Source of the DNA: Maritimibacter fusiformis | GTDB lineage: Bacteria > Pseudomonadota > Alphaproteobacteria > Rhodobacterales > Rhodobacteraceae | Direction of reading: 5' to 3' | DNA: 64,000 nucleotides | Assembly (NCBI RefSeq): GCF_008086115.1 | Contig: NZ_VSIY01000013.1 | Coordinates: 248,001-312,000, forward strand | Shown: one piece after another, positions 1 to 64,000 of the stretch | How positions within the stretch are numbered: position 1 is the stretch's first letter | How the letters are laid out: each line of letters begins with the position of its first letter | Position numbers and translations under genes: made by a program | Notes under the pieces: model-generated | Databases searched by the model: none | The model's input: the letters and a program-made list of their open reading frames with translations, nothing else | What the model was told of the DNA's origin: nothing

Positions 1-4
1 AGGA

Positions 5-1303
5 TTATGGCACCGATGCGACCGGGCCGAGCTTTTCCGGCCTCGGCCCGCCTGTCGCCCAGTCGAGCAATTCGACGGTATGCACCACCGGCGTCCCGGT
101 CCCCGACCCGATCTGGATCATGCAGCCGATATTGCCCGCCGCGATCACCTCCGCCGCCCGCGCCTCCAGCGTGGCCACCTTGCGCGCCTTCAACTCGGCT
201 GAAATCTCCGGCTGCATCAGGTTGTAGGTCCCCGCCGAGCCACAGCACAGATGGCTGTCGGCAGGCTCCACCACCTCGAACCCGGCGCGCCGGAGCAGCG
301 CCTTGGGATGGTCGGTGATCTTCTGCCCGTGCTGCAACGAACAGGCCGCATGATAGGCCACCCGCATATCCATATCGCCCTCGGGCAGATCGAGCCGGGC
401 CAGCAGTTCCGTCACGTCCATCGCCAGCCCCGACACCCGCGCCGCATCGTCCGCCAGCGCATCCAGCCGGAACATATGCCCGTAATCCTTGACCGTGGTG
501 CCGCAACCCGAGGTGTTGATGACGATCGCATCCAGCCCCTCACCGCCGATCTCGGCCATCCAGGCGCGGATATTGCGCGCCGCCGCGCGGTGCGCCTCGT
601 CCTCCTTGCCCATGTGATGCACCAGCGCCCCGCAGCAGCCCATCCCGCGCGCGATCACCACCTCGCAGCCCAGCCGCGTCAGCAGCCGGATGGTGGCGTC
701 GTTGATATCGGTATCCAGCGCCTTCTGCGCACAGCCCGTCATCAGCGCCACCCGCATCTTGCGCTCGCCCTCGGCGGCAAACACCTGCGGATCGTCATTG
801 CGGCTGACCGGCGGAATGGCCTTCGGCGCCATGTCCAGCATCGCGCGCAACCGCTTGTCCGGCATCAGCCCCTTGAATGGCCGCCCGACCTTGGCCGCCA
901 ACAGCGCCAGCCGGAACCGCCCCGGATAGGGCAGGATGCGCGCCAGCACCCAGCGCAACGTCCGGTCCATGACGGGCCGGCGATAGGTCTTCTCGATATG
1001 GGCGCGGGCGTGATCGACCAGGTGCATGTAATCCACCCCCGACGGACAGGTCGTCATGCAGGCCAGGCACGACAGGCAACGGTCGATATGCCTGACAGTG
1101 CGCTCGTCGGCAGGCCGCCCGCTCTCCAGCATGTCCTTGATCAGGTAGATGCGCCCGCGCGGGCTGTCGAGCTCATCGCCCAGCACCTGGTAGGTCGGAC
1201 AGGTCGCGGTGCACATGCCGCAATGGACGCAGGCGCGCAGGATATCGTTGGCCTCGGCGATACCGGGCTCGGCAAGCTGGCTCTCGGTGAAAAACGTCTG
1301 CAT
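5..1303 (-). CDS. glcF: Glycolate oxidase iron-sulfur subunit GlcF
   Basis: Iron-sulfur subunit of the membrane-associated glycolate oxidase GlcDEF, which oxidises glycolate to glyoxylate and passes electrons toward the quinone pool. The 432-residue protein carries two ferredoxin-type clusters near the N-terminus (CVHCGMCTATCP and CLSCLACMTTCP) and two later CCG-type motifs (GCCGALVHH, CCGSAGTYN) typical of the heterodisulfide-reductase-like domain. Length and motif order are normal for GlcF. The start overlaps the stop of glcE by one base, so it is the distal gene of a glcD-glcE-glcF operon on the minus strand. The stop codon lies at the extreme left edge; nothing further downstream can be seen. 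Confidence 0.95.
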   Translation of the reverse strand: MQTFFTESQLAEPGIAEANDILRACVHCGMCTATCPTYQVLGDELDSPRGRIYLIKDMLESGRPADERTVRHIDRCLSCLACMTTCPSGVDYMHLVDHARAHIEKTYRRPVMDRTLRWVLARILPYPGRFRLALLAAKVGRPFKGLMPDKRLRAMLDMAPKAIPPVSRNDDPQVFAAEGERKMRVALMTGCAQKALDTDINDATIRLLTRLGCEVVIARGMGCCGALVHHMGKEDEAHRAAARNIRAWMAEIGGEGLDAIVINTSGCGTTVKDYGHMFRLDALADDAARVSGLAMDVTELLARLDLPEGDMDMRVAYHAACSLQHGQKITDHPKALLRRAGFEVVEPADSHLCCGSAGTYNLMQPEISAELKARKVATLEARAAEVIAAGNIGCMIQIGSGTGTPVVHTVELLDWATGGPRPEKLGPVASVP

Positions 1304-2475
1304 CAGCCCGCCGCCTTGTCATGTTCCGACATCATCAGGCCGGGGTTCAGAATGCCTCTCGGGTCGAATTTCTGCTTGAGACCTCGCATCAACGCCGCCA
1401 CCGGCGCGGGCTGCGGTTGGAATACGGCAATCCGGCCCCGCAGCGCCTCGGAGGCTCGCACCAGCATCGCGTGCCCGCCATGTGCCGCGATCTGCCCCCG
1501 GATCAGCCCCTCCCCGGCATCGTCGCCACCATCCTCGAGCGCCAGCCACATCAGCCCGCCGCCCCAGTCGTAGATGCCGCGATGCACCAGCCCCGCCGCC
1601 GTGAGCGCCGCCGAAATCACCGGCGCATCCGAAGGCTTGACCGACAGCCGCCATATCACGCGGCCATCCCCGGCAAAGGGCGCTACGTCCCGCACCTCGC
1701 GCCACAGCACCGCACTCGCCACACCCTCGACCACCTCCCAGCCCGCAAACCCGGCCCCGGCCAACGCGCCCGCGCGATAGCGCACCGACATCTCAGAGCC
1801 TTCGATGCGCACCCGCGTCTCGCTCGCCTCGCCGACCTCCAGATGCACAGTCCCGCTGATGTCCCAAGGCGACCCCAAGGCACGCGCCAGCGCCGCCACA
1901 CCCTCGGCCAACCCCAGCCCACGCGCCACCAGCGTCGCCTCGGTCTCCGGCACCGCCTGCACCTTGAGGCTGACCTCGGTCAGAACCCCGAGCGTGCCCC
2001 ATGACCCTGCCAGCAGCTTCACAAGGTCATAGCCGGTGACGTTCTTCATCACCCGGCCACCGTTCTTCAAGACCCGCCCGCGCCCGTCGACGAACCGCGC
2101 CCCCAGCGCGAAATCGCGCGCCGCCCCCGCCTGCACCCGGCGCGGCCCCGACACGTTCGCCGCCACCGCGCCGCCGATGGTCGGCTCACCCCCGGTCCCG
2201 AGCAACACCCGATGATCCATCGGCTCGAACGCCAGCCGCTGCCCCTCGCCCGCGAGCAAAGCATCGATCTCGGCCAAAGGCGTCCCCGCCCGCGCCACCA
2301 GCGTCAGCGCGCCCGGCTCGTAAAGATCGACCCCCGACAGCCCGGCCACCGACAACACCTCGCCGACCACCGGCCGCCCGATATCGCGCGTCCCGCCCCC
2401 GCGAATGCGCAAAGGCCCGGCAGCCGCCGCAACCGCCTCGGCCAACTCCTGTTCGCTCGAAACACTCTGTTTCAT
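1303..2475 (-). CDS. glcE: Glycolate oxidase FAD-binding subunit GlcE
   Basis: FAD-binding accessory subunit of glycolate oxidase, a shorter relative of GlcD. It starts MKQSVSSEQELAEAV and contains an FAD_binding_4-type N-terminal half (IRGGGTRDIG, TLGVLTEVSLKV). It is about 390 residues, normal for GlcE. A longer reading frame extends 14 codons upstream, but those codons translate a GC-rich intergenic repeat, so the ATG at 2475 is preferred. That ATG lies inside the repeat motif GCCAAGATGAA, with a GGAG stretch about 12 bases upstream. glcE follows glcD after about 70 bases and overlaps glcF by one base. Confidence 0.92.
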   Translation of the reverse strand: MKQSVSSEQELAEAVAAAAGPLRIRGGGTRDIGRPVVGEVLSVAGLSGVDLYEPGALTLVARAGTPLAEIDALLAGEGQRLAFEPMDHRVLLGTGGEPTIGGAVAANVSGPRRVQAGAARDFALGARFVDGRGRVLKNGGRVMKNVTGYDLVKLLAGSWGTLGVLTEVSLKVQAVPETEATLVARGLGLAEGVAALARALGSPWDISGTVHLEVGEASETRVRIEGSEMSVRYRAGALAGAGFAGWEVVEGVASAVLWREVRDVAPFAGDGRVIWRLSVKPSDAPVISAALTAAGLVHRGIYDWGGGLMWLALEDGGDDAGEGLIRGQIAAHGGHAMLVRASEALRGRIAVFQPQPAPVAALMRGLKQKFDPRGILNPGLMMSEHDKAAG

Positions 2476-2545
2476 CTTGGCTGAAATACTCCGGGGGTTT
2501 GGGGGTGGAACCCCCAATCAAACCAAACCTGCGCGCCGCAGGCGC
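2471..2545 (-). repeat. Composite intergenic repeat, copy 1 (glcD-glcE gap)
   Basis: The whole glcD-glcE gap is one composite element, read on the minus strand as three parts. First comes an inverted repeat CCTGCG-CGG/CGC-CGCAGG (2528-2542), directly after the glcD stop. Second is an 8-bp hairpin around GGGGGTTCCACCCCC (2500-2516). Third is the conserved block GGAGTATTT-N2-GCCAAGATGAA (2471-2492). The third block contains the glcE start codon. Related copies lie at 27316-27394 and 30480-30553. There is no T-tract, so a Rho-independent terminator is unlikely. Confidence 0.8.
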
Positions 2546-3982
2546 TCATTTTGCCAGCCTGCGGGGCGCACTTGCGTCCAGTGGGAACACCTTCGCCGGG
2601 TTCAGCACCCAGGCCGGGTCGAACACATCCTTCACATCCATCTGGATCGCCAGATCGTCGTCGGAATACTGCGCCCGCATGATGTCGCGTTTTTCCACCC
2701 CCACGCCGTGCTCGCCGGTCAGACAGCCGCCGACCTCGACGCAGAGCGTCAGGATATCCGCGCCCAGCGCCTCGGCCTTTTCCAGATCGCCCGGCTTGTT
2801 GGCATCGAACAGGATCAGCGGGTGCATGTTGCCGTCGCCGGCGTGAAACACGTTGCCGACCGTCAGCCCGTAGCCCTCGCCCATTTCCCCGATCCGGCGC
2901 AGCACCAGGGGCAGTTCGCTGACCGGGATGGTCCCGTCGAGGCACATGTAGTCGTTGATCCGCCCCATCGCGCCGAACGCGGTCTTGCGGCCCTTCCAGA
3001 TCTTCGCGCTCTCCTCGGCGCTGGCGCTTTCGCGCAGCGCCACCGGCTCGTGGTGCCGGGCGATCTCGATGATCCGGCCAAGCTGGTGGTCGATCTCGGC
3101 CTCCGAGCCTTCGACCTCGATGATCAGAAGCGCCTCGCAATCGGGATAGCCCGGGTGGGCATGCGCCTCGGCGGCGCGGATCACCACGCGGTCCATGAAT
3201 TCGATCGCCACCGGCAGGATGCCCGCCCGGATGATGTCGGACACGCAGGCCCCCGCGACCTCGTTACTGTCGAACCCGATCAGCACCGGCCGCGCGCCTT
3301 CGGGCTTGGCGAGGATGCGCAGCGTCGCCTCGGTGACGACGCCCAACTGCCCCTCCGAGCCGCAGATCAGCCCCAAAAGGTCCAGCCCGCCCGCGTCCAG
3401 ATGCGCGCCGCCCAACTCGATCACCTCGCCATCCGCCATCACCACCGTCACGCCCATCAGGTTGTTGGTGGTGACGCCGTATTTCAGGCAATGCGCCCCG
3501 CCCGAATTCATCGCGATGTTGCCCGCGATGGCGCAGGCCAGCTGGCTCGACGGATCGGGGGCATAGAAAAACCCGTCCGCCTCGACCGCGCCCGTGACGC
3601 TCAGGTTGGTGCGCCCGGCCTCGACCCGGATGAAGCGGTTGTCGTAGTCGGTTTCCAGCACCCGGTTCATCCGCGCGACCCCAAGGATCACGCTATCCGC
3701 CGTCGGCAGCGCGCCGCCCGACAGCGACGTGCCCGAGCCGCGCGGCACCACCGGCACGCCCGCCTCGTGGCAGACCCGCATCACCGCCGAAACCTCCTCG
3801 GTCGATCCGGGCAGGACCGCGCACATCGGCGGGCAGCGATAGGCGCTCAGCCCGTCGCATTCATAGACCTTCAGCGCGACCGGATCGTCGATCACCGCCC
3901 CGTTCGGCAGAACCTCGCGCAAACGCGCGACGATCCGCGCCTTGCCGGCAAGAATGTCGGCCTCGGGTTCGGGCATCTGCAT
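2546..3982 (-). CDS. glcD: Glycolate oxidase FAD-linked subunit GlcD
   Basis: Catalytic FAD subunit of glycolate oxidase (GlcD / D-lactate dehydrogenase family). The 478-residue protein has the FAD_binding_4 fold at the N-terminus (VVPRGSGTSLSGG at about residues 85-100, IAGNIAMNSGGAHCLKYG at about 145-165) and an FAD-oxidase C-terminal domain with GDGNMHPLILFD and the GCLTGEHGVGVEK signature. Length matches the family. It is the first gene of glcDEF. The start at 3982 lies 15 bases from a long palindrome (3998-4018) that probably is an operator, so expression is likely controlled by a GntR-type regulator such as GlcC; the regulator assignment is inference. Confidence 0.95.
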   Translation of the reverse strand: MQMPEPEADILAGKARIVARLREVLPNGAVIDDPVALKVYECDGLSAYRCPPMCAVLPGSTEEVSAVMRVCHEAGVPVVPRGSGTSLSGGALPTADSVILGVARMNRVLETDYDNRFIRVEAGRTNLSVTGAVEADGFFYAPDPSSQLACAIAGNIAMNSGGAHCLKYGVTTNNLMGVTVVMADGEVIELGGAHLDAGGLDLLGLICGSEGQLGVVTEATLRILAKPEGARPVLIGFDSNEVAGACVSDIIRAGILPVAIEFMDRVVIRAAEAHAHPGYPDCEALLIIEVEGSEAEIDHQLGRIIEIARHHEPVALRESASAEESAKIWKGRKTAFGAMGRINDYMCLDGTIPVSELPLVLRRIGEMGEGYGLTVGNVFHAGDGNMHPLILFDANKPGDLEKAEALGADILTLCVEVGGCLTGEHGVGVEKRDIMRAQYSDDDLAIQMDVKDVFDPAWVLNPAKVFPLDASAPRRLAK

Positions 3983-3997
3983 CGGCGTTCCTCCAGA

Positions 3998-4018
3998 TTG
4001 GTAACATTATATTACCAA
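3998..4018. promoter_or_regulatory. Palindromic operator candidate upstream of glcD
   Basis: Inverted repeat TTGGTAA-N7-TTACCAA, 7 of 7 matched in each arm, placed 15 bases upstream of the glcD start codon in an AT-rich spot within GC-rich DNA. The TGGT/ACCA arms resemble operators of the FadR/GlcC/PdhR group of GntR regulators, although their usual spacing is shorter. A site of the same layout (GGTCA-N7-TGACC) precedes the GntR gene at 16231. Operator function is inferred from position and symmetry only. Confidence 0.6.
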
Positions 4019-4086
4019 AACCACCCCTGCGCCAGCGCTTTCGAATCCACTTGCACAGCCCCGCGAAAACCCGGCAGAACGCAGGC

Positions 4087-4497
4087 ATGGACTGGATCAA
4101 GATCATTCACATCCTCACCGTCATGGGCTGGATGACATCCATTTTCGCGGTGCCGCGCGCGATGATCTACTGGCGCCGGGAATGGGACCGGCTGGGCGAA
4201 TTCGGACCGCTGGGCGACCTCACCATCCGGCTCTACCGCTTTTCTGCCGGGCTGGCGGTGATCGCGATCCTGACCGGCCTGTGGCTGGCCTGGACGCTGG
4301 GGTTTCCGGTCTGGAGCCTCGTCAAGCTGGGCGTCGTCACGCTTATCGCGGTTCACTACATCTGGACCGGGCGGCTGGTGATCCGCGCCAGGGCCGGTCG
4401 GTTCGAGGAATCCGATTTCTACCTTCGGGTTTTCAACGAGATCAGCGTCATCGCGGTAATCGGCGTGCTCTGGCTGGTGGTCACGCGCCCGTTCTGA
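4087..4497 (+). CDS. HemJ/CopD-like four-helix membrane protein
   Basis: Small integral membrane protein of 136 residues with four predicted membrane segments. The opening WIKIIHILTVMGWM and the later FNEISVIAVIGVLWLVV resemble the HemJ (protoporphyrinogen oxidase, UPF0093) and CopD-like families, which share an early membrane histidine (IIHIL) and a lysine in the third helix (SLVKLG). The full HemJ signature is not present, so it may be a paralogue of unknown substrate rather than the haem-pathway enzyme. The ATG at 4087 is chosen because the upstream extension has no conserved content. It diverges from glcD and its 3' end overlaps the convergent membrane-protein gene by 17 bases. Confidence 0.7.
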   Translation: MDWIKIIHILTVMGWMTSIFAVPRAMIYWRREWDRLGEFGPLGDLTIRLYRFSAGLAVIAILTGLWLAWTLGFPVWSLVKLGVVTLIAVHYIWTGRLVIRARAGRFEESDFYLRVFNEISVIAVIGVLWLVVTRPF

Positions 4498-6553
4498 CCG
4501 CAGACCGCCGCCGCCCTTCCCACAGCCAGGCCAGAACCGCCAGACCGGCGGCCAGCAGGAGCATCAGCCAGGCGGGCGCAAGCGGGGTGATGCGCAGATC
4601 CTCGACCGCATAGGCACCGCGCGGGGTATAGCCGATCCAGCCGCGCCCGGCGGCGACACGGCCCTCGGCGACCGGGCGCAGGCCCGGCATCCCGTCTTCC
4701 AGCACCGCCACACCGCCGCGCATCGGCGCGATCACCGGGGCCAGCCCCTCGCGGGTGGCGATGGTCGCCTCGAATTCCTTGGGCGCGGACGGACCCAGCG
4801 CCACCACCGCGTCGGTGTCGCCCTCGGCCAGCCGATACAGCCCCATCGCAGGCGCGTCGTAGTCCGCCTGAAACAGCCCCGGCGCGATCTCGGTCATCGG
4901 CAGGACCACCTCGGCCCCGTCCGGTCCGGTCACGGTGACCGAGCGCGCGCCGGTGTCCATGGTGCGCCGGGTGATGGTCATCGCCCCGCCCTCGGCCTCG
5001 GCGGTCAGCGCCTCTTCCTCAAGCTCCGGTTCCTTCATCATCCAGTGCGCCAGCCTGCGCAAGAGTTCTAGCTGCGGCCCGCCGCCCTCGAACCCCCGGC
5101 TCCACAGCCAGGCCTGGTCCGAGGCCAAGAGCGCGACGCGCCCCTCCTCGACCCGGTCGAGCACCAGAAGCGGCGCGTCCTCGGCCCCCGACATCACCGT
5201 CATGCCGCCGCCGCCCGCCAGTTCGACCTGCCGGAGCCAGCGGCCCCAGCCGACCTCGGGCGCAAAGCCCTCAAGCCCGCGCGTCACCGGATGGCGCGCG
5301 CCCAGATCGGTGACTTCCGGCAGGTATCCGGCGTCGATCAGCCGCGCGGTCGGCAACAGCGGCAGCACCTCGCCCAGCGGCGAGCGCGCGAGGCTTTGCA
5401 CGCCCGCGAAATCCGGCCCCGCCGCGATCAGCACCGCGCCACCGGCCCGGACATAGTCGCGCACGGACCCCAGGTAACTCGCTGGCAGAATGCCGCGCAA
5501 CATGTAGCGGTCGAAGATGATCAGGTCGAATTCGTCGATCTTGTCGAGAAACAGCTCCTGCGTCGGAAAGGCGATCAGGCTGAGTTCATTGACCGGCACC
5601 CCGTCCTGCTTGTCGGGCGGGCGCAGGATGGTGAAATGCACGAGATCCACGGCGCTGTCGGACTTGAGCAGGTTGCGCCAAGTCCGCGTGCCGGGATGCG
5701 GCTCGCCCGAGACCAACAGCACCCGCAGGCGGTCGCGCACCCCGTTGATCGCCACCACGGCGGCGTTGTTGCGGTCGGTCAACTCGCCCTCGGCCACCGG
5801 CGTGGTCAGCTGGATCACGTTCTGGCCGCCGTGTCTCAGCGTGATCGGCAGTTCCAGATCGCGGCCCAACGGCACCTCGTGGCGCGACGGTTCATCCCCG
5901 TCGATCGAGATATCGAGGGTGACACGCGCCGCGCCGGGGGCGGCGCCCATGTCCTCGACCCTCAGCCGGATCGCCTGTTCCTCGCCCAGGATGGCGAACG
6001 CGGGCGCGGCGGTGATCACCAGCCGCCGGTCCCAGTCCGCTGCCCGCCCGGTCTGCAAAAGGTGCAGCGGCGCGGGCAGCGCGGGGGCGGCGTCGATGTC
6101 ATGCACGCGCCCGTCCGAGATCATCACCATCCCCGCCACCCGGTCGCGCGGCAACTCGGCCAGCGCCCCGGCCAGCGCGGACATCGCCAGCGTGCCGCGA
6201 TCATCCTCGCCATCGCCAACCCGCACCACGCGCAGGTCAAGCCCGCGCGCCTCGGCAGAGCGGCTGAGGTCGGCCAGCGCCGCCTCGGTCTGGGCGGCGC
6301 GGTCGGACAGGGTTTGCGAGGCGCTGTCGTCCACCACGGCGACCATGATATCGCCCAGCGGGCGGCGCTCTTCGGTCTGGATCGATGGACCGGCCAGGGC
6401 GGCAAGGATCGCCATCACCGCCAGCGCCCTGAGCGCCCAGCCCTTCAGCCCGCGCCACAGCGCCACCGCGATCAGCAGGGCAAAGATCGCCGCCGCCGCC
6501 CACAGCACGGGCCAGGCAAAGGCCGGATCGAACACCACCGACGCCGCGTTCAT
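4481..6553 (-). CDS. Large membrane protein of the MoxR/DUF58 operon
   Basis: A 690-residue membrane-anchored protein with two N-terminal transmembrane helices (residues about 12-32 and 40-58), a long extracytoplasmic region and one C-terminal helix (LAPAWLMLLLAAGLAVLAWLW) followed by a basic tail. The middle begins with a von Willebrand A-like strand (DIMVAVVDDSASQTLSDRA) and later holds a glutamine-amidotransferase-like segment (VRDYVRAGGAVLIAAGPDF). This matches the uncharacterised membrane protein that accompanies BatA-like and MoxR genes in alphaproteobacteria. Its start overlaps the upstream gene by four bases, so the two are translationally coupled. The exact function is unknown; a role in envelope chaperoning or assembly is inferred from MoxR systems. 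Confidence 0.7.
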   Translation of the reverse strand: MNAASVVFDPAFAWPVLWAAAAIFALLIAVALWRGLKGWALRALAVMAILAALAGPSIQTEERRPLGDIMVAVVDDSASQTLSDRAAQTEAALADLSRSAEARGLDLRVVRVGDGEDDRGTLAMSALAGALAELPRDRVAGMVMISDGRVHDIDAAPALPAPLHLLQTGRAADWDRRLVITAAPAFAILGEEQAIRLRVEDMGAAPGAARVTLDISIDGDEPSRHEVPLGRDLELPITLRHGGQNVIQLTTPVAEGELTDRNNAAVVAINGVRDRLRVLLVSGEPHPGTRTWRNLLKSDSAVDLVHFTILRPPDKQDGVPVNELSLIAFPTQELFLDKIDEFDLIIFDRYMLRGILPASYLGSVRDYVRAGGAVLIAAGPDFAGVQSLARSPLGEVLPLLPTARLIDAGYLPEVTDLGARHPVTRGLEGFAPEVGWGRWLRQVELAGGGGMTVMSGAEDAPLLVLDRVEEGRVALLASDQAWLWSRGFEGGGPQLELLRRLAHWMMKEPELEEEALTAEAEGGAMTITRRTMDTGARSVTVTGPDGAEVVLPMTEIAPGLFQADYDAPAMGLYRLAEGDTDAVVALGPSAPKEFEATIATREGLAPVIAPMRGGVAVLEDGMPGLRPVAEGRVAAGRGWIGYTPRGAYAVEDLRITPLAPAWLMLLLAAGLAVLAWLWEGRRRSAVRTGA

Positions 6554-9309
6554 TGCCCCAGCCTTTCCAAGAGCGCGGGCACATGCACCTGGTCGGATTT
6601 GTAGTTCCCGGTCAGCACGTGCATCACCAGGTTGACGCCGAAGCGATACGCCATCTCGCGCTGACGCTCACCGGCCAGCCCGCGCCCGACCGGATACATC
6701 GCGATGCCATTGCCATCGACCGCCCAGGCCCGCGCCCAATCGTTGCCGCCGATCACCACCGGCGTCACCCCGTCATTGAGGTTGCGAAACGGCATGCCCT
6801 CAGCGCGCTCGGCGTCGGGCGGGCTGGCCTCCACCCAGACCGGCTGGCCTGCAAAGCGGCCCGGGAAATCGGTCAGCAGGTAGAAGGTGCGGGTCAGGAC
6901 ATGGTCCTCCGGCACCGGCTCCAGCGGCGGCACGTCGAGCGGCTGGGCCAATGTGCGCAGCCGCGTGCCCTCGGGCGTGGCGGTCGACCCGAAACGTGCG
7001 ACATCGCCGTCGCGGGTGTCGAACACGATCATGCCACCTGCACGCAGATAGGCGTTGAGCCGCGCGTAAGCCCCCGGTGTCGGGGCGGGCTGGCCTGCAC
7101 TGACCGGCCAGTAGAGCAGCGGAAACACTGCAAGTTCATCGGTCTCGAGGTCGACCCCGACCGGCGGCGACGGCTCGATCGAGGTGCGGCGGAAAAGCTG
7201 GTCGGACAGGCCCTGCAATCCGGCCTCGGAAATCTCGTCAAGCGCCGCGTCGCCGGTCCGCACATAGGCCAGCGTGACGTTGCCAGCCGCCGCGATGATC
7301 GCCGGGTCGGCCTCCTGCGCGCGGGTTTCAACCGGAAGCATCGCGGCCAGCACCAGCGCCGCCGCGCCGCCAACCCCGCGCGCCAAACGTCCCGACAGCG
7401 CCAGCGAGGCGATCAGGTCGATGCCAAGCGCCGCCAGCGCCGCCAGCAAGAGCCAGCCCGACAGATCGGTCTCGGCGCGCGTGCCCTGCCACTCCGGCGT
7501 GACCGAGGCGGGCCAGTCCGCGGGTTCCAGAACCGCCTCGGCCCCCAGCACGTTGACCGCCAGCACCCGCGCCTCGGAACGGTAAAGGCCCGGCGGCAGA
7601 TCCGGGCCGGGGGCGTCTGTCAGGCGCGCGCCATCCACCCCGGGCCGCGCGCCCGCCGCGTCGAGATGGCCGAAGCCGTCGACAAGCTGCGCCGCGATCC
7701 AGGTGGTGCCCGCCAGCGCCTCGCGGTCCGGGCGTCCCGCCCGGCTCGACACCGCAAGGCGTTCGAGCATCTGGACGAACAGCCCCGACAGCGGCAGGCT
7801 CGACCATTCGGCGTTGGCCGAGACGTGAAACAGCACCACCTGCCCGTCGCCCAGCGCCTTGCGCGTCACCAGCGGCGTGCCGTCGGCAAGTGCTGCAATG
7901 GTGCGGGCGGCGAGGTCCGGGCCGGGTTCGGCCAGCACCTGCGAGGTGACATCGACATCGCCGGGGATATCGAGCCCGTAGAACGGCGAGGTCTCGGGGA
8001 ACGGCGCCAGGCTGCGCGGCTCGCCCCAGCTCATCGCGCCGCCGACGCTGCGCCCGCCGGCGCGCAGCCTGACCGGCATCAGGGCATCGTCGCCGCCGCG
8101 CCCGGTGTCGGCGGCGGCCAGGCGCGGCCCGGCAAATCGCACCAGCAGCCCGCCGCCCGCCACCCATTCGGCCAGCGCCTCGCGGTCCGGCTCGGCCAGC
8201 ACCGCGACATCGGCCAGGATCACCGCGTCGGGGCTGGCCTTGAGCAGGTCGCCCAGCGCGCCCTCGACCAGTTCGGCGCTTGGCGCCAGCGCCTCGCGCA
8301 GGTAGTGCAGCGGCGACAGCAGCTCCAGCCCCTCGCGCCCGGCACTGCCCGCGACCAGCGCCACCTTGCGCCGCTTGAGCGAATCGTCGGCCAGCGTCAG
8401 CGCGCCCGCCGAGTTCTGCCCGGCAATCTCGAACCGCGCGATGCGGTTGCGAAGCTCGGGCGGCAGGGACAGTTCCAGCGTGGCGCGGTGATCTGCGTCG
8501 GCGAAATCCAGCGTGGCATCGGCCAGCACCCGCTCGACCCCCGCCGGATCGGGGCCGATGCCCTGGATGGTCAGGCTCTGCCCGGCCACGCCGTGGCTGC
8601 GCAGCGCGGTCACCCGGACCAACCCGCCGTCGATCTCTGCCGGCAACAGGCCCAGCCGGGGCATCCCCGGCTCCAGCACCGTCAGCCTGCCTGAGTTCTG
8701 CAACAGATCGGCCAATGCCCCGCGCGCCGGGCTGGCCAGACCGTCGGACAGCCAAATGGTCTCGACCTCCTGATCCAGCGACGCCGCCCAGTCGCGCAAC
8801 GCGGCATGGGTCACCGGCCAGGGGCGCGGGGTCAGCGCGGCCAAGGTTCCGGCGATATCGCCCGCGGCGCGCAGCGGCAGGTCGCCCGGCTCCGGCGGTG
8901 CGCTGGCCAGGATCAGCGCCGCCCGCCGCCCTTCGCCCTGCGCCGCCTCGAGCCGGGCCTGCGCGGCCTCGATCCGGGCGCGCCAGTCGGGCGCGGCGGC
9001 CCAGCCGTCATCGACCAGCACCACCAGCGGCCCCTCGCCCGGCAGCCCCGGGTCGGGGTTCAGCACCGGGCCGGAAAACCCGACGATCAGCGCCGCAACG
9101 GCCAGTATCCGCAACAGCAGGAGCCACCACGGCGTGCGGTCGGTCTCGGCCTCGTCGTCCTTCAGCCCGATCAGCAGCGCCACGCCGGGAAACGCCCGCC
9201 GCACCGGGGCGGGCGGCACCGCGCGCAGCAGCCACCACAGCACCGGCAGCGCGATCAGCCCGACCAGCAGCCAGGGCGCGGTGAAACCGATAGGGCCAAG
9301 CACCAGCAT
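6550..9309 (-). CDS. BatA-like / DUF4159 membrane protein
   Basis: A 919-residue protein whose N-terminus is of the BatA type: a first helix (FTAPWLLVGLIALPVLWWLLRAVPP), a short cytoplasmic segment, then a second helix (WWLLLLRILAVAALIVGFSGPVL). A large periplasmic region follows, then two helices at about 635-690, and a C-terminal DUF4159 domain (NVTLAYVRTGD, YLRAGGMIVFDTRDGD, FGVNLVMHVLTGNYK). It sits between the DUF58 gene and the large membrane protein, overlapping the latter by four bases and abutting the former. In other bacteria such proteins work with MoxR ATPases, but the substrate here is unknown. Confidence 0.82.
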   Translation of the reverse strand: MLVLGPIGFTAPWLLVGLIALPVLWWLLRAVPPAPVRRAFPGVALLIGLKDDEAETDRTPWWLLLLRILAVAALIVGFSGPVLNPDPGLPGEGPLVVLVDDGWAAAPDWRARIEAAQARLEAAQGEGRRAALILASAPPEPGDLPLRAAGDIAGTLAALTPRPWPVTHAALRDWAASLDQEVETIWLSDGLASPARGALADLLQNSGRLTVLEPGMPRLGLLPAEIDGGLVRVTALRSHGVAGQSLTIQGIGPDPAGVERVLADATLDFADADHRATLELSLPPELRNRIARFEIAGQNSAGALTLADDSLKRRKVALVAGSAGREGLELLSPLHYLREALAPSAELVEGALGDLLKASPDAVILADVAVLAEPDREALAEWVAGGGLLVRFAGPRLAAADTGRGGDDALMPVRLRAGGRSVGGAMSWGEPRSLAPFPETSPFYGLDIPGDVDVTSQVLAEPGPDLAARTIAALADGTPLVTRKALGDGQVVLFHVSANAEWSSLPLSGLFVQMLERLAVSSRAGRPDREALAGTTWIAAQLVDGFGHLDAAGARPGVDGARLTDAPGPDLPPGLYRSEARVLAVNVLGAEAVLEPADWPASVTPEWQGTRAETDLSGWLLLAALAALGIDLIASLALSGRLARGVGGAAALVLAAMLPVETRAQEADPAIIAAAGNVTLAYVRTGDAALDEISEAGLQGLSDQLFRRTSIEPSPPVGVDLETDELAVFPLLYWPVSAGQPAPTPGAYARLNAYLRAGGMIVFDTRDGDVARFGSTATPEGTRLRTLAQPLDVPPLEPVPEDHVLTRTFYLLTDFPGRFAGQPVWVEASPPDAERAEGMPFRNLNDGVTPVVIGGNDWARAWAVDGNGIAMYPVGRGLAGERQREMAYRFGVNLVMHVLTGNYKSDQVHVPALLERLGQ

Positions 9310-10181
9310 CAGACCCGACCTTCCAGCGCGCGGTAGAGCCAGAGCAGCGCGCTTGTCGGGGCATCGTCGGTGTGATGGATGTGAAACTGCCAGCCGGTCA
9401 GGCGAGCAAGCCCGTCGAGCCGCGCCTTGCGATCCGCCAGCCGGTCGAGATAGCGGGCCTTGAGATCGCCGGCCTTGCGGGTTTCGTATTCCAGACTGCC
9501 GCCCATCGAGCGAAACAGCGTGCGCCCGTCATAGGGAAACGCCTCTTCGGCGGGGTCGAGCACCTGGATCAGCGCGCCGGTCACACCGCGATCCGCCGCC
9601 GTGGTCAGCGCCGCCTCGACCGGGGCCGGGTCGCCGAGGAAATCGGACAGGAACACCGCCCGGCTGTGGCGCGGCATCACCGAGACATCCGGCGCGCCGT
9701 AATCGGCGGCGGCGGGGTGGGCGAGCGCCTCGGCCATACGCTCCAGTTGAAGATTGCCGCGCATCGGCGGCGCGCCCATGTCGCTCAGCCCGATCCGCTC
9801 TCCGCCCTGGTTCAGCAGGACCGACGCCGCCAGCGCGATCAGCGCGGCGCGGTCGGCCTTGGGCGAAAGGTCGGGGCGCGAGGCGAACCGCATCGATTGC
9901 GCCCGGTCGACCCAGAACACCACCGCCTGCGCCGCCTGCCATTCCTTTTCCTGCACGAAATGCTGGTCCGACCGGGCCGACCGGCGCCAGTCGATCGCCC
10001 GCGCCGTGTCGCCGGGCTGGGCCGGGCGGTATTGCCAGAAACTGTCGCCCAGACCGGGGCGACGCCGACCGTGCTCGCCCAGCACCACGCCCGACGCCAG
10101 ATGACGCGCCCGCGCCAGAAGCGGCGGCAGCGGCTGGGCAAGGGCCTCGGCCCGGGGGCGAAGGGGGACGGTCCGGGTCAT
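9309..10181 (-). CDS. DUF58 domain protein
   Basis: Cytoplasmic DUF58 protein of about 290 residues, a family that almost always accompanies MoxR ATPases and resembles von Willebrand A domains. It has the diagnostic segment YRPAQPGDTARAIDWRRSAR and the vWA-like strand AVVFWVDRAQSMRFASR. The ATG at 10181 (MTRTVPLRPRAE) is preferred over a start 12 codons upstream, because the extension reads through a proline/arginine-rich intergenic stretch. It shares its terminal base with the following BatA-like gene. About 110 bases separate it from moxR, and this gap holds a strong inverted repeat. Confidence 0.88.
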   Translation of the reverse strand: MTRTVPLRPRAEALAQPLPPLLARARHLASGVVLGEHGRRRPGLGDSFWQYRPAQPGDTARAIDWRRSARSDQHFVQEKEWQAAQAVVFWVDRAQSMRFASRPDLSPKADRAALIALAASVLLNQGGERIGLSDMGAPPMRGNLQLERMAEALAHPAAADYGAPDVSVMPRHSRAVFLSDFLGDPAPVEAALTTAADRGVTGALIQVLDPAEEAFPYDGRTLFRSMGGSLEYETRKAGDLKARYLDRLADRKARLDGLARLTGWQFHIHHTDDAPTSALLWLYRALEGRV

Positions 10182-10213
10182 GTGTGGCGCGCGCCTTGGG
10201 GGGTCTGTTCCCC

Positions 10214-10242
10214 GCATTCATAGCGCTGCGCGATATGAATGC
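10214..10242. repeat. Inverted repeat between moxR and the DUF58 gene
   Basis: Perfect 9-bp inverted repeat GCATTCATA / TATGAATGC separated by 11 bases (GCGCTGCGCGA). It lies within the 110-base gap of the operon, 33 bases upstream of the DUF58 start. It can form a hairpin in the transcript or bind a dimeric protein. There is no T-run on either side, so a simple terminator is unlikely. Confidence 0.55.
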
Positions 10243-10290
10243 GCCCCTCGAGGTGTTTCAGGAGCAAGGACTTGAAGGCGCAGCGTCCAG

Positions 10291-11298
<1,008 letters not shown>

Positions 11299-11355
11299 CC
11301 GCCATCTCCGATCCATAGTCGGGGGCCATTAAAGCCGAACGCGGACCGGAACCAA

Positions 11356-11955
11356 ATGACAAAACCGACAAACAGCGCAAATCGCACCCCTTCCGCCGAA
11401 AGCCTCGCCGGGGCGGCGAAGAAGGCGGCGAAAAACGGCCTGCCGCCGGTGCACCTGTGGAATCCCGAGTTCTGCGGCGATCTCGACATGCGCATCGCGC
11501 GGGACGGGACGTGGTTCTACCTCGGCACCCCGATCGGGCGGCCGGAACTGGTCAAGTTGTTTTCCTCGATCCTGCGAAAGGACGGCGACGACTATTTCCT
11601 TGTCACCCCGGTCGAGAAGGTCGGGATCACCGTGGACGATGCGCCCTTCGTCGCGGTCGACTTCACCGCCCAAGGCGCGGGGCGCGACCAACGCCTGACC
11701 TTCACCACCCATGTCGGCGACAGCGTGACCGCCGGCCCCGAGCATCCGATCCGGGTTGTGCGCGACCCCGAGACCGGCGAGCCGTCGCCCTATGTCAACG
11801 TGCGCGCCAACCTCGAGGCGCTGATCGACCGCAAGAGCTTTTACCGGCTGGTCGAGATTGGCGCGCATGAGGAACGTGACGGCAAAGACTGGTTCGGGCT
11901 GTGGTCGGATGGGGCGTTCTTCCCGGTCATCCCCTCCGCCGAGCTCGAGGTCTGA
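11356..11955 (+). CDS. DUF1285 family protein
   Basis: Cytoplasmic protein of 199 residues with the DUF1285 core (VHLWNPEFCGDLDMRIARDGTWFYLGTPIGR, FLVTPVEKVGITVDDAPFVAVDF). The family folds as two small beta domains and has no defined enzymatic role. The start MTKPTNSANRT at 11356 is the first ATG after the divergent moxR start; longer upstream extensions run antisense through moxR and are discarded. The neighbourhood (moxR, DUF58) is a common arrangement in Rhodobacterales and suggests a shared process. No regulatory motif is visible in the short divergent gap. Confidence 0.85.
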   Translation: MTKPTNSANRTPSAESLAGAAKKAAKNGLPPVHLWNPEFCGDLDMRIARDGTWFYLGTPIGRPELVKLFSSILRKDGDDYFLVTPVEKVGITVDDAPFVAVDFTAQGAGRDQRLTFTTHVGDSVTAGPEHPIRVVRDPETGEPSPYVNVRANLEALIDRKSFYRLVEIGAHEERDGKDWFGLWSDGAFFPVIPSAELEV

Positions 11956-12010
11956 CGGTTTCGGTTGCACCGGGCCGCGCGGCGGGGTTTTTTGGCATGG
12001 GGGAGACACC

Positions 12011-12760
12011 ATGCCCAGATTTGCCGCCAACCTGACCTTCCTGTTCCGCGATCTGCCGTTCCTCGAGCGTTTCGAAGCCGCCGCCGAGGCCGGGTTTCTG
12101 GGCGTCGAGGCTCTGTTTCCCTATGACGACGCGACCCCGGAAATCACCCGCCGCCTGAAGATGCACGGGCTGGCGATGGTGCTGATCAACGCCCCGCCGC
12201 CCAACTGGGCCGGGGGCGCGCGCGGGTTTGCCGCCGTGCCGGGCGGGGCGGAGCGGTTCCAAAAGGATTTCCGCCGCGCGCTGCGCTATGCCGAGGCGCT
12301 GGGCGCACAGCATCTGCACATCATGGCGGGCAAGGCCGAGGGGCTGGTGGCGCGGGCCACCTTCGTGGACAACCTGCGCTGGGCCACCGCGCAGGCACCC
12401 CGGACCAGCCTGACCATCGAGCCGATCAACCCGGGCGACATGCCGGGCTATTTCCTCAACGATTTCGACATGGCCGCCGAGATCCTCGACGAGGTCGGCG
12501 CGCCCAACCTGGGCCTTCAATTCGATATGTATCACGCCCACAAGATCACCGGCGACGGCTTGGCGGCCTGGGCCGCCCACGGCCACCGCGCGCGCCATGT
12601 CCAGGTCGGCGGGCTGCCGGACCGGCATGAGCCGCTGGCGGGCGAGATCGACTATCCGGCGTTCTTTCGCCAACTGGACGCCGAGGGCTACGCCGGCTGG
12701 GTGTCGGGCGAATACAACCCGGCCGGGCGCACCGCGGACGGGCTGGGCTGGATCGGCTAG
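12011..12760 (+). CDS. hyi: Hydroxypyruvate isomerase (xylose-isomerase-like TIM barrel)
   Basis: Hydroxypyruvate isomerase family enzyme interconverting hydroxypyruvate and tartronate semialdehyde in glyoxylate metabolism. The 249-residue protein has the AP-endonuclease-2 TIM-barrel motifs of the family: ANLTFLFRDLPFLERFEAAAEAGF, LTIEPINPGDMPGYFL, LGLQFDMYHAHKITGD, HVQVGGLPDRHEP, and WVSGEYNPAG. The metal-binding E, D, H and E positions are visible in these motifs. The start at 12011 follows GGGGGAGACACC. Its TAG stop overlaps the convergent kinase stop in a shared CTAG. It fits functionally with glcDEF about 10 kb away, although the genes are not adjacent. Confidence 0.88.
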   Translation: MPRFAANLTFLFRDLPFLERFEAAAEAGFLGVEALFPYDDATPEITRRLKMHGLAMVLINAPPPNWAGGARGFAAVPGGAERFQKDFRRALRYAEALGAQHLHIMAGKAEGLVARATFVDNLRWATAQAPRTSLTIEPINPGDMPGYFLNDFDMAAEILDEVGAPNLGLQFDMYHAHKITGDGLAAWAAHGHRARHVQVGGLPDRHEPLAGEIDYPAFFRQLDAEGYAGWVSGEYNPAGRTADGLGWIG

Positions 12761-13758
12761 ACCTTCAGCCCATGCTCGCGAAACCGCGCCTTGAGGTCCG
12801 CCTCGATCCGCGCGCCAAGGTGGCTGATCACCTCGCTGCCCGCGATATTGGCCATCGCGCCGCAAGTCTCGAGATCATACCCCTCGGCCAGCCCCCACAA
12901 AAACGCGCCGGCGAACAGATCGCCCGCGCCGGTGGCGTCGACCACCTTGGTGGGCACGGCGGGACAGTGGATGCGCTGGCCGCCCGAAAGGATATGCGCG
13001 CCGTGTTCGCTCTCGGTGCAGACCACGGTTTCGACCTCATCCGCAGCCGCCGCAAGGGCCGCATCGAAGCTGTCCGCGTCGGGATACATCGCGGTGATCT
13101 CGGCCCGGTTGGCGAACAGCAGGTCCACATCCTCGCGCAGCATCCGCGAAAAGGCGTCGCGGTGGCGGTCGATGCAGAACGGGTCGGACAGGGTCAGCGA
13201 CACCTTGCCCCCCGCGCCCCGCGCCGCCGCGATCGCCTTGGCGAAAGCCTCGATGCTTTCGGGACCATCAAAGCGGTAGCCTTCGAGGAAAATCCACTCG
13301 GCATCCGCCATCATCGCCTCGTCGATATCGGCGGGTGACAGGTGTTCGGTGACGCCAAGATAGGTGTTCATCGAACGCTCGCCGTCCGGCGTGACAAGGA
13401 TGATGCAGCGCCCGGTTTCGTGCGGATGGTCCTTCGGGGCAAGCGGCACCTCGTAAACCGCGCCCTGCGCGCGCAGGTCATGGGCAAAGATCGCGCCCAA
13501 CTGGTCGTCCTTGACCTTGCCGACATAGGCGGTGCGCCCGCCCAGACGGGCGATGCCTGCGATGGTGTTGGCGGCGGACCCGCCCGACATCTCGGTCGCC
13601 GGGCCGATGAGCCCGTAAAGCTCGACCCCGCGCGCCATGTCGGTCAGCTGCATGATGCCCTTCTCGACGCCGTTGCGCTCAAGAAAGGCATCGTCGCAAT
13701 GGGACAGAACGTCGACCATCGCGTTGCCGATGCCGACCACCTGAAAGCGTTTGGTCAC
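12757..13758 (-). CDS. PfkB-family sugar/adenosine kinase
   Basis: Ribokinase/PfkB-fold kinase of 333 residues, of the type often named adenosine kinase in alphaproteobacteria. It has the N-terminal GIGNAMVDVLSHCDD, the glycine-rich MSGGSAANTIAGIARLGG, and the C-terminal catalytic signature VVDATGAGDLFAGAFLWGL with the base aspartate. The start is a GTG at 13758 (MTKRFQVVGIGNAMVD) that overlaps the nth stop as GTGA, so nth and this gene are co-translated. The longer frame upstream translates nth out of frame and is rejected. Substrate identity (adenosine, fructose or another sugar) cannot be fixed from the sequence. Confidence 0.85.
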   Translation of the reverse strand: MTKRFQVVGIGNAMVDVLSHCDDAFLERNGVEKGIMQLTDMARGVELYGLIGPATEMSGGSAANTIAGIARLGGRTAYVGKVKDDQLGAIFAHDLRAQGAVYEVPLAPKDHPHETGRCIILVTPDGERSMNTYLGVTEHLSPADIDEAMMADAEWIFLEGYRFDGPESIEAFAKAIAAARGAGGKVSLTLSDPFCIDRHRDAFSRMLREDVDLLFANRAEITAMYPDADSFDAALAAAADEVETVVCTESEHGAHILSGGQRIHCPAVPTKVVDATGAGDLFAGAFLWGLAEGYDLETCGAMANIAGSEVISHLGARIEADLKARFREHGLKV

Positions 13759-14399
13759 AGGGTCTTCTCCTCGTATTGGCAGAGGTCGCGGATGATGCAG
13801 GCACCGCATTTGGGCTTGCGCGCAACGCAGATATAGCGGCCGTGCAGGATCAGCCAGTGATGCGCGTGAAGCTGGTAGTCGGCGGGCACGTTGTCCTCGA
13901 TGGCGCGCTCCACCGCCACGACATCCTTGCCGACCGCGATGCCGGTGCGGTTGCCGACGCGAAAGATATGCGTGTCCACCGCCTGCGCCGGGTGGTGCCA
14001 CCACATGTTCAGAACCACGTTGGCGGTCTTGCGCCCGACGCCGGGCAGGCTTTGCAGCGCAGCGCGGGAATTGGGCACCTCGCCGCCGTAATCCTCGACC
14101 AGAATCCGGCTCAACTTGATGACGTTCTTCGCCTTCTGGCGAAACAGCCCGATGGTCTTGATATGCTCGGTCAGGCCCTCTTCGCCCAGCGCCAGCATCT
14201 TTTCGGGTGTGTCGGCCACCTGAAACAGCGCCCGCGTCGCCTTGTTCACGCCGGCATCGGTGGCCTGCGCCGACAGCGCCACCGCCACCACCAGCGTGAA
14301 GGCGTTGACGTGCTCAAGCTCGCCCTTCGGCTCGGGTTCCGAGGCATGAAACCGCCGGAACACCTCGCGAATGGTCGGGAAATCCATCTGCTTTGCCAT
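13755..14399 (-). CDS. nth: Endonuclease III
   Basis: DNA glycosylase/AP lyase of base-excision repair acting on oxidised pyrimidines. The 214-residue protein has the helix-hairpin-helix segment LPGVGRKTANVVLN with the catalytic lysine, the downstream catalytic aspartate (VDTHIFRV), and a C-terminal 4Fe-4S cluster C-x6-C-x2-C-x5-C (CVARKPKCGACIIRDLC). Length is normal. It is first in a two-gene unit with the PfkB kinase, overlapping by four bases. An O6-alkylguanine-repair fusion gene diverges from it about 115 bases upstream. Confidence 0.96.
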   Translation of the reverse strand: MAKQMDFPTIREVFRRFHASEPEPKGELEHVNAFTLVVAVALSAQATDAGVNKATRALFQVADTPEKMLALGEEGLTEHIKTIGLFRQKAKNVIKLSRILVEDYGGEVPNSRAALQSLPGVGRKTANVVLNMWWHHPAQAVDTHIFRVGNRTGIAVGKDVVAVERAIEDNVPADYQLHAHHWLILHGRYICVARKPKCGACIIRDLCQYEEKTL

Positions 14400-14515
14400 T
14401 GGGCGGGTATCCCCAATCCAGGGGCCGAGGGCAAGCGCGGTTTCGCCATCTTTGCGCAGGAATCGGGTCGCGGGCGGGCGGGCAAATCCCTAGTCTTTGC
14501 ATCGAGGAGACCGAC

Positions 14516-15382
14516 ATGAGCCATATCGACCAGCACGCGGATGAAACCGCCTATCACTACCAGATCATCCGCCGCGCCATCGAGGCGATCGACGCGGGCG
14601 GACCCGGTCTGACGCTCGAAGAACTGGCCGGCGAGATGAACATGAGCCCGGCGCATTTCCAGCGGCTGTTCACGCGCTGGGTCGGGGTCAGCCCGAAACG
14701 CTATCAGCAATACTTGACGCTGGGGCTGGCCAAAACGCTGCTGCGCGACCGGTTCACCACGCTGGAGACGGCGAATTCGGTCGGGCTGTCGGGGTCGGGG
14801 CGGCTGCACGACCTGTTTTTGAAATGGGAGGCGATGAGCCCCGGCGATTTCGCCCGCCAGGGTGCCGGGCTGACGATCCGCTGGGGGTGGTTCGACAGCC
14901 CGTTCGGCCCAGCCCTGGTGATGGGCACCGACCGGGGCCTGTGCGGCCTGGCCTTTGCCGCCGAGACCGGCGCCGATGCGGCGATGGCCGATATGCGGGC
15001 GCGCTGGCCGAAAGCGGAGTTCGTCGAAGACCCCGGCGCGCTCGCCCCCGATGTGACGGCGGCCTTTGCGCAAAAGGGGGAAACGCACCTGCACCTGATC
15101 GGCGCGCCGTTTCAGATCAAGGTCTGGGAGGCGTTGCTGGCGGTGCCGTCCGGCCACGTCACCAGCTATTCCGAGATCGCCGCGGCGGTCGGCAACCCCA
15201 AGGCGGTGCGCGCGGTCGGAACCGCGGTCGGGCGCAACCCGGTGTCGTGGCTGATCCCCTGCCACCGCGCCCTGCGCAAATCCGGCGAGCTTGGCGGCTA
15301 TCATTGGGGCCTGCCCGTGAAACGCGCGCTGCTGGCGTGGGAGGCCGCGCGGGCCGACGCAGACGACCGGAAAACCGCCTGA
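14516..15382 (+). CDS. AraC-type regulator fused to methylated-DNA methyltransferase
   Basis: A 288-residue fusion. The N-terminal half is an AraC helix-turn-helix region (LTLEELAGEMNMSPAHFQRLFTRWVGVSPKRYQQ, residues about 32-68). The C-terminal half is an O6-alkylguanine/O4-alkylthymine DNA methyltransferase with the acceptor motif PCHRALRKSGELGGYHWG (active Cys about residue 249) and the MGMT DNA-binding segment VTSYSEIAAAVGNPKAVRAVG. It lacks the N-terminal zinc/Cys domain that makes E. coli Ada a methylphosphotriester sensor, so control must differ from classic Ada. Repair activity is strongly supported; gene regulation by the AraC part is inference. Confidence 0.9.
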   Translation: MSHIDQHADETAYHYQIIRRAIEAIDAGGPGLTLEELAGEMNMSPAHFQRLFTRWVGVSPKRYQQYLTLGLAKTLLRDRFTTLETANSVGLSGSGRLHDLFLKWEAMSPGDFARQGAGLTIRWGWFDSPFGPALVMGTDRGLCGLAFAAETGADAAMADMRARWPKAEFVEDPGALAPDVTAAFAQKGETHLHLIGAPFQIKVWEALLAVPSGHVTSYSEIAAAVGNPKAVRAVGTAVGRNPVSWLIPCHRALRKSGELGGYHWGLPVKRALLAWEAARADADDRKTA

Positions 15383-15492
15383 ACCGGCGGGATATCGCCA
15401 TGAATTGCAGGTCAAGCGGTAAAATACCTTCGTTCCGGGGAACGAATCTCCTACAGTCGCGTTAAGCTTCTGTTTTCAAAAGGGGGGATAAC

Positions 15493-16122
15493 ATGCCTAA
15501 CCTGAAACCAGCACTGGCGCTGCCGCTTGCTGCTGTCCTTGCTCTCACGGCCTGCGAAACCGCGGGGCCACGCGAAAGAACCGGCGCCACGGTGGGCGCT
15601 GTGGGCGGCGGCCTGCTGGGCGCGGCACTGGGCAGAAGCCCCGGTGCGGCGGCGGCGGGCGCGGTGGCCGGCGGGATCGTCGGCGGCGCCATCGGCCACG
15701 GTCTCGACAAGCAGGCGGGCGAATTGCGCAGCGCCTTCGGTGACAGCCGGATCGGCGTGGTCAACACCGGCTCGGCGCTGATCGTGACGATGCCGCAGGA
15801 CATCCTGTTCGCCACCGACAGCGCGACCCTGACCGGCACGCTGCAATCCGATCTGGGCGTGCTGGCGCGCCACCTGCAGAAATACCCCAACTCGACCGTG
15901 CAGGTGATTGGCCATACCGACAACGTGGGCGAAGCCAACTACAACCTGAACCTGTCGCGCCGCCGGGCGGCGGCGGTCACGGCAGTGCTGGTTTCCAACG
16001 GCGTGTCGTCCGGGCGCATCGCGACCATCGGCAAGGGCGAGGATCAACCGATCGCCTCGAACCTGTCGGCGGCGGGCCGCGCCCAGAACCGCCGGGTCGA
16101 GATCATCATCATCCCGAACTGA
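15493..16122 (+). CDS. OmpA-family lipoprotein with glycine zipper
   Basis: Outer-membrane lipoprotein of 209 residues. The signal peptide ends in the lipobox LTAC (lipidated Cys at about 21). A glycine-zipper region follows (GAVGGGLLGAALG, AGAVAGGIVGGAIG, residues about 35-75), then a C-terminal OmpA peptidoglycan-binding domain (ILFATDSATLTGTLQSDL, VQVIGHTDNVGEANYNLNLSRRRA, GRAQNRRVEI). This is the YiaD/Pal-like architecture that tethers the outer membrane to the cell wall. The gene stands alone and ends in a strong Rho-independent terminator. Its start follows AGGGGGGATAAC. Confidence 0.9.
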   Translation: MPNLKPALALPLAAVLALTACETAGPRERTGATVGAVGGGLLGAALGRSPGAAAAGAVAGGIVGGAIGHGLDKQAGELRSAFGDSRIGVVNTGSALIVTMPQDILFATDSATLTGTLQSDLGVLARHLQKYPNSTVQVIGHTDNVGEANYNLNLSRRRAAAVTAVLVSNGVSSGRIATIGKGEDQPIASNLSAAGRAQNRRVEIIIIPN

Positions 16123-16144
16123 TCGGGTCGATTCCACGACATCG

Positions 16145-16171
16145 AGGCCGGGCCGCGTGCCCGGCCTTTTT
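16145..16171 (+). terminator. Rho-independent terminator after the OmpA lipoprotein gene
   Basis: 9-bp perfect stem AGGCCGGGC / GCCCGGCCT with a five-base loop, followed by TTTTT, beginning about 22 bases after the stop codon. Confidence 0.85.
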
Positions 16172-16191
16172 CGTTGCCCGCCGCATCTTGC

Positions 16192-16208
16192 GGTCATATC
16201 TTTTGACC
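16192..16208. promoter_or_regulatory. Palindrome upstream of the GntR gene
   Basis: Inverted repeat GGTCA-N7-TGACC, centred 31 bases before the GntR start, in an AT-rich pocket. The layout equals that of the palindrome before glcD (GGTAA-N7-TTACC), which suggests autoregulation and possibly a shared regulator. This is inference from symmetry and position. Confidence 0.45.
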
Positions 16209-16230
16209 AATCACCGGACAGGGGCGAAAC

Positions 16231-16986
16231 ATGCCGTTCGAAAAGGTCGAGCCGGAAAAGCTGTCGGCGGCGGTCACGCGCCAGATCGAGCTGTTCATCC
16301 TGCGCGGCATCCTGCGCCCCGGCGAGCGTCTGCCGCCGGAGCGAGAGCTTGCCGAACGTCTCGCGGTGTCGCGCCCGTCGCTGCGCGAGGCGATCGCGGA
16401 TCTGCGCGACAAGGGCCTGCTCAGCACGAAGCGGGGGGCCGGGGTTTACGTGGCGGATGTGCTGGGGTCGGCGTTTTCACCGGCGCTGGTGCGCCTGTTC
16501 GCCTCCTATGACGAGGCGCTGTTCGACGCCATCGCCTTTCGCCGCGACATGGAAGGGCTGGCCGCCGAGCGCGCCGCGCGCTTTGGCTCCGACACCGATC
16601 TTGCGGTGATCGACGCGGCGTTTTCAAGGATGGCCTCGGCCCGGCCCGGCGACGAGGCGGCGCGGGACGCCGATTTTCACATGGCGATCATCGAGGCCGG
16701 CAACAACGTGATCCTGCTGCACATGATGCGGGCAATGTATGACCTCCTGGCGGCGGGTGTATTCTACAACCGGCAGGTGATCTTTGCGCGCAACACCACC
16801 CGCGCGGAATTGCTGCGCCAGCACGCCGCCATGAACGACGCGCTGCAGGCGCGCGACGCGAACGCCGCCCGCGCCGCCATCGAGGCGCATCTGGATTTCG
16901 TCTCGGGGGCGCTTGTCGACCATATCCGCGCCGAGGCCAACGAACAGGTGGCGCGTCAGCGGCTCGACCACGACACCGGGTCCTAG
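16231..16986 (+). CDS. GntR regulator, FadR/GlcC type (FCD domain)
   Basis: Transcription factor of 251 residues. The N-terminal winged helix (LRPGERLPPERELAERLAVSRPSLREAIADL) is typical of the FadR subfamily; the C-terminal FCD domain (about 95-235) retains the metal/ligand set D-x3-H (DADFHMAI), a middle histidine (RQHAAMNDAL) and a late histidine (AIEAHLDFV). This subgroup includes PdhR, LldR and GlcC, which sense small carboxylates. The presence of glcDEF and hyi in the window, and similar palindromes before both this gene and glcD, make glycolate or a related acid a reasonable candidate ligand. The TAG stop overlaps the convergent ArsR gene in a CTAG. Confidence 0.88.
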   Translation: MPFEKVEPEKLSAAVTRQIELFILRGILRPGERLPPERELAERLAVSRPSLREAIADLRDKGLLSTKRGAGVYVADVLGSAFSPALVRLFASYDEALFDAIAFRRDMEGLAAERAARFGSDTDLAVIDAAFSRMASARPGDEAARDADFHMAIIEAGNNVILLHMMRAMYDLLAAGVFYNRQVIFARNTTRAELLRQHAAMNDALQARDANAARAAIEAHLDFVSGALVDHIRAEANEQVARQRLDHDTGS

Positions 16987-17324
16987 GCGTCGTCGCGGGC
17001 GTCGTCGCGCAACTCCTGCGCCAGGAAGCGTTCGAAACTGTCGAGGTTGACCGGCTCGAACTGGCCAAAGCCCTGCATCCAGACCGACGCCCCCCTCAGC
17101 GCATCCGGTTCCAGCTTGCACCATTTCACCCGTCCGCGTTTCTCCTGGCTGATCAACCCGGCGCGGCTGAGGATGCCCAGGTGCTTGGAGATCGCGGCCA
17201 GCGACATCTCGAACGGCTCGGCCACGTCGGTCACGGCCATGTCGTCTTCCAGCAGCATCGACAGGATCGCCCGGCGGGTCGGGTCGGCAAGGGCAGCAAA
17301 GACGAGGTCGAGGCGGGTCTGCAT
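16983..17324 (-). CDS. ArsR-type winged-helix regulator
   Basis: Small helix-turn-helix protein of 113 residues (MQTRLDLVFAALADPTRRAILSML, MSLAAISKHLGILSRAGLISQEKRGRVKWCKL). The ArsR fold is clear, but the classical metal-binding ELCVCDL motif is absent, so it is probably not a metal sensor. Such proteins often regulate SRPBCC-type genes, but none is adjacent here. The ATG at 17324 is used because the upstream extension reads low-complexity intergenic sequence. It converges on the GntR gene with a CTAG stop overlap and diverges from the ATP synthase operon. Confidence 0.88.
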   Translation of the reverse strand: MQTRLDLVFAALADPTRRAILSMLLEDDMAVTDVAEPFEMSLAAISKHLGILSRAGLISQEKRGRVKWCKLEPDALRGASVWMQGFGQFEPVNLDSFERFLAQELRDDARDDA

Positions 17325-17494
17325 GCCCTCGCGATACGCCGGGCCCCGGCATTGGTCAACCGGCAGGTTGAATATGGCTGGAGCCCGCAAAACCGGCCAA
17401 ACCCCCGCCCGGCCCGGTCGCGACAGACTCGCACACCAGATTTTATCGTTTTTATTCAACGCCCTGCAGACCCCGACCCCAACGCCAAACCCAG

Positions 17495-17523
17495 TTGACT
17501 CACCGCCCCGCGCCGCTTAGCAA
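17495..17523 (+). promoter_or_regulatory. Candidate promoter of the F0 ATP synthase operon
   Basis: TTGACT (17495-17500), 17-base spacer, TAGCAA (17518-17523), about 30 bases before the atpI start. The -35 element is good and the -10 weak. It is the best sigma70-like match in the gap between arsR and atpI. Confidence 0.35.
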
Positions 17524-17555
17524 CACGCCAAGCACGTGAGGGGGCATTGCGCGCC

Positions 17556-17903
17556 GTGACCGAGCCAGAAACCGACTTTCCAAGGGACCGCCTGAAGGCG
17601 CTCGAGGACCGGTTGGCCAAGGCGAAAAAGGTCGAGGACGACGCCCACCACATGAAGAAGGATTACGCCCAGGCAAACCTGGCCTGGCGCATGGTCATCG
17701 AGCTGGTGGCCGGTCTGGGGATCGGTTTCGGCATTGGATACGGGCTGGATCGTCTGCTTGGGACGTTGCCCCTGTTCATGGTGATCTTCATCCTTCTGGG
17801 CCTGGCGGCGGGCATCAAGACGATGCTGGGCTCCGCCAAGGAGGTCGAACGGCAACTGGCAGCGAAAGCCGCCGAAGACGAGGAAGAAAGACGTGGCGAC
17901 TGA
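17556..17903 (+). CDS. atpI: ATP synthase protein I
   Basis: Small membrane protein of about 115 residues, an assembly factor or chaperone for the c-ring of F-type ATP synthase. The N-terminal half is charged and helical ([23 protein letters not shown]). Two hydrophobic segments follow, joined by a short loop ([24 protein letters not shown] and [19 protein letters not shown]). It is the first gene of the F0 operon and overlaps atpB by 11 bases. The preferred start is the GTG at 17556 (MTEPETDF), 11 bases after a GAGGGGG ribosome site; a TTG nine bases upstream is too close to that site. Confidence 0.88.
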
Positions 17904-18657
17904 AGCGGCACCTGGAGAAGAGACCGGCGGGCTGGTGTTTCACCCGCTTGACCAGTTCATCGTCAAGCCCCTGTTCAACCCGGAGGGCGCGGTTCACTGG
18001 TATACCATCACCAACGTCACCCTGTGGCTGGCGCTGGCCGTGGTCGCCATCGTCGCGCTGTTCGTTCTGGGCACCCGTGGCCGGGCCATGGTGCCCTCGC
18101 GCAGCCAGTCGATCGGCGAGGTGCTCTACGGTTTCACCTACAAGATGGTCGAGGACGTGGCCGGCAAGGACGCGATCAAGTTCTTCCCCTACATCATGAC
18201 CCTTTTCATGTTCATCCTGTTCTCGAACTACCTGGGCCTGATCCCCGCCAGCTTCGCCACCACCTCGCATATCGCCGTCACCGGCGTGCTGGCGCTGGCG
18301 GTGTTCCTGACCGTCACCATCGTCGGTTTCGTCAAGAACGGCGTCGGGTTCCTGGGCCTGTTCTGGGTCTCGTCGGCGCCGCTGGTGCTGCGCCCGATCC
18401 TGGCGATCATCGAGCTGATTTCCTACTTCGTGCGGCCCGTCAGCCACAGCATTCGTCTTGGCGGCAACATCATGGCCGGCCACGCGGTGATGAAGGTGTT
18501 CGCGGGCTTCGCCGCGGTCGCCGCCATCAGCCCCTTCGCGGTGCTGTCGATCACCGCGATCTACGGGCTGGAAATGCTCGTGGCCGGTGTCCAGGCCTAC
18601 GTCTTCACCATTCTGACCTGTGTCTATCTCAAGGATGCGCTGCATCCGTCGCACTAG
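17893..18657 (+). CDS. atpB: ATP synthase F0 subunit a
   Basis: Stator subunit a of the F0 sector in the inner membrane, forming the two proton half-channels next to the c-ring. The 254-residue protein has five to six membrane helices and the essential arginine in [17 protein letters not shown]. The C-terminal helix has the family pattern [26 protein letters not shown]. It starts at GTG 17893 after GAGGAAGAAA, overlapping atpI. F1 genes are not in this window, so F0 and F1 genes are in separate clusters, as is usual for this group. Confidence 0.97.
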
Positions 18658-18705
18658 GGTCGGACCCTTCAAGTTCAACGCAATTCCATCGTAAGGAGAG
18701 AAATC

Positions 18706-18942
18706 ATGGAAGGCGAACTCGCTCAACTCGGTCAATACATCGGTGCCGGCCTCGCAGGCATCGGCTCGGGTGCTGCCGCCATCGGTGTCGGCCACGTTGC
18801 CGGCAACTTCCTGTCGGGCGCGCTGCGCAACCCGTCGGCCGCTGGTGGTCAGACCGCCATGCTGTTCATCGGCATCGCCTTCGCGGAAGCCCTGGGGATC
18901 TTCTCGTTCCTCGTCGCGCTTCTGCTGATGTTCGCCGTCTGA
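18706..18942 (+). CDS. atpE: ATP synthase F0 subunit c
   Basis: c-ring subunit, 78 residues in two helices. The glycine-rich first helix ([17 protein letters not shown]), the polar loop RNPS and the proton-carrying carboxylate Glu61 in [12 protein letters not shown] are all present. The ring is made of many copies per enzyme. A strong ribosome site (AAGGAGAG) precedes the ATG. A 22-base hairpin after the gene may raise the relative amount of this segment of the mRNA. Confidence 0.97.
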
Positions 18943-18970
18943 TCCTTCGCGACCCTTCCTTACGAACGGT

Positions 18971-18992
18971 GAGACTGGCCGAGGCCGGTCTC
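18971..18992 (+). other. Intercistronic hairpin after atpE
   Basis: Near-perfect inverted repeat GAGACTGGCC / GGCCGGTCTC (one G-U pair in RNA) with a minimal loop, between atpE and the b' gene. No T-run follows, so it is more likely an mRNA-stabilising or processing hairpin than a terminator. Confidence 0.6.
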
Positions 18993-19023
18993 GCCGATCC
19001 GATCCGGGTTCCAGGAGGACAAC

Positions 19024-19566
19024 ATGGCAAGCGAAACCGATAACGTGGCCGCAGGTGCAGCCGACGCAGCAGCCGCCCCCGGCATGCCGCAACTGGATTT
19101 CTCGACATTCGGGAACCAGATCTTCTGGCTCGTGGTGACGCTGGTCGTCATCTATTTCGTGCTGACGCGTATCGCGCTGCCCCGCATCGCGGGCGTTCTG
19201 AACGATCGCCAAAGCTCGATCACCAATGACATCGCGGCCGCCGAAGACCTCAAGCAGAAGGCCGTCGAGGCCGAGGAAGCCTATAACCAGGCGCTGATCG
19301 ACGCCCGCGCCAAGGCGCAGGACATCATCGCCGAGGCCAAGGCGGAAATTCAGGCCGACCTCGACGAAGCCGCCGCCAAGGCGGATGCCGAGATCGCCGC
19401 CCGCACCGCCGAGTCCGAAAAGGCCATCGCGGCGATCCGCGACGGCGCGGTCGAAAGCGTCAAGGTGGTGGCCAAGGACGTGGCCCAGGACGTTGTTGCG
19501 TCGATGGGCTTTTCGGCGGACGCCAAGGCGGTCACCGCCGCGGTCACCGCACGGATGAAAGGGTAA
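19024..19566 (+). CDS. atpX: ATP synthase F0 subunit b'
   Basis: Peripheral-stalk subunit b' of 180 residues. It has one N-terminal membrane helix ([31 protein letters not shown]) and a long charged coiled-coil tail ([19 protein letters not shown] and onward). A split b/b' pair instead of two identical b subunits is characteristic of photosynthetic and related alphaproteobacteria. The ATG follows AGGAGGACAAC. The gene is separated from atpF by only four bases. Confidence 0.95.
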
Positions 19567-19570
19567 CGCG

Positions 19571-20128
19571 ATGAAACACATTCTGGCCGCCCCTCTCGCC
19601 CTTGCCGCCACCCCGGCGCTGGCCGCATCGGGGCCGTTCTTCTCGCTGCACAACACCAACTTCGTGGTGCTGCTGGCCTTCATCCTGTTCCTTGCGGTGC
19701 TGGTCTATTTCAAGGTGCCCGGCATGATCGGCGGTCTGCTCGACCGGCGCGCCGAAGGCATCAAGGCCGAGCTGGACGAGGCGCGCGCCCTGCGTGAAGA
19801 GGCCCAGACCATCCTGGCCTCGTATGAACGAAAGCAACAGGACGTGGCCGAACAGGCCGCGCAGATCGTCGAACACGCCAAGCGCGAGGCCGAGGTCGCC
19901 GCCGAGGTCGCCAAGAAAGACCTCAAGGATTCGATCGCCCGCCGCCTCGCCTCGGCCGACGATCACATCGCTTCGGCCGAAGCCGCCGCGATCAAGGACG
20001 TGCGCGATGCCGCCATCGCGGTCGCCATCGGCGCGGCAAAGGACATCATCGCCAAGCAGATGAGTGCTGCCGAAGGAAACAAGCTGATCGAGGATGCCAT
20101 CGCCGACGTCGAGGCCAAGCTGCACTGA
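19571..20128 (+). CDS. atpF: ATP synthase F0 subunit b
   Basis: Second peripheral-stalk subunit, 185 residues. The N-terminus MKHILAAPLALAATPALAASGP looks like a cleavable signal or extra hydrophobic leader. It is followed by the membrane helix FVVLLAFILFLAVLVYFKVPGMI and a coiled-coil region rich in E, K and A. It is the last gene of the operon and is followed by a clear terminator. Confidence 0.95.
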   Translation: MKHILAAPLALAATPALAASGPFFSLHNTNFVVLLAFILFLAVLVYFKVPGMIGGLLDRRAEGIKAELDEARALREEAQTILASYERKQQDVAEQAAQIVEHAKREAEVAAEVAKKDLKDSIARRLASADDHIASAEAAAIKDVRDAAIAVAIGAAKDIIAKQMSAAEGNKLIEDAIADVEAKLH

Positions 20129-20150
20129 GACAGCGGACAGTGAAGACGGA

Positions 20151-20177
20151 AAACCCGGCCCTCGCGCCGGGTTTTTT
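20151..20177 (+). terminator. Terminator of the F0 ATP synthase operon
   Basis: 9-bp stem AAACCCGGC / GCCGGGTTT, six-base loop, then a run ending in TTTTTT, about 23 bases after the atpF stop. The A-rich 5' side could also serve the convergent polA transcript. Confidence 0.9.
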
Positions 20178-20209
20178 GTTGCGCGCACGGCCCGCTGCGG
20201 CGCCGTGGC

Positions 20210-23008
20210 TCAGTGCGCCTGGGCCCAGTTCGCCCCCTGCCCCGCATCCACCACCAGCGGCACCGACAGCTTGACCGCCGGGTCGGCGGCGCCCTCCATC
20301 ACCTCGCGGATCACCGCAATCGCCTGGTCCACGGCATCCTCCTCGATCTCGAAGATCAGTTCGTCGTGGACCTGCAGCAGCATCTTGACCGGCAGCGCCT
20401 CGATCGCGGCGGGCATGCGGATCATCGCCCGGCGGATGATGTCGGCGGCGCTGCCCTGGATCGGCGCGTTGATCGCGGCGCGGCGCGCGAACCCGGCCTG
20501 CGGCCCCTTGGCGCCGATCTCGGGCGTGTGGATCTTGCGCCCGAACAGGGTTTGGACGAACCCGTGTTCCTTGCCGAAGGAAATGGTGGCGTCCATGTAT
20601 TCCTTGATGCCCGGGTATTTCTCGAAATAACGGTCGATGAAGCCCTGCGCCTCGTTGCGCGGAATGCGCAGGTTGCGCGCCAGGCCAAAGCCGGAAATGC
20701 CGTAGATCACGCCGAAATTGATCGCCTTGGCCTGCCGCCGCACCTCTGGCGTCATCTCGTCCAGCGGCACGTCGAACATCTCGGACGCGGTGGCGGCGTG
20801 AATGTCCTCGCCATCCAGAAACGCCTGTTTCATCGAGGCGATCCCGGCGACATGGGCCAGGATGCGCAATTCGATCTGGCTGTAGTCGAGCGAGACCAGG
20901 AGCTTGCCCTCGGGCGCGACAAAGGCCTCGCGGATGCGCCGGCCTTCCTCGGTGCGCACCGGGATGTTCTGCAGGTTCGGATCGGTCGAGGCCAAGCGCC
21001 CGGTGTTCGCCCCGGTCTGCACATAGCTGGTGTGAACCCGCCCGGTTTCGGGGTTGATGTGCTGTTGCAGCGCGTCGGTATAGGTCGATTTCAGCTTGGA
21101 CAATTGCCGCCAGTCCAGAACCCGCGCGGGCAGTTCGTGCCCTTCGGCGGCGAGGTCTTCCAGAACATCCGCGCCGGTGGCATAGGCGCCGGTCTTGCCC
21201 TTCTTGCCGCCGTCCAGCCCCATCTGGTCGAACAGGATTTCGCCAAGCTGTTTTGGGCTGCCCACGTTGAACTTGCCGCCCGCCAACGCGTGTATCTCGT
21301 CCTCGAGTGCCGCCATCTTCTGCGCAAAGACGTTTGACATCCGCGCCAGCGCCTCGCGGTCGACCACCACGCCGTTACGCTCCATCCGGGCCAGAACCGG
21401 CACCAGCGGGCGTTCGAGCGTCTCGTAGACGGTGGTGACCTGCGCGCGGTGCAGTTGCGGCTTGAAGGTCTGCCACAGGCGCAGCGTGACATCGGCGTCC
21501 TCGGCGGCGTATCTCACCGCGTCCTCCACCGGCACGCGGTCGAAGGTGATGGCGGATTTACCGCTGCCCAGCAGCGTCTTGATCGGGATCGGGATGTGGC
21601 CCAGATACCGCTCCGACAGCGCGTCCATGCCGTGATTGTGCAGGCCGGAGTAAAGCGCGTAGGACATCAGCATGGTGTCGTCGATGGGTGCCACGTCGAT
21701 GCCGAGGCGCGCGAAGATCTTGGCGTCGTATTTCATGTTCTGGCCGATCTTCAGGATCGACGGGTCTTGCAGCACCGGCTTCAACGCGGCCAGAGCGGCC
21801 TCCAGCGGCATCTGCCCTTCGGCCAGATCGTCCGACCCGAACAGATCGTCCGCCCCCCCGGCCTTGTGGCCGAGCGGGATATAGCAGGCCTCGCCCGGCA
21901 CCACGGCCAGCGAAATCCCGACCAGTTCGGCCTGCATTTCGTCCAAAGACGTGGTCTCGGTGTCGACCGCGACATAGCCGCGCTCGTAGATCTGCGCGAT
22001 CCAGCGGTCGAGCGCCTCGGCGGTCGCCACATGCTCATACCCCGCCGGGTCGATCGGCGGCAGGCCGGGGGCATCGGGCGTGGTCTCGGCGGCGGGCGGT
22101 TCGGGGATATCGGAGATATCGACGCCCATCCGGTCGGCGATGCGCTTGGACAGTGACCGGAATTCCATCGAGGCGAGGAACGGCAACAGAACCTCCGGGT
22201 CCGGGTCCTGCAATTCCAGGTCGTCCAGCGTCTCGTCCAGCGGCACGTTCTCGTCGAGCCGCACCAGATCGCGCGACATGCGGATCTGATCGGCCTTTTC
22301 CAGCAAGGTCTGGCGGCGTTTGGGCTGGGGAATCTCAGCGGCGCGCTCGAGCAGCGTGTCGAGATCGCCGTATTCGTTGATCAGCAGCGCCGCCGTCTTG
22401 ATCCCGATACCGGGCGCCCCCGGCACGTTGTCGGTGCTGTCGCCGGCCAGTGCCTGCACATCGACCACCCGTTCAGGGCCAACGCCGAATTTCGCCTCGA
22501 CGCCCTCGCGGTCGATCCGCTGGCCCTTGATCGGCTCCAGCATCTCGACGCCGCCGCCGACCAGTTGCATCAAGTCCTTGTCGGACGAGATGATGGTGAC
22601 GCGCCCTCCGGCCTCGCGCGCCTGGCGGGCGTAGGTGGCGATGATGTCGTCGGCCTCGAAGCCCTCTTTCTCGATGCTGGCGATGTTGAAGGCGCGGGTG
22701 GCGTCGCGGGTCAGCGGGAATTGCGGCACCAGGTCTTCGGGCGCGTGCGGGCGGTTGGCCTTGTAGTCCGGGTAGATCTCGTTGCGGAACGACTTGCCGG
22801 AATAGTCGAAGATCACCGCCACATGGGTCGGCGCGTCATCGCCCCTGTTGTCCTCGATCTGCTTGAACAGCATGTTGCAGAACCCCGCGACCGCCCCGAT
22901 CGGCAGCCCGTCGGACTTGCGCGTCAGCGGTGGCAGCGCGTGGTAGGCGCGAAAAATGTAGGCCGAGCCGTCGACCAGGTGAAGATGGCATCCCTTGCCG
23001 AAGGCCAT
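20210..23008 (-). CDS. polA: DNA polymerase I
   Basis: Full-length DNA polymerase I of 932 residues for repair and Okazaki-fragment processing. The N-terminal 5'-3' exonuclease shows LVDGSAYIFRAYHA, FEADDIIATYA and the helix-hairpin region VPGAPGIGIKTA. The 3'-5' proofreading domain is intact, with the exo motifs DTETTSLDEM, KIGQNMKYDAKIF and YAAEDADVT. The polymerase domain has DYSQIELRILAHVA (motif A), RRQAKAINFGVIYG (O helix) and QVHDELIFE (motif C). All catalytic acids are present. AAAAGGAGCC precedes the start. It converges on the ATP synthase operon. Confidence 0.97.
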   Translation of the reverse strand: MAFGKGCHLHLVDGSAYIFRAYHALPPLTRKSDGLPIGAVAGFCNMLFKQIEDNRGDDAPTHVAVIFDYSGKSFRNEIYPDYKANRPHAPEDLVPQFPLTRDATRAFNIASIEKEGFEADDIIATYARQAREAGGRVTIISSDKDLMQLVGGGVEMLEPIKGQRIDREGVEAKFGVGPERVVDVQALAGDSTDNVPGAPGIGIKTAALLINEYGDLDTLLERAAEIPQPKRRQTLLEKADQIRMSRDLVRLDENVPLDETLDDLELQDPDPEVLLPFLASMEFRSLSKRIADRMGVDISDIPEPPAAETTPDAPGLPPIDPAGYEHVATAEALDRWIAQIYERGYVAVDTETTSLDEMQAELVGISLAVVPGEACYIPLGHKAGGADDLFGSDDLAEGQMPLEAALAALKPVLQDPSILKIGQNMKYDAKIFARLGIDVAPIDDTMLMSYALYSGLHNHGMDALSERYLGHIPIPIKTLLGSGKSAITFDRVPVEDAVRYAAEDADVTLRLWQTFKPQLHRAQVTTVYETLERPLVPVLARMERNGVVVDREALARMSNVFAQKMAALEDEIHALAGGKFNVGSPKQLGEILFDQMGLDGGKKGKTGAYATGADVLEDLAAEGHELPARVLDWRQLSKLKSTYTDALQQHINPETGRVHTSYVQTGANTGRLASTDPNLQNIPVRTEEGRRIREAFVAPEGKLLVSLDYSQIELRILAHVAGIASMKQAFLDGEDIHAATASEMFDVPLDEMTPEVRRQAKAINFGVIYGISGFGLARNLRIPRNEAQGFIDRYFEKYPGIKEYMDATISFGKEHGFVQTLFGRKIHTPEIGAKGPQAGFARRAAINAPIQGSAADIIRRAMIRMPAAIEALPVKMLLQVHDELIFEIEEDAVDQAIAVIREVMEGAADPAVKLSVPLVVDAGQGANWAQAH

Positions 23009-23053
23009 GGCGGCTCCTTTTCTGGCGCTGGACGATGTCGTGCGCCTTGCGGA

Positions 23054-23233
23054 TCAGTGCGCGGACGCGCCTTCGGCCAGGACATACCGGGTGTCGCAAT
23101 AGGGGCATTCGACCCAGCCCTGATCGTCGGGAATGGTCAACCACACGCGGGGATGCCCGGTGGCCGGACCGCCGCCGTCGCAGGCGACCTTTTTCTTGTC
23201 GACGACCTTGGTTTCGGGAGCTTGGAGCGTCAT
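23054..23233 (-). CDS. Zinc-finger domain protein (zf-CHCC, NDUFS6-like)
   Basis: Short protein of 59 residues matching the zf-CHCC family. The zinc ligands are visible as VACDG, GHPRVWL and [10 protein letters not shown] (Cys, His, Cys, Cys). The same finger forms the C-terminus of the mitochondrial complex I accessory subunit NDUFS6, and alphaproteobacterial homologues are thought to serve complex I, although no nuo genes are near here. The ATG at 23233 ([11 protein letters not shown]) is preferred to an upstream ATG whose codons look intergenic. It lies 45 bases upstream of polA on the same strand and may be co-transcribed. Confidence 0.82.
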
Positions 23234-23313
23234 GGCGTGCCTCTGTTCGTTGCGCGTGCGCATGATACCAAGCCACCTTGCGCGAACAAGGGGCATCGGC
23301 GGGCGCGGTGGGT

Positions 23314-23700
23314 CTACTTGGGTTCGTTCGGGATCATCCGGCCGAGATCGCGGCCGGAACAGATATGGGTGTGCAGATGCATGACCTCCTGCACCCCGGC
23401 GGCACCGCTGTTGACGATCACGCGGTAGCCCTGCCCGTCCTCGCCGGGCGACAGGCCCAGCTTGTCGATCACCTGCCGCATCGCGCGGTGGTAATCGGCG
23501 ATCTCGGCGTCGCTGGCGGCGTCGATGAAGTGGTCCCAGGTGACGTAGGGCCCCTTGGGGATCACCAGCACGTGCACCGGCGACTGCGGCGCAATGTCGT
23601 TGAAGGCCAGGCTGTGCTCGGTCTCGAGCACGGTATCGTTGGGGATCTCGCCGCGCAGGATCTTGGCGAAGATGTTCTCATGGTCATAGGTGTAACCCAT
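23314..23700 (-). CDS. HIT-family nucleotide hydrolase/transferase
   Basis: Histidine-triad protein of 128 residues (Hint/PKCI-like). It has the N-terminal [28 protein letters not shown] and the active-site triad HLHTHIC near the C-terminus, which hydrolyses nucleoside phosphoramidates. The usual segment between beta strand and triad is QEVPHLHVH; here it is QEVMHLHTH, a conservative variation. It lies ten bases downstream of the Core-2/DUF5928 gene, so co-transcription is likely. Confidence 0.92.
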
Positions 23701-23709
23701 GGCGGTCTC

Positions 23710-25287
23710 CTAGTCGCAGTACAGGTTCTCCGAGCGCGCAATCTCGACCGCCCGCTCTTCGGGGATCGAGAGGAACTTGGCAAGGGGGATCGCGTTTTCC
23801 TCGGCGCTGTCGGTCTCGCGCATCAGGTAGCTGTGTTCGAAATCGGCATCGCGGATACGGTCGCTTTCAAAGTAAAAGTCCGAGCGGATCGCCGGGATCA
23901 GCTTGAGGATCGCATCCTCCGGCGTGCGCTCGCCCGCCAGCCCGATCCGCATGGCGTGGCCCCTGATCCAGTCGTCGGTGAACTCGGTCTCGATCTCGAG
24001 CAGCCGCGTGGTCGAACGGTCGGCGTAGAAATCGCGCAACAGGTCCAGGTTGTCGGGATCGAGGCAGATCGCCAGCCGGTCGGTCTCGAAATAGTCGAAC
24101 AGCATGCGCATCAGGGCGCGCCGATGCCGGGTGCGTTTTTCGATCGTGGTCTGGATGCCGCCGAGGTCGGGCAGCGCCGTGCCCTCCTCGTCGAACAGGT
24201 ATTCGATCGACGGGATGTTGGTGGCCTGGGCGATCCGCGCCATCAGCCGCTTGCCGACGTGCCATTTCTTGGCGATCACGATCAACAGCTCACGCTCGCG
24301 CCCCAGGGTCGATTCCGCCTCCCAGAAGCGCGGCGCAAAGCGCTGCCCGACCCGGCCCCGCCCGACCAGGAAGTTGAACAGCGACCGGCCCTCGTTGGAT
24401 ATCTTGAACTCGACCCCTTCGGTGGCATAGAGCGCCCCCAGCCGCCGCCGCAGCTCGCGCGCCTCGGGGCTGATCTTGCGCGCGAACAGGTAGTCCTGCG
24501 ACAGCAACAGGTCATAGTGGTCGTTGTAGAACGTCACCGGCATGCCGTAATCGGTGAACATCAGGAAGGTCAGCGTGCGGGTGCGAATCTCGCTGTCCGG
24601 CACCATGTGGCGCACCAGCGTCTGAAAGAACGTCTCGTCCGGGATCCATGTCGTCGCGAAGAACCGCATCACGTCGCGGCGCCGGCGGGTGAATTCGAGA
24701 ATCCACTCGATCGTGCGCCGCCTGAGACACCACCATTGCGAGCCGATCATGATCTGCAAGTCGTCGGGGATCTTGCGCGCCAGCCCCAACCGCTTTTGCC
24801 ACTCGACCGAGGTATAAAAACGCCACTTCTGCGTGCGTTCGTTGAAGTAGTGGCGGTAGATCAGCCGCTCTTCCTTCATCCCGGTCTTGATCCAGTCGCT
24901 TTCGAAGAAATCGAAGCTCTCGATATAGTCCACGTCCTCGGCATCGAGAAAATCATGGGTGAACTCGGCCGACTTGATCGTCATGCAATCGCCCGACACC
25001 ATGTAGAAATGCGTGGCCCGCGGAAACGCCTCGACCGCCGCCTCGACCGCCGCCAGCGTGCCCTCGACCAGCGACCATTCCCCCCAGCCGCATTTGACCC
25101 GTTTCTTCGCGAAGGCCACCGAAGGGTTGCCCGCCAGCGCCGCCCGGATCATCTCGTAATCCGACGCCTTGGAGCGCGCATCGAAATGGATCGACAGATA
25201 GTCACCGGCCGCGGTCAGCCGCTCAGCCTGCTCGATGATGGCTTTCGGGTCCTTGTGGCTGAGCAGGATGAAGGCGATTCTTGCCAT
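23710..25287 (-). CDS. Core-2/I-branching-type glycosyltransferase with DUF5928-like C-terminus
   Basis: A 525-residue protein. The N-terminal half (about 1-270) is of the GT14 Core-2/I-branching type: MARIAFILLSHKDPKAIIEQAERL, YLSIHFDARS, the HFYMVSGDCMTIKS segment and the IGSQWWCLRRRTIEWIL motif. The C-terminal half matches my recollection of DUF5928 proteins of roseobacters, a domain of unknown function. It probably adds a sugar to a surface glycan. It diverges from a sulfotransferase gene across an AT-rich gap, and this pairing suggests a glycan that is both branched and sulfated. ATG 25287 is chosen over a start four codons upstream. Confidence 0.82.
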   Translation of the reverse strand: MARIAFILLSHKDPKAIIEQAERLTAAGDYLSIHFDARSKASDYEMIRAALAGNPSVAFAKKRVKCGWGEWSLVEGTLAAVEAAVEAFPRATHFYMVSGDCMTIKSAEFTHDFLDAEDVDYIESFDFFESDWIKTGMKEERLIYRHYFNERTQKWRFYTSVEWQKRLGLARKIPDDLQIMIGSQWWCLRRRTIEWILEFTRRRRDVMRFFATTWIPDETFFQTLVRHMVPDSEIRTRTLTFLMFTDYGMPVTFYNDHYDLLLSQDYLFARKISPEARELRRRLGALYATEGVEFKISNEGRSLFNFLVGRGRVGQRFAPRFWEAESTLGRERELLIVIAKKWHVGKRLMARIAQATNIPSIEYLFDEEGTALPDLGGIQTTIEKRTRHRRALMRMLFDYFETDRLAICLDPDNLDLLRDFYADRSTTRLLEIETEFTDDWIRGHAMRIGLAGERTPEDAILKLIPAIRSDFYFESDRIRDADFEHSYLMRETDSAEENAIPLAKFLSIPEERAVEIARSENLYCD

Positions 25288-25321
25288 TTCGGATACCAAT
25301 TGGCTGGGTCAGCGGCGATTG

Positions 25322-25351
25322 TTGACATACCTAATGCAACGAACCATTGAA
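25322..25351 (+). promoter_or_regulatory. Candidate promoter for the sulfotransferase gene
   Basis: Exact TTGACA (25322-25327) followed at 17-18 bases by a weak -10 (CATTGA/ATTGAA), inside a 90-base AT-rich stretch (25315-25400) that contrasts with the GC-rich surroundings. Confidence 0.35.
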
Positions 25352-25430
25352 TAAACAGTGTTTGTTTGCTTTTTTCTTCGCAACAAGAACATTCTGCACA
25401 GGATGCGGGCGGCAAGGGCGGACAGGCACG

Positions 25431-26255
25431 ATGGGGTTTCCCGGAACTTGGATGACGGAAAGCGAAAGCGTGGTCTACCGCGTGGTGCCCAAATGCGCCT
25501 GCTCGACCATCGGCCAGATCATGTATTACTCCGACCACGGCAAGTTCTACGACGGCGACGTGCATGACGCCACCGAGGGGCTGCACAAATGGGCCTTCGA
25601 TGACAGCAAGCCGGTGATCGAAGCCAACGTGAAGGCGCACAAGAGCTATGCCTTCACCGCCGTGCGCAACCCCTACTCGCGCATCCTGTCCAGCTTCTTC
25701 GACAAGATCTGCGGCATTCAGCGCAACGGAAAACGCTACCGCGGCAATCTCGTGCCGCTCCTGATCCAGAAATACGGGGTCGAGGTGGGAGATCCGGAAA
25801 ACGGCTTCGAGTTCGACCAGATCGCCAGCTTCCGCCGCTTTCTGCTGTTCGCCCGCGACACCATCCGCTGGCGCCGCCCGATGGACCCCGACATCCACTG
25901 GAGCGCGGTGTCGGGCCATGTCTCGACCTTCATCCACAACGGCGGCACCTACGACCACATCCTGCATATCGAGAACTTCAATCCCGGCATGAAGGTGGTG
26001 CTGGATCACATCGAGACCCCGCACAAGGTCGACCTCGCCAAGATCCCGCGCTTCAACGAAAGCGAAGGCCACGGGCCGAAACGCGCCCATCCGGTCGAGG
26101 ACTACTTCGACGACCTGTCGATGCACCTGGTCTACGAGATCTACAAACGCGATTTCGAGGTGTTCAAATACGACGCCGAAAACCCCGGCAAGTCGAAACC
26201 CACCGGCAAGATCGACCTCGACGAGGTGCACAAGAAACTGGGGCCGAAGAACTAG
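25431..26255 (+). CDS. Sulfotransferase (carbohydrate sulfotransferase type)
   Basis: PAPS-dependent sulfotransferase of 274 residues. The 5'-phosphosulfate loop is RVVPKCACSTIGQIM and the 3'-phosphate site is AVRNPYSRILSSFFDK, both in the order and spacing of the Sulfotransfer_2 family. It lacks a membrane anchor, so it acts in the cytoplasm, probably on a lipid- or nucleotide-linked sugar precursor. The ATG at 25431 is used, since a TTG 84 bases upstream reads through the AT-rich promoter region. It diverges from the Core-2 glycosyltransferase. Its stop overlaps the relic dienelactone hydrolase stop in a CTAG. Confidence 0.85.
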   Translation: MGFPGTWMTESESVVYRVVPKCACSTIGQIMYYSDHGKFYDGDVHDATEGLHKWAFDDSKPVIEANVKAHKSYAFTAVRNPYSRILSSFFDKICGIQRNGKRYRGNLVPLLIQKYGVEVGDPENGFEFDQIASFRRFLLFARDTIRWRRPMDPDIHWSAVSGHVSTFIHNGGTYDHILHIENFNPGMKVVLDHIETPHKVDLAKIPRFNESEGHGPKRAHPVEDYFDDLSMHLVYEIYKRDFEVFKYDAENPGKSKPTGKIDLDEVHKKLGPKN

Positions 26256-26477
26256 GCCAGCGTTTCGCGCAGGAACCCGGCAGTGCGGCCCAGCGCCAGT
26301 CCTGCCGCCTTCGGATCGTAAGCCCCGGCGGCGCGCAACTCATTCATATCGCGCTCCAATGTCCGATACATCGGCACCCGGCGCGGCAAGGTCGCGATAG
26401 CTCGGCGTCAGGCCCCACCACGAATGGATCACCAACACGCCGGCCCCGACCGGCCCAACGGGCAGAATGAGCGCCAT
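26252..26477 (-). pseudogene. Decayed dienelactone hydrolase
   Basis: Minus-strand remnant of about 75 codons from a family usually about 220-240 residues long. The 5' end keeps an SD-like GGGAGG, the start and the N-terminal motif ALILPVGPVGAGVLVIHSWWGLTP-type (26477 down to about 26400), then stops at 26340. A second frame then gives MYRTLERDMNELRAAG, followed by AYDPKAAGLALGRTAGFLRE, like the family C-terminus. The nucleophile-elbow region, the Asp and the His are missing. At least one frameshift and one or two internal deletions are needed to explain it. It is certainly not functional as a hydrolase. Confidence 0.65.
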
Positions 26478-26559
26478 TCCCATCCTCCCGGTTTGACCGC
26501 GATCATGGCAACCGGTCCGCACGCCTGCCTATTCTGAGCGCAAACCACAAGGCCGCGCC

Positions 26560-27306
26560 ATGACCGAAATCATCACCGTCACCGCCGAGACCGTCGACAA
26601 GCACGGCTTCTTTTGCAAGATGAGCGCCCGCAAGACACCTGCCTGGCAGGCCAAGCGCGACTGGCTGATGGCGCGTTTCGACGAGGGGCTGCAACTGCGT
26701 CTGCTCGGGGACGGCGAACGCGGCTTTGTCGAATTCATGCCGGGCGACAAGTCCTGGCGGGCCATCGACGGGGCCGGGGATGTCGTGGTCATCCACTGTC
26801 TCTGGGTGGTCGGCAAGTCCAAGGGGCAAAGCCACGCCACGGCCCTGATGAACGAGGTCGAGAACTGGGCGCGCGCGAACGGCTACCGCGGCGTCGCGGC
26901 GCTGACCTCCAGCGGCAACTGGCTGATCGAACCGGGGGTGCTCGAACATCGCGGATATGCCTCGGTCGACCACGCCGACCCCGGCTTCGACCTGATGCTG
27001 AAACGCTTCTCACCCGGCCCGGACCCGCGCCTGTCGGGCGACTGGGACGCCAAGGCCGCCGCCTGCGGCCCCGGCCTGACCGTGCTGCGCAGCGCCCAAT
27101 GCCCCTACCTCGAAGACGCCGCGGCCCACGCCAGACGCGCCGCCGACCACCTCGGCCTCGCCTTCACCGACCGGCTGATCGAGACCGCGGACGACCTGCG
27201 CGCGCACTCACCCACGCCCTACGGCACCTACGCGCTGGTCCACGACGGCAAGCTCCTCGCCTACCACTACCTGCTGGAAAAGCAGATCCTCGCGGCACTG
27301 ACCTGA
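26560..27306 (+). CDS. GNAT acetyltransferase with YoaP-type C-terminal domain
   Basis: A 248-residue protein. The N-terminal portion is a GNAT-like fold (VVVIHCLWVVGKSKGQSHATALMNEVENWARANGYRGVAALTSSG, with the acetyl-CoA loop region around GKSKGQS). The C-terminal portion (about 155-245), with LTVLRSAQCPYLEDAA and HDGKLLAYHYLLEKQI, resembles the YoaP domain found after GNAT domains. Substrate unknown. It stands alone on the plus strand between the dienelactone hydrolase relic and the composite repeat that precedes the convergent argF. Confidence 0.78.
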   Translation: MTEIITVTAETVDKHGFFCKMSARKTPAWQAKRDWLMARFDEGLQLRLLGDGERGFVEFMPGDKSWRAIDGAGDVVVIHCLWVVGKSKGQSHATALMNEVENWARANGYRGVAALTSSGNWLIEPGVLEHRGYASVDHADPGFDLMLKRFSPGPDPRLSGDWDAKAAACGPGLTVLRSAQCPYLEDAAAHARRAADHLGLAFTDRLIETADDLRAHSPTPYGTYALVHDGKLLAYHYLLEKQILAALT

Positions 27307-27315
27307 CCCTGCTGC

Positions 27316-27394
27316 TTCATCTTGGCGGCAAATACTCATGCCCGAGGGACCGGCCAGAGGCCGGGACCGAGACAGGCCTGCGCGCCGCAGGCGC
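27316..27394 (-). repeat. Composite intergenic repeat, copy 2
   Basis: Same plan as copy 1 on the minus strand: CCTGCGCGCCGCAGGCGC (27377-27394, identical over 18 bases to copy 1), a 6-bp hairpin CCGGCC/GGCCGG (27350-27364), then GAGTATTT-N3-GCCAAGATGAA (27316-27337). It fills the gap between argF and the convergent GNAT-YoaP gene. Here the ATG is not used as a known start. Confidence 0.75.
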
Positions 27395-27408
27395 ACAATC
27401 TGGCGGCC

Positions 27409-28331
<923 letters not shown>

Positions 28332-28335
<4 letters not shown>

Positions 28336-29513
28336 GCCCCGGCCCCTTTCACCGCGCTTGCCGCGGCGTCGAGCCGCCGGATCGCCTCGTCGATGTCCTC
28401 GTCGGAAATGGTCAGCGCCGGCAACAGCCGCACCACATTGTCCGCCGCCGGCACGGTCAGCACCGCCTGGTCATAGCCCGCCTTGACCACGTCGGTATTC
28501 GTGACCTTGCAGCCAAGCCCCAGCATCAACCCGCTGCCGCGCACCTCGGTGAACACCTCCGGGTGTGCGGCCACCAGCCCCTCGAGTTTCTGGCGCATGT
28601 GTCCGGCCTTGCGGGTCACCTCGTCCAGAAAGGCAGGCTCGGCCACGATCTCCATCACCTTGGCGCCCACCGCACAGCCCAGGGGGTTGCCGCCGTAGGT
28701 CGAACCGTGGCTGCCCACCGTCATCGCCGCCGCCGCCGCCTCGGTCGCCAGCACCGCGCCCAGGGGAAACCCGCCGCCGATGCCCTTGGCAACCATCATG
28801 ATGTCGGGGGAAACGCCGGCCCATTCATGCGCGAACAGCTTGCCGGTTCGGCCCATGCCGCACTGCACCTCGTCGAACACCAAGAGCAACCCGTGCTGAT
28901 CACACAGGTCGCGCAGCCCCTTCAGGCATTGGTCCGGCACCTGGCGGATGCCGCCCTCGCCCTGGATCGGCTCGACCAGGATCGCGGCGGTGTTGTCGTT
29001 GATCGCGGCATAGAGCGCGTCATGGTCGCCGAAGGGGACATGCACGAAGCCGGGCATCAGGGGACCGTAACCTGCGGTCATCTTCTCGCTGCCCGCCGCC
29101 GCGATGGCGCCGGTGGAACGGCCGTGGAAGCTGCCGGAGAAGGTCACAATCTCGGTGCGCCCGGGCTGGCCGGCGGCGTGAAAATGCTTGCGCACCATCT
29201 TGATCGCCAGTTCCGCCGCCTCGGTGCCGGAGTTGGTGAAGAACACGCTGTCGGCAAAGGTCGCCGCCACCAGCCGGTCGGCCAGCGCCTGCTGCTGCGG
29301 GATCTCGTAGAGGTTCGAGACATGCCAGAGCCTGCCCGCCTGTTCGGTCAACGCGGCCACCAGCGCCGGGTGGGCATGGCCCAGCGCGTTCACCCCGATC
29401 CCGGCCCCCAGGTCGAGAAATCGGCGCCCGTCGGTTGTCGTGAGCCAGGAACCTTCGCCGCGCTCGAAAGCAAGCGGCGCACGGGCATAGGTCGGCAGAA
29501 CGGACGGGATCAT
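28332..29513 (-). CDS. argD: Acetylornithine aminotransferase
   Basis: PLP-dependent class III aminotransferase of about 393 residues of arginine biosynthesis. It shows the cofactor region [20 protein letters not shown], the substrate-side [18 protein letters not shown] and the PLP lysine in [18 protein letters not shown]. Two ATGs are possible. The one at 29513 (MIPSVLP) has AAAGGA about eight bases upstream; the one at 29522 (MTEMIP) lies directly against the same site and is less likely. argF follows with a four-base overlap. Confidence 0.95.
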
Positions 29514-29522
29514 CTCGGTCAT

Positions 29523-29863
29523 CCTTTGGAAAAAGAAGCCTTTGGGTGCCGCAAGGGCAGGCCGGTGTCAATATTGTTGGATGGGGTGTGCCACGGTGGC
29601 ACGCGAACAAGGCAGGCGAGGCGTCAGGCGCGCGAGCACCGGCGTCGGGGTTCGAAAAAGAGCGTGGCCTTGGTCATGCCGCGTGCAATAGGCGCAGCGC
29701 GCGATCCTGTCCATCCCCTTTTCAAGCGGCCCGGCATGGGATACGGGAAACCGCATGGACGGGCCGCCACGCGTGCGCGCCTTGTATCCACCCGGCGCAT
29801 GACTAAAATAGGGTGCTGGAGAATTCAGAGGCGGGCACGGCCCGTCCGAACTTGGGAAATCGC
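29523..29863. other. Divergent control region argD / gcrA
   Basis: Gap of about 340 bases between divergent argD and gcrA with no convincing coding sequence. It contains a perfect 15-base palindrome GTGCCAC-G-GTGGCAC (29588-29602), a TTGACA on the minus strand (29566-29571) without a good -10, and a promoter-like pair before gcrA (next entry). The rest is GC-rich with no repeats that I recognise. Confidence 0.5.
29782..29809 (+). promoter_or_regulatory. Candidate gcrA promoter
   Basis: TTGTAT (29782-29787), 16-base spacer, TAAAAT (29804-29809), 55 bases before the gcrA start. I see no GANTC methylation site in it. Confidence 0.5.
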
Positions 29864-30445
29864 ATGTCCTGGACCGAAGACCGGGTGGAAACACTCAAGA
29901 AAATGTGGGCCGAGGGCCAGTCGGCCAGCCAGATCGCCAAGGAACTTGGCGGCGTCACCCGTAATGCGGTGATCGGCAAGGTGCACCGGCTGGGCCTGTC
30001 CAACCGCGCCGGCGGCGGCTCGACGCCCAACCCGGCGGTGGCTGCGAAAGCCAAGGAAAAGCCGGCCAAGCCCGCCGCCAAGCCCAAACCCGCCGCCGCC
30101 GAGAAGAAGCCGGAAAAGACCGAGGCCGCCGAGCCGGCACCCGAACGGCCAGCGATCCCGGCCCGCAAGCAGATCATTCCGGCCGGTCAGCCCTTGCCGC
30201 CGCAACCCTCGGCCAACGAGATCAGCCCCGAGGCGCTGGCCAGCGTGCGCGAGGTCGAGAAGACGGCCAAGCGGATCAGCCTGATGGAATTGACCGAGCG
30301 CACCTGCAAATGGCCGATCGGCGACCCCGCGACGCCGGAGTTCTGGTTCTGCGGCCTGCCGGTGCAACAGGGCAAACCCTATTGCGAGGCCCATGTCGGC
30401 GTGGCGTTCCAGCCGATGTCCTCGCGCCGCGACCGCAAGCGGTAG
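29864..30445 (+). CDS. gcrA: Cell-cycle regulator GcrA
   Basis: GcrA-family regulator of 193 residues. The N-terminal helix-turn-helix (MSWTEDRVETLKKMWAEGQSASQIAKELGGVTRNAVIGKVHRLGL) is the hallmark. A long Ala/Lys/Pro linker follows (about 50-110), then a C-terminal sigma-factor-binding segment with conserved cysteines (MELTERTCKWPIGDPATPEFWFCGLPVQQGKPYCEAH). In Caulobacter GcrA binds sigma70 and activates promoters carrying methylated GANTC. It is preceded by a sigma70-like promoter and followed by copy 3 of the composite repeat, then rimO. Confidence 0.96.
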   Translation: MSWTEDRVETLKKMWAEGQSASQIAKELGGVTRNAVIGKVHRLGLSNRAGGGSTPNPAVAAKAKEKPAKPAAKPKPAAAEKKPEKTEAAEPAPERPAIPARKQIIPAGQPLPPQPSANEISPEALASVREVEKTAKRISLMELTERTCKWPIGDPATPEFWFCGLPVQQGKPYCEAHVGVAFQPMSSRRDRKR

Positions 30446-30479
30446 CGATGTCGGACCGGCTTCGCCGATCCGACCGGCG

Positions 30480-30553
30480 GGGGGCGCTGCCCCCACGTCT
30501 GTTTCGCTGACGCGAATCAGCCGTTCCCCCCGGAGTATTTCTGCCAAGATGAA
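30480..30553 (+). repeat. Composite intergenic repeat, copy 3 (before rimO)
   Basis: Plus-strand copy. It has a hairpin GGGGGC-GCT-GCCCCC-type (30480-30494), an intervening stretch and the conserved block CCCCCGGAGTATTT-N2-GCCAAGATGAA (30526-30553). The ATG in the block (30549) opens a four-codon frame (Met-Lys-Pro-Glu) whose TGA overlaps the rimO ATG at 30560. Confidence 0.75.
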
Positions 30554-30559
30554 ACCCGA

Positions 30560-31924
30560 ATGACCAATCCGCCTGACCTGCGCCCGGACCGGGCGCGCGC
30601 AGAGGTTCGGGGCGATGCCCGCCCGGGTCAGCCCCGGATCGGGATGGTCAGCCTTGGCTGTCCCAAGGCGCTGGTCGACAGCGAGCGCATCCTGACGCGG
30701 CTGCGCGCCGAGGGCTATGCGATCAGTGCGGACTATGGCGGAGCCGATGCGGTGATCGTGAACACCTGCGGCTTTCTCGACTCCGCCAAGGCCGAGAGCC
30801 TCGAGGCGATCGGCGAGGCGCTGGCCGAGAACGGGCGGGTCATCGTCACCGGCTGTCTCGGGGCCGAGCCCGAGTATATCACCGGCGCGCATCCCTCGGT
30901 TCTGGCGGTGACCGGCCCGCATCAGTATGAGCAGGTGCTCGATGCCGTGCATGTCGCGGTACCGCCCAGCCCGGACCCGTTCATCGACCTGCTGCCCGCC
31001 TCGGGGGTCAGCCTGACGCCGCGGCATTACAGCTATCTGAAGATTTCCGAGGGATGCAATCACCACTGCAAGTTCTGCATCATCCCGTCGATGCGGGGCC
31101 GGCTGCAATCGCGCCCGGCACATGCGGTGATCCGCGAGGCCGAGCGGCTGGTCGAGGCCGGGGTGAAGGAGCTTCTGGTCATCTCGCAGGACACTTCGGC
31201 CTATGGCGTCGATCTGAAACATGCGGAAAGTGGCGGCCACCGCGCCCATGTCACCGACCTGGCGCGCGATCTTGGCAGTCTCGGCGCCTGGGTGCGGCTG
31301 CACTATGTTTACCCCTACCCGCATGTGCGCAAGTTGATCCCGCTGATGGCCGAGGGTCTGGTGCTGCCCTATCTCGACATCCCGTTCCAGCACGCGCATC
31401 CCGACACGCTGCGCCGCATGGCGCGGCCGGCGGCGGCGGCGAAGACGCTGGACGAGATCGGGGCCTGGCGGCGCGACTGCCCGGACATCACCCTGCGCTC
31501 GACCTTCATCGTCGGCTATCCCGGCGAGACCGAGGCGGAGTTCCAGACGCTGCTCGACTGGCTGGACGAGGCGCAGCTCGACCGGGTCGGGTGCTTTCAA
31601 TACGAGAACGTCGCGGGCGCGGCGGCGAACAATTTGCCCGACCATGTGCCCGACGAGGTCAAGCAGGATCGCTGGGACCGGTTCATGCAGAAGGCGCAGG
31701 CGATTTCGGCGGCGAAACTGGCGGCCAAGGTGGGCCGGCGGCTCGCGGTGATCGTCGATGCGGTGGACGCGGACGGGGCCACCTGCCGGACCTGGGCGGA
31801 CGCGCCGGAGATCGACGGAAACCTGTTCATAGACGAGGGTTTCGCAGCGCTTTCCCCCGGCGATATCGTGACCGTCGAGGTCGACGAGGCAGGAGAGTAT
31901 GACCTGTGGGGGCGGCTGGTCTGA
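30560..31924 (+). CDS. rimO: Ribosomal protein S12 methylthiotransferase RimO
   Basis: Radical-SAM methylthiotransferase that modifies an aspartate of ribosomal protein S12. The 454-residue protein has the N-terminal MTTase domain with cluster cysteines ([34 protein letters not shown]), the radical-SAM motif C-x3-C-x2-C (CNHHCKFC) and a C-terminal TRAM domain ([27 protein letters not shown]). The start overlaps the stop of a four-codon ORF inside the composite repeat, so translation may be coupled to that repeat. Confidence 0.96.
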
Positions 31925-31933
31925 GATCGCGGC

Positions 31934-32266
31934 TCAGAACGGGATCAGCCGTTCCAGCGCCGTGCCGTCCGCCCAGGTGCCATGCAGCGCGCCGTTGGCC
32001 ATGACCACGTAGACCACCGGGTCCTGCTCGCCCCAGTCGACCACCAGCACGCGGCCGTCGCGAAACCCGAGACCGTCGTAGCTCGATGCCCCGACCGTCC
32101 AGTGCACCCGGATGGCGCTGCCGTCCTCGTCGATCCGCACGCTGCCGGTATAGGCCGAGCCATCGGGGTTACGCCCTTCGGCGCGGTAGGTGCCGGTCAG
32201 GTCCTGCGCCAGCGCAAGCGCAGGCAGGAAGAGAAGCGGCAGGGCGAGGATGACGCAGCGGATCAT
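31934..32266 (-). CDS. Small secreted protein of unknown function
   Basis: A 110-residue protein with a clear signal peptide (MIRCVILALPLLFLPALALAQD) and a mature beta-rich part (GTYRAEGRNPDGSAYTGSVRIDEDGSAIRVHW, VVYVVMANGALHGTWADG), likely periplasmic. The ATG at 32266 has AAGGAG upstream. I do not recognise a named family; similar fibronectin-like exported proteins are common in this group. It converges on rimO with nine bases between. Confidence 0.78.
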   Translation of the reverse strand: MIRCVILALPLLFLPALALAQDLTGTYRAEGRNPDGSAYTGSVRIDEDGSAIRVHWTVGASSYDGLGFRDGRVLVVDWGEQDPVVYVVMANGALHGTWADGTALERLIPF

Positions 32267-32335
32267 GGGGTGGGCTCCTTGTGACTGGCGCAAGCCTAGC
32301 CCAAAACGCCACTCAGACAAGTGCGCACCACCCCC

Positions 32336-35300
32336 CTAAGCCTGCAACGCCCTCACATCCATCTCGCCTTCCTCGCGCGCCTTCATCGCCAGCGCGGCGG
32401 CGTTCGATCCGGCGGCGGTGGTGAAGTAGGGGATCTTGTCGTAGAGCGCGACGGCGCGGATGTCGCGGCTGTCTTCGACCGCCTGGGTGCCTTCGGTGGT
32501 GTTGAAGACAAGCTGCACATCGCCGTCCTTCAGCCGGTCGACGATGGTGCGCCCGCCTTCGTAGACTTTGTTCACGGTCTCTGCCTTGACGCCGTTTTCA
32601 GTGAGCCAGGCGGCGGTGCCGCGGGTGGCGAGGATCGAAAACCCGAGGCCCGCGACGATCGTGGCGGCCTCCAGCATCTCGTCCGTCTTGTCCGCGTCGC
32701 GGATCGAGATGAACACGCAGCCCTCGCGCGGCAGGTCGGCGCCGGCGCCCATCTGCGCCTTGAGGAAGGCGCGCGGGAACGAGCGGTCCCAGCCCATGAC
32801 CTCGCCGGTCGAGCGCATTTCGGGGCCGAGGATGGTGTCGACACCGGGAAAGCGCGCGAAGGGCAGCACCGCCTCTTTCACCGAGAACCACGGCACGTTC
32901 GGGTCGCACAGCGTCATCGGGTCGGCATAGGGGATCGGCTGGCCATAGGCGGCGCTGGCGGGATAGGGCGCGCGATGCGGGAAATTGGCCATCGGTTCGC
33001 CCGCCATCAGCCGCGCGGCGATCGAGGCGATGGCGCTGTCGGTGGCCTTGGCCACGAAAGGCACGGTGCGCGAGGCGCGCGGGTTGACCTCGATCAGGTA
33101 GATTTCGCCGTCCTTGACCGCGAATTGCACGTTCATCAGCCCCTTGACCTTGAGCGCGAGCGCCAGCGCCTCGGTCTGACGCTCGATCTCGGCGACGATG
33201 TCGGCGGGCAGGGTGTGCGGCGGCAGGCAGCACGAGGAATCGCCCGAGTGCACGCCAGCCTCCTCGATATGCTGCATGATGCCCGCGACATGCACGGTTT
33301 CGCCGTCGCAGAGCGCATCGACATCGACCTCGGTGGCGCCTGACAGGTAGCTGTCGAGCAGCACCGGGCTGTCGCCCGACACCACCACCGCGTCGCGGAT
33401 GTAGCGGCGCAACTGGTCCATGTCGCGCACGATTTCCATCGCGCGACCGCCCAGCACATAGGACGGGCGGATCACCAGCGGAAAGCCGATCTCGAGCGCC
33501 AGGTCCAGCGCCTCCTGATCGGTCGAGGCAATCGCGTTGACCGGCTGTTTCAGCCCCAGCCGGTTGACAAGATCCTGAAACCGCTCGCGATCCTCGGCCA
33601 GGTCGATGGCGTCCGGCGTGGTGCCCAGGATCGGGATGCCGGCCTCTTCCAGCGCATTGGCCAGTTTCAGGGGCGTCTGGCCGCCGAATTGCACGATCAC
33701 GCCGTGCAGCGTGCCCTTTTCCTGCTCGACGCGCAGGATTTCCATCACGTGCTCGAAGGTCAGCGGCTCGAAATACAGCCGGTCCGAGGTGTCGTAGTCG
33801 GTCGAAACGGTCTCGGGGTTGCAGTTGACCATGATGGTTTCATAGCCCACGCCGGTCAGCGAATAGCAGGCGTGACAGCAGCAATAGTCGAACTCGATCC
33901 CCTGCCCGATCCGGTTGGGACCGCCGCCGAGAATCACCACCTTCTTGCGGTCGGACGGCCGCGCCTCGCATTCGACCTCGCCCATCACCGGGGTCTCGTA
34001 GGTGGAATACATATAGGGCGTCTGGGCCTCGAACTCGGCTGCGCAGGTGTCGATCCGCTTGAACACGGCGGCGATACCCAGGCCAAGCCGGGCGCGGCGC
34101 ACCTCGGCCTCGGTCTGGCCGGTGAGCGTGGCGAGGCGGGCATCGGTGAAGCCCATCATCTTGAGCGCACGCAGGCCGTGTTCGGTGTCAGGCAACCCGG
34201 TCTCGCGCACCTTTTCCTCGGCCTCCACGATCTCGCGGATACGGGCCAGGAACCAGGGGTCGAAATCGGTGACGCCGTTGATCTCGGCGTCCGACAGCCC
34301 GTGGCGCATGGCCTGGGCGATCACCCGGATGCGGTCGGGGGTCTTGGCCGCCAGCGCCTTGGTCACGGCGGCCTTGTCGGGCGCGCCTTCGATGGTGATC
34401 TCGTCGAACCCGGTCAGCCCGGTCTCCATCGAGGCCAGGGCCTTTTGCATGCTCTCGTGGAACGTGCGCCCGATCGCCATCGCCTCGCCCACAGATTTCA
34501 TCGCGGTGGTCAGTTCGGGCTTGGCGCCGGGGAATTTCTCGAACGCGAAACGCGGGATCTTGGTGACGACATAATCGATGGTCGGCTCGAAGCTGGCGGG
34601 CGTGACCTTGGTGATGTCGTTGTCCAGTTCGTCCAGCGTATAGCCCACCGCCAGTTTTGCCGCGATCTTGGCAATCGGAAAGCCCGTGGCCTTGGAGGCC
34701 AGCGCCGACGAGCGGCTGACGCGCGGGTTCATCTCGATCACCACCATGCGCCCGTCTTCGGGGTTGACCGCCCATTGCACGTTGGAGCCGCCGGTCTCGA
34801 CCCCGATCTCGCGCAGCACGTTGATCGAATGCGTGCGCATCAACTGGTATTCCTTGTCGGTCAGCGTCAGCGCCGGGGCCACGGTTATCGAATCGCCCGT
34901 ATGCACGCCCATCGGGTCGACGTTCTCGATCGAGCACACGATGATGGCGTTGTCGGCGGTGTCGCGCACCACCTCCATCTCGAATTCCTTCCAGCCCAGA
35001 AGGCTCTCGTCGACCAGGATCTGCCCGACCGGGGATGCGTCCATGCCCGAACGGCAGATCTTTTCGTAGTCCTCGCGGTTGTAGGCCACGCCGCCGCCGG
35101 TGCCGCCCAGCGTATAGGCGGGCCGGATGATCGCGGGCAGGCCGACCTCGTCCAGCGCGGCCATGGCGCGTTCCATGCCGGCGCGCAGGTCGAACTTGCC
35201 ATTCGGCAGTTTCGGGGCCGCGACGATGGTGGCCTTGGGGTTCTCGATGCCCAGCCGGTCCATCGCCTCGCGAAACAGCTTGCGGTCCTCGGCCATCTCG

Positions 35301-35668
35301 ATGGCCTCGCGCTTGGCGCCGATCAACTCGACGCCGTGCTCGTCCAGCACACCCATGTCGGCCAGCGCCAGCGCGGTGTTCAGCCCGGTCTGCCCGCCCA
35401 TGGTCGGGAGCAGCGCGTCGGGCTTTTCCTTGGCGATGATCTTGGCGACGACCTCGGGGGTGATCGGCTCGATATAGGTGGCGTCGGCCATTTCCGGGTC
35501 GGTCATGATCGTGGCGGGGTTCGAGTTGACCAGGATCACCCGGTAGCCTTCCTCGCGCAGCGCCTTGCAGGCCTGGGCGCCGGAATAGTCGAACTCGCAC
35601 GCCTGCCCGATGATGATCGGTCCCGCGCCGATGATCATGATGGACTTGATATCGGTTCTTTTGGGCAT
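32336..35668 (-). CDS. carB: Carbamoyl-phosphate synthase large subunit
   Basis: Makes carbamoyl phosphate for arginine and pyrimidines from bicarbonate, glutamine-derived ammonia and ATP. The 1110-residue protein contains two homologous ATP-grasp halves ([28 protein letters not shown] at the N-terminus; [27 protein letters not shown] at about 570), the repeated [15 protein letters not shown]-type motif and a C-terminal MGS-like allosteric domain ([24 protein letters not shown]). Length and domain order are normal. The start at 35668 (MPKRTDIK) is the family start; the upstream extension is discarded. carA is not adjacent. Confidence 0.97.
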
Positions 35669-35732
35669 GGTCTCACCTGAAGCAGCGGGTCCGGCACGCG
35701 GGCCGGGCCGGCCGCGCGCAAATTCTCGTGGG

Positions 35733-37016
35733 TTATAGACGCGAGCGCTCCGGGTGCAAGGGCCGATTGGCCGGGCCCGGGCGTCGGGACAGCCAAAACA
35801 CCAAGGCAAGCAGCCCCAGAGCGACCGCCAGATGCAATCCGGCCTGCGGGAAGGTCAGCGCCGGAACGCGCGCCATCCACAGAAACAACGGCAGCGAAAG
35901 CACCGCCGCGACCGCCAGCGCCACCGTGACGGTCCGGGCCGGTGTCAGAAACACGACCAGCCCCGGCAGCATCAGCGCCGGAAGGATCAGGTAGTGTAGC
36001 CAGGGCAGCGGGTTGGTCACAACCGCAAGCAGCAGCATCGCGAACAGCCGCGCCCAGATCCGGGGCCGCTTGCGCAGGGTCCGGGTCATGCCCCAGATCG
36101 CCACCGCCCCGGCGATCAGAACCAGCCGCATTACCCAGCCGATCCAGACCGGCTCCGGCTCCAGCACCGGCAGCGGCACCGACCAATAGGCGGTGCCGTC
36201 GATCACCGCGCCGATCTGGTAGAGCATCATTTCCAGCCCCGCCGAGGTGCGCGAAATCATCACGCTGTCGTCAAGGGCGGCGAGTTTGGCGAGGAACGCC
36301 TGGTGCATCGGCCAGCCCGCCATCAGAACCGAGGCCGCGGCCAGTGCACCGCCCACCACCACAAAGGCGGCGAGCGCGCGCCAGCGCCGCTCCATCACGA
36401 AGATCACGACCAAAAGCGCAGGACCAAGCTTCATCGCCGCCGCCAGCGCCAGAACAGCGCCCGCCCCCAGGTCGCGGCGCCCGGCGAGCAGAACGAAGGC
36501 CAGCAGCGTCACGAACGAGACGATGATCTGCGGCTGGCCCAGCCACAGCCCGAAGAACCCGAAGCCGCTGCCCACGCCCAGCGCAAGCGACAGCGCGGCC
36601 CATGTGCCAAACCCGATCCGGCTCGACCCGATCAGGCGGAACGACAGCCAGATCGTCCCGGCAAGGGCCGCGATGTTGAGCGCGTTGACGGCGTCGAAGA
36701 AGCCTTGGGCCGACACCCGCTCGACCACCGGCGCCAGAAGCGCCGCCCAGAGCGGCGGGTAGAGATAGGGCGTGAGTTTGCCATCGGGGTTGCCCTGGGA
36801 CGCGGCCAGCGCCGCCCACGCGGCAGGCGGATCGACGACGCGGATATTCGCGCCGGGCAGATACACCAGGTCGGGGTCGCCCTGCCCGATGAAATGCGCG
36901 GCGAAATAGATCGCCGTCAGGTCGACCGACCACGTGCCGCGCAGAAACAGCCACAGCCCGACCGAGGCCAACGCGACGATGGCCCAGCCCAGAATGACCT
37001 GCGCGCGCGGGGTCAC
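35733..37016 (-). CDS. DUF2029/GT87-type polytopic membrane protein
   Basis: Integral membrane protein of 427 residues with about ten hydrophobic segments. It shows the early aspartate in [14 protein letters not shown] and the [14 protein letters not shown] segment, typical of the GT-C fold GT87/DUF2029 family, which uses polyprenyl-linked sugars as donors. The start is GTG 37016 ([10 protein letters not shown]) with a weak ribosome site. Acceptor glycan unknown. It lies upstream of carB on the same strand, 64 bases apart, with no obvious functional link. Confidence 0.8.
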
Positions 37017-37124
37017 ACCGCCGCCCGCGTTGTCGAAAGATGTGGTCGCGCTGTCACTGACCGATGCCCGTATCGCCGCCTCCGGCCCGACACTAGCGCA
37101 TCTTCGGGATCACACAACCGCGCG

Positions 37125-38363
37125 CTATTCGGCCGCCTTGGCGTGGGTATGCGCCCGGTCATGCGCCGCGTCGCGATAGAGATAGTCGCGGGTGATCGGC
37201 GCGGCGGTCATGTGTTTGCCGATCTGGACCTGGTAGACCAGCAGCGTGCCGACGCGGAAACTCGCCTCCATCGACAGCAGGTAATAGCGCCACATCCGCA
37301 CGAACCGTTCGTCATAAAGGGCGCGGGCCTTGTCTTCATTGGCCATGAACCGCTCATACCAATGGCCGAGCGTCTTGGCGTAATGCAGCCGCAGCACCTC
37401 GATATCGGTCGAGACCAACTCGGCCCGGTCGACCGCGCGCTGCATCTCTGACAGCGCCGGGGTATAGCCGCCGGGGAAGATGTATTTCACGATCCACGGA
37501 TCGGATTCGTTGGGCGGGCCGACATGGCCGATCGAATGGATCAGCGCCAGCCCGTCATCGCTGAGGTGATCGCGGACAAAGCGGAAATACTCGTCGTAAT
37601 GCGGCACGCCGACATGTTCGAACATCCCCACCGACACGATCCGGTCAAAGCTCTCGGGCACCTGGCGATAGTCGGTCAGCCGGAACTCGACCCGGTCCGA
37701 CAGCCCCGCCTCTTCGGCCCGGCGCACCGCCACCGCGTGCTGTTCCCTGGACAGGGTCACCCCCACGACCTTGGCGCCGTAATCGCGTGCCAGCGTCAGC
37801 GCCATGCCACCCCAGCCGCAGCCGATATCGAGCACCCGCATCCCCGGCTCGATCAAGAGCTTTTTCGCGATATGCTGCTTCTTGGCCTCCTGGGCTTCGT
37901 CCAGCGTCATGTCCTCACGCGCGAAATAGGCGCAGGAATACTGCCGGTCGGCATCCAGGAACAGGTCGTAAAGCTCGCCCGACAGGTCATAGTGATGCGC
38001 CACGTTGGCCTGCGCCTTGCCCACCGGCGCAAACTGGCGAAACCGCCGCGCCATCATCCGGCCCAGATCCAGCGGGCGCTGGAACCACGGCGCGCCGGCG
38101 CGGTTGATGTTGGGGATCATGAAGTCGAAAAAGGCCCGCAGATCGTCGTTCTCGACCTCGAAGGTGCCGTCCATATAGGCCTCGCCGACCGCCAGGTTCG
38201 GACTGCGCAATATCCGCCCCGGCAGCCTGGGGTCCTTGACCGTGACCCCCAGCTCCGGCTCGCCCTGTCCATAGCGTTTCGTGCGTCCATCGGCGAATGT
38301 CACCCGCAACGTGCCCACTTGCACGATATGCGAAAGTAGGTGATCCAGAAAAACGCTCCTCAT
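37125..38363 (-). CDS. cfa: Cyclopropane-fatty-acyl-phospholipid synthase
   Basis: SAM-dependent methyltransferase acting on unsaturated phospholipid acyl chains, 412 residues. The SAM motif is VLDIGCGWGGMALTLARDYGAKVVGVTLSREQ, followed by DRIVSVGMFEHVGVPHYDEYF and IKYIFPGGYTPALSEM-type motifs (WIVKYIFPGGYTPA). The N-terminal lipid-binding region is present. AAAGGAG lies 6-8 bases upstream of the ATG. A short GC hairpin (38381-38395) sits in the leader. Divergent from aspS. Confidence 0.95.
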   Translation of the reverse strand: MRSVFLDHLLSHIVQVGTLRVTFADGRTKRYGQGEPELGVTVKDPRLPGRILRSPNLAVGEAYMDGTFEVENDDLRAFFDFMIPNINRAGAPWFQRPLDLGRMMARRFRQFAPVGKAQANVAHHYDLSGELYDLFLDADRQYSCAYFAREDMTLDEAQEAKKQHIAKKLLIEPGMRVLDIGCGWGGMALTLARDYGAKVVGVTLSREQHAVAVRRAEEAGLSDRVEFRLTDYRQVPESFDRIVSVGMFEHVGVPHYDEYFRFVRDHLSDDGLALIHSIGHVGPPNESDPWIVKYIFPGGYTPALSEMQRAVDRAELVSTDIEVLRLHYAKTLGHWYERFMANEDKARALYDERFVRMWRYYLLSMEASFRVGTLLVYQVQIGKHMTAAPITRDYLYRDAAHDRAHTHAKAAE

Positions 38364-38558
38364 AGCGGTCTCCTTTCACGCCGGCCTCCGGCCGGTCTCT
38401 GGTAACTGGCGACTCACCACGCCTCGGGAACCTCAACCCCTTGCTACCGCGCCAGTTTTTACCGTCATATGGCACAGATGTTTTTCCATTCGGCCTCGAA
38501 TGTAAACCATTTTCCCGCAAATGCTGGCCGATGGGCGGGTCCGGCCCGGCGATCAGGG

Positions 38559-38587
38559 TTGACTTTCCACCGGCGGCACGGTGTATC
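38559..38587 (+). promoter_or_regulatory. Candidate aspS promoter
   Basis: TTGACT (38559-38564), 17-base spacer, TGTATC (38582-38587), 35 bases before the aspS start, in the 258-base divergent gap with cfa. Confidence 0.45.
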
Positions 38588-38621
38588 GCCCCGGACCACA
38601 CACAGCGTTCCGAGGACCATC

Positions 38622-40400
38622 ATGCACCCCTTTCGCAGCCATACCTGCGCAGATCTGCGCAAATCCGACGTCGGCGACACCGTCCGGCTCTCGGGCTGGG
38701 TGCACCGTGTCCGCGACCACGGCGGCGTGCTGTTCATCGACCTGCGCGACCACTACGGCATCACCCAGGTGCTGGCCGACAGCGACAGCCCGGTGTTCGC
38801 CGAGGTCGAGAAACTGCGCTCGGAATGGTGCATCCGCATCGACGGCAAGGTGCTGGCGCGTGACGAAAGCCTGGTGAACCCGAAACTGCCCACCGGCGAG
38901 ATCGAGGTGTTCATCCAGGACATGGAAGTGCTGGGCGCCGCCGAGGAACTGCCGCTGATGGTGTTCGGCGACCAGGAATACCCCGAAGAAACCCGGCTGA
39001 AATACCGCTACCTCGACCTGCGCCGCGAGGCGATGCAGGAGAACATGAAACTGCGCTCGGATGTCGTTGCCTCGATGCGGCGGCGGATGTGGGACCAGGG
39101 GTTTCGCGAATACCAGACGCCGATCATCACCGCCTCGTCGCCCGAGGGCGCGCGCGATTTCCTCGTGCCGTCGCGCCTGCATCCGGGCCGGTTCTATGCC
39201 CTGCCGCAGGCGCCGCAGCAGTTCAAGCAACTGCTCATGGTCTCGGGCTTTGACAAGTATTTCCAGATCGCGCCGTGTTTCCGCGACGAAGACCCGCGCG
39301 CCGACCGCTCGCCCACCGATTTCTACCAACTCGACATGGAGATGAGCTTCGTCACCCAACAGGAGGTGTTCGATACCATCAAGCCGGTGCTGCAAGGCGT
39401 GTTCGAGGAATTCGCCGACGGCAAGACCGTCGACAGCGTCTGGCCGCAGATCAGCTATCGCGACGCGGCGCTATGGTATGGCACCGACAAGCCCGACCTG
39501 CGCAACCCGATCAAGATGCAGGACGTGTCCGAGCATTTCCGCGGCTCCGGCTTCGCCATCTTCGCCAAGCTGCTGGAACAGGACGGCACCGAGATCCGCG
39601 CGATCCCCGCCCAGGGCGGCGGCTCGCGCAAGTTCTGCGACCGGATGAACGCCTTTGCCCAGAAAGAGGGGCTGCCGGGGATGGGGTATATCTTCTGGCG
39701 CGACGGGGCCGATGGATTGGAAGCCGCCGGCCCCCTTGCCAAGAACATCGGCCCGGAACGCACCGAGGCGATCCGTCAGCAGCTTGGCCTTGGCGTCGGC
39801 GACGCGGCGTTTTTCCTTGGCGGCAAGCCCAAGGGTTTCCAGCGCGTCGCCGGGCTGGCGCGCGACGTGATCGGGGCCGAGCTTGGCCTGACCGACGAAA
39901 ACCGTTTCGCCTTTGCCTGGATCGTCGATTTCCCGATCTACGAACAGGACGAGGAAACCGGCGACATCGACTTCGAGCACAACCCGTTCTCGATGCCGCA
40001 GGGCGGGCTTGAAGCCCTCGACGGCGACCCGCTCGAGGTGCTGGGCTGGCAATACGACTTGGCGTGCAACGGCGCCGAGATCCTCTCGGGCGCGATCCGC
40101 AACCACAAGCCCGAGATCATGTTCCGGGCCTTCGAAATCGCGGGCTATGGCGAGGACGAGGTGCGCAAGCGGTTCGGTGGACTGGTCAACGCCTTCAGAT
40201 ACGGCGCGCCGCCGCACGGCGGATGCGCCGCCGGGATCGACCGCATCGTGATGCTGCTGGCGGGCGAGGAAACCATCCGCGACGTGGTGCTGTTCCCGAT
40301 GAACCAGCGCGCCGAAGACCTGATGATGGACGCCCCGTCAGAACCGACCAACGAACAGTTGCGTGAACTGCATCTGCGGGTGGTGACGGAAGACCGCTGA
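38622..40400 (+). CDS. aspS: Aspartyl-tRNA synthetase
   Basis: Class II synthetase of 592 residues. It has the N-terminal OB-fold anticodon-binding domain ([29 protein letters not shown]), class II motif 2 ([23 protein letters not shown]), the bacterial GAD insert (about 290-420) and motif 3 ([23 protein letters not shown]). Normal length for the bacterial type; discriminating versus non-discriminating character cannot be settled here. ATG 38622 follows GAGGACC. Confidence 0.97.
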
Positions 40401-40429
40401 CCGGGCGGACGGGCCGCGATCCGGCCCGC

Positions 40430-40906
40430 TCAGTCCTCGAGGTGATCGGCCAGCTTGTCCTCGACCAGGGTCACTTCCTTCGCCTTGCGCTCGCGAAACC
40501 GCGTGCCGTAGCCTTGGGTTTCGGTCTCCGGTATGACCTCGCGCGCGCGGGCGAAGATCTCGTTTTCCTCTTCGTCCATGTGGTGCCGGTAGTCCTCGTC
40601 AAGCTTGTGAAACTTGTTGAGCCAGCCGGACGAGGCCATGTCCATGTTGTCCAGTTCCTCCATCAGGTCGTCGAGCCCGGCGTGTTCCTCGACCGAATGG
40701 CGGGCCGCGTCCTGGCCCCAGGTTTTCGACATCAGCCGGGAATAGAACGTCTCTTCCTCGGCGGCGGCATGGGCCTTGACGTCGCAATAGAAGGTCCGCC
40801 AGGCGGTCTTGCGGTCCTTCGAGGCGCCGGAGGTGTCGGCGATCCGGCTCAGCAGCTCGCGGTGGCGGTCGTGGTCGGCCTTGATGGCCTCGTAGATCGA
40901 AGTCAT
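40430..40906 (-). CDS. Hemerythrin-like HHE domain protein
   Basis: A 158-residue four-helix hemerythrin-type protein. Iron-ligand positions are recognisable (IKADHDRHRELL, VKAHAAAEEETFYSRL, SVEEHAGLDDLMEEL, DYRHHMDEEENEIF). Such proteins bind a di-iron centre and are linked to oxygen or nitric-oxide sensing or to iron-sulfur repair. The ATG at 40906 has GGAGACCCAC upstream; the longer frame upstream is discarded. No operon partner is evident. Confidence 0.88.
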   Translation of the reverse strand: MTSIYEAIKADHDRHRELLSRIADTSGASKDRKTAWRTFYCDVKAHAAAEEETFYSRLMSKTWGQDAARHSVEEHAGLDDLMEELDNMDMASSGWLNKFHKLDEDYRHHMDEEENEIFARAREVIPETETQGYGTRFRERKAKEVTLVEDKLADHLED

Positions 40907-41042
40907 GTGGGTCTCCATCTGGGTGTTGCTGTCAAGGCAACGCGCCGATCCCGCTGTCGGTTCCCGGATAGGCGCGGCGCAAGGCGAAAAAGCGGCGCGC
41001 TCTGCCAAGCGCGCCGCCCTGCCCTTCGATCCACTCACGAGA

Positions 41043-41231
41043 TCAGCTGGGGGTAACCTCTGTCTGCAGCCCGCGACGGGCGGCATCGTCCGACATCCGG
41101 CCATAGGCCGGCGCGGCCACGCTGGCCGCAATCGAAACGGTCAGAACCACGACGCCGGTGGCAAACACCAGCCAGTCGATCGCGGCGCTGTCGAGCCGGT
41201 TGTCGGTGAAACGGTTGAAAACTTTCGACAT
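41043..41231 (-). CDS. Short single-helix membrane protein (Flp-pilin-like?)
   Basis: Protein of 62 residues with one hydrophobic helix (AAIDWLVFATGVVVLTVSIAASVA) after a short polar N-terminus. The DSAAIDWLVFATGVV segment resembles Flp/TadE-like pilin sequences of roseobacters, but no prepilin peptidase site is clear, and no tad genes are near. A ribosome site AGGGGAA lies seven bases before ATG 41231. It is a plausible small gene of unknown function. Confidence 0.6.
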   Translation of the reverse strand: MSKVFNRFTDNRLDSAAIDWLVFATGVVVLTVSIAASVAAPAYGRMSDDAARRGLQTEVTPS

Positions 41232-41386
41232 CCTCATTTCCCCTGTGGCGTGTCTGGATTGTGGCCGCGAAATCTGGCGGCAATGCGGTCGGTCTGGGCC
41301 AAAACCCGGACGGATTCGGGGATTCCCGGTGGCGGGCCTGTGCGCATTGCCCTATTGCTGGCCGGGGGAGCAAACCGGGGGCGGAA

Positions 41387-42106
41387 ATGGCCGAGGATCG
41401 TGACATCGGCGCGCCGGTCGCAGGCTGGCAGCCGCCGCCTGCGCCACGCGGCGAGGCGCTGGACGGGCGCTATGCCCGGCTTGAGCGGCTGTCGGCGGAC
41501 AGACATGCGGCCGACCTGTTCAAGGCCAACAGCGTGTCGGACGCGATCTGGGATTTCCTGCCCTATGGACCCTTTGCCTCGTCGGCGGCCTACCACCGCT
41601 GGATGCGCGAGACGACAGCCGGGGACGATCCGCTGTTCTATGCGATCCAGAACCGCGACAGCGGCCAGTGGCAGGGGGTGGCAAGCTATCTTCGGATCAC
41701 GCCGCAGGCCGGATCGATCGAGGTCGGGCACATCAACCTGTCGCCGGCCCTGCAACGCACGCGCGCCGCGACCGAGGCGATGTATCTGATGATGCAATGG
41801 GCGTTCGAGGCGGGATACCGGCGTTACGAATGGAAGTGCGACGCGCGCAACCTTGCCTCGCGCCGGGCGGCGCAACGGCTGGGGTTCAGCTATGAAGGCA
41901 CGTTCCGGCAGGCCACGGTGGTCAAGGGCCGCAACCGCGACACGGCGTGGTTCGCCGTGATCGACGCGGAATGGCCCGGGCTGAAAGAGGCGTTCCGGGG
42001 GTGGTTGTCGCCCGCCAATTTCGATGCCGATGGCCGCCAGATCGAGCGTCTGGGCGACCTGACCCGGCTGGTGCGGGTGGCGGACGATCCGGCCCTGCAC
42101 CGCTGA
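41387..42106 (+). CDS. GNAT-family N-acetyltransferase (RimJ/RimL type)
   Basis: Acetyltransferase of 239 residues with the RimJ/RimL-like pattern: ARLERLSADRHAADLF, WQGVASYLRITPQAGSIEVGHINLSPALQRTRAATEAMYLMMQWAFEAGYRRYEWKCDARNLASRRAAQRLGFSYEGTFRQ. Substrate unknown. The start MAEDRDIGAP at 41387 follows GGGGGCGGAA. It converges on the response-regulator gene with only two bases between the stops. Confidence 0.88.
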   Translation: MAEDRDIGAPVAGWQPPPAPRGEALDGRYARLERLSADRHAADLFKANSVSDAIWDFLPYGPFASSAAYHRWMRETTAGDDPLFYAIQNRDSGQWQGVASYLRITPQAGSIEVGHINLSPALQRTRAATEAMYLMMQWAFEAGYRRYEWKCDARNLASRRAAQRLGFSYEGTFRQATVVKGRNRDTAWFAVIDAEWPGLKEAFRGWLSPANFDADGRQIERLGDLTRLVRVADDPALHR

Positions 42107-42108
42107 CA

Positions 42109-42801
42109 TCAGACCGCCTGCGCCCGCGACAGGCGTTCCTCGACCAGATCGACCACGCGCCTGCGGGCACCTTCCGCGCCGCTCAGGGCAAGCTGGCCAG
42201 CCGCCGCGGCGAGGGCCGGGTCATGGGCGCTGATGGCGAGGCCGGACAGAAGTTGCGCGATATAGGCGCGCGCGCCGCTGCCGTCACCGCGCAGCATCTC
42301 GGCCACGTGGTGCAGATCGTCGGCCAGCGCCACGGGGTCCGGCAGGATTCGGTCGCCCGACACCGCACGCGGACCGGACGGCAGCACACCGCCCGGCAGC
42401 GCCGCGAGCAACGCCTGCTGAAACCAGGCGAGGCTTTCCACAGGCTTGGCGAGGAAGGCATCGGCCCCGGCGGCGCGCGCCGCCGGTTCGGCCTCGGGAT
42501 CGCCGCTCATGCCCAGGATCGCCGGCACCCGGGGTCGTGCGCGCGCCAGTTCGGCGATCAGGTCGGTGCCCGATCCGTCGGGCAACCCGATATCCACGAT
42601 CACCACCGAGGGGCGGTAAACGGCCAGGTGCCGGTGCGCGGCGGCCAGGCTGTCGGCCCGCCTGATCCGGGCGCCCGAGCGGATCGACAACAGCCGGATC
42701 GCCTCGGACGCAAATCGGCTGTCCTCGACCACGAGCACGGTCAGCCCTTGCAACGGGCGGTCGGGGTTTCCCGGTGGCAGATAGAAACGGTCATCGCTCA
42801 T
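42109..42801 (-). CDS. Response-regulator receiver protein with unassigned C-terminal domain
   Basis: A 230-residue protein. The receiver domain (about 18-140) has the acidic pair VVEDSRF, the phosphoacceptor aspartate in VVIVDIGLPDGSG, the Ser in LGMSGD and the lysine in FLAKPVE. The C-terminal 85 residues (DDLHHVAEMLRGDGSGARAYIAQLLSGLAISA and onward) are helical and match no output domain that I recognise. There is no DNA-binding motif, so it may act by protein interaction. ATG 42801 has AAAGGG nine bases upstream. No cognate histidine kinase is adjacent. Confidence 0.82.
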   Translation of the reverse strand: MSDDRFYLPPGNPDRPLQGLTVLVVEDSRFASEAIRLLSIRSGARIRRADSLAAAHRHLAVYRPSVVIVDIGLPDGSGTDLIAELARARPRVPAILGMSGDPEAEPAARAAGADAFLAKPVESLAWFQQALLAALPGGVLPSGPRAVSGDRILPDPVALADDLHHVAEMLRGDGSGARAYIAQLLSGLAISAHDPALAAAAGQLALSGAEGARRRVVDLVEERLSRAQAV

Positions 42802-42940
42802 GGCATTCATCCCTTTCGCCACCAGCCAAACACGAAACTCCTTAAAGGGTGGTAAAGCACCGCGCGCGCCCTTAACCGGCCACCCTTGCGGCGGCGCGGG
42901 CCGGCGGGCATAACCGGGCCGAACCTGGATGGAGAGCCCG

Positions 42941-43345
42941 ATGATCGGACGTTTGAACCATGTGGCCATCGCCGTGCCCGACCTCGAGGCGGCGGCCGCG
43001 CAATACCGCGACACGCTGGGCGCCGATGTCGGCGCACCGCAGGACGAACCCGATCACGGCGTGACCGTGGTGTTCATCACCCTGCCCAACACCAAGATCG
43101 AGCTGCTCTATCCCCTGGGCGACACCTCTCCGATCGCGGGGTTTCTGGAAAAGAACCCGGCAGGCGGCATTCACCATATCTGCTACGAGGTCGAGGATAT
43201 CATCGCCGCGCGTGACCGGCTGAAGGCCGCTGGCGCGCGGGTGCTGGGCACCGGCGAGCCGAAGATCGGCGCGCATGGCAAACCGGTCCTGTTCCTGCAT
43301 CCCAAGGATTTCAACGGCTGCCTGGTCGAATTGGAGCAAGTCTGA
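42941..43345 (+). CDS. mce: Methylmalonyl-CoA epimerase
   Basis: Glyoxalase-fold epimerase converting between (S)- and (R)-methylmalonyl-CoA in propionyl-CoA use. The 134-residue protein has the metal-binding set: RLNHVAIAVPDLEAA (His), IELLYPLGDTSPI (Glu), GGIHHICYEVEDI (His) and CLVELEQV (Glu). Start 42941 follows GGAGAGCCCG. Its stop overlaps the start of the DUF1467 gene by one base, a linkage typical of Rhodobacterales. Confidence 0.93.
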   Translation: MIGRLNHVAIAVPDLEAAAAQYRDTLGADVGAPQDEPDHGVTVVFITLPNTKIELLYPLGDTSPIAGFLEKNPAGGIHHICYEVEDIIAARDRLKAAGARVLGTGEPKIGAHGKPVLFLHPKDFNGCLVELEQV

Positions 43346-43626
43346 TGTCGGTCACCGCCGGCCTGGTCATGTTCATCGTGATCTGGTTCATGACGATGTT
43401 CATCGTCCTGCCGATCCGCGCCCGCAGCCAGGCCGAGGATGGCAGCGTCGTGCCCGGCACCCCCGAGGGCGCGCCGGCCAATTTCCGGCTGGGGCGCACG
43501 GTTCTGATCGTGACGCTCTGGGCGGTGGGAATCTGGGCGATCTGCGCCGGTGTGCTGCTGTCGGGCTGGATCTCGGTCGAGGATCTCGACTGGATGAACC
43601 TGCTGGACGAGCGAATCCCGAACTAG
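43345..43626 (+). CDS. DUF1467 family membrane protein
   Basis: Membrane protein of 93 residues with two helices (AGLVMFIVIWFMTMFIVLPIRARSQ and TVLIVTLWAVGIWAICAGVLL) and the DUF1467 motif LPIRARSQAEDGSVVPGTPEGAPANF between them. It is coupled to mce by a TGATG overlap. Function unknown. Its TAG stop overlaps that of the convergent EI24 gene in CTAG. Confidence 0.9.
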   Translation: MSVTAGLVMFIVIWFMTMFIVLPIRARSQAEDGSVVPGTPEGAPANFRLGRTVLIVTLWAVGIWAICAGVLLSGWISVEDLDWMNLLDERIPN

Positions 43627-44318
43627 GCGGGCCGCCCCGCCAGCCGGTGATACATGTGGGTGAAGGTCGCCGCGCCGATCACCGGGATCAACAGGTTCAC
43701 GACCGGGATCGTCAAGGGCACCGCCATCAGCGTGCCGGCAACCCAGATCTGGGCGGTATGACGCTTGCGCATCCGGGTCGCGCCCTCGCGCCCCTCGCGT
43801 CGCATCGCCGCCATCTGGAAGAATTCCCGGCCCAATAGATAGCCGTTCACCACCCAGAACAGCACCGGCGCCAGCGGTCCGACGAAGAACAACAGGATCA
43901 GCGCCACCAGGTTCACGCCGATGGTGACGAGGATCAGGCTGGTCGAATCCCGCAGCGTATCCATAAGCGGCACCGAACCGACCTTGGGCAGGCCGGGGTA
44001 ATAGCGGTCCTCGACCGCCGCCGCCACATCATCGAGAAAAATGCCGGTGAAGGCGGCGGCAACCGGCACCATCAGCACCACCGACAGCACCAGCATCAGA
44101 CCCACCGTCGCCCAGCTTGCCACGTTGTCGAGCCAGTTCACGTCGCCGATCCACGGCAGGCTGACCGTGTCGGGCACGAACAACCCGACCAGCCAGGCAA
44201 ACCCCACCGTCGCCACCGCCAGAAGCGCGATGGTCAGGCCGACGCCAAGCAGCAGAACCCGGCGAAAGCGCGGGTCGGTCAACTGGCCCAGCGCCTTGGC
44301 GAAATCCGAAAACATCAT
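43623..44318 (-). CDS. EI24/CysZ-like membrane protein
   Basis: Polytopic membrane protein of 231 residues of the EI24 (CysZ-like, etoposide-induced 2.4) family: four or more hydrophobic segments, the MDTLRDSTSLILVTIGVNLVALILLFF region and the NGYLLGREFFQMAAMRR motif. CysZ imports sulfate in E. coli; without cys genes nearby the substrate stays open. It overlaps the preceding nitroreductase gene by four bases, indicating an operon. Confidence 0.87.
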   Translation of the reverse strand: MMFSDFAKALGQLTDPRFRRVLLLGVGLTIALLAVATVGFAWLVGLFVPDTVSLPWIGDVNWLDNVASWATVGLMLVLSVVLMVPVAAAFTGIFLDDVAAAVEDRYYPGLPKVGSVPLMDTLRDSTSLILVTIGVNLVALILLFFVGPLAPVLFWVVNGYLLGREFFQMAAMRREGREGATRMRKRHTAQIWVAGTLMAVPLTIPVVNLLIPVIGAATFTHMYHRLAGRPA

Positions 44319-44893
44319 GTGTTCACCCAGGTGGTGATCGCGTCGATATCCGGGCGCGGGCGTTCCGGCGGGGCGACGGTCTCGGTGCCGATATGGATGA
44401 AGCCGGCGAGACTTTCGTGTTCGGCAAGGCCAAGCCCGTCGCGCAGGAAATCGCGGTCATGGGCGGCATAGCTGGTCAGCCAGTTGGCGCCCCAGCCCGA
44501 GGCCAGCGCCGCGTTCAGCATTGCAAGGCAGACCGCGCCGGCGGAATAGACCTGCTCGATCTCGGGCACCTTGTCCGAGGCGACCGGCGAGGTGACCACG
44601 GCCACCGCGAGATCGGCATCGGCGAACTGGCGCCGGGCCTTTTCGACCTTCTCGGGCTCCACCCCCAGCGCCTGCCCGCGTTCGACGGCAAGCCCCGCCA
44701 GCCGGTCCAGCGACGCGCCTTGCAGCACGATGAAGCGCCACGGCTCGAGCTTGCCGTGATCGGGCGAGCGTGCGGCGGCGGTCAGGATCGGGGCAAGTTC
44801 CTCTGCGGTCGGCACCGGGGCCTTGAGGGTCTTGGCCGGGCGCGAGCGGCGGGTGAGCAAAAAATCCAGCGCGGACTGGTTTCTGTCGGGCAT
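44315..44893 (-). CDS. Nitroreductase-family FMN oxidoreductase
   Basis: A 192-residue NAD(P)H/FMN nitroreductase-fold protein (YdjA-like). The FMN-binding TRRSRPAKTLKAPVP and AAARSPDHGKLEPWRFIVL motifs lie at the N-terminus; GWGANWLTSYAAHD and the glycine-rich C-terminal part follow. The start at 44893 (MPDRNQSALDFL) has GAAGGAGACTAAC upstream. The biological substrate is unknown. Confidence 0.9.
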   Translation of the reverse strand: MPDRNQSALDFLLTRRSRPAKTLKAPVPTAEELAPILTAAARSPDHGKLEPWRFIVLQGASLDRLAGLAVERGQALGVEPEKVEKARRQFADADLAVAVVTSPVASDKVPEIEQVYSAGAVCLAMLNAALASGWGANWLTSYAAHDRDFLRDGLGLAEHESLAGFIHIGTETVAPPERPRPDIDAITTWVNT

Positions 44894-44939
44894 GTTAGTC
44901 TCCTTCACATGGCCCATGTCGGGGTTGGGGCGGCCAAGG

Positions 44940-46055
44940 TCAACGGTCCGGCAGGAAATAGCGCTCGAACTCGTCGATCAGGCCCGAGAAAAACGCCTGC
45001 GAGCGGGCATTTGGCTGACGAATGCGATAGGTTTCGGCCATCGGGTCGGCGGCGGTGGTCGGGCTTTCGGCCATCTCCTCGATCACCGCATGGCCGCAGA
45101 ACGGCACATACCAGTCGGCATAGCCGCCCTCGTGCACCGCCACCAGCCGGCCGGCGCACATCTCATCGGCAAGGTCTCGCAGCATCCGGGTCATCTGGCG
45201 GAAACTGTCGGCATGCAGCAGCATATGCGCCAGCGGGTCGGCGGCGGCGGCGTCGTAGCCGCTGGCGATGACGATGACCTCGGGCTTGTGGGCGCGGACC
45301 CTGGGCAGCACCAGCCGCTCCATCACCTCGAGCCATGTGGCATGCCCCGCGCCGGGTGGCAGGGGAATGTTCATGTTCGCTCCCTCGCCCGCGCCCGCAC
45401 CACGCTTGTCGATCTCGCCGGTATCCAGCGGGTAGTTGTGTTCCTGATGGATCGAGATCGTCAGCACGTCGGGATCGTCGTAGAACACCGCCTCGGTGCC
45501 GTTGCCGTGGTGCACGTCCCAGTCGATCACCGCGACGCGCCGCACCAGCCCCGCGGCGCGGGCGGCGTGGATCGCGATGCCGATGTTGTTGAGCAGGCAG
45601 AACCCGTTGGGAAAATCCGGCAGCGCGTGGTGGCCGGGCGGGCGCGACAAGGCATAGGCATTGTCAAGCTCGCCGCGCAGGACCGAGAGCAGCGCCGCGC
45701 GCGCCAGCCCCGCCGACAGCGTCGCGATCTCGTATCCGCCCTGCCCGAACGGCGTGCGCAGCCCCAACTGGCCGCCGCCCGCGTCCGACATCTGCTGAAA
45801 CGCATCGAGGTAGCTGGCAGGATGCACCCGCTCCAACTCGTCGCGGCTGGCGGGGGCGGCGCTTTGCACCGCGACCTCGCGGATCAGCCCGGTGACTTCC
45901 ATCAGGTTCTTCAGCCGCCGCTTGGTCTCGGGGTTTTCCGGCAGGCCGCCGGCCGCGGTCGGCTGCACCAGCCCGCCGACCGGCAGCATCCCGGCATAGT
46001 TGCCGCCCGAATGCCAAAAACACCGCTCGTCCACGAAAAATCCGGTCCTGCGCAT
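44940..46055 (-). CDS. Histone-deacetylase-family amidohydrolase (class II type)
   Basis: Zinc-dependent deacetylase of about 371 residues in the HDAC/acetoin-utilisation/polyamine amidohydrolase superfamily. It contains RPPGHHALPDFPNGFCLLNN (charge-relay histidines), VAVIDWDVHHGNGTEAVFYDD (zinc Asp and His) and VIVIASGYDAAAADPL (zinc Asp). In bacteria the substrates are acetylated small molecules such as polyamines. The ATG at 46055 has GGAGGGATC upstream. It lies 46 bases upstream of the nitroreductase gene and may belong to the same operon. Confidence 0.92.
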   Translation of the reverse strand: MRRTGFFVDERCFWHSGGNYAGMLPVGGLVQPTAAGGLPENPETKRRLKNLMEVTGLIREVAVQSAAPASRDELERVHPASYLDAFQQMSDAGGGQLGLRTPFGQGGYEIATLSAGLARAALLSVLRGELDNAYALSRPPGHHALPDFPNGFCLLNNIGIAIHAARAAGLVRRVAVIDWDVHHGNGTEAVFYDDPDVLTISIHQEHNYPLDTGEIDKRGAGAGEGANMNIPLPPGAGHATWLEVMERLVLPRVRAHKPEVIVIASGYDAAAADPLAHMLLHADSFRQMTRMLRDLADEMCAGRLVAVHEGGYADWYVPFCGHAVIEEMAESPTTAADPMAETYRIRQPNARSQAFFSGLIDEFERYFLPDR

Positions 46056-46128
46056 GATCCCTCCGCCGTTTGGCGCAGACTGGCCGGGCCGGCTTGCGGC
46101 TGCAAGCCCCATCGGCCAGTGTCGGGCG

Positions 46129-46386
46129 ATGATGAAGAAAGGCGCGCTGTCTCATCTTGCGGTCCCGGGCCGCGACATTGCCGTCAGGGTGACCCCGAAG
46201 GCGGCGCGCAATGACGTGAGCGTGGCAGAGGAAGGGCTGCGCGTATCGGTGACCGCGGTGCCCGAGGACGGCAAGGCCAACGCGGCGGTGGTCAAGCTCC
46301 TGGCCAATGCGTTGGGGGTGGCGAAGTCGCGCCTGACGCTGGTGCGCGGGGCCACGTCGCGCGACAAGCTGTTCCGGCTGGACTGA
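46129..46386 (+). CDS. DUF167 (YggU-like) protein
   Basis: Protein of 85 residues with the DUF167 core: IAVRVTPKAARNDV, LRVSVTAVPEDGKANAAVVKLLANALGVAKSRLTLVRGATSRDK. A small conserved cytoplasmic protein of unknown function. Two adjacent ATGs open the frame at 46129; only about 75 bases separate it from the divergent deacetylase start. Confidence 0.9.
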   Translation: MMKKGALSHLAVPGRDIAVRVTPKAARNDVSVAEEGLRVSVTAVPEDGKANAAVVKLLANALGVAKSRLTLVRGATSRDKLFRLD

Positions 46387-46393
46387 CGCCCGC

Positions 46394-46639
46394 CTATTCG
46401 CCCTGCGGCGCGCGGGTGAGCTGATAGGCCCCTTCCGGCAGGTCCAGTGCCGCGGCCAGATCGCGCAACTGGCTGAGCGACAGCGTCACCCGCATCATCC
46501 GGTCGGTCGTCGGCTCCCATTGCTCCAGCGTCACGCAGTCGTCGAAGGCATTGATGACCACATCCTCACGCAGATGCGGGCTGCCTTCGTCCACGAGGGT
46601 CACGAGGGTCGAGTCGAATTCGTGCTCAATGGTAAACAT
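46394..46639 (-). CDS. Conserved small protein of unknown function
   Basis: Acidic protein of 81 residues (MFTIEHEFDSTLVTLVDEG, VVINAFDDCVTLEQWEPTTDRMMRVTLSLSQLRDLAAALDLPEGAYQL). I do not recognise a named domain, but codon use looks native and both neighbours are real genes. It diverges from the DUF6455 gene, and the FNR box at 46681 lies about 48 bases from its start, so it may share oxygen control. No strong ribosome site is seen. Confidence 0.68.
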   Translation of the reverse strand: MFTIEHEFDSTLVTLVDEGSPHLREDVVINAFDDCVTLEQWEPTTDRMMRVTLSLSQLRDLAAALDLPEGAYQLTRAPQGE

Positions 46640-46680
46640 GCGCTCACTCTAGGCCGGGCCGCATCGGGACGAAAGCGGAT

Positions 46681-46694
46681 TTGATCTTGATCAA
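46681..46694. promoter_or_regulatory. FNR/FnrL box (exact consensus)
   Basis: TTGATCTTGATCAA matches the FNR consensus TTGAT-N4-ATCAA at every fixed position. It lies 56 bases before the DUF6455 start, a distance that allows class II activation, and upstream of the divergent small gene. In Rhodobacter relatives FnrL controls low-oxygen genes; the target assignment here is inferred. Confidence 0.82.
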
Positions 46695-46743
46695 AGACCG
46701 CAGCCCCGGTTGCGGTTTTTTGTCACGGGCACGCGAGGAGACC

Positions 46744-47004
46744 ATGAAAGACGCCGCTCATAACGCTTATCACCAATACCTGCTGGACCGGATGGCAGAT
46801 GTGCTGGGCCTCGACCTGGACCTGGAGGTCGACCTGACCCGCCTGAGCCGCGCCAAGCTGGAACAGGCGATCGCGAGGTGCAGCCAATGCCCGGATTCTC
46901 AGGGCTGCGAGCTTTGGCTGGAAGAGCATTCCGGCGGCGCCACCAGCGCGCCGGAACTGTGCCGCAACAAGGCGCTGCTCGAACACCTGCGCAACACCTA
47001 CTAG
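46744..47004 (+). CDS. DUF6455 family protein with FNR-type control
   Basis: Protein of 86 residues with a helical N-terminus (YHQYLLDRMADVLGLDLDLEVDLTRLSRAKLEQAI) and a cysteine cluster CSQCPDSQGCELWL...ELCRN, as in DUF6455, which could bind iron-sulfur or zinc. The ATG at 46744 has GAGGAGACC upstream. An exact FNR box precedes it, so micro-aerobic or anaerobic expression is likely. Function unknown. Confidence 0.85.
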   Translation: MKDAAHNAYHQYLLDRMADVLGLDLDLEVDLTRLSRAKLEQAIARCSQCPDSQGCELWLEEHSGGATSAPELCRNKALLEHLRNTY

Positions 47005-47019
47005 CCCCGGCCTGCCGGA

Positions 47020-47478
47020 TCAGTTTTCCGCCTCTTCCTCGAGGTGCAGTTTCATGTCGACCAGCACCTGCTGCAGCGCCAGTGTCTCGCGCAACAGCCG
47101 TTTGGCCTCGTTCATGGTGATGATGCCGTCCTCGATCGCCTGCTGATACTCCGACATCAGCATCGCGAACCGCTGCGCCAGCGCGATGACATCGGCATTG
47201 ACGCCGCCGGGCGGCGCGTTGCGCCGGTCCTCGTTGGCATTGACGGTGTGGCCCGAGATTTCCGCCAGCGCCGAGGTCACATGCGGATAGCGCGCCGCCT
47301 CCTCAAGTTTGGCCACCGTGTCGATCGGCATGAAGCGGTCGGCGTGCTCGGGTGCATCGGAATAATAGCGCCCGAGCGTCGCCTTGGATTTGCCCGACAG
47401 CGTGCAGGCATTCTCGATGCCCACATCCTTGACCAGCGCCTCCGTGTGCTTTCTGAGATAATCGTTAAAACCGTTCAT
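47020..47478 (-). CDS. Helix-turn-helix-like regulator, function unknown
   Basis: A 152-residue protein. The N-terminal part (LSGKSKATLGRYYSDAPEHADRFMPIDTVAKLEEAA) resembles the DNA-binding region of phage CII-like or Cro-like proteins seen in alphaproteobacteria. The C-terminal third is a predicted coiled coil (MSEYQQAIEDGIITMNEAKRLLRETLALQQVLVDMKLHLEEE). The ATG at 47478 has GGGGGCAGT upstream. It lies next to the structured intergenic region on the other strand. Not part of a prophage here. Confidence 0.68.
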   Translation of the reverse strand: MNGFNDYLRKHTEALVKDVGIENACTLSGKSKATLGRYYSDAPEHADRFMPIDTVAKLEEAARYPHVTSALAEISGHTVNANEDRRNAPPGGVNADVIALAQRFAMLMSEYQQAIEDGIITMNEAKRLLRETLALQQVLVDMKLHLEEEAEN

Positions 47479-47586
47479 ACTGCCCCCTGGACCGCCCCGC
47501 CGCACCGCTTACGGGGAAAACTTCGTTACTTTTCCCATTAAACCGCGCTTTTGTGAATGCCTTAATGAACTCGACCGCATCCCGAC

Positions 47587-47780
47587 GGTCGTGTGACCAG
47601 TGCCCGGCGCTTCGGTGCCGGCGTGAGTGGGGGTCCGCCATGTTTTCTGGCGGGGCCGGGTTTGAATCTTCCCGGCAATGGCGCTTCGGCGCGTATGAGG
47701 TGTTCAGGTCTGTTCCATCCCCAGGGCGTTCGCGCGCCCCGGACCTTGGTAAAGTTTGCCGCTGCCCATTCCCCACTCGC
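47587..47780 (+). ncRNA. Candidate structured non-coding RNA
   Basis: The 468-base gap between the regulator at 47478 and ugd has no credible coding frame but is full of nested complementarity. From 5' to 3' on the plus strand: GGTC-GTGT-GACC (47587-47598); a 7-bp stem with a C(UUCG)G tetraloop (47604-47621); a long-range 8-bp helix GAGTGGGG (47625-47632) with CCCCACTC (47771-47778); and inside it CCGCCA/TGGCGG (47635-47653), GCCGGG/CCCGGC (47655-47676), a second C(UUCG)G hairpin (47681-47692), and an AGGTCTG/CGGACCT helix (47706-47746) capped by GGGCG/CGCCC. The UUCG loops favour plus-strand transcription. The family is not recognised. Confidence 0.5.
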
Positions 47781-47946
47781 ATCCCGCCATCCGGCGGCCC
47801 GATGCGGCGCCGTCATCCACCCGTGGCGATATCCAGCTAAAGGACGGTCCCGCCCCGCAGTTGCGGCACGCTTTCGCTTCCGCTATGTGCGATGCGCATG
47901 CGCCCTTCGCGGCACCCACCACACTTTCCGGCGAAAGGACTGCGCC

Positions 47947-49113
47947 ATGAACATCGTCGTCGTCGGGCTTGGCTATGTCGGGCTGTCGAACGCGGCCCTT
48001 TTGGCGCGCAATCACCCGGTCGTGGCGGTGGATATCGACGCGGGTCGCGTCGATCTGGTCAATGCGCAAAAAAGCCCGATCATCGACGCCGAACTTGAGG
48101 AGCTTCTCGCCTCCGGCACGCTCGATCTGGTGGCCACGACAGACCCAGCCGGCGCCTACCGTGCCGCCGATTTCGTGATCGTGGCGACGCCGACCGACTA
48201 CGACCCGGCCTTCAACACCTTCGACACCTCGTCGGTCGAGGCGGTGATCCGCGACGTCATCGCGGCAAACGCAAGCGTTCCGATCGTCATCAAGTCGACC
48301 GTGCCGGTCGGCTTCGTCCGGCGCATCCGGGCCGAGCTTGGCACCGAGCAGGTCATGTTCTCGCCGGAATTCCTGCGTGAGGGCAAAGCGCTGTTCGATA
48401 ACCTGCACCCCAGCCGGATCATCGTCGGCGAACGCTCCGACCGCGCCCGTGCCTTTGCCGATCTGCTGGTCGAGGGGGCCGAGGACCGGGACGTGCCGGT
48501 CCTGTTCACCGACCCCGACGAGGCCGAGGCGATCAAGCTTTTCGCCAATACCTTCCTTGCCATGCGGGTGGCCTTTTTCAACGAACTCGACAGCTACGCG
48601 ATGGCGGGCGGCATGGACACGCGCCAGATCATCGAGGGCGTCAGCCTCGACCCCAGGATCGGCGCCAACTACAACAACCCGTCGTTCGGATACGGCGGCT
48701 ATTGCCTGCCGAAGGACACCAAGCAGCTTCTGGCGAACTATGCCGAGGTGCCGCAGAACCTGATCCGCGCCATCGTCGACGCCAACCGGACACGCAAGGA
48801 CTACCTCGCCGAGAGGATCGTGGCGATGCAGCCCAAGGTGGTGGGCATCTACCGGCTGGTGATGAAGGCGGGGTCGGACAACTATCGGCAAAGCTCGGTG
48901 CAGGGCATCATGAAACGGATCAAGGCCAAGGGCATCGAGGTGATCGTCTATGAGCCGATCATGACCGAAGACCTGTTTTTCGGAAGCCGGGTGGTGCCCG
49001 ACCTCGAGACGCTCAAGGCCGAGGCAGACCTGATCATCGCGAACCGCCTGACCGACGAGATCGCCGATGTTGCCGGGCGTGTCTTTACCCGCGACCTGTT
49101 CGGCAACGGCTGA
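47947..49113 (+). CDS. ugd: UDP-glucose 6-dehydrogenase
   Basis: NAD-dependent enzyme making UDP-glucuronate for surface polysaccharides. The 388-residue protein has the Rossmann motif [20 protein letters not shown], the segment [23 protein letters not shown], the lysine/asparagine region [22 protein letters not shown] and the catalytic cysteine in [13 protein letters not shown]. Length is typical of the shorter Ugd group. It follows the structured RNA candidate; downstream lie tRNA-Gly and a polysaccharide-type operon on the other strand. Confidence 0.95.
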
Positions 49114-49197
49114 GAGGCGGCCAACGCTGCAAGCTGTCGCAGGCCCAAGGGGGCCTTGACGCCGCAACCTGTGCAAAATACCTATGGCCGGGTTAGA

Positions 49198-49271
49198 GCG
49201 GGCGTTGTGTAGTGGTAAGACCTCAGCCTTCCAAGCTGATGACGCGGGTTCGATTCCCGCCGCCCGCTCCA
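49198..49271 (+). tRNA. tRNA-Gly (anticodon TCC)
   Basis: Full cloverleaf: acceptor GCGGGCG/CGCCCGC, D arm, anticodon stem TCAGC/GCTGA with loop CTTCCAA (anticodon TCC), T arm GCGGG-TTCGATT-CCCGC, discriminator T and an encoded CCA. Confidence 0.97.
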
Positions 49272-49312
49272 AACCTTACGATCTCCGCAAACGACTTGTC
49301 CCGCCCGAATGG

Positions 49313-50128
49313 TCAGCCCGGATGGCCACTGACCCCCAGCAGTCGGGGCGCGGCGTCGCGTGTCAGGCAGACCGCGGTGAGTTGGCCGCTGAGATAGGCG
49401 CCGGTGTCGATATTGATGCGCGCCGGCGTGACCAGAGGCGCCTCGGTGATGACGTGGCCATGCACGACGGTCGGCAGCCCCTCGGTGCCGTCGACCAGTG
49501 CGGGGTCGCCCCACATCAGCTGGTCGGGGTCTTGCGCGTCGACCTTGCGCGCCGGGTCGATACCGGCGTGGCAGAGGATGTAACGGTCGAGCGTCAGCGC
49601 CAGCGGAAGGCCGCGCAGGAACGCGCGGTGATCATCTGGAATCGCGGTGCGGATCATCGCCGCCAGCCGCGACGTTGGCAGGTCGAAGCCGCGGTCCTCA
49701 TCCTCGGGTTGCAACCCGTAGGAGCGCAACGTGGCATCGCCGCCGAACTTCAACCATATGCGGTGCCCGTCGGGATCGTCGAGGAACGCCTCCATCTTGT
49801 CTTCGTGGTTGCCGCGCAGGACCACGCGCCGGAACCCGTCCGGCGCCGGGGCCATCAGGTCCGCGATCAGCCCCGCCGAATCCGGTCCACGATCGACCAC
49901 GTCGCCCAGCGACACGATCAGCTTGGGGCCCTCGAACCCGCGTGCCCGCGCATCGGCGACGATTTCGGCCTCGAGCGCGTGGTAGAGTTGGCGGCAGCCG
50001 TGCAGATCACCGATCGCGTAGACCGCAACCGGCATCCTGGGCAGGGCAAGGATACGGTGCGTTTGTCCCTTCGGCTGCGGCGCCTTCGCCTGCGACCGAC
50101 CACGCAAGAGCCCGCCCAGCCCGCGCAT
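49313..50128 (-). CDS. Serine/threonine-type metallophosphoesterase
   Basis: Calcineurin-like phosphoesterase of about 271 residues with the full metal-binding set: VYAIGDLHGCRQLYHALE, IVSLGDVVDRGPDSAGL, VVLRGNHEDKMEAFL, YILCHAGIDPARK and TVVHGHVITEAP. This is the PrpE/ApaH-like phosphoprotein phosphatase layout. The start at 50128 overlaps the ligase stop as TGATG, which indicates coupling; a further ATG 31 codons in (MPVAVYAIGD) is an alternative. The operon position suggests a link with envelope polysaccharide, but the substrate is unknown. Confidence 0.88.
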   Translation of the reverse strand: MRGLGGLLRGRSQAKAPQPKGQTHRILALPRMPVAVYAIGDLHGCRQLYHALEAEIVADARARGFEGPKLIVSLGDVVDRGPDSAGLIADLMAPAPDGFRRVVLRGNHEDKMEAFLDDPDGHRIWLKFGGDATLRSYGLQPEDEDRGFDLPTSRLAAMIRTAIPDDHRAFLRGLPLALTLDRYILCHAGIDPARKVDAQDPDQLMWGDPALVDGTEGLPTVVHGHVITEAPLVTPARINIDTGAYLSGQLTAVCLTRDAAPRLLGVSGHPG

Positions 50129-51621
50129 CACCGGGTGGCCTTGCGGCGCAGGCGTCCGAGGCCCATCGCGAGGATGACGATGAACAGCATCAGGTTGGCC
50201 TGGATTTCGAGGCTGAAATCCACCGTCGCGTGCAGGGCCTGCTGGACGATCACGCCCAGCCCGGCGGCGGCCACGGCGTAGTCCGTCCGGCGGCGGCGGA
50301 TGATGGTGACGAGTTTGACCGCGATCACGGCGACGGCGATCAGCGGCAGGGTTCCGACGATCAGGCCCATCTCGGACCAGAGCGTGAGATAGCTGTTGTG
50401 CGCCAGCCGCCAGACCAGCGCGGCGCTTACGGGCGGTTGCTGGGCGATCTCGAACGCCGGCTGGAAGGTATCGAGCCCGGTGCCCGCAAGCGGCCTCTCG
50501 GCGATCATGCCGATCACCTGCTTGTAGATCTCGGACCGGTTGACCGCCTCGGTTGCCGTGAACAGCCCGCGTTCGAGCAGGCCCCGACCGAATACGCCGA
50601 AGCCGACCACGATCCCGGCCAGCGCGATCACCGCCGTGCGCGTCGCGGCGGCAAGCACGGTGTGGTCACGCTTGAGCTTCATCACGAAATAGACCAGCAG
50701 CGCCCCGATCCCACCCGACACCACGCCCATGCGCGACTGCGTGGCCAGCATCGCGATCAGGATGATCCCGGCCACCAGCCAAAGCGCGGCAGTTTCGAGG
50801 TTGCGCTCGCTCAGCAGCGTCCGCCCGCCGGGCATGCGCAGATGCGGCCTCGCGGCCCGCGCGAGGATCAGGGCGACGCCAAGGCCAAGGCCCATGCCGA
50901 GGAAATTGGCAAAGGAATTGCGGTTCACGAAGGTGCCGGTGGCGACGCCCAAATAGGCGGTCTTTTCGCCCCAGAACGCCACGTCGTCGAGAAACACCAG
51001 CGCGATCAGCGCCCAGACCGCGTGCAGCGCGACCCCGGCGAACAGCCCCCAGGCCATCGCGGTCACGCGCCGCGCTCGGGTCGACACCTCGTGCACCAGC
51101 ACGAAGAGGGCAAACAGGCCGAACAGCCGCACCACCGCCATGAACGTGGCTTCGGGTGCCAGCGTGCCGACCGGGGTGCGCAGCCCGCCGGGCAGATCGT
51201 CCAGCGCCAGCGGCCCGCCGACCAGGTATTGCACCAGCCCGAACAGCGGCATCGCCAGCGCCGGCAACAACACCGCTTTCAGCTTGAGGCTGTTGATCGG
51301 GCGCGCGGGATCGACCAGCGCGACGGTCACCATGTAGACCGCCAGCATCAGCCCCAGCACCGCCGCCCAGATCATCCAGAACACCGGGCGGGCCGAGGCC
51401 AGCGGAATGGCCGCGAGCACCACCACCGCCACCAGCACGGCGCCGACGCGGTCGTTGATCCGGCGCGCCAGCGCGCCGGTCGCCTGTCCGTTTTCGCCCT
51501 CGAGACGGATCTCCTCGAACCCGAATGCGTCGTCGGGCAAGGCCGCGCGGCGGGTCTCGTCGGCGCGTGCCTCAGCCCGCGCCTGGGCCTGCGCCGAACG
51601 GGGTTTGTCGAAGTCGATCAT
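50128..51621 (-). CDS. O-antigen ligase/polymerase-family membrane protein
   Basis: A 497-residue membrane protein with about ten hydrophobic segments and the Wzy_C-type features GTFVNRNSFANFLGMGLGLGVAL, MLATQSRMGVVSGGIGALLVYF, a large loop with RPLAGTGLDTFQPAFE, and RLAHNSYLTLWSEMGLIVGTLPL. This supports polymerisation or ligation of surface glycans. The start at 51621 overlaps the preceding gene by four bases (ATGA); the longer upstream frame is antisense-like and rejected. The first 50 residues are polar and charged. Confidence 0.88.
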   Translation of the reverse strand: MIDFDKPRSAQAQARAEARADETRRAALPDDAFGFEEIRLEGENGQATGALARRINDRVGAVLVAVVVLAAIPLASARPVFWMIWAAVLGLMLAVYMVTVALVDPARPINSLKLKAVLLPALAMPLFGLVQYLVGGPLALDDLPGGLRTPVGTLAPEATFMAVVRLFGLFALFVLVHEVSTRARRVTAMAWGLFAGVALHAVWALIALVFLDDVAFWGEKTAYLGVATGTFVNRNSFANFLGMGLGLGVALILARAARPHLRMPGGRTLLSERNLETAALWLVAGIILIAMLATQSRMGVVSGGIGALLVYFVMKLKRDHTVLAAATRTAVIALAGIVVGFGVFGRGLLERGLFTATEAVNRSEIYKQVIGMIAERPLAGTGLDTFQPAFEIAQQPPVSAALVWRLAHNSYLTLWSEMGLIVGTLPLIAVAVIAVKLVTIIRRRRTDYAVAAAGLGVIVQQALHATVDFSLEIQANLMLFIVILAMGLGRLRRKATR

Positions 51622-52313
51622 GAGCCGGCCATGGCTTGCCGGGCGGTTCTCACCCGCGCGAGGAACCGGCGCTGCACCTCGGGTGGCTGGGCCTCGATCA
51701 GGGCGATCATCCAGTCCTGAAACTGGGGAAACCGCACGAACTGGCCAGCGACATATCCGGTCAGCGAAGCCTCTCCGGCCAGGGTCGCGACATCCTGCGC
51801 CACGGCATCGAGAATGGCGGTCCGGCCCGGGTCGCCGTCCGGTCGTTGCCGCGCGAGCGACAACGCGAAACCAAGCCGTTCCGCGGCCAGCCAGCCCTTC
51901 TGCGACCCGGTCTCGGCCGAGTGCCGCAGGGCCACGACGGCCGCGTCGGGCCGGCCCTCCTGGTCGGCGGCGAAAGCCACGACCAGATGGGCGATGGAGC
52001 GGGTCGGGGAGCGGTCGAGGATGTCGCGCGCGCGGGCATGGCATCCCTTCACGATGGCCTCGGTCTGCGCCGCGCTCTCGGGAAAGACCTGCACCCACTG
52101 GATCGCATAGAGACAGGCGGACATCTGTTCATCTTCGGTGCGGATCGACTTGGCCGGCGGCATGTCCAGCGGCGCGTCCCCGGCGCTGGCCACGAAGTCC
52201 GCGGTCGGCAGGCTCCATTGCAGGAACGCGCGATATTCGGTCAACGCCATCACCGACGCCAGCGCCGCGACCAGGACGCCGAACAGGGCAAAGCCGATGC
52301 GGGCAACCGCCAT
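51618..52313 (-). CDS. Membrane-anchored protein of unknown function
   Basis: A 231-residue protein with one N-terminal helix (IGFALFGVLVAALASVMAL) and an alpha-helical soluble part with TPR-like character (EDEQMSACLYAIQWVQVFPES, LVVAFAADQEGRPDAAVVALRHSAETGSQ). It is the first gene of a three-gene coupled operon with the O-antigen ligase-like gene and the phosphoesterase, so it probably helps in exopolysaccharide assembly. No named domain is recognised. Confidence 0.7.
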   Translation of the reverse strand: MAVARIGFALFGVLVAALASVMALTEYRAFLQWSLPTADFVASAGDAPLDMPPAKSIRTEDEQMSACLYAIQWVQVFPESAAQTEAIVKGCHARARDILDRSPTRSIAHLVVAFAADQEGRPDAAVVALRHSAETGSQKGWLAAERLGFALSLARQRPDGDPGRTAILDAVAQDVATLAGEASLTGYVAGQFVRFPQFQDWMIALIEAQPPEVQRRFLARVRTARQAMAGS

Positions 52314-52517
52314 TCATCACTCCAATACGCGCCGACCACGGGGCGCCTCAAGACGCCCGGTCCGTCGTCTGCCCGCCTTTTGCCCGATGCGCCGGGACCT
52401 GTCCATGCAACGAAGGCGGTTTTTGCCTCGGTTTTCCCCTGTTTTGCACGCGACAGGCGGGTGGCGATGCAGATCGAACACGATTCGGCAAACTATCGCT
52501 ACGGTTGTCCACTGCAA

Positions 52518-52546
52518 TTGTGGCACCGGGATTCCTGTGCTATACC
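52518..52546 (+). promoter_or_regulatory. Promoter with nearby GATTC sites
   Basis: TTGTGG (52518-52523), 17-base spacer, TATACC (52541-52546), 32 bases before the small secreted protein. GATTC, a CcrM-type methylation site, occurs inside the spacer (52530-52534) and again upstream (52482-52486) as CGATTCG. Confidence 0.5.
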
Positions 52547-52577
52547 GCCCGCAACAAACACCTTTGCAGGAACTGGT

Positions 52578-52919
52578 ATGGACATGCGTAACATCCTCTT
52601 GGCGTCGGCGATGGCAACCGCGGGACTGATCGGCTCGGTTCAATCCGCCTCGGCGCAGACCTTCGATCTGAGCGCCGTGCAGGCGGCTTGTGCTGCCGGT
52701 GCCGGCGGCGGTCTGGCCGATCCGGCGGCCTGTGACGCCGCGATCGCCGCATTCCTCAATGGCGCCGCGCTGCTGCCGCCGACGCAGCGCCTCGCGGCGG
52801 TGCGTCAGTTGCAAGTCTTTGTCATCGCAGAATTGCCGCCCCAGGCCCAGACGCTTGCCGCGGTCCAGCGGATCGACGAGGAAGTGCAGGTCGCCGAACA
52901 GGACGCCAGCGGCATCTGA
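52578..52919 (+). CDS. Small secreted protein of unknown function
   Basis: A 113-residue protein with a signal peptide (MDMRNILLASAMATAGLIGSVQSASAQ) and an alanine-rich mature part with two cysteines (QAACAAGAGGGLADPAACDAAIAAFLNG). No domain is recognised. AGGAAC lies just upstream; the ATG at 52584 is a second possible start. A promoter with a GATTC in its spacer precedes it and a clear terminator follows, so it is a single-gene unit. Confidence 0.78.
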   Translation: MDMRNILLASAMATAGLIGSVQSASAQTFDLSAVQAACAAGAGGGLADPAACDAAIAAFLNGAALLPPTQRLAAVRQLQVFVIAELPPQAQTLAAVQRIDEEVQVAEQDASGI

Positions 52920-52940
52920 TCCATTCCACAGAGCGAATGT

Positions 52941-52973
52941 AAAGGCCCGGTCACCGAGTGCCCGGGCCTTTTT
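52941..52973 (+). terminator. Terminator after the small secreted protein
   Basis: 10-bp stem AAAGGCCCGG / CCGGGCCTTT with an 11-base loop, running into TTTTT. The convergent ask gene ends 37 bases further on. Confidence 0.85.
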
Positions 52974-53009
52974 CATTTCCGATATCGCCGGATCGACCGC
53001 GCAGGCCGA

Positions 53010-54437
53010 TCAGGCGGCCTTGCGTTGGGCGACCGCCGGTTGCGGCAAAACCAGTTCATCGTGCAGCGCGCGGATGCCCGGCTCCTTGCCGTCGCGCTCA
53101 ACCAGGAATTGAGCATCGACGCCACGCATCCCATGCATCGCCGCGACGACATCGACCTCGGCGCGTTCCAGCGCCTCGAGGCCGCGCCGGAGCACGGCAA
53201 GCCGCGACATGTCGCGCCCGACCGCCGATATCAGCGCCAGTTTGCGCAGCGTGACCATGGCCGAGGGGAAACGCTCCTTGAGATCGCGCTCGACCCGGCG
53301 TGCGGCCTTCAGCGAGGTTTCGACGTAGTGCACGATGGTATTGGCGTTCGAGGTCTTGGACACGATCCGCACCTTGTGGCGGGTCAGAACCTCCAGAACG
53401 GCGGTGTCATAACCCTTGACCCCCACCATGTCCTGCTCGAACAGCTCGATGGCGGTGACGTCGAGGCCGGTCACGATCTCGACCCCCGGCGTCTCGGCGG
53501 GGCGGTCGTCGATCAGGGTGCCGGGGTCGTCGGGCTCAAAGGCGTTGGTCACGCGCAAGGGGATCTCGGCCCGGCGCAGCGTCTTGGCGGCCTTGGGGTG
53601 GATCGCCTCCATCCCGAGATTGGCCAACTGGTCGGCCACGTCGTAGTTGGTGCGGCCCAGCTTCACCACCTCGCCCACCAGCTTGGGGTCGGCCGAAGAC
53701 AGGTGGAACTCCTTGTGAATGATCGCCTCGCGCGCCTCGGTCAGCGCGGCGATGCGCGAGAACGTCACCTCGGAATAGCCCCGGTCGAACTCGCCCATCA
53801 GCCCTTCGCGGCACTGGGCATAGCCGGTGACGATGGGCATCTCGGTTTCCAGGTCGACATCGGCCAACCCGGTCGTGATCCGGTCGTCGAGGCTGATATC
53901 AGCCTCGTCGCGCCAGCCCGACAGGTCGACGAAACGCGCGTTCACCCCGGCCCGCTGCAACATCAGCGTGGCCACGAAGGCGGAATGCGCCTCGCCCAGC
54001 CCTGACAGCAGCTCGCGCACGATCTGGAGTTGCTCGGTCAGGCGGAAATGGCCGTAGGAATTCAACCGCTGAAGGTCGAACAGGCAGGACCGCGCGCCCT
54101 CGATCCGGTCACGCACGAAATCGCCCGCCGCCGCCAGGTCGCCGGGATGGTCCAGCACGGCGCGGTGTGCGTCGTCCATCGCGGTGCCGACCTTGCTGAG
54201 CGCATCGAGCCAGCCGTGATCGTCCTCATTGTTGGCGAACGAGGCATAGACGCCCGGCATGCCGGATTTCTTGTGCTCAAGCAGCAGGTCGGTGATGCCG
54301 CCGAAGGCCGAGACCACGAAGATCCGGCGGTAGCGGCTGCCATCCCGTTCAGCAGCGAGAAGGGTATCGCGCAGCTCCGACAGGCGGCTCATGGAGGTGC
54401 CGCCGATTTTCTCGACGGTATGTCTGTTATGTGTCAA
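53010..54437 (-). CDS. ask: Ectoine-specific aspartate kinase
   Basis: Aspartokinase of the Ask_Ect group, 475 residues, which supplies aspartyl phosphate to the ectoine path without normal feedback control. The N-terminus HTVEKIGGTSMSRLSELRD carries the kinase KxGGTS motif; SAFGGITDLLLEHK and the C-terminal ACT region (KVRIVSKTSNANTIVHYVE, ALISAVGRDMSRLAVLRRGL) follow. It is the last gene of ectA-ectB-ectC-ask, 33 bases after ectC. Confidence 0.95.
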   Translation of the reverse strand: MTHNRHTVEKIGGTSMSRLSELRDTLLAAERDGSRYRRIFVVSAFGGITDLLLEHKKSGMPGVYASFANNEDDHGWLDALSKVGTAMDDAHRAVLDHPGDLAAAGDFVRDRIEGARSCLFDLQRLNSYGHFRLTEQLQIVRELLSGLGEAHSAFVATLMLQRAGVNARFVDLSGWRDEADISLDDRITTGLADVDLETEMPIVTGYAQCREGLMGEFDRGYSEVTFSRIAALTEAREAIIHKEFHLSSADPKLVGEVVKLGRTNYDVADQLANLGMEAIHPKAAKTLRRAEIPLRVTNAFEPDDPGTLIDDRPAETPGVEIVTGLDVTAIELFEQDMVGVKGYDTAVLEVLTRHKVRIVSKTSNANTIVHYVETSLKAARRVERDLKERFPSAMVTLRKLALISAVGRDMSRLAVLRRGLEALERAEVDVVAAMHGMRGVDAQFLVERDGKEPGIRALHDELVLPQPAVAQRKAA

Positions 54438-54470
54438 ATGATCCGCCCGGGTGTTGGCCCGGACCCTCTG

Positions 54471-54863
54471 TCATGCAAGTTCTTCGGCGGGCGCATAGGA
54501 GCCGTCTTCGCGATGCACCTCGGTGCCGGTCACCGGCGGGTTGAAGACGCAGGCCATGACCAGCTCGTCCTCGGCGCGCAGCGTGTGGCGGTCATGCTCG
54601 TTCAGGGCATACATGACGCCCGGCTTGATCTCGTGCGTCTCGCCGGTGGCGTGATCGGTGATCGACCCCTTGCCACTGATGCAGAACACGCTTTCGAAAT
54701 GGTTCTTGTATTCGAACACATGCTCCGACCCCGCGTAGAGGTAGGTGATATGAAACGAGAACCCCATGCCGTCGTCGGCCAGAAGCATCCGGACCGAGGT
54801 CCAGTTCGCATCCGACACGGCCTTGTCGGTGTTCTTGAGTTCGTTCAGGTCTCGGACAATCAT
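54471..54863 (-). CDS. ectC: Ectoine synthase
   Basis: Cyclises N-gamma-acetyl-diaminobutyrate to ectoine. Cupin-fold protein of 130 residues: [70 protein letters not shown], with the iron-ligand region (Glu, Tyr, His) retained through [28 protein letters not shown]. Four bases follow the ectB stop. The full set of ectoine residues seems present. Confidence 0.97.
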
Positions 54864-54867
54864 CGGG

Positions 54868-56157
54868 TCACTCCGCTGCGATCTTGTGCTCGGTGGTCAC
54901 GTCGCGCGCCGCGTCGAGCAGGATGTTGAGGCCTTTCACAAAGCTCTCTTCCGGCGTCGTCAGCGGGGCGAGGATTTTCACCACCTGATCTTCGCTGCCC
55001 GAGGTCTCGACGATCAAGCCCTTGTCGAAGGCCATCGCGCAGATCTGCCCGGCCAGCTCGCCCGAGCCGACATCAACGCCCTGCATCATGCCGCGCCCCT
55101 TGAGGAAGGCGCCCGGCACCAGCCCGGCGATTTCCTCGAGCGCACGGGTCAAAAGGTCGGCCTTGCGCGCGATCGACTTCTGGAACGCGTCGTCGGCCCA
55201 GAACTTCTCGATCGCCACACGGGCGGTCACGAAGGCATGGGTGTTGCCCCGGAAGGTGCCGTTGTGCTCGGCCGGGCCAAAAATGTCGTGCTCAGGCCGC
55301 ACCAGCATCAGCGCCATCGGCAGACCGAAGCCCGAGATCGACTTGGCCAGGGTCACGATGTCGGGGGTGACGCCCATGTCCTCGAAGGAAAAGAACGTGC
55401 CCGACCGACCGATCCCGGCCTGGATATCGTCGATGATCAAGAGCGCGCCGTGCTTTTTCGCGATCTCGGCCATGCGCTTGACCCATTCGGGCCGCGCGGC
55501 ATTCAGCCCGCCCTCGCCCTGCACGGTCTCGAACATGATCGCGGCGGGCGCGTCGATGCCGCCCGAGGGGTCCGACAGCATCTTGTCGAGATACTCGGCG
55601 GTGTCGGTGCCTTCACCGAAATAGCCATCGAACGGCATCCGGGTGACACCGGAAAGCTCGGTCGAGGCGCCGCCCCGGTGATAGGAATTGCCGGTCGCGG
55701 CCAGCGCGCCGAGGGTGACGCCGTGAAAGCCGTTGGTGAAGGCGATCACGTTCGACCGCCCCGTCACCTTGCGCGCCACCTTGATCGCCGCCTCGACGGC
55801 ATTGGCGCCGGTCGGGCCGGTGAACATCACGCGGTGATCCATGCCGCGCGGGGCAAGGATGTGTTTCTCGAACGCTTCGAGAAACCCGCGCTTGGCGTCG
55901 GTGTGCAGGTCAAGACCCATCGCGACGCCGTCGCCCGAGATGTGCTCGATCAGCGCGGCTTTCATGTCCGGGTCGTTGTGGCCGTAGTTGAGCGACGAAC
56001 ACCCGGCGAGAAAGTCGATGTAGCTGCGCCCGGCACGGTCGGTCATTTCCGACCCCTGGGCGCGGACGAACTCGGTGTCGAAGCCGCGGCAATAGCTGCG
56101 GGCCTCGCTCTCGCGTCGTTTGAATACGGATTGGTTGGCTGACATGTCAGCGGTCAT
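54868..56157 (-). CDS. ectB: Diaminobutyrate-2-oxoglutarate aminotransferase
   Basis: PLP aminotransferase (class III) that forms L-2,4-diaminobutyrate from aspartate semialdehyde, 429 residues. It shows [60 protein letters not shown] and the PLP lysine in [16 protein letters not shown]. Start 56157 has AAGGACACGCC upstream; a second ATG at 56145 is possible. Thirty-four bases separate it from ectA. Confidence 0.97.
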
Positions 56158-56191
56158 GGCGTGTCCTTCGGTTTTATTGGATTGTGGCGGA

Positions 56192-56719
56192 TCAGGCGGC
56201 GCGTGCCAGCGGCTCTGGCAGCGTGATCGTCACCATGTGTTCGGTGTCGTGGTGGCCGTCGAAATGCGCCTCGCGCTCATAGTGCGGGTCATCGCTGAGC
56301 TTGCCGCCCATCGACCGGGCGAAACTGCGAAACAGCGCCCAGCTTGCGGCATTGTCCTCGGTGATCGTGGTCTGCAGGCGCTCGACATCGTCGCAAGCGT
56401 CGCGCTCCAGCAACTCCTCGAGCATCGCGCGCCCGAGGCCCATGCCGCGGGCCTTTTCCGAAACCGCGACCTGCCAGACGAACACGGTGTTCTCGCCCGG
56501 CACGATATGGCCGGAAATCCAGCCTACGATATCGCCGTCAAGCTCGGCCACCACGCAGGTATCGGCAAAATGATCCGCCTGGATCAGGTTGCAATACATC
56601 GAGTTCTCGTCGAGCGGCTTGCAGGCGCGCACCAACTCCCAGATTGCGGCCCCGTCCCGCTTTTCGGGCTTGCGCAAACGGGGCATCTGCGTTCGGGGTT
56701 TGAGCTTTTGCTTCGACAT
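56192..56719 (-). CDS. ectA: Diaminobutyrate acetyltransferase
   Basis: GNAT-fold enzyme that acetylates L-2,4-diaminobutyrate, 175 residues. It shows the family start of RKPEKRDGAAIWELVRACKPLDENSMYCNL, FVWQVAVSEKARGMGLGRAMLEELL (acetyl-CoA loop) and TITEDNAASWALFRSFA. First gene of the ectoine operon. AGGAGG lies upstream of the start. The AT-rich region that follows on the 5' side (56740-56880) is the presumed salt-responsive promoter. Confidence 0.96.
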   Translation of the reverse strand: MSKQKLKPRTQMPRLRKPEKRDGAAIWELVRACKPLDENSMYCNLIQADHFADTCVVAELDGDIVGWISGHIVPGENTVFVWQVAVSEKARGMGLGRAMLEELLERDACDDVERLQTTITEDNAASWALFRSFARSMGGKLSDDPHYEREAHFDGHHDTEHMVTITLPEPLARAA

Positions 56720-56739
56720 CGGTCCACCGGCCTCCTGCT

Positions 56740-56880
56740 TGGTTCGCTTTACTAAGTATTACAACGATGATTTCATTTCAAGTATCTAAGTAAAAATCTG
56801 TTCAATAAGCATATGTTAGCTCTATTGTGCCTAATTTGCTTAGCTTTTGTTGTATGTATTGATTTGCGCAAGCGGCATTT
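56740..56880. promoter_or_regulatory. AT-rich divergent control region of ectA and ectR
   Basis: About 140 bases that are strikingly AT-rich between ectA (minus) and the MarR gene (plus). It holds two direct copies of CTAAGTA (56752-56758 and 56786-56792), 34 bases apart, the first part of a 9-base palindrome TACTAAGTA, and a third related GCTTAGC (56838-56844). These are candidate EctR sites. No clean sigma70 pair is visible for ectA. Confidence 0.5.
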
Positions 56881-56958
56881 CCGCCCCGCCGCTTTGGGAT
56901 TGAACGGGGCCGGGATCGCATGCGATTGTCGAAACACGGGGGGACAAGGGGGATCGCG

Positions 56959-57429
56959 ATGGACCGGATCGACATCAGCCTGATCGCGCTCAGGCGCATC
57001 CTGCGGGCGACCGAGCTTTATGGCCGCGAACTGGCCACCGCTGCCGGCCTCACGCCGGTGCAGTTTCGCGTGCTCCAGATCGTGGCCGAGACCGGCAGCA
57101 CCACGCCCACCACCATCGCCAACCGCATGGGCGTGTCGCTGGCCACCATCACCTCGCTGGTCGACAAGCTGGTGAGCAAGGGCATGGTGACGCGCGAACG
57201 CTCCGAGACCGACCGGCGCCAGACCAACGTGGTCCTGTCTCCGCTTGGTCGCGACACCATCGACAACGCTCCCGACCCGCTGCAACAGCGCTATGTGCGC
57301 GAATTCGGCAAGCTCGAGGACTGGGAACAGGCGCAACTGATCTCATCGCTGGAACGTGTCGCCGCGATGCTGGACGCCGAAAGCCTCGACGCCTCGCCGG
57401 TGCTGGACGTGGGCGATATCCGCAAATAG
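56959..57429 (+). CDS. ectR: MarR-family regulator of ectoine genes (EctR-type)
   Basis: MarR-fold regulator of 156 residues (LTPVQFRVLQIVAETGSTTPTTIANRMGVSLATITSLVDKLVSKGMVTRERSETDRRQTNVVLSPLG). It lies divergent from ectABC with an AT-rich promoter region between, the same arrangement as EctR1 of methylotrophs, which represses the ect operon at low salinity. The ATG at 56959 has AAGGGGGATCGCG upstream. Its operator and mode here are inferred. Confidence 0.87.
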   Translation: MDRIDISLIALRRILRATELYGRELATAAGLTPVQFRVLQIVAETGSTTPTTIANRMGVSLATITSLVDKLVSKGMVTRERSETDRRQTNVVLSPLGRDTIDNAPDPLQQRYVREFGKLEDWEQAQLISSLERVAAMLDAESLDASPVLDVGDIRK

Positions 57430-57452
57430 GTGGACTGGTCAAATCTGGAAAA

Positions 57453-57529
57453 TGGCGCGCTGGGGAGGATTCGAACCCCCGACCCCTTGATTCGTAGTCA
57501 AGTACTCTATCCAACTGAGCTACCAGCGC
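57453..57529 (-). tRNA. tRNA-Arg (anticodon ACG)
   Basis: Minus-strand cloverleaf: acceptor GCGCTGG/CCAGCGC, D arm TAGCTCAGTTGGATAGAG, anticodon loop CTACGAA (ACG), T arm GGGGG-TTCGAAT-CCTCC, discriminator G, encoded CCA. Confidence 0.97.
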
Positions 57530-57583
57530 GCGGACAGGTGGGAATTAACGGCCCCGACCGGGCATTGCAAGGGGCAAATCCCG

Positions 57584-59029
57584 CTATTCTTCGGTCGTCG
57601 CTTCTGCCGCCACGTCCAGCCCTTTGGGCAGGTGGACGGCAAAGACCGTGCCCTCGGGGCCGGTCGAGACCAGGTCGAGCCGCCCGCCGTGGCCGCGCAC
57701 CAGGTCGGAGGCAATCGCCAGCCCCAGCCCGGAGCCGCCCTTCTTGCGGCCGCCCGCCGCGAAGGGCTGAAACAGCAACTCCTGCGCCCGCGGTGGCAGG
57801 CCGGGGCCGGTGTCGCTGACCTTGATGGTCCATTCCGATACGCCCTCGACCGCCGACACCAGGATCTCGCCGCCCTTGCCCGAGGCGACGATGGCCTGAC
57901 GGGCATTGCGCACCAGGTTGCGAAGCACGCGGTAGAGCTGTTCGGGGTCGGCGCGCAGGGTCAGGCTGGCGGGGATGTCCTCGCCAAAGGAAATGTCCTC
58001 GCCGCCGGTCGCAAGCCGCTCGCTCTCGACCACGTCGTTCACCACTTCGGCCAGATTGAAACGGGCCAGACGCGGCGCAGGTTCCTCGGCACGCCCGAAG
58101 GCGAGCGTCGATTCGCACAGGTTCACCGCGCGGTTGATCGAGCCGATCAGCTTGGGCACCGTGCGCTGGACCGAGGGGTCTTCGCTCATCTCCACGCGGT
58201 CCGCGAACAGTTGCGCCGTGGTCAGGATGTTGCGCAGATCGTGGCTGATGCGCGCCACCGCGCCGCCAAGCTGGGCCAGACGCTCTTTCTGTTTCAGGGC
58301 GGCGGACAGTTGCGTCTGCAGGTCGTGCAGCGCCACCTCGGCCTCGCGAATCTCGCGCACCGAGGACGACGGCTCGATCACCCGGCGGGCATCCTCGGGC
58401 GCCTGGCTGTAGGATTGCATATGCCCCACCACGCTCTTGATCGGGCGCACCATGAGGACGCGCACGGCGAGGAACAGAAGCGACGCGGTAATCACCGAGA
58501 TCACCAGCGACAGCAGGAAAATCCGCAAACCATAGTCGATCATCGCTACCCGGAGCGGCGCGCTTTCCATCGTGACCTCGATCACCAGACCGCCCTCGCG
58601 CACCGGATCGCCGATCACCCGGATCACCGAGTCGCCCGACGACAGCATCCGCGACAGCGCATCGCGGATCAGCACCAGCGCCGAGGCATCGCGCAGGTCA
58701 TAGGTATTCGCCACCGGCCCCGGCACTGGCGAGGACAGCATCAACTCGCGCGCCTCGTCACGGCGCAGAACCACGTTGAACACATCGGCATTGCGCAGCA
58801 GTTCGGCCTCGAGGTCCGGGTCGATCATGTCGTCGGCCAGAAGCACCAGCGACGCAATCTGCGCCCGTTGCAGCCGGTCGAGCAGGTAGTCTTCGCGAAA
58901 CCGCGCCACCGAAGGCACGAAGATCAGCACCTCCGCCAGCATCACGAAGGCGGTGGTCAGGATCAGAAAGCGGCCCGATAGCGAATTGAACATGCCGGCC
59001 CCATGACTGCCCCGGTGGCTGCGCGTCAC
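57584..59029 (-). CDS. Sensor histidine kinase
   Basis: Membrane histidine kinase of about 480 residues. Two helices (about 20-40 and 172-195) flank a periplasmic sensor region. A HAMP-like linker and coiled coil lead to the phosphoacceptor (GAVARISHDLRNILTTAQLF); the catalytic domain has NLVRNARQAI (N box), KVSDTGPGLPP (G1) and GGSGLGLAIASDLVRGHGG (G2). The GTG at 59029 overlaps the stop of the upstream flavoprotein as GTGA; the ATG at 58993 (MFNSLSGRF) is an alternative. No response-regulator gene is adjacent, so it is an orphan or works with a distant partner. The signal is unknown. Confidence 0.88.
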   Translation of the reverse strand: MTRSHRGSHGAGMFNSLSGRFLILTTAFVMLAEVLIFVPSVARFREDYLLDRLQRAQIASLVLLADDMIDPDLEAELLRNADVFNVVLRRDEARELMLSSPVPGPVANTYDLRDASALVLIRDALSRMLSSGDSVIRVIGDPVREGGLVIEVTMESAPLRVAMIDYGLRIFLLSLVISVITASLLFLAVRVLMVRPIKSVVGHMQSYSQAPEDARRVIEPSSSVREIREAEVALHDLQTQLSAALKQKERLAQLGGAVARISHDLRNILTTAQLFADRVEMSEDPSVQRTVPKLIGSINRAVNLCESTLAFGRAEEPAPRLARFNLAEVVNDVVESERLATGGEDISFGEDIPASLTLRADPEQLYRVLRNLVRNARQAIVASGKGGEILVSAVEGVSEWTIKVSDTGPGLPPRAQELLFQPFAAGGRKKGGSGLGLAIASDLVRGHGGRLDLVSTGPEGTVFAVHLPKGLDVAAEATTEE

Positions 59030-60396
59030 GGAACGAGCTTTTGCACCACCCGAACCACACGCTTCACAGATGCACTATCAAATAGGCGCGGTGAGAAATA
59101 GGTGCCAGCCGCGCGTTTGTTGATTTCCGACATCACCGGGTAAGGCACGACCATGCCCGAGATCGCGCTCATCTTGAGTTTCGAGGCGATGGCCAGCGAC
59201 CAGAGCCCGATGTGCTCACCCGCATCCGCCCCCACGATGGTGGCCCCGACAGGCCGCCCCTTGACCACCATCACCTTGATGAACCCGGCGCCGCGCCCGG
59301 TGGCGATGGCCCGGTCGATGGCGGCAAAGCCGATCCGCGCAACCGTCAGCCGGTCGCCATAGGTCTCGCGCGCTTCGGCCTCGGTCGGGCCGATCTGGGC
59401 AAGCTCGGGGTCGGTATAGGTGGCGCGGGGGATATGGGCGGTGGTGGCCTTTGCGGGCAGCGCGAACAGCATCGAGCGGATGATCACCCCGGCATGGTAG
59501 CCCGCCAGATGGGTGAATTGCAGCCCGCCCGCCGCATCGCCGATGGCAAAGACCCGGCGGTTCGTGGTTCGCAGCCTGGCATTGACCTTGATTCCTGTGC
59601 CGGTGGTCTCGATCCCGGCCTTGTCGAGGTCCAGACCCTCGGTCACCACCTTGCGCCCGACCGCGACCATGAGGTGCGAGCCGGTGATGACCCGCCCGTC
59701 CTGCGTCACCAGTTCGACGCCGTCATCGAGTTTGCGCAGGCGCACCGCCTTGGCCCCTTCTTCGATTGTGACGCCCTCGGCCCGGAGCGCGTCGAGCACC
59801 AGCGCCGCCGCCTCGGGGTCTTCCCGGCCCAGCGCGCGTTCGGCCTCGATTACCGTCACCTCGGCCCCGAGCCTGCGATGCGCCAGCGCCATTTCGACCC
59901 CGACCGGCCCGCCACCCAGCACGATCAGGTGCCCGGGCGCCTGGGCCAGGTCGAAAATGGTTTCGTTGGTCAGGTAGGGCACGTCCTCGATACCTGGAAT
60001 CGGCGGCACGAAGGGCACCGATCCGGTGGCGATGACGATCCGGCGGGCGTGCACTTCGGTGTCACCGACCGTCACGCTGCGCCGCCCGGAAAAGCGCGCC
60101 GCACCCTTGATGACGGTAACGCCCAGTTCCTCGAACCGCTCGACCGAATCGTGCGGCGCGATGCTGGCGATGGTCTCGCGCACATGCTCATGCGCCGCGC
60201 GCCAGCCCATGCCGGTGGCGGCGGCATGCAGCAGCGCCTTGGACGGCACGCAGCCGGTATTGAGGCAATCGCCGCCCATCGCGCCCTTTTCGATCAGCAC
60301 CACCCGCGCGCCCATCTGGACCGCGCCTGCGGCCACCGACAGCCCGCCGGACCCCGCCCCGATGATGCAGATGTCGGTCTTGATGGCCTTGCTCAT
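59026..60396 (-). CDS. Flavoprotein disulfide reductase (mercuric reductase-like)
   Basis: Pyridine nucleotide-disulfide oxidoreductase of 456 residues. The FAD site is ICIIGAGSGGLSVAAGAVQMG, the redox-active disulfide GGDCLNTGCVPSKALLH, the NAD(P) site LIVLGGGPVGVEMALAHRRLGAEVTVIE, and the dimerisation domain holds GPTEAEARETYG and VGATIVGADAGEHI. The family includes dihydrolipoamide and mercuric reductases; the mercuric C-terminal Cys pair is not seen. Overlaps the TVP38 gene (ATGA) and the kinase gene (GTGA), so three products are made from one message. Confidence 0.88.
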   Translation of the reverse strand: MSKAIKTDICIIGAGSGGLSVAAGAVQMGARVVLIEKGAMGGDCLNTGCVPSKALLHAAATGMGWRAAHEHVRETIASIAPHDSVERFEELGVTVIKGAARFSGRRSVTVGDTEVHARRIVIATGSVPFVPPIPGIEDVPYLTNETIFDLAQAPGHLIVLGGGPVGVEMALAHRRLGAEVTVIEAERALGREDPEAAALVLDALRAEGVTIEEGAKAVRLRKLDDGVELVTQDGRVITGSHLMVAVGRKVVTEGLDLDKAGIETTGTGIKVNARLRTTNRRVFAIGDAAGGLQFTHLAGYHAGVIIRSMLFALPAKATTAHIPRATYTDPELAQIGPTEAEARETYGDRLTVARIGFAAIDRAIATGRGAGFIKVMVVKGRPVGATIVGADAGEHIGLWSLAIASKLKMSAISGMVVPYPVMSEINKRAAGTYFSPRLFDSASVKRVVRVVQKLVP

Positions 60397-61112
60397 GCCC
60401 GGGCCTCGCGGCCCATGAGCTTGAGCGCGATCGGCAGCGTGGCCAGGGCGATCAGGCCGATCAGGGGCCACAGGATATGCGGCTCGAACAGCACGCCCAG
60501 GTCGGGGCGTTCGCCGCGCGCCAGCACGTCGCCCAGCCCCGCCCCGATCGAGGTATAGACCAGCGCCCCGGGCAGAATGCCCAGCGCCGTGGTGATGACG
60601 AACCGATAGAGCGGCACGTTCAGAAAGGCCGGCACCACGTTGGCCACGAAGAACGGCACCGCAGGCACCAGCCGCATCAGGAACAGCACCGACCACTGAT
60701 TGTCGTCGATCCCGCGCTTGAGCCGCCTGACCGCGCCTTCGCCGGTGTCGATCCGCGCGGCAAGCTGGGCGCCAAAGCCGCTGCGCGCGGCGCTGAAGAT
60801 CAGGATCGCGCCCATCGTGGCCGCCGCGGCGTTGATCAACGCCCCGGGAAACAGCCCGAACAGAAAGCCGCCGGTCAGCGTCGCAACCGTCGCGCCGGGC
60901 AGCGAGAACGCCACGATGGCCACATAGGCGGTCATGAACAGCAGCATCGTCAGGGCCATGTTCGCATCGCGATAGGCCAGGAGCGTCTCGTGATGATCGG
61001 CCAGCGCATCGAAGCCCAGCCGGTCGCGCAGGAACACGAGGCCAAGCACCGCAATCACCATGATCGCGACGAAGGGCGCACGTCGCGCCAGGGTTTGGGG
61101 CTTGTCCTGCAT
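60393..61112 (-). CDS. TVP38/TMEM64-family membrane protein
   Basis: Membrane protein of 239 residues in the DedA-like TVP38/TMEM64 family, with the pattern FSLPGATVATLTGGFLFGLFPGALINAAAATMGAILIF and RLVPAVPFFVANVVPAFLNVPLYRFVITTALGILPGALVY. Such proteins are thought to affect lipid scrambling or membrane homeostasis. It is first in a coupled operon with the flavoprotein reductase, an order often seen for this pair. Confidence 0.9.
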   Translation of the reverse strand: MQDKPQTLARRAPFVAIMVIAVLGLVFLRDRLGFDALADHHETLLAYRDANMALTMLLFMTAYVAIVAFSLPGATVATLTGGFLFGLFPGALINAAAATMGAILIFSAARSGFGAQLAARIDTGEGAVRRLKRGIDDNQWSVLFLMRLVPAVPFFVANVVPAFLNVPLYRFVITTALGILPGALVYTSIGAGLGDVLARGERPDLGVLFEPHILWPLIGLIALATLPIALKLMGREARA

Positions 61113-61252
61113 GTCATCTCCGTTTGCCGGTCAACATGCGGGGCCGCGCGGCATATTCCCACCCCCATCACGCCCGATTGATCCGGCGGGACGTTTTGTT
61201 ACAACCGGCGGACCGGCTGGCAGAACAGGGACGGAAAATCCCGCATCCGGGT

Positions 61253-61281
61253 TTGACTTGCCGTCCGCACCCGCCTATAGG
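61253..61281 (+). promoter_or_regulatory. Promoter of rpmH-rnpA
   Basis: TTGACT (61253-61258), 17-base spacer, TATAGG (61276-61281), 73 bases before rpmH. This is one of the best sigma70-like matches in the window, as expected for a ribosomal-protein gene. Confidence 0.72.
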
Positions 61282-61354
61282 ACGGGCTTCGAATGTAACG
61301 GCCCCCGAATCCACCGGGGTTCTCGGGCTGCGATGAAAACCACGGAGACGGGCG

Positions 61355-61489
61355 ATGAAACGCACCTTTCAACCATCGAATCTGGTCCGCAAGCGCCGTC
61401 ACGGCTTTCGTGCGCGCATGGCGACCAAGGCCGGCCGCAAGATCCTGAACGCGCGTCGCGCCCGGGGCCGCAAGTCGCTGAGCGCGTAA
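61355..61489 (+). CDS. rpmH: Ribosomal protein L34
   Basis: The 44-residue L34: [18 protein letters not shown] then [21 protein letters not shown] and KSLSA. Extremely basic and of normal length, too short for many gene finders. CGGAGA precedes the start. It heads the conserved rpmH-rnpA pair. Confidence 0.97.
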
Positions 61490-61533
61490 GCGCGCAGGCC
61501 AGCCCAATCGGTATGAAACCGCCGGAGGCCCCC

Positions 61534-61941
61534 ATGAACGGCAACAGCGCCGGGCATGAGGACAGGCCCCCGGCGGTTTCCGTTTGTCTCGAGACCATCA
61601 GGAAACGCGCGGATTTCCTTGCCGCCGCCCGGGCGCGCAAGCAGCCGATGCCGGCGTTTCTGCTCCAGGCCCGCGACCGGCACGATGACAGCGCCGCGAT
61701 CCGGGTCGGCTTTACCGCCTCGAAGAAAGTCGGCAACGCGGTCGCGCGCAACCGCGCCAAGCGCAGGCTCAGGGCGCTTGCCCGCGCCGCCCTGCCCGGC
61801 CACGGCCAGCCCGGCTGGGATTACGTGCTGGTGGCACGCGCCGGCGAGACCGTCAGCCGCGACTTTGCCGCTATGCAGCACGACCTTGAGCGCGCCATCG
61901 CCAAGGTGCATGCGCCGCGAAAGCCGCACAAAGGCACTTGA
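61534..61941 (+). CDS. rnpA: Ribonuclease P protein component
   Basis: Protein subunit of RNase P for tRNA 5' maturation, 135 residues. It has the family motif FTASKKVGNAVARNRAKRRLRALARAALP (the RNR box) and RADFLAAARARKQPMPAFLLQ at the N-terminus. The ATG at 61534 has GGAGG five bases upstream; an ATG at 61513 is less favoured. It follows rpmH after 44 bases. Confidence 0.93.
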   Translation: MNGNSAGHEDRPPAVSVCLETIRKRADFLAAARARKQPMPAFLLQARDRHDDSAAIRVGFTASKKVGNAVARNRAKRRLRALARAALPGHGQPGWDYVLVARAGETVSRDFAAMQHDLERAIAKVHAPRKPHKGT

Positions 61942-62021
61942 CCGCGGCGGCGCGTTCCATGAAAATCGTTTATCGCTATATTTGCATATTCAGACCATCG
62001 ACCGGTTAGGGAGGACTGCGC

Positions 62022-62363
62022 ATGGCACTTGAACTCAACGGCAAGACCATTGAGACCACCGATAGCGGCTATCTGGTCAATCACGACGACTGGTCCGAAG
62101 ACCTCGCCCGTGCGATGGCCGCCGCCGAGGACATCGGCGAGCTGACCGAGCGGCACTGGGACGTGATCAACTATCTGCGGTCCGAGTATTTCGACAACCG
62201 CGAGAATCAGCCCAACACCCGCGCCATCATCAAGGCGATGAGCGACGAATGGGGCGAGAAGATCAAGCAGGGCGACCTCTATGCTCTGTTCCCGCTCGAC
62301 CCGTCGAAACAGGGCGGGCGCATCGCCGGCCTGCCGGAAAGCCGGCGCAAGGGCGGCTACTGA
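62022..62363 (+). CDS. DsrC/TusE-superfamily protein lacking the family cysteines
   Basis: A 113-residue protein with the DsrC fold: [54 protein letters not shown] and the C-terminal arm [25 protein letters not shown]. In TusE/DsrC the arm ends with a penultimate Cys, with a second Cys about ten residues earlier in DsrC; both are replaced here, so sulfur relay through this protein is impossible. It may have a structural or regulatory role, as proposed for cysteine-less members. AGGGAGGACTGCGC precedes the ATG; yidD follows. Confidence 0.87.
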
Positions 62364-62434
62364 CGCCAGCGGGCGCGCGCACCGCGTCGCGCCCGCCTCT
62401 GGCCCCGCCTGCGGTGGCACCCTATATCCCTGCC

Positions 62435-62683
62435 ATGTCGCCGCTCGCCCATATCCTCGCCCTGCCCGTGCGCGCCTACCGGCTGCTTCTCAGCCCCTGG
62501 GTGGGGCATTCCTGCCGCTACCAGCCGACCTGTTCGGCCTACACGCTCGAGGCGCTGGAGCGGCACGGGGCGTTCAAGGGCGGCTACCTCTCCGCCAAAC
62601 GCATCCTGTCCTGTCACCCGATGGGCGGGTCGGGCTACGATCCGGTGCCCGGCGCCGACCCGGAGCACGACCACAAGCCCTGA
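62435..62683 (+). CDS. yidD: Membrane protein insertion efficiency factor YidD
   Basis: Membrane-associated YidD of 82 residues with its signature [48 protein letters not shown]. Usually found next to rnpA and yidC. Here rpmH-rnpA are just upstream with the DsrC-like gene inserted, and yidC is not seen in the next 1.3 kb. The ATG at 62435 is the only start before the signature. Confidence 0.94.
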
Positions 62684-62733
62684 CATCCTGTTGCGAAACC
62701 GCCACGGCTGCGGCGGGATGTCGCAGGTTTTTC

Positions 62734-62761
62734 TTGCCATATGCCCGCAGCACGGTAGAAA
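62734..62761 (+). promoter_or_regulatory. Candidate promoter of the leader/DUF1127 unit
   Basis: TTGCCA (62734-62739), 16-base spacer, TAGAAA (62756-62761), 35 bases before the 27-codon leader ORF. Confidence 0.4.
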
Positions 62762-62795
62762 CGCGCCGTCCCACACAAGCAAAGGAGGGCGTGAC

Positions 62796-62879
62796 ATGAT
62801 GACCAGCACCAGCACCGCGCACCTCCGTGTCGGAAACCTCGGCCTCGGCTGGGCCTGTCTGCATACCCAGACCGCCTAG
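62796..62879 (+). CDS. 27-codon leader-type ORF
   Basis: Short frame ATG ATG ACC AGC ... TAG encoding 27 residues: MMTSTSTAHLRVGNLGLG then WACLHTQTA. It has an excellent ribosome site (AAAGGAGGG, eight bases before the ATG), stronger than that of the following gene. It is followed by a GCCC-TTTC-GGGC hairpin with a pyrimidine tail and by a second hairpin directly before the DUF1127-like gene, suggesting a leader peptide. Conservation is unknown. Confidence 0.5.
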   Translation: MMTSTSTAHLRVGNLGLGWACLHTQTA

Positions 62880-62894
62880 ACACCAAGCGCCAAC

Positions 62895-62913
62895 GCCCTT
62901 TCGGGCTTCCTTT
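62895..62913 (+). other. Hairpin after the leader ORF
   Basis: GCCC-TTTC-GGGC followed by TTCCTTTC, starting 16 bases after the leader stop. Weak but attenuator-like. Confidence 0.4.
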
Positions 62914-62976
62914 CAGACACATGACGTCCCGCCCGCGCCCATTCGCGCGGCGCATCCTCCATTTCTTTTGACAGGG

Positions 62977-62994
62977 GCCCGGCATCTGCCGGGC
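62977..62994 (+). other. Hairpin before the DUF1127-like gene
   Basis: GCCCGGC-ATCT-GCCGGGC, 7-bp perfect stem ending six bases before the start codon, where a ribosome site would be expected. A TTGACA lies just upstream (62968-62973). Confidence 0.5.
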
Positions 62995-63000
62995 GAAACA

Positions 63001-63222
63001 ATGACCCGTATTGAACCCATGCCAGCGGAGCTTTCAGCCCGCCATCTGCTCGACCGGGCACTCGATGCCCACGGAACCTGGGCGACCCTGCGCGCGCTTG
63101 TCGCCGCGATGTTCGCCCGCCGCCGCCGCCCCGGCGTGCCGAACGGCCTCGGCGACCACCTGCGGCGCGACCTGGGTCTGCCGCCCGAGGCGCAATCGCC
63201 ACGCTACTGGGACATCCGCTGA
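63001..63222 (+). CDS. DUF1127-like small protein
   Basis: A 73-residue basic protein. The N-terminus is helical (LSARHLLDRALDAHGTWATLRALVAAMFARRRRPG). The C-terminal LGDHLRRDLGLPPEAQSPRYWDIR resembles DUF1127 (YjiS-like) tails, which in Rhodobacter are small regulators of stress or RNA turnover. There is no clear ribosome site; a hairpin sits directly upstream of the ATG, and a 27-codon ORF precedes it, so translation may depend on the leader or on melting of the hairpin. Confidence 0.68.
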   Translation: MTRIEPMPAELSARHLLDRALDAHGTWATLRALVAAMFARRRRPGVPNGLGDHLRRDLGLPPEAQSPRYWDIR

Positions 63223-63294
63223 CGCGGGTGTCCCTCCCTTTCCCCTTGCATCATGCCGCTTGCCCGACCGCCCCGCCCGGCGTAAACCGCGCCC

Positions 63295-64000
63295 ATGTTC
63301 GATGAAACCGACGACATCCACCCGCTGTTTCAGGGCGCGCCCGCGACCACGGAGTTCAAGAAACTCCGCAAGCGGATCGTGCGCAACGTGCGCGAGGCGA
63401 TCGACCAGTACGCCATGATCCAGCCCGGCGCGAAATGGATGGTGGCGCTGTCGGGCGGCAAGGACAGCTACACGCTTCTGGCGGCGCTTTTCGAACTGAA
63501 ATGGCGCGGGCTGTTGCCGGTCGAGCTTCTCGCCGTCAACCTCGACCAGGGCCAACCGGGCTTTCCCGCGACCGTGCTGCCCGAGTTTCTAGAACGGATG
63601 CAGGTGCCGCACCGGATCGAATACCAAGACACCTATTCCATCGTGATGGACAAGGTGCCCGAGGGCCGCACCTATTGCTCGCTGTGTTCGCGGCTGAGGC
63701 GCGGCAATCTCTATCGGATCGCGCGCGAGGAAGGGTGCAGCGCCGTGGTGCTCGGCCACCACCGCGACGATATTCTCGAGACCTTCTTCATGAACCTGTT
63801 TCACGGCTCGCGGCTGGCCACGATGCCCCCGAAACTGGTCAACGAAGAGGGCGATCTCTTCGTCTACCGCCCGCTCGCCCATGTCGCCGAGGCCGATTGC
63901 GCGCGCTTTGCCATCGCGATGAACTACCCGATCATTCCCTGCGATCTCTGCGGCTCGCAGGACGGGATGCAGCGCCAGCAGGTCAAGGCGATGATCGACG
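63295..64000 (+). CDS. ttcA: tRNA 2-thiocytidine synthase TtcA (3' end missing)
   Basis: ATP-dependent enzyme that thiolates cytidine 32 of tRNA. The first 235 codons are in the window. It shows the PP-loop [18 protein letters not shown], the first cysteine pair [14 protein letters not shown], the motif [19 protein letters not shown] and the second pair [12 protein letters not shown], which binds a labile iron-sulfur cluster. The frame is open at the right edge (64000); the C-terminus is outside. Confidence 0.95.

Follow-up and report, generated by a model that had tools for sequence, protein, structure and literature searches.

A predicted structured non-coding RNA gene beside a divergent regulator-like gene recurs in many genera of the Rhodobacteraceae

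Genomic Locus

In the window, a stretch of 64,000 nt from contig NZ_VSIY01000013.1 of Maritimibacter fusiformis, a regulator-like gene on the minus strand and ugd, which encodes a protein of the UDP-glucose dehydrogenase family, on the plus strand flank an intergenic region whose larger part is predicted from sequence comparison to encode a folded non-coding RNA approximately 210 nt long (about 47568-47779, plus strand), recurrent in many genera of the Rhodobacteraceae (Table 1). The initial annotation had placed a structured element at 47587-47780, upstream of ugd; the element does lie there, but it starts about 20 nt earlier, near 47568, and the coordinates first given cut through the 5' hairpin H1. 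The 152-aa product of the regulator-like gene has no Pfam match, weakly resembles the YmfL phage regulator family (25.5 bits against a cut-off of 90), and is 71-81% identical to its counterparts in ten aligned relatives; the gene itself was found in 151 of 295 genomes of the family (E <= 1e-10). A palindrome of the form GGGA[AG]-N8-16-TTCCC, which may perhaps serve as the operator of the regulator-like gene itself, occurs within the first 200 nt of 81 of 90 regions upstream of that gene.

In many related genera the place of the RNA is between the regulator-like gene and tdk, the latter being present in 81 of the 90 upstream regions. Among the tdk genes of relatives, a CTTG motif starts between -52 and -34 relative to the ATG in 61 of 78 cases (background, 6 of 76), typically about 36 nt before it, and tdk is therefore probably transcribed on its own; with this start-proximal promoter, tdk appears close to leaderless across the family. 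The only tdk match of the present genome, which shares 61% identity with the query, lies on another contig (C12), where the R2 model described below, searched over the whole genome, detects no second copy of the RNA; the RNA adjoins the regulator-like gene instead. Here ugd and then a tRNA-Gly gene (49198-49271) occupy 47947-49271, the place held by tdk in relatives, and a rearrangement at this site is likely. A candidate ugd promoter, TTGCGG-N17-TATGTG, was noticed by eye at 47861-47889. While ugd occurs in 71 of 295 family genomes (E <= 1e-80), no match to it was detected when 169 loci surrounding the regulator-like gene were compared in relatives, 60 of these loci being 761 nt or shorter, so the description "upstream of ugd" holds for this genome alone among those compared. 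The initial annotation had offered either an independent small RNA or a leader controlling ugd; the former is favored, and the latter is not supported, given the same absence among the loci compared. The RNA also occurs with no tdk in the stretch compared (the window, L055, L059, and L122) and, in five genomes, with the regulator-like gene missing or reduced to a remnant, arrangements that speak for a gene of its own.

By eye, many relatives carry TATAAA-like letters ahead of H1, and a simple consensus scan returned neither a promoter nor a terminator at the RNA. Among regions with an H4-like helix, runs of T were counted behind it in 7 of 36 and in 11 of 39 cases by a loose search that picked other helices in some rows, including the window.

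Table 1. Features of the predicted RNA and its surroundings, in window positions.
Feature	Position	Strand	Basis and remarks
Structured non-coding RNA (predicted)	47568..47779	+	Approximate extent from the R2 model match (108.4 bits, model positions 1-212)
5' hairpin H1	47572..47591 (arms 47572-47577 and 47586-47591)	+	Helix 1 of A2; helix 1 of A5
Conserved linker, GURACSAGUG type	47593..47602	+	Unpaired in the models; alignments A2 and A4
Hairpin H2	47604..47621	+	UUCG loop in the window, C-rich loop in many relatives; helix 2 of A2
Outer helix P1, 5' arm	47625..47632	+	8-bp helix; A4 covariation, more distant relatives, arm-against-shuffle test
Outer helix P1, 3' arm	47771..47778	+	Pairs with 47625-47632; A4 and more distant relatives
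Hairpin P2	47634..47654 (arms 47634-47640 and 47648-47654)	+	Minimum free energy (MFE) fold; helix 4 of A5, 3 of 7 pairs changed on both sides
Hairpin P3	47655..47676 (arms 47655-47660 and 47671-47676)	+	MFE fold; helix 5 of A5, 0 pairs changed on both sides; weaker support
Inner long-range helix P4, 5' strand	47677..47690 (47677-47681 and 47687-47690)	+	Helices 3 and 4 of A4; helix 6 of A5
Inner long-range helix P4, 3' strand	47758..47770 (47758-47761 and 47766-47770)	+	MFE fold, A4, A5; window register off by one base in A5
GCGYNUANNGGUG-like conserved stretch	47688..47702	+	Alignments A4 and A5
Hairpin H4	47706..47746	+	Carries the most conserved stretch, UUCCAUCCCCAGG (47713-47725); helix 5 of A4, 87.0% of cells paired
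Possible -10 of the RNA, TTAATG	47562..47567	+	By eye; TATAAA-like in many relatives
Palindrome GGGGAAAA..TTTTCCC	47513..47536	.	Shared upstream region; possible operator for the regulator-like gene
152-aa regulator-like gene	47020..47478	-	Divergent from the RNA; alignment A1
ugd, UDP-glucose dehydrogenase family	47947..49113	+	Pfam; not tied to the RNA in relatives

Fold and Covariation

The 194-nt stretch originally described as highly structured is indeed so, folding at -94.3 kcal/mol (z -3.0, with none of 200 shuffles as low); nevertheless, folding energy alone is modest evidence in such GC-rich DNA, and it is the comparative evidence that decides. The minus strand of the same stretch folds similarly (z -3.1, 2 of 200 shuffles as low), and when the window was tiled with 329 segments of 194 nt, just two had a lower z, each inside a long open reading frame. 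Because an alignment of the whole region with MAFFT from 18 distant rows was useless past H2, the comparison was carried out on the 5' module and on close relatives.

For the 5' module, a MAFFT alignment (A2) was assembled from 27 of 34 rows chosen for looking alignable, the poorly aligned L062, L119, L102, L105, L108, L137, and L055 being omitted; the window is included both here and in the resulting covariance model, R1. Of the 14 base pairs of H1 and H2, 12 changed on both sides in some row, giving a score of 0.412 as compared with 0.269 for shuffled and at most 0.176 for slid alignments. Both-side changes affect six of seven pairs in each hairpin; 96.3% of cells are paired in H2 and 63.2% in H1, the latter value reflecting a MAFFT register that slips by 1-2 nt (H1 reaches 86.7% as helix 1 of A5). 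The C-rich H2 loop of many relatives is absent from the window's own copy.

Nearly the whole RNA is covered by A4, an 11-row alignment of the window and 10 of 14 close relatives (L208, L226, L230, and L211 were dropped, as the tdk start was not located), whose structure was obtained by running RNAalifold on the same data and removing one doubtful helix. Both-side changes were observed in 17 of its 30 pairs and in 36 cells, against 15.0 cells after shuffling, and none of 500 shuffles reached either number; the covariation analysis that had been proposed at the outset thus yields compensatory changes above the shuffled background. Among the six closest sequences (A5), both-side changes were found in 14 of 60 pairs, a number reached in 2 of 500 shuffles; six of these pairs fall among the 12 of the inner long-range helix P4 (helix 6 of A5). 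Percentages of paired cells are biased in A4 and A5, since the structures derive from the same data, and both-side changes are the better measure. The most conserved letters, some of which lie in loops, include GUUCCAUCCC in H4, which is invariant in all 11 rows of A4.

The 8-bp long-range helix of the initial annotation is present as P1, recurring with different letters in more distant relatives, while taken by itself the window's copy is within chance (p 0.23 in the arm-against-shuffle test). The input of that test comprised 38 of 50 R1-matched upstream-region rows (E <= 0.01) and 23 of 40 R1-matched named-locus rows, with apparent repeats and some of the weakest rows omitted and near-repeats such as L040/L220 kept; 55 of these 61 rows were scored, the other six being too short downstream. 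The P1 arm found a better downstream partner than its shuffled versions at p <= 0.05 in 20 of the 55 rows, where about three were expected (combined p 7e-13), although the rows are related and the partner is the P2 strand in some of them.

Two C(UUCG)G hairpins had also been proposed. Both sequences are present and the first hairpin is real, but the second (47682-47691) is lost in the five closest relatives, where its strand goes into a long-range helix instead; since these relatives do not keep it, the second hairpin was dropped as a conserved part.

Strand and Coding Potential

G-U pairs outnumber A-C pairs on the plus strand in three alignments (49:17, 39:9, and 43:9), an excess by which the plus strand appears favored, with the qualification that the A4 and A5 structures were themselves folded on that strand. 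The RNA is predicted to be non-coding, and the absence of protein-coding signal reported initially is borne out by gap lengths and by differing frames in relatives: of the 44 internal gaps in A5, 41 have lengths that would shift a reading frame, and the frames that follow the recurrent start codons of A4 (columns 63-65 on the plus strand and column 231 on the minus strand, each in 5 of 11 rows) differ from row to row.

Recovery and Distribution

When the intergenic region was compared by blastn with 295 family genomes, plasmids, and phages, matches were short and mostly GC-rich or none were returned. One match (G241, L012) was at the right locus, upstream of a gene related to that of the 152-aa protein, and the regions upstream of the regulator-like gene were therefore compared; 90 such regions were drawn from 90 of the 151 genomes carrying the gene, one of which (L139) ends at 181 nt at a contig end. 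Many of them, by eye, share a common order of the palindrome by the gene, TGTCAT, the 5' hairpin, a GUAACGAGUG-type linker, a hairpin often bearing a C-rich loop, the arm GGGUGGGG, and a 3' hairpin containing CAUCCCC. The closest RNA regions by blastn include those of a Rhodobacteraceae metagenome-assembled genome (MAG; L200), Maritimibacter (L198 and L197), and Sinisalibacter (L196).

A covariance model built from 10 relatives with the window left out (R2) recovers the window's RNA over its full length (E 3.2e-23 in the whole of its own genome) as the only significant match, the next having an E of 1.05; the RNA is single copy in this genome. The 5'-part model R1, built from 27 rows including the window, matches 38 of the 90 upstream regions at E <= 0.01, 26 of which are its own rows and 12 of which are loci new to the model. 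Across 295 whole genomes of the family, 27 of which supplied rows for the model, R1 matches 55 at the same threshold, 26 of them row donors; 45 matches sit immediately upstream of the regulator-like gene and five immediately upstream of tdk, whereas one falls on a broken contig and four fall elsewhere (E 2e-4 at best). The five genomes with the RNA upstream of tdk have no full regulator-like gene, and one of them retains a remnant. Among the 29 matched genomes with no row in the model, 24 have their match at this locus. No R1 match was obtained in the remaining 240 of the 295 family genomes, partly through divergence and strict filters and partly through what appears to be real absence; by eye, the RNA is apparently absent upstream of the regulator-like gene in some regions, such as L048 and L056.

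Across the order, R2 matches 8 of 244 genomes, all Rhodobacteraceae, and the lack of a match in the other 236 is not proof of absence, as R2 is narrow and large sets were strictly filtered. Of 385 genomes of the class, three match R1, two in the Rhodobacteraceae and one likely by chance; the latter (G597, E 6.6e-4), outside the family, was taken as chance, its locus having no tdk or regulator-gene match. A scan of named genomes for the locus, with the best 80 loci kept, gave 40 found by R1 and 31 by R2 (10 of the latter being R2's own model rows). The labels of these best 80 are Rhodobacterales or Rhodobacteraceae genera or MAGs, apart from two labeled only Alphaproteobacteria and one unverified record labeled Flavobacteriia.

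A second, diverged group of regions upstream of the regulator-like gene (L044, L109, L117, L125, L131, L115, L141, L149, L126, L140, and L118) displays CTATCCCTCAGG-type hairpins, repeated GAGUG motifs, and UCCAUCCCC. This group probably represents the same RNA in another lineage, and no row of it is matched by R1 or R2 at E <= 0.01.

Comparison With Known RNAs

The initial annotation had found no resemblance to known families such as tmRNA and 6S RNA and had proposed an Rfam scan, the outcome of which agrees. With Rfam 15 at gathering thresholds, the window yields two tRNAs only, and no family matches 47400-47960 even at E <= 10; likewise, none was detected at gathering in 20 relatives, and at E <= 1 ten relatives gave three sub-gathering matches (28.4, 23.3, and 21 bits against gathering values of 60, 40, and 88). 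The RNA resembles 6S RNA (RF00013) in its similar length and long closed helix; however, the 6S candidate of this genome lies on a different contig, and RF00013 has no match at the RNA locus at E <= 10. That candidate (G000:C17:108778-108935) scores 44.0 bits against a gathering value of 46.4, and annotation at that cut-off would therefore miss 6S RNA. With alphaproteobacterial tmRNA (RF01849) the RNA shares a T-arm-like stretch, GGGUUUGAAUCUUCCCGG, whereas the genome's two-piece tmRNA is found elsewhere at 304 bits and neither an RF01849 match nor an ARAGORN call falls at the RNA. With the genome's own 6S candidate and tmRNA located elsewhere, a divergent 6S RNA and a broken tmRNA were rejected as its identity.

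Among RNAs described in related bacteria, UpsM (RSs0682) of Rhodobacter sphaeroides, a structured and terminated 206-nt leader of mraZ in the dcw cluster for which a trans role has been proposed, is similar in length, in being structured, in belonging to the Rhodobacteraceae, and in lying upstream of a conserved gene (PMC5089854). UpsM precedes mraZ, whereas the present RNA lies by the regulator-like gene and tdk (ugd here), tdk seemingly having its own promoter, and it is by location that the two are set apart. A genome-wide intergenic survey from 2021 describes two structured motifs restricted to Rhodobacterales, HRC-8-4 and uORFC-8-2, which occur instead at cco operons and cysS (PMC8632094). 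The small RNA StsR is 72 nt long, and the locus was not found in the available portions of the paper that describes it or of two others (PMC8307010; PMC11109978; PMC2864571). Nor was it found in those of two further papers, from both of whose main texts the word "thymidine" is absent (PMC4809877; PMC5107571). Structured bacterial small RNAs are a known kind, and this RNA family is without description in the open literature searched, as far as the available portions of those papers extend and the supplements of PMC8632094 aside; as that survey may list more Rhodobacterales candidates in its supplements, an earlier computational sighting is possible.

Possible Functions and Outlook

Comparison across relatives establishes, at the level of sequence, the fold (H1, H2, P1, P4, and H4), the conservation of genomic position, and the absence of coding, and on these grounds the locus is interpreted as an independent small RNA gene that is probably trans-acting. 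Being non-coding, conserved in fold, and not bound in its place to one neighbor gene, the RNA has the properties expected of a trans-acting small RNA. Its transcription would be driven by a promoter immediately 5' of H1, would run divergently from the regulator-like gene, and would stop after H4 or after the outer helix. The closed core would present conserved C-rich unpaired stretches, namely the loop of H2, which reads CCCCA in many relatives, and the H4 stretch, that could base-pair to G-rich sites in target mRNAs or be bound by a protein. Small RNAs commonly use C-rich unpaired stretches to pair with ribosome-binding sites rich in G.

That the conserved internal loops act by holding a protein, as a scaffold or decoy perhaps tied to the divergent regulator-like protein, and not by pairing with mRNA, seems a less probable account, albeit one of some weight: it would suit the elaborate conserved fold, the highly conserved loop letters of A4 (the GCGYNUANNGGUG-like stretch and UUCCAUCCCC), and the adjacency of the RNA to the regulator-like gene in 45 of 55 matched genomes, although the retention of the RNA in five genomes with no full regulator gene counts against it. 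More speculative, and in our estimation unlikely, is a new type of riboregulator or ribonucleoprotein core, in which a multi-branched RNA would combine a pseudoknot between the H2 loop and a P1 strand, the H4 internal loop UUCCAUCCCC as a binding site, and a P1-versus-P2 switch for a partner; the pseudoknot fits many relatives by eye (e.g., L042 and L052) and is absent in the window. A possible pairing of the linker GAGUG with a 3' CACUC motif was noticed as well. In L040, L147, and L052, by eye, the 5' arm can pair with either of two overlapping downstream strands, or two strands compete for one, so that such an RNA could perhaps alternate between two folds.

The alternative partners that the 5' arm, by eye, finds downstream in some relatives, together with the frequency of tdk downstream, would also be expected of a cis-acting leader or riboswitch, yet this reading is improbable given the CTTG-type motif that tdk itself possesses, the occurrences of the RNA with no adjacent tdk, the lack of a second copy at this genome's tdk, and the adjacency of ugd in this genome only, among the loci compared. 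It is highly improbable that the element instead forms, on the minus strand, a 5' untranslated region for the regulator-like gene: this strand folds about equally well and the gene start is 90 nt away, but the excess of G-U over A-C pairs favors the plus strand (two of the three structures having been folded on it), and TGTCAT, a possible minus-strand -35 between the RNA and the gene, also occurs by eye in L056, which apparently lacks the RNA. Structured DNA or chance folding at 66% GC, with no RNA function, is hardly credible; the z of only -3 and the chance-level P1 of the window would be in keeping with it, whereas the compensatory changes, the invariant loop letters, and the recovery at the locus in genomes with no model row argue against it.

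The small RNA gene favored here belongs to the Rhodobacteraceae, one of the major marine and photosynthetic bacterial groups. Its alignments and models could seed an Rfam entry, and the RNA is testable in cultured relatives. In summary, recurrence across genera, a conserved place, strong covariation, and an invariant loop make this RNA a good candidate for a core regulator.
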